Positions 1-6,498 of a stretch of 6,498 bases of DNA are shown here, one piece after another. Origin of the DNA: an uncultured delta proteobacterium (GTDB lineage Bacteria > RBG-13-61-14 > DRUE01); the NCBI GenBank assembly GCA_903930515.1, contig CAIYYW010000121.1, forward strand, positions 1-6,498, read 5' to 3'. The notes under the pieces were generated by a model that saw only the letters and a list, made by a program, of their open reading frames with translations, ran no database searches and had not been told where the DNA came from. How positions within the stretch are numbered: the stretch's first letter is position 1; each line of letters opens with the position of its first letter. The position numbers were made by a program, and so were the translations under genes.

Positions 1-1
1 A

Positions 2-67
2 TGTTTTGGGGCAATGGCAGCCTTTTATATCAATCAGGCTGAATTCCGGGATACAATATATAAATGA
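2..67 (+). CDS. Possible C-terminal tail of an upstream gene (partial)
   Basis: Frame 2 is open from the window edge to a TGA at 65-67 and reads CFGAMAAFYINQAEFRDTIYK. It has a short hydrophobic stretch followed by a charged tail, so it could be the end of a real protein, but 21 residues are too few to name a family. The stop overlaps an ATG (ATGA at 64-67) that opens a 20-codon frame ending at 126. That frame may be a tiny coupled ORF, a remnant, or chance. I infer coding only from the open frame at the edge and the protein-like composition. Confidence is low. Confidence 0.3.
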   Translation, partial: CFGAMAAFYINQAEFRDTIYK

Positions 68-196
68 CCAACCCTGAATCAAATCTGAAACTCAAGAGCT
101 ATTTGGGCAACAGGCCCTTTAGTTAAAAGGTAACGATTAGAGCAAGGAAAGAAGCCAACATCCAGTAGCCGGGGCCAAACTCCGACCCCTCAATTC

Positions 197-223
197 CTTT
201 GCGTTCTTTGCGCCTTTGCGGTG
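197..223 (+). repeat. CTTTGCG short repeat, three near-tandem units
   Basis: CTTTGCG occurs at 197-203, 206-212 and 214-220, and the last unit continues as CTTTGCGGTG. The same ten bases, CTTTGCGGTG, recur at 1239-1248 just after the toxin-antitoxin operon. From memory, CTTTGCG-rich strings of this type are common in intergenic DNA of many uncultivated bacteria. Function is unknown. Confidence 0.55.
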
Positions 224-259
224 AGACCAAGTTTCCGAGTTCCCGAATTCCGTTGTGCC

Positions 260-338
260 CGTTGTGATCGTGGTGTCGTCGTGTTTAAAAGGAATTTCAA
301 TTGAAATATTTAAACACTACGGCACGACGGCCACTACG
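260..338. repeat. Large imperfect inverted repeat (palindrome-like)
   Basis: The left arm at 260-289 and the reverse complement of the right arm at 309-338 match at about 24 of 30 positions. The differences fall in a regular pattern: both arms read as CGT-GTG triplet blocks ending in GTGTTTAAA. The 19-base centre (290-308) contains a perfect 14-base palindrome, ATTTCAATTGAAAT, at 294-307. The whole could extrude as a cruciform or fold as a long RNA hairpin. No T-run follows to suggest a terminator. It may be a miniature mobile element or a REP-like repeat. Confidence 0.6.
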
Positions 339-364
339 CCGGAAGGGAATGCCGGGGATCGGAG

Positions 365-382
365 GGGTCAAACCTCGACATT
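365..382 (+). repeat. Dispersed repeat GGGTCAAACCTCGRCATT, copy A
   Basis: These 18 bases match 5887-5904 at 17 positions (A/G difference at one). Copy B sits immediately upstream of the SIR2-family gene. Such TTTGACCC-ended sequences resemble the intergenic repeats often seen in genomes carrying REP-associated Y1 transposases, but no transposase lies in this window. Confidence 0.5.
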
Positions 383-505
383 CGCGCAACAGCTTTTTTC
401 ACCATCCGGTCATACCATTGTTTCCGGCCAAGTCATTTTGATCATTCCAGGACCGGGTCAGCGCGTTGCGCTGGATTTCAGAATTCAAAGCCCAGATTTC
501 AGGAG

Positions 506-534
506 TTGAATTTGGGAGGCGGAAACATTATAAT
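506..534 (+). promoter_or_regulatory. Sigma70-type promoter of the toxin-antitoxin operon
   Basis: The -35 box is TTGAAT (506-511) and the -10 box is a perfect TATAAT (529-534), separated by 17 bases. Transcription should begin near 541, leaving a leader of only about 14 bases before the ATG at 555. No clear operator palindrome overlaps the boxes. DUF433 antitoxins have a DNA-binding-like fold, so autoregulation here is plausible but inferred. Confidence 0.65.
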
Positions 535-541
535 ATTGAGT

Positions 542-547
542 AAGGAG
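542..547 (+). promoter_or_regulatory. Ribosome binding site of the DUF433 gene
   Basis: AAGGAG lies seven bases before the ATG at 555, a near-ideal Shine-Dalgarno distance. It fixes the start of the antitoxin gene. Confidence 0.75.
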
Positions 548-554
548 ACAAGCG

Positions 555-791
555 ATGAAGAAAGGACTGATTGTGGTTGATCCTAAGATTATGATGGGCA
601 AGCCGGTGATCAAGGGGACGCGGATACCGGTGGAGTTGATTCTTGAGAAGCTGGCGATGGGAGAGAGCGAGGCTCAGATCCTGGCGGAGCATCCTCGGCT
701 TACCCGGGAGGCGATTCATACGGCATTGGCTTTTGCGGCCAAGACCCTCCGGGCGGATGTGGTGTATCCGGTATCCGAGGCTTCTGATTGA
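555..791 (+). CDS. DUF433 family antitoxin (VapB45-like)
   Basis: This 78-residue protein has the full DUF433 (PF04255) signature. The central GKPVIKGTRIPV is at residues 15-26, followed by a helix-turn-helix-like region (VELILEKLAMGESEAQIL, 26-43) and HPRLTREAIHTALAFAAK at 46-63. In this family the motif forms a small winged-helix-like fold, and many members are antitoxins of PIN-type toxins such as VapB45. The length is normal. An ideal ribosome binding site precedes the ATG. The downstream toxin gene starts inside this gene's stop codon, so the two are translationally coupled, with antitoxin first as is usual. It presumably binds and inhibits the DUF5615 protein and may repress its own promoter; both are inferred from the family. 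A sampled line (661-720) is about 62% G+C, higher than the toxin gene. Confidence 0.9.
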   Translation: MKKGLIVVDPKIMMGKPVIKGTRIPVELILEKLAMGESEAQILAEHPRLTREAIHTALAFAAKTLRADVVYPVSEASD

Positions 792-1141
792 AGTTTGTTT
801 TAGACGAAAGTGTTGATGCGCCGATCGCGTTTCGTTTAACCAAGGACGGGCATAGGGTAATTTGCGTTTGGGAATCATCGCGGAGCGCTTCGGACACTCA
901 GGTTTTATCTCTGGCCAATAAAAATCGGGCGATTTTAATTACCGCGGACCGCGATTTTGGCGAGTTGGTATTCCGGCTGGAAAAAGCCCATTATGGAGTG
1001 ATCTTGATCCGGTTGAGCGGATTGCCGATCAAGGAAAAAGTTGAAATTATGTCCCGGGTTATTGCGGAGCACGGCGAAAAGCTTTCCGAATCATTTACGG
1101 TAGTTAAGCCCGGCTTGATCAGAATCAGGGTCGGCTCATAA
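788..1141 (+). CDS. DUF5615 PIN-like toxin (putative ribonuclease)
   Basis: This 117-residue protein begins MKFVLDESVDAPIAFRL and carries TADRDFGEL at residues 52-60, followed by GVILIRLSG. This is the pattern of the DUF5615 PIN-like family (PF18480), partner of DUF433. The acidic residues D6, D36, D54 and D56 are candidates for the metal-binding nuclease centre, so nothing suggests an inactive copy. The start is a TTG at 788-790 whose last two bases belong to the antitoxin TGA (789-791). It has no separate ribosome binding site beyond the coupling, and a weak start would help keep toxin below antitoxin. A sampled line (901-960) is about 45% G+C, lower than the antitoxin. PIN-domain toxins of this kind usually cleave RNA; the target here is unknown. 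Confidence 0.87.
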   Translation: MKFVLDESVDAPIAFRLTKDGHRVICVWESSRSASDTQVLSLANKNRAILITADRDFGELVFRLEKAHYGVILIRLSGLPIKEKVEIMSRVIAEHGEKLSESFTVVKPGLIRIRVGS

Positions 1142-1202
1142 TCGCGTCGGGTCAGGTATTGGGTTTCGGTTTTCAAGAAACAGGAAAATTCTCCGCGGCC
1201 TC

Positions 1203-1230
1203 CCTGTCCTTCGTAGCCTTGGCGTAGGAG
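1203..1230 (+). repeat. Dispersed repeat (CGTAGCCTTGGCG core), copy 1
   Basis: This stretch contains GTCCTTCGTAGCCTTGGCG and runs on into TAGGAGG. It matches the reverse complement of 6101-6126 at about 20 of 23 positions, and a more diverged relative lies at 4496-4517. It can form a weak stem around GCCTTGGC. It sits between the converging ends of the toxin gene and tldD, with no T-run, so I do not call it a terminator. A fragment of the CTTTGCG repeat (1239-1248) follows directly. Confidence 0.55.
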
Positions 1231-1264
1231 GATGCGCTCTTTGCGGTGGAATCATTCCTGAACA

Positions 1265-2659
1265 TCAGCTCAACTCCCCTCCCACAATAATTTCCGGAAT
1301 CCGGAGGGTGGGCTGGGCATCGGCGACCGGGGCGCCCTGTCCGTCTTTTCCGCAGGTTCCGAGGGAGAAACCTAGGTCCGATCCGACCTGATCAATCTCC
1401 ATAAGTATTTTGGGCCCGTTTCCGACCAGGGTCGCTCCGCGCACCGGCGCAGCCTGCTCCCCGTTCTCAATCAGGTATCCCTCGCTGACCTCAAAGACAA
1501 AATCCCCGCTCACCGTGTCCACCTGTCCCCCGCCCATCTTCCGGACCAAGAGGCCCCGGTCAACGCCCTTGATAATTTCCGCGGGGTCGGTCCTTCCCGG
1601 AAGGATCATCGTGTTGCTCATTCTCACGATCGGACGGAAGCGGTAGGATTCGCGTCTTCCGTTGGCGGTGGATTTTTTTCCGGCCCGCATCGCCTCCAGC
1701 TGGTCATACATATAATTCCTGAGCAAGCCCCGGTCCACCAGCACGGTGCGCTGGCTGGGAGCGCCCTCGTCGTCAAACCGATAGCTCCCGCGCCGGTTCG
1801 GAACCGTCTTGTCATCCACCACCGTGATCAGCTTGCTCGCAACCTGCGTCCCGATCTTGCCCTGGTAAACGCTCAAACCCTGCTCGGCAAGGTCCGCCTC
1901 CAATCCGTGGCCGATGGCCTCGTGGATCATAGTCCCGCCCGCCTCACTGCTGAGCACCACCGGCATCCTGCCGCCCGGAGCCTTCCGCGCCAAGAGCATC
2001 CGCTTCGCCCGCTTCGCGGTCTCCAGCGCGATCTGTTCCGGCCGCTCCTTCTCAAAAATTTCAAACCCGGCCGTGCCTCCGATGGATTCGTATCCGGCCT
2101 GAAGCTCGCCGTCTTTGCCCGCGATCACCTGGACCGCGAAAATGGTATGGATGGTTTGATCGGAGACCAAAACCCCGTTGCTGTTGGCGATCCCGGTTTT
2201 GCGCACCAGGTCAATATATCTGATCTTGACCTGGAGTATCGCCGGATCATATTTGCGGGCGGCTGCTTCCGCTTTTCGGATCAACTCCACCTTTTTCTCA
2301 ACCGGAACCTGGTCCGGCGGATTCAGAATCCGGCTCACCGGCTCCGCGGTCAACGGCTTATATTCCATCGGAATTTCCAAAACCGCGGCGTCTTGGTCCG
2401 CGGATTCGCTCACCGCAAAGGCCAGCTTGATCAGGTCATCCTTGAGCAGGGAATTGGTATAGGCATAGCGGGTGCGCAGTCCCGAGATCAATCTCACCCC
2501 CGCTCCCCTAGCCATCCCGAAGCTGACCCGCTCCAGTCTCCCGGCTTCCATCTGAATCTCGGTCTGAACCCGCTCCTCAATAAACAGCTCCGCCAGTTCC
2601 CCGCCCCGGCTCGCGGCCTTCTTCAGGATCGGCTTGAACTCAATGTCTTCAATCATCAT
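1265..2659 (-). CDS. tldD: TldD family zinc metallopeptidase
   Basis: This 464-residue protein is close to the roughly 480 residues of E. coli TldD. The hallmark HExxxH zinc site is intact: H246, E247 and H251 in IHEAIGHGLEAD. The third ligand expected in TldD is a C-terminal cysteine, here C436 in GTCGKDGQGAPV, followed by the typical QPTLRIPEIIVGG ending. TldD works with TldE/PmbA as a cytoplasmic heterodimer that trims unfolded peptides; known roles include processing of microcin B17 and degradation of the CcdA antitoxin. No tldE/pmbA partner lies in this window. The gene starts one base after the stop of the upstream GH172-type gene, so the two are co-transcribed. ATG codons at 2659 and 2656 are both possible; a GGTGAG lies just ahead of them. 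G+C is high: about 68% in the sampled line 1501-1560. Confidence 0.93.
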   Translation of the reverse strand: MMIEDIEFKPILKKAASRGGELAELFIEERVQTEIQMEAGRLERVSFGMARGAGVRLISGLRTRYAYTNSLLKDDLIKLAFAVSESADQDAAVLEIPMEYKPLTAEPVSRILNPPDQVPVEKKVELIRKAEAAARKYDPAILQVKIRYIDLVRKTGIANSNGVLVSDQTIHTIFAVQVIAGKDGELQAGYESIGGTAGFEIFEKERPEQIALETAKRAKRMLLARKAPGGRMPVVLSSEAGGTMIHEAIGHGLEADLAEQGLSVYQGKIGTQVASKLITVVDDKTVPNRRGSYRFDDEGAPSQRTVLVDRGLLRNYMYDQLEAMRAGKKSTANGRRESYRFRPIVRMSNTMILPGRTDPAEIIKGVDRGLLVRKMGGGQVDTVSGDFVFEVSEGYLIENGEQAAPVRGATLVGNGPKILMEIDQVGSDLGFSLGTCGKDGQGAPVADAQPTLRIPEIIVGGELS

Positions 2660-2660
2660 C

Positions 2661-4337
2661 TCACCAGTTGGGAATTTCTTCCGGGTCCAGCAACTGCAAC
2701 TCGTAGCTCACCCCGGCCTCTCCATACCAGTAGCTCATCGCCTGAAGGTCAAAAGTGATGGTGGGGGTCCAGTGCCAGATTTCCAAATCAAACCGAAGGG
2801 ATTGATGGAACGGGATCTGGTCCAAAATGTGCCAGCGATATTGAGAAACCGTTTCCTCCTTCAGCTCGTCCGCCATCACCAACCGGTAGGGGGTAACCTG
2901 GAAGGGCGCCAAGAATATCAGCCTCCCTTTTTTGGCCGCGACCGGGATGCCGTAATAGGCGTGATCAAAGCTATCGTAGCGGGCCCCCCAGGCGTAACTG
3001 AAATAATCCTCCGTGCCCGTGCCGAAGATGCTCGGGAAATTCTCGCCGTCCACGAAAACCTTCTCGTCCCCCTCTCCCCACCACATATAATCGGGGTTCC
3101 GGACGCTGAGCATCGTGCCCACATACCTGCCCGCGCCCTTGCTCGCGTCCAGCAAGGTCCAGTCGGAAAACGGACGGGTCGGGTGATGGTCCAGGTAATG
3201 ATAGACGGCGTGGAAATACATCGCCTTCGGGTCAGCCCCTTTCCGGTCCAGCAATATTTTTCCCGAAACCCGGATAGGCTTCTTGGAATTATTGGCAAGA
3301 GAAAAATCAGCGCTGTCCCGGAAGGGCATCGGCCAGAAGCTTTTAAGCGAAACCGACTTGCCGGTTTTGTCATATGCTATCGCCGAGCTTAGCGAACGAT
3401 AGCTCTCAACCCCGGGAGCGCTCCCGAAAAAGGCCGCCAACGGCGCGTAAATACAGGGCTTGGGAAGCCCGTCAAACCTTCCGGTCAAAACCATCTCATT
3501 GAGCGCGAGCCGGGTCTCTTCCAAAGACCTCTTCTTGAAATCCACCTCAACCGTCCGGATCACACCCGGACCGGTAATCCGGTCCAACCTCTTTTCCGAT
3601 CCGGCCGGGACCTCCAGCTCAAACTTGAGCTCGTCCAGACCCGCGGGGATCGGCAAAGCGCGTTGCGTCAACCGGTCCGAGACTTCCTGAATCTTTGATT
3701 GATACTTCTGAAAATCGTCCAGCCGGAAAGTCTCCACTTTAGACCCGGCAGGGAACGAGACGATGTCCACCTGGTAATACCGGCTGGGCTTGGAAGGGGA
3801 AGATGAGAACAGGGATACCTTGCAGGATTTCTGGAACGGGATCGGGAAGATCAGGTTGTTTCCCCGATCCCTTTTGCCGGCAAAGGGTTCCTTGAAATAT
3901 TTGCCCTTGCCCGAAAGTAATTCCGATCCCGGCTCGTCTATCACCGCGGTGTCCGATCCGTCCAAATAAATCCGCCAGAGGTCCCTTCCCGGATTCGCGC
4001 TCCAGATCCGAACGATCATCCCGGCGCCCTGGAATTCCGCCATCACATATTCCTTCCCGCCCGGCTTGGTCTCTTCATACAAATAATTGCCCGAGTCCGC
4101 GTTCGCGAACCAGTCTATCTTCTTCCCGTTTTCCACCCGAGACTTGCGGTCGTAGCTGGAAAACTGAACCTGCCTCTCGCCCGCAGCCGGAACCAGATAC
4201 AGCCAGTCCAGGCCTGAAACTTTATCCAGTAAAGCGTCCAGCCTGATCTCATCCGTTTGCGCCGGGCAAACCCGCGCAATCAAAACCAGGCTAACCCCCA
4301 GCAATAACGCGGCCAACCAATCTTTTTTCCTGCTCAT
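2661..4337 (-). CDS. Exported DUF2961/GH172 family glycoside hydrolase
   Basis: This protein has 558 residues from the ATG at 4337. An in-frame TTG at 4340 would add one residue, but AGGAGG at 4350-4345 is seven bases from the ATG and only four from the TTG, so I chose the ATG. Residues 1-26 are a Sec signal peptide: an RKK n-region, the hydrophobic run LAALLLGVSLVLIA, and cleavage likely after CPA. The residue before Cys is Val, so it is not a good lipobox. The DUF2961 signature follows: MIVRIWSANPGRDLWRIYLDG in the N-terminal half, YHYLDHH near 380, then WGEGDEKVFVDGENFPSIFG running into GTGTEDYFSYAWG. Glutamates E422 (WGEG) and E443 (GTGTED) lie 21 residues apart, the spacing I recall for the catalytic pair of the characterised GH172 difructose dianhydride enzyme. 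Known GH172 enzymes act on alpha-linked fructo- or arabinofuranosides; the substrate here is unknown. It is the first gene of an operon with tldD. Confidence 0.88.
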   Translation of the reverse strand: MSRKKDWLAALLLGVSLVLIARVCPAQTDEIRLDALLDKVSGLDWLYLVPAAGERQVQFSSYDRKSRVENGKKIDWFANADSGNYLYEETKPGGKEYVMAEFQGAGMIVRIWSANPGRDLWRIYLDGSDTAVIDEPGSELLSGKGKYFKEPFAGKRDRGNNLIFPIPFQKSCKVSLFSSSPSKPSRYYQVDIVSFPAGSKVETFRLDDFQKYQSKIQEVSDRLTQRALPIPAGLDELKFELEVPAGSEKRLDRITGPGVIRTVEVDFKKRSLEETRLALNEMVLTGRFDGLPKPCIYAPLAAFFGSAPGVESYRSLSSAIAYDKTGKSVSLKSFWPMPFRDSADFSLANNSKKPIRVSGKILLDRKGADPKAMYFHAVYHYLDHHPTRPFSDWTLLDASKGAGRYVGTMLSVRNPDYMWWGEGDEKVFVDGENFPSIFGTGTEDYFSYAWGARYDSFDHAYYGIPVAAKKGRLIFLAPFQVTPYRLVMADELKEETVSQYRWHILDQIPFHQSLRFDLEIWHWTPTITFDLQAMSYWYGEAGVSYELQLLDPEEIPNW

Positions 4338-4344
4338 CAAGAAC

Positions 4345-4350
4345 CCTCCT
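4345..4350 (-). promoter_or_regulatory. Ribosome binding site of the GH172-type gene
   Basis: CCTCCT on the plus strand reads AGGAGG on the minus strand. It is seven bases from ATG 4337 and four from TTG 4340, which decides the start in favour of the ATG. Confidence 0.75.
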
Positions 4351-4359
4351 GCACCGAAT

Positions 4360-4387
4360 AATATAGCATAGCCCGCCTGAAAACCAA
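4360..4387 (-). promoter_or_regulatory. Extended -10 promoter of the GH172-tldD operon
   Basis: On the minus strand, TTGGTT (4387-4382) and TATATT (4365-4360) are separated by 16 bases. A TGC directly before the -10 gives an extended -10 element. Transcription should start near 4353, leaving a short leader that holds the AGGAGG. The -35 is a weak match, which the extended -10 would offset. Confidence 0.5.
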
Positions 4388-4406
4388 TAATCTTTCCGCA
4401 TCATTG

Positions 4407-4452
4407 GTAGGGGGCAGACACTCCTGTAGGGGGCGGGACACTCCTGTCCCGC
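4407..4452. repeat. Direct repeat plus perfect GCGGGACA hairpin
   Basis: GTAGGGGGCAGACACTCCT (4407-4425) is followed at once by a near-copy, GTAGGGGGCGGGACACTCCT (4426-4445). The second copy runs into a perfect hairpin: GCGGGACA (4433-4440), loop CTCC, TGTCCCGC (4445-4452). The unit looks like a REP-type intergenic repeat. It lies just upstream of the GH172-tldD promoter. No T-run follows on either side, so terminator function is doubtful. Confidence 0.6.
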
Positions 4453-4654
4453 ATTCTTCGTCCTGAGCATAATCCTGGTGGGCGCTACATTCTTGCCTGT
4501 CCTCCGTAACCCTGTCCAACAGAATGAAGATGAATCCGCGAACCGGTAAATAAATCGCAGTCAAATTTCAACTAAAAGTCTGACCACAAAAAAGCTGGCT
4601 ACCGGCTACTGTTTTGATCTGTGCGGCTTGGCCTTAACTATAAACTTTAGACCT
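4453..4654. other. Non-coding stretch, no gene seen
   Basis: Between the hairpin and the tandem repeat I find no supported gene on either strand. The stretch includes the diverged dispersed repeat at 4496-4517 and the string CTGGCTACCGGCTACTG at 4595-4611, whose last ten bases are the reverse complement of 163-172. It reads like accumulated repeat fragments. Confidence 0.5.
4496..4517 (+). repeat. Dispersed repeat, diverged copy 2
   Basis: The 21 bases from 4496 match 1203-1223 at 17 positions in the same orientation (shared CCTGTCCT, CGTA, CC). I read it as a diverged member of the same family as copies at 1203-1230 and 6099-6126. Confidence 0.4.
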
Positions 4655-4690
4655 GACCCCGGCGATGTGACCGACCCCGGCGATGTGACC
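4655..4690. repeat. Exact 18-bp tandem duplication
   Basis: GACCCCGGCGATGTGACC occurs twice head to tail, at 4655-4672 and 4673-4690, without a mismatch. The second copy abuts the stop codon of the truncated DUF1156 stub (4691-4693), so the reading frame of that gene ends exactly where this element begins. The GACCCC end recalls the dispersed GGGTC element seen elsewhere in the window. Confidence 0.75.
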
Positions 4691-4747
4691 CTAGTTTTCA
4701 ATCGGAAAATCCACCCCTATGAGACGCTTGCAGTCCTTTGGAATCAT
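4691..4747 (-). pseudogene. 5' stub of a DUF1156 DNA methylase gene, truncated
   Basis: An ATG at 4747-4745 overlaps the TGA of the SIR2-family gene (ATGA, four-base overlap), the classic layout of a coupled second gene. It reads MIPKDCKRLIGVDFPIEN and stops at TAG 4693-4691. As I remember them, N-termini of DUF1156 proteins (PF06634/COG1743, adenine-specific DNA methylases with a zinc ribbon) have this form and position, with KDCKRL-x-EVDFPI just after the start. They then continue through a conserved stretch containing WWARRPL, which is missing here. G11 replaces the usual Glu, which could be drift after inactivation. The frame ends at the 18-bp tandem repeat, and I see no resumption beyond it. 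The match rests on 18 residues and memory, not a search; a coincidental short frame is the alternative. Confidence 0.6.
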
Positions 4748-5877
4748 TTCCGGTCGGCAATCCTTTCTAAATACTGATGAAAATCATCTCTAAACCATTG
4801 GTCAAAATATATTGGCTGAGTATCAGTTGTTTCTCCAAAAAACCTTTTATACCTCACTTGCGTCTTTTGCTTTGTCCCGCAAACAGTAGTAATCGTAAAA
4901 GCGATGCCATTTCTTTTGGCTAGTTGGGCTGATTTCAGCAAATGTTTAAACTCATAATCTGCCTCGGGCAAAGAATAACCAATAAAAAGCCAATGATCTG
5001 CTTCGGAAAGCCTCCGATGAGTTTTCTCCCATATGGTCCCGAACTGGCTAAGTGATAAATCTTTCCTGAAACTAAAAGTTCCGATTCGAGTACTTAGCCC
5101 GTTATGGCAATAGGGACAATCTGCCGGCGAGCTTTGCTTGATAGCTTCTAATGATTCAGGCATACCCTCTGGTGCACCTAATAATTCAAAATCTTCCTTA
5201 TTGATTAAGACTCTTCTCTCCAAAGGTACCTTGCCAACACCGGGTTTGGCAGTAAATATTCGCCGGCAATTATTGCAATAGACCCAATTAGCGGAGCCAT
5301 GAGCCTTTAGGATTGACAAATCACGCTGCGGCAAAACTTCTTTTGAAACGAAGTCCTCAATTTCAATCCCATAATCGAATGTATAGTCTTTCTCAATTTC
5401 TGGCAGCATCTGAATTGCAAAAAGGCATTTCTCTACCACAATATCCCAGTTCAATGTAATGATATCGATATGGAAATTATTCTTTAATTGAAGCAATAGG
5501 CTTCCAATATTATCATTTCTCCCGCGAGGCAGATCAAGTCTTTCAAAGACCCTGTGAATACTAAATCTACGAATAGCTCTCAATTTTTTGGGTTCATAAT
5601 GCTCGCCAAGGCAATGACCTGTATTTGCTGCTAAATCAATGGTGGTAAAATGTTCTTCTAAAGTGGGCTTCTGATGGTTGTCTTCATAGCCAAATGCGTA
5701 CCGCCAAAATTCCCTCAATTTATCTGTTATAAAATTGTCAATTTCTGGGGTAAGAACAGTTTTATCGGCTGGAGGAGGTTCAAGCAATTCATCATTTAGT
5801 TTTGAAGCAACCGGGAGCCCTGCCGCTTTTGAAAATCCGGAGCCTAGGATAAGAGCTAATTTAGGTTTGTCTGGCAT
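4744..5877 (-). CDS. SIR2-fold NAD-dependent protein with zinc site
   Basis: This protein has 377 residues from the ATG at 5877. An in-frame GTG at 5883 is the alternative start, and neither has a strong ribosome binding site. SIR2-superfamily landmarks appear in order: LILGSGFSKAAGLP near residues 9-22 (NAD-binding loop), TLNWD at 141-145 (catalytic Asn region), KAHGS with H193 (catalytic His), and GYSLPEADYEF from 300 (the late NAD-binding segment). Cysteine pairs C201-x2-C204 and C254-x2-C257 form a probable zinc site as in protein deacylases. All key residues look present, so the protein should bind and process NAD, either hydrolysing it as in phage-defence effectors or deacylating a protein. 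Which one cannot be told from sequence. The next gene, a truncated DUF1156 methylase, is coupled through ATGA and points to defence. A sampled line (5401-5460) is 38% G+C against 57-68% in the GH172-tldD operon, which suggests transfer. Confidence 0.85.
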   Translation of the reverse strand: MPDKPKLALILGSGFSKAAGLPVASKLNDELLEPPPADKTVLTPEIDNFITDKLREFWRYAFGYEDNHQKPTLEEHFTTIDLAANTGHCLGEHYEPKKLRAIRRFSIHRVFERLDLPRGRNDNIGSLLLQLKNNFHIDIITLNWDIVVEKCLFAIQMLPEIEKDYTFDYGIEIEDFVSKEVLPQRDLSILKAHGSANWVYCNNCRRIFTAKPGVGKVPLERRVLINKEDFELLGAPEGMPESLEAIKQSSPADCPYCHNGLSTRIGTFSFRKDLSLSQFGTIWEKTHRRLSEADHWLFIGYSLPEADYEFKHLLKSAQLAKRNGIAFTITTVCGTKQKTQVRYKRFFGETTDTQPIYFDQWFRDDFHQYLERIADRK

Positions 5878-5886
5878 ACACACAAA

Positions 5887-5904
5887 GGGTCAAACCTCGG
5901 CATT
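5887..5904 (+). repeat. Dispersed repeat GGGTCAAACCTCGRCATT, copy B
   Basis: These bases match 365-382 at 17 of 18 positions. The copy ends only nine bases before the ATG of the SIR2-family gene (three before the GTG), so the native leader and ribosome binding site may have been replaced by repeat DNA. Together with the tandem repeat at 4655-4690 it brackets the SIR2-DUF1156 fragment. Confidence 0.55.
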
Positions 5905-5956
5905 AGACATTTCACGCACTTTTTGCCCTGAGCGCCAGCATAAAATTCAATCTCCT

Positions 5957-6000
5957 CCCCTTCCCATCGTTTCCCTCTCCTCCCCCATTTAGGGGGGGGG
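5957..6000. other. Pyrimidine tract, hairpin and nine-G run upstream of SIR2 gene
   Basis: The plus strand is almost pure pyrimidine from about 5950 to 5986, so the SIR2 leader on the minus strand is purine-rich. It carries four G-tracts (5986-5982, 5975-5973, 5965-5963, 5960-5957) with loops of six, seven and two bases, which fits a canonical G-quadruplex pattern. CCCCC (5982-5986), loop ATTTA and the start of a run of nine G (5992-6000) form a hairpin. The homopolymer could be slippery in replication or unreliable in assembly. Confidence 0.45.
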
Positions 6001-6036
6001 CAAATTTACTGCTTTTTAAATTAACTTCTGGAGGGA

Positions 6037-6065
6037 ATTATGCCGGAATTTAAAAAGGGTGTCAA
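6037..6065 (-). promoter_or_regulatory. Candidate promoter for the SIR2-family gene
   Basis: On the minus strand, a perfect TTGACA (6065-6060) and CATAAT (6042-6037, five of six to consensus) are separated by exactly 17 bases. Transcription would start near 6030 and read through the purine-rich leader into the SIR2-family gene, giving a leader of about 150 bases. Spacing and boxes are strong; assignment to that gene is inference. Confidence 0.5.
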
Positions 6066-6068
6066 ATC

Positions 6069-6126
6069 GGAAGCGCGAAGCACTGTATCGCGGCTTCCAC
6101 CTTCGCCAAGGCTACGGCGGACAAGG
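6069..6126. repeat. Hairpin plus dispersed repeat copy 3
   Basis: GGAAGCGCGA (6069-6078) can pair with TCGCGGCTTCC (6088-6098) with one bulge. The hairpin is followed by CTTCGCCAAGGCTACGGCGG (6101-6120) and then ACAAGG, a reversed copy of the repeat at 1203-1230. In one plus frame the repeat translates as LRQGYGGQ, a peptide I recognise from spurious ORFs over such repeats in metagenomic genomes. GCGAAGCAC occurs at 6075-6083 and again at 6175-6183, exactly 100 bases apart. No gene is evident from here to the RCC1 stop at 6236. Confidence 0.55.
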
Positions 6127-6235
6127 ACGTCGCTCGCATCCTGCTCCGCCTGCTGCTCTGCAAAGTAGTTCGCTGCGAAGCACGAGGAAACCGGATGCGA
6201 TACCGCTTGCCGACCCTTTGTTCACATTATTGAAT

Positions 6236-6498
6236 TCATGGGCCAAATCCGATCACATCTACCGGAACATTGCTATCGGTATTTGTCCCATTCCCAAGTG
6301 CACCATCCCCATTATAACCCCAGCACTTTACTCCGCCGCCGGAGGTAAGGGCACAGGTATCAGAACCACCAGCCGAGATCGCGCTTACCCCTGAAGCCAG
6401 GCTGGAAACATCCACCGCAACATTGCTATTGGTATATGCCCCATTCCCAAGTTGACCATAATCATTTCTCCCCCAGCACTTTACTCCGCCGCCGGAGG
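6236..6498 (-). CDS. RCC1-repeat protein, C-terminal part (5' end outside window)
   Basis: The minus strand is open from the window edge (6498) to a TGA at 6238-6236 and gives 86 residues. No start codon is in the window because the gene enters from the right. It contains RCC1/ATS1-type propeller repeats: [20 protein letters not shown], then a VAVDV...[17 protein letters not shown] segment, then [20 protein letters not shown] and a final [10 protein letters not shown]. The period is 51 residues (153 bases), as expected for RCC1 blades, with the W-G-x-N-xx-G-x-LGNG core intact. Bacterial proteins with this repeat type are often large and secreted or surface-attached; the partner or ligand is unknown. 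Each unit carries a Cys in VKCWG and one in DTCALT, which could form disulfides outside the cell. The plus-strand frame over this region is its shadow. Confidence 0.88.
6318..6498 (-). repeat. 153-bp coding repeat of the RCC1 gene
   Basis: The 28-base segment at 6471-6498 is repeated without mismatch at 6318-6345, a period of 153 bases, and encodes SGGGVKCWG. The rest of the unit is similar but diverged. Identity at silent positions in this segment suggests recent duplication or gene conversion among repeat units. Confidence 0.75.

Follow-up and report, generated by a model that had tools for sequence, protein, structure and literature searches.

How does an intact SIR2-family gene come to end on the start codon of a methylase gene of which only a fragment remains, and what might such a gene do? 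This question is raised by the complete 6,498-base contig C121 (the whole stretch of DNA analyzed here, hereafter the window), which belongs to a draft genome of 3.65 Mb in 401 contigs that is 93% complete. The genes beside the segment of interest (Table 1) have no link to defense, with DUF2961 and TldD/PmbA genes on one side and an RCC1-repeat protein gene on the other side, and the low GC content of the segment compared with its TldD and DUF2961 neighbors fits horizontal gain, so that this segment was probably acquired horizontally. Elsewhere in the window, a DUF433 gene overlaps a DUF5615 (PIN-like) gene (555-1141, plus strand), a pair in the typical antitoxin-toxin style, and a 20-bp tandem repeat, GTAGGGGGCGAGACACTCCT, is present at 4407-4447, with matching sequence on other contigs of the genome.

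Table 1. Features of the SIR2-methylase segment and its flanks (window coordinates)
Feature	Coordinates	Strand	Basis
SIR2-family gene, 377 aa from ATG, intact, no internal stop	4744..5877	-	ORF, profile matches, fold
18-codon stub: 16 DUF1156 (HmaB) codons, 2 unrelated codons, stop	4691..4747	-	Shuffle control, tblastn
18-bp tandem repeat, 2.2 copies, at the truncation point	4650..4690		Tandem Repeats Finder score 75
Low-GC segment	4601..5800		GC 38-43% vs 54-62% in TldD and DUF2961 genes
Flank, expected place of a helicase or other cassette gene	5878..6235		tblastn, 253 cassette proteins

The two reading frames lie where the initial annotation had placed them and are coupled in the way it described, the TGA of the SIR2 gene (4746-4744) overlapping the ATG of the stub (4747-4745) in the ATGA arrangement. 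The stub, which translates as MIPKDCKRLIGVDFPIEN followed by the stop, had been likened to the start of DUF1156 DNA methylases, and this likeness reflects homology. In a comparison with 30 PF06634 (DUF1156) loci from diverse genomes, three of which encode methylases that start with MIPKECKRLIEVDFPI or MIPKECKRLAEVDFPI, the best BLOSUM62 score of the stub was 71, against a mean of 27.9 (SD 3.4) and a maximum of 40 for 200 shuffled versions compared with the same DNA. The closest intact homolog (L038/G311) is identical to the stub in 14 of the 16 residues when aligned from its own start codon, and the methylase of locus L040 in 13 of the 16. Conversely, when intact methylases were compared with the 420-base flank by tblastn (E about 1e-5), the match extended from the initial Met to residue 16, with nothing beyond. 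These alignments identify the stub as the genuine beginning of a gene for a DUF1156 methylase. Residue 11 of the stub is Gly, where 11 of 11 aligned intact methylases have Glu, which fits a decaying fragment that is no longer under selection. The methylase gene of L038 (9295-10917) has no helicase gene just upstream and is preceded by non-defense genes, suggesting that this cassette may also be partial.

The type of cassette to which the stub points is a known one. Methylases of its clade match the PADLOC HmaB model (E 8e-119), and their neighbors match HmaA (helicase) and HmaC (DUF499 ATPase). The combination of a helicase, a DUF1156 N6-methylase and a DUF499 ATPase constitutes the DUF499-centered BREX-related (BR) systems, which are the same as Hma (PMC12839542). 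The early suggestion that genes for DUF1156 methylases and DUF499 ATPases keep company in defense cassettes thus holds. The system, not recognized at first as a described one, is described as far as its core (helicase, methylase and ATPase) is concerned. The window resembles Hma/BR loci in the homology of the stub to the DUF1156 methylase, the relatives of which are found in the order helicase-methylase-DUF499, and in that accessory effectors reside within such loci; it differs in having kept only the accessory gene and 16 methylase codons. Auxiliary nuclease effectors are reported within BR loci (PMC12839542), whereas the accessory gene in the window has a SIR2 fold; the main text of that BREX/BR survey, with its catalog of nucleases, makes no mention of SIR2, sirtuin or NADase-type effectors.

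What remains in the window is a remnant of such a system, i.e., a DUF1156 start that directly follows a cargo gene with an ATGA overlap, and not an intact system, given that the methylase is reduced to 16 codons, DUF499 is missing and the contig carries no SNF2-type helicase adjoining the methylase. The tandem repeat abuts the stop codon of the stub. The proposal that the methylase had been lost, leaving the effector without its partner, agrees with the content of the host assembly, which contains no PF06634 match, no match to the full-length methylase of the stub's clade and no DUF499 ATPase (PF04465). The flank that should hold the helicase gene or some other member of the cassette yielded no convincing HmaA, HmaB or HmaC remnant in tblastn searches with the cassette proteins; the weak matches obtained (E 0.001-0.04) were set aside as chance ones, being short, of low identity and on mixed strands and frames. 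The possibility that the flanks are transposon ends was dropped as well, given that 154 kb of host sequence showed no abundance of the motifs found there.

The main caveat concerns the contig itself. In a draft MAG, a contig join at a repeat could mimic a deletion, so that a low-GC SIR2 fragment of another organism might have been fused to this genome at low-complexity or repeat sequence, with the intact cassette located elsewhere. The short contig (6.5 kb), the position of the junction at the tandem repeat and the sharp change in GC content are all compatible with such an artifact. However, both flanks contain short repeats that recur on other contigs of the same genome, and the replacement of the invariant Glu in the stub suits a gene in decay, which makes an assembly error unlikely.

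The SIR2 gene itself is of the defense type. The encoded protein is matched by the PADLOC SIR2/Aga_SIR2 models (E 2.4e-8 to 1e-5) and, below the curated cut-offs, by Pfam SIR2_2 (E 6.4e-4) and the sirtuin deacylase family PF02146 (E 0.08, 13.3 bits against a cut-off of 24). The catalytic motifs, noted as intact from the outset, are so: the nucleotide-binding GxGxS (residues 12-16), N143 and D145 of the N143-x-D145 motif, and H193 are invariant in five Zn-type relatives. The C-x2-C...C-x2-C site that was recognized along with them is conserved in three of its cysteines (C201, C204 and C254) but not in the fourth, C257, which varies among these relatives. An AlphaFold2 model built from eight sequences (pTM 0.73, pLDDT 69.5) shows the best fold match in the PDB to the SIR2 protein of SIR2-HerA (8w9l; Z 16.9, rmsd 4.6, 289 residues), with further matches to DSR2, ThsA, SPARSA and KomC at Z 12-13 and to sirtuins at about 12. 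Thus, the predicted protein combines a SIR2 fold with the catalytic Asn and His (N143 and H193) of SIR2 defense NADases and, given that the model is closest to the SIR2 of SIR2-HerA, NAD+ depletion appears to be its most likely activity. That the protein is, instead, a deacylase or a regulator rather than a toxic NADase is a thought prompted by the retained zinc-ribbon cysteines, as in deacylase sirtuins, by the HGSxNW motif, which is likewise kept, and by the presence of sirtuins among the fold matches. We nevertheless regard this as quite improbable because the best folds are those of the defense SIR2 of SIR2-HerA (Z 15-17 over about 290 residues) and because relatives of the protein are found in prophages and next to a type I R-M-like locus.

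The SIR2 component of SIR2-HerA (Nezha), albeit the best structural match with conserved catalytic Asn and His, differs from the window protein in sequence (about 14% identity) and in that the latter possesses zinc-ribbon cysteines; furthermore, no HerA-like ORF is present on the contig. DSR2, Thoeris ThsA, SPARSA and KomC have the SIR2 NADase fold and the defense context in common with the window protein, but the latter, at 377 aa, consists of a SIR2 domain and a zinc ribbon only and is devoid of their extra sensor domains.

The relatives of the window SIR2 are mostly solitary genes, several of them in prophage-like contigs and one adjoining the R-M-like locus mentioned above; hence, it is plausible that the window gene functions without partners, and this may explain its intact state. 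A search for close homologs across 84,980 species genomes returned one, at 23%, and a plasmid search returned a homolog from Rhizobium acidisoli, at 37%, which is encoded beside a Vsr endonuclease, without DUF1156. No close homolog was found in phage records, and none of the intact cassettes found contains a Zn-type SIR2 like that of the window. Two IMG/VR viral contigs (L195 and L196) carry near-identical Zn-type SIR2 genes, as if in related prophages.

The place that the SIR2 gene would have occupied in the parent cassette can be deduced from a survey of 85 DUF1156 loci (mechanical ORF calls, with cargo defined as 100 aa or more). In 61 of these, a helicase gene is encoded upstream on the same strand; 21 of the helicase-bearing loci have no same-strand gene separating the helicase from the methylase, and in 39 the slot between the two holds cargo. 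Within the stub's own clade, the cargo comprises Schlafen with an SMC-type ATPase (L040), a YhcG PD-(D/E)XK nuclease with AAA_15 and PRTase-CE (L075), MNT-HEPN (L072), HEPN (L039), AAA_13 (L100) and GmrSD-Schlafen (L098), and one locus (L104) has none. The slot that precedes DUF1156 is, accordingly, variable and carries interchangeable effector-like genes. In L075 (6350-9132), the AAA_15 ATPase and PRTase-CE represent cargo of the phosphoribosyltransferase type.

SIR2-fold genes occupy two of the 39 cargo-bearing slots (L057 and L164). The L057 gene belongs to DUF4917 by Pfam, with a weak SIR2_2 match, and to the candidate defense family PDC-S21 by PADLOC; it has SIR2-like motifs and its TGA overlaps the DUF1156 ATG as in the window, but it represents a different SIR2 subfamily that is linked to the window protein through profile matches only. 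In L164 (16192-8102, minus strand), the insert between the Hma-type helicase and the methylase consists of a SIR2_2 gene followed by a 1508-aa PDC-M54A NTPase, along with an 846-aa protein without a Pfam match. In addition, in L180 (IMGVR_UViG_3300044948_000910, 12886-18277), a ThsA (SIR2-STALD) gene overlaps the end of the DUF499 gene, and two small ORFs of TIR-like appearance come after it, so that a Hma-type cassette is joined head to tail with Thoeris-like genes. The expectation that SIR2 genes adjoin DUF1156 elsewhere is borne out by the two slots, to which L180 adds a SIR2 gene just after DUF499. None of the three is of the window's SIR2 subfamily, and none lies in the stub's own clade, the other examined members of the stub's subclade being free of SIR2 genes altogether. 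Plasmid searches with the two other SIR2-type slot proteins yielded, among the matches listed, no record in common with the DUF1156 plasmids, and searches with further centers for the stub methylase mostly returned the same genomes.

The variability of the slot bears on the original notion of SIR2 as the dedicated partner of the methylase, which we no longer favor; the respective two-gene system, in which the methylase would mark self DNA and restrain or trigger the SIR2 effector, has in its favor the ATGA coupling in the window and L057 but is very unlikely, given that the slots are empty or variously filled, with SIR2-fold genes in two, and that both of these are accompanied by DUF499 and the helicase.

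Because the slot cargo is interchangeable and SIR2-fold genes account for two of the 39 cases, we propose (with a probability of about 0.7) that the window gene is a stranded accessory effector, most likely an NADase, of a Hma/DUF499-centered BREX-related cassette. The similarity of the stub to intact methylases, far above that of the shuffles, and the absence of PF06634, full-length DUF1156 and DUF499 from the 93% complete assembly argue for this origin. Against it stand the different subfamilies of the SIR2 genes found in the slot, the solitary or prophage location of most relatives of the window SIR2, away from DUF1156, and the sirtuin-like features discussed above. As for the course of events, we infer that the SIR2 gene was once carried as an accessory (backup) effector in the helicase-methylase slot, its stop overlapping the DUF1156 start, and that the remainder of the methylase gene (beyond codon 16) would then have been lost together with the ATPase and with the helicase side, leaving the intact SIR2 gene and the first methylase codons. 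By analogy with SIR2-HerA and DSR systems, the protein would deplete NAD+ and abort infection; in the intact cassette, it might have acted once the methylase-ATPase restriction layer sensed a phage or failed against it. Today, the SIR2 protein would have to act by itself, if it acts at all.

On a broader scale, we tentatively hypothesize that NAD+-depleting SIR2-fold proteins are recurrent, hitherto undescribed backup effectors of DUF499/Hma cassettes that fire when a phage inhibits the restriction layer; with SIR2-fold cargo as rare as two slots and one adjacent Thoeris, this is a conjecture rather than a demonstrated association. If so, a metabolic (NAD+) effector would join the backup effectors of BREX-related systems, a list that in the main text of PMC12839542 names nucleases. 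The window also offers a likely example of an effector left behind after the deletion of its cassette, for which the first codons of a neighboring gene serve as evidence of origin, and the helicase-methylase slot is a simple place to seek new effectors.
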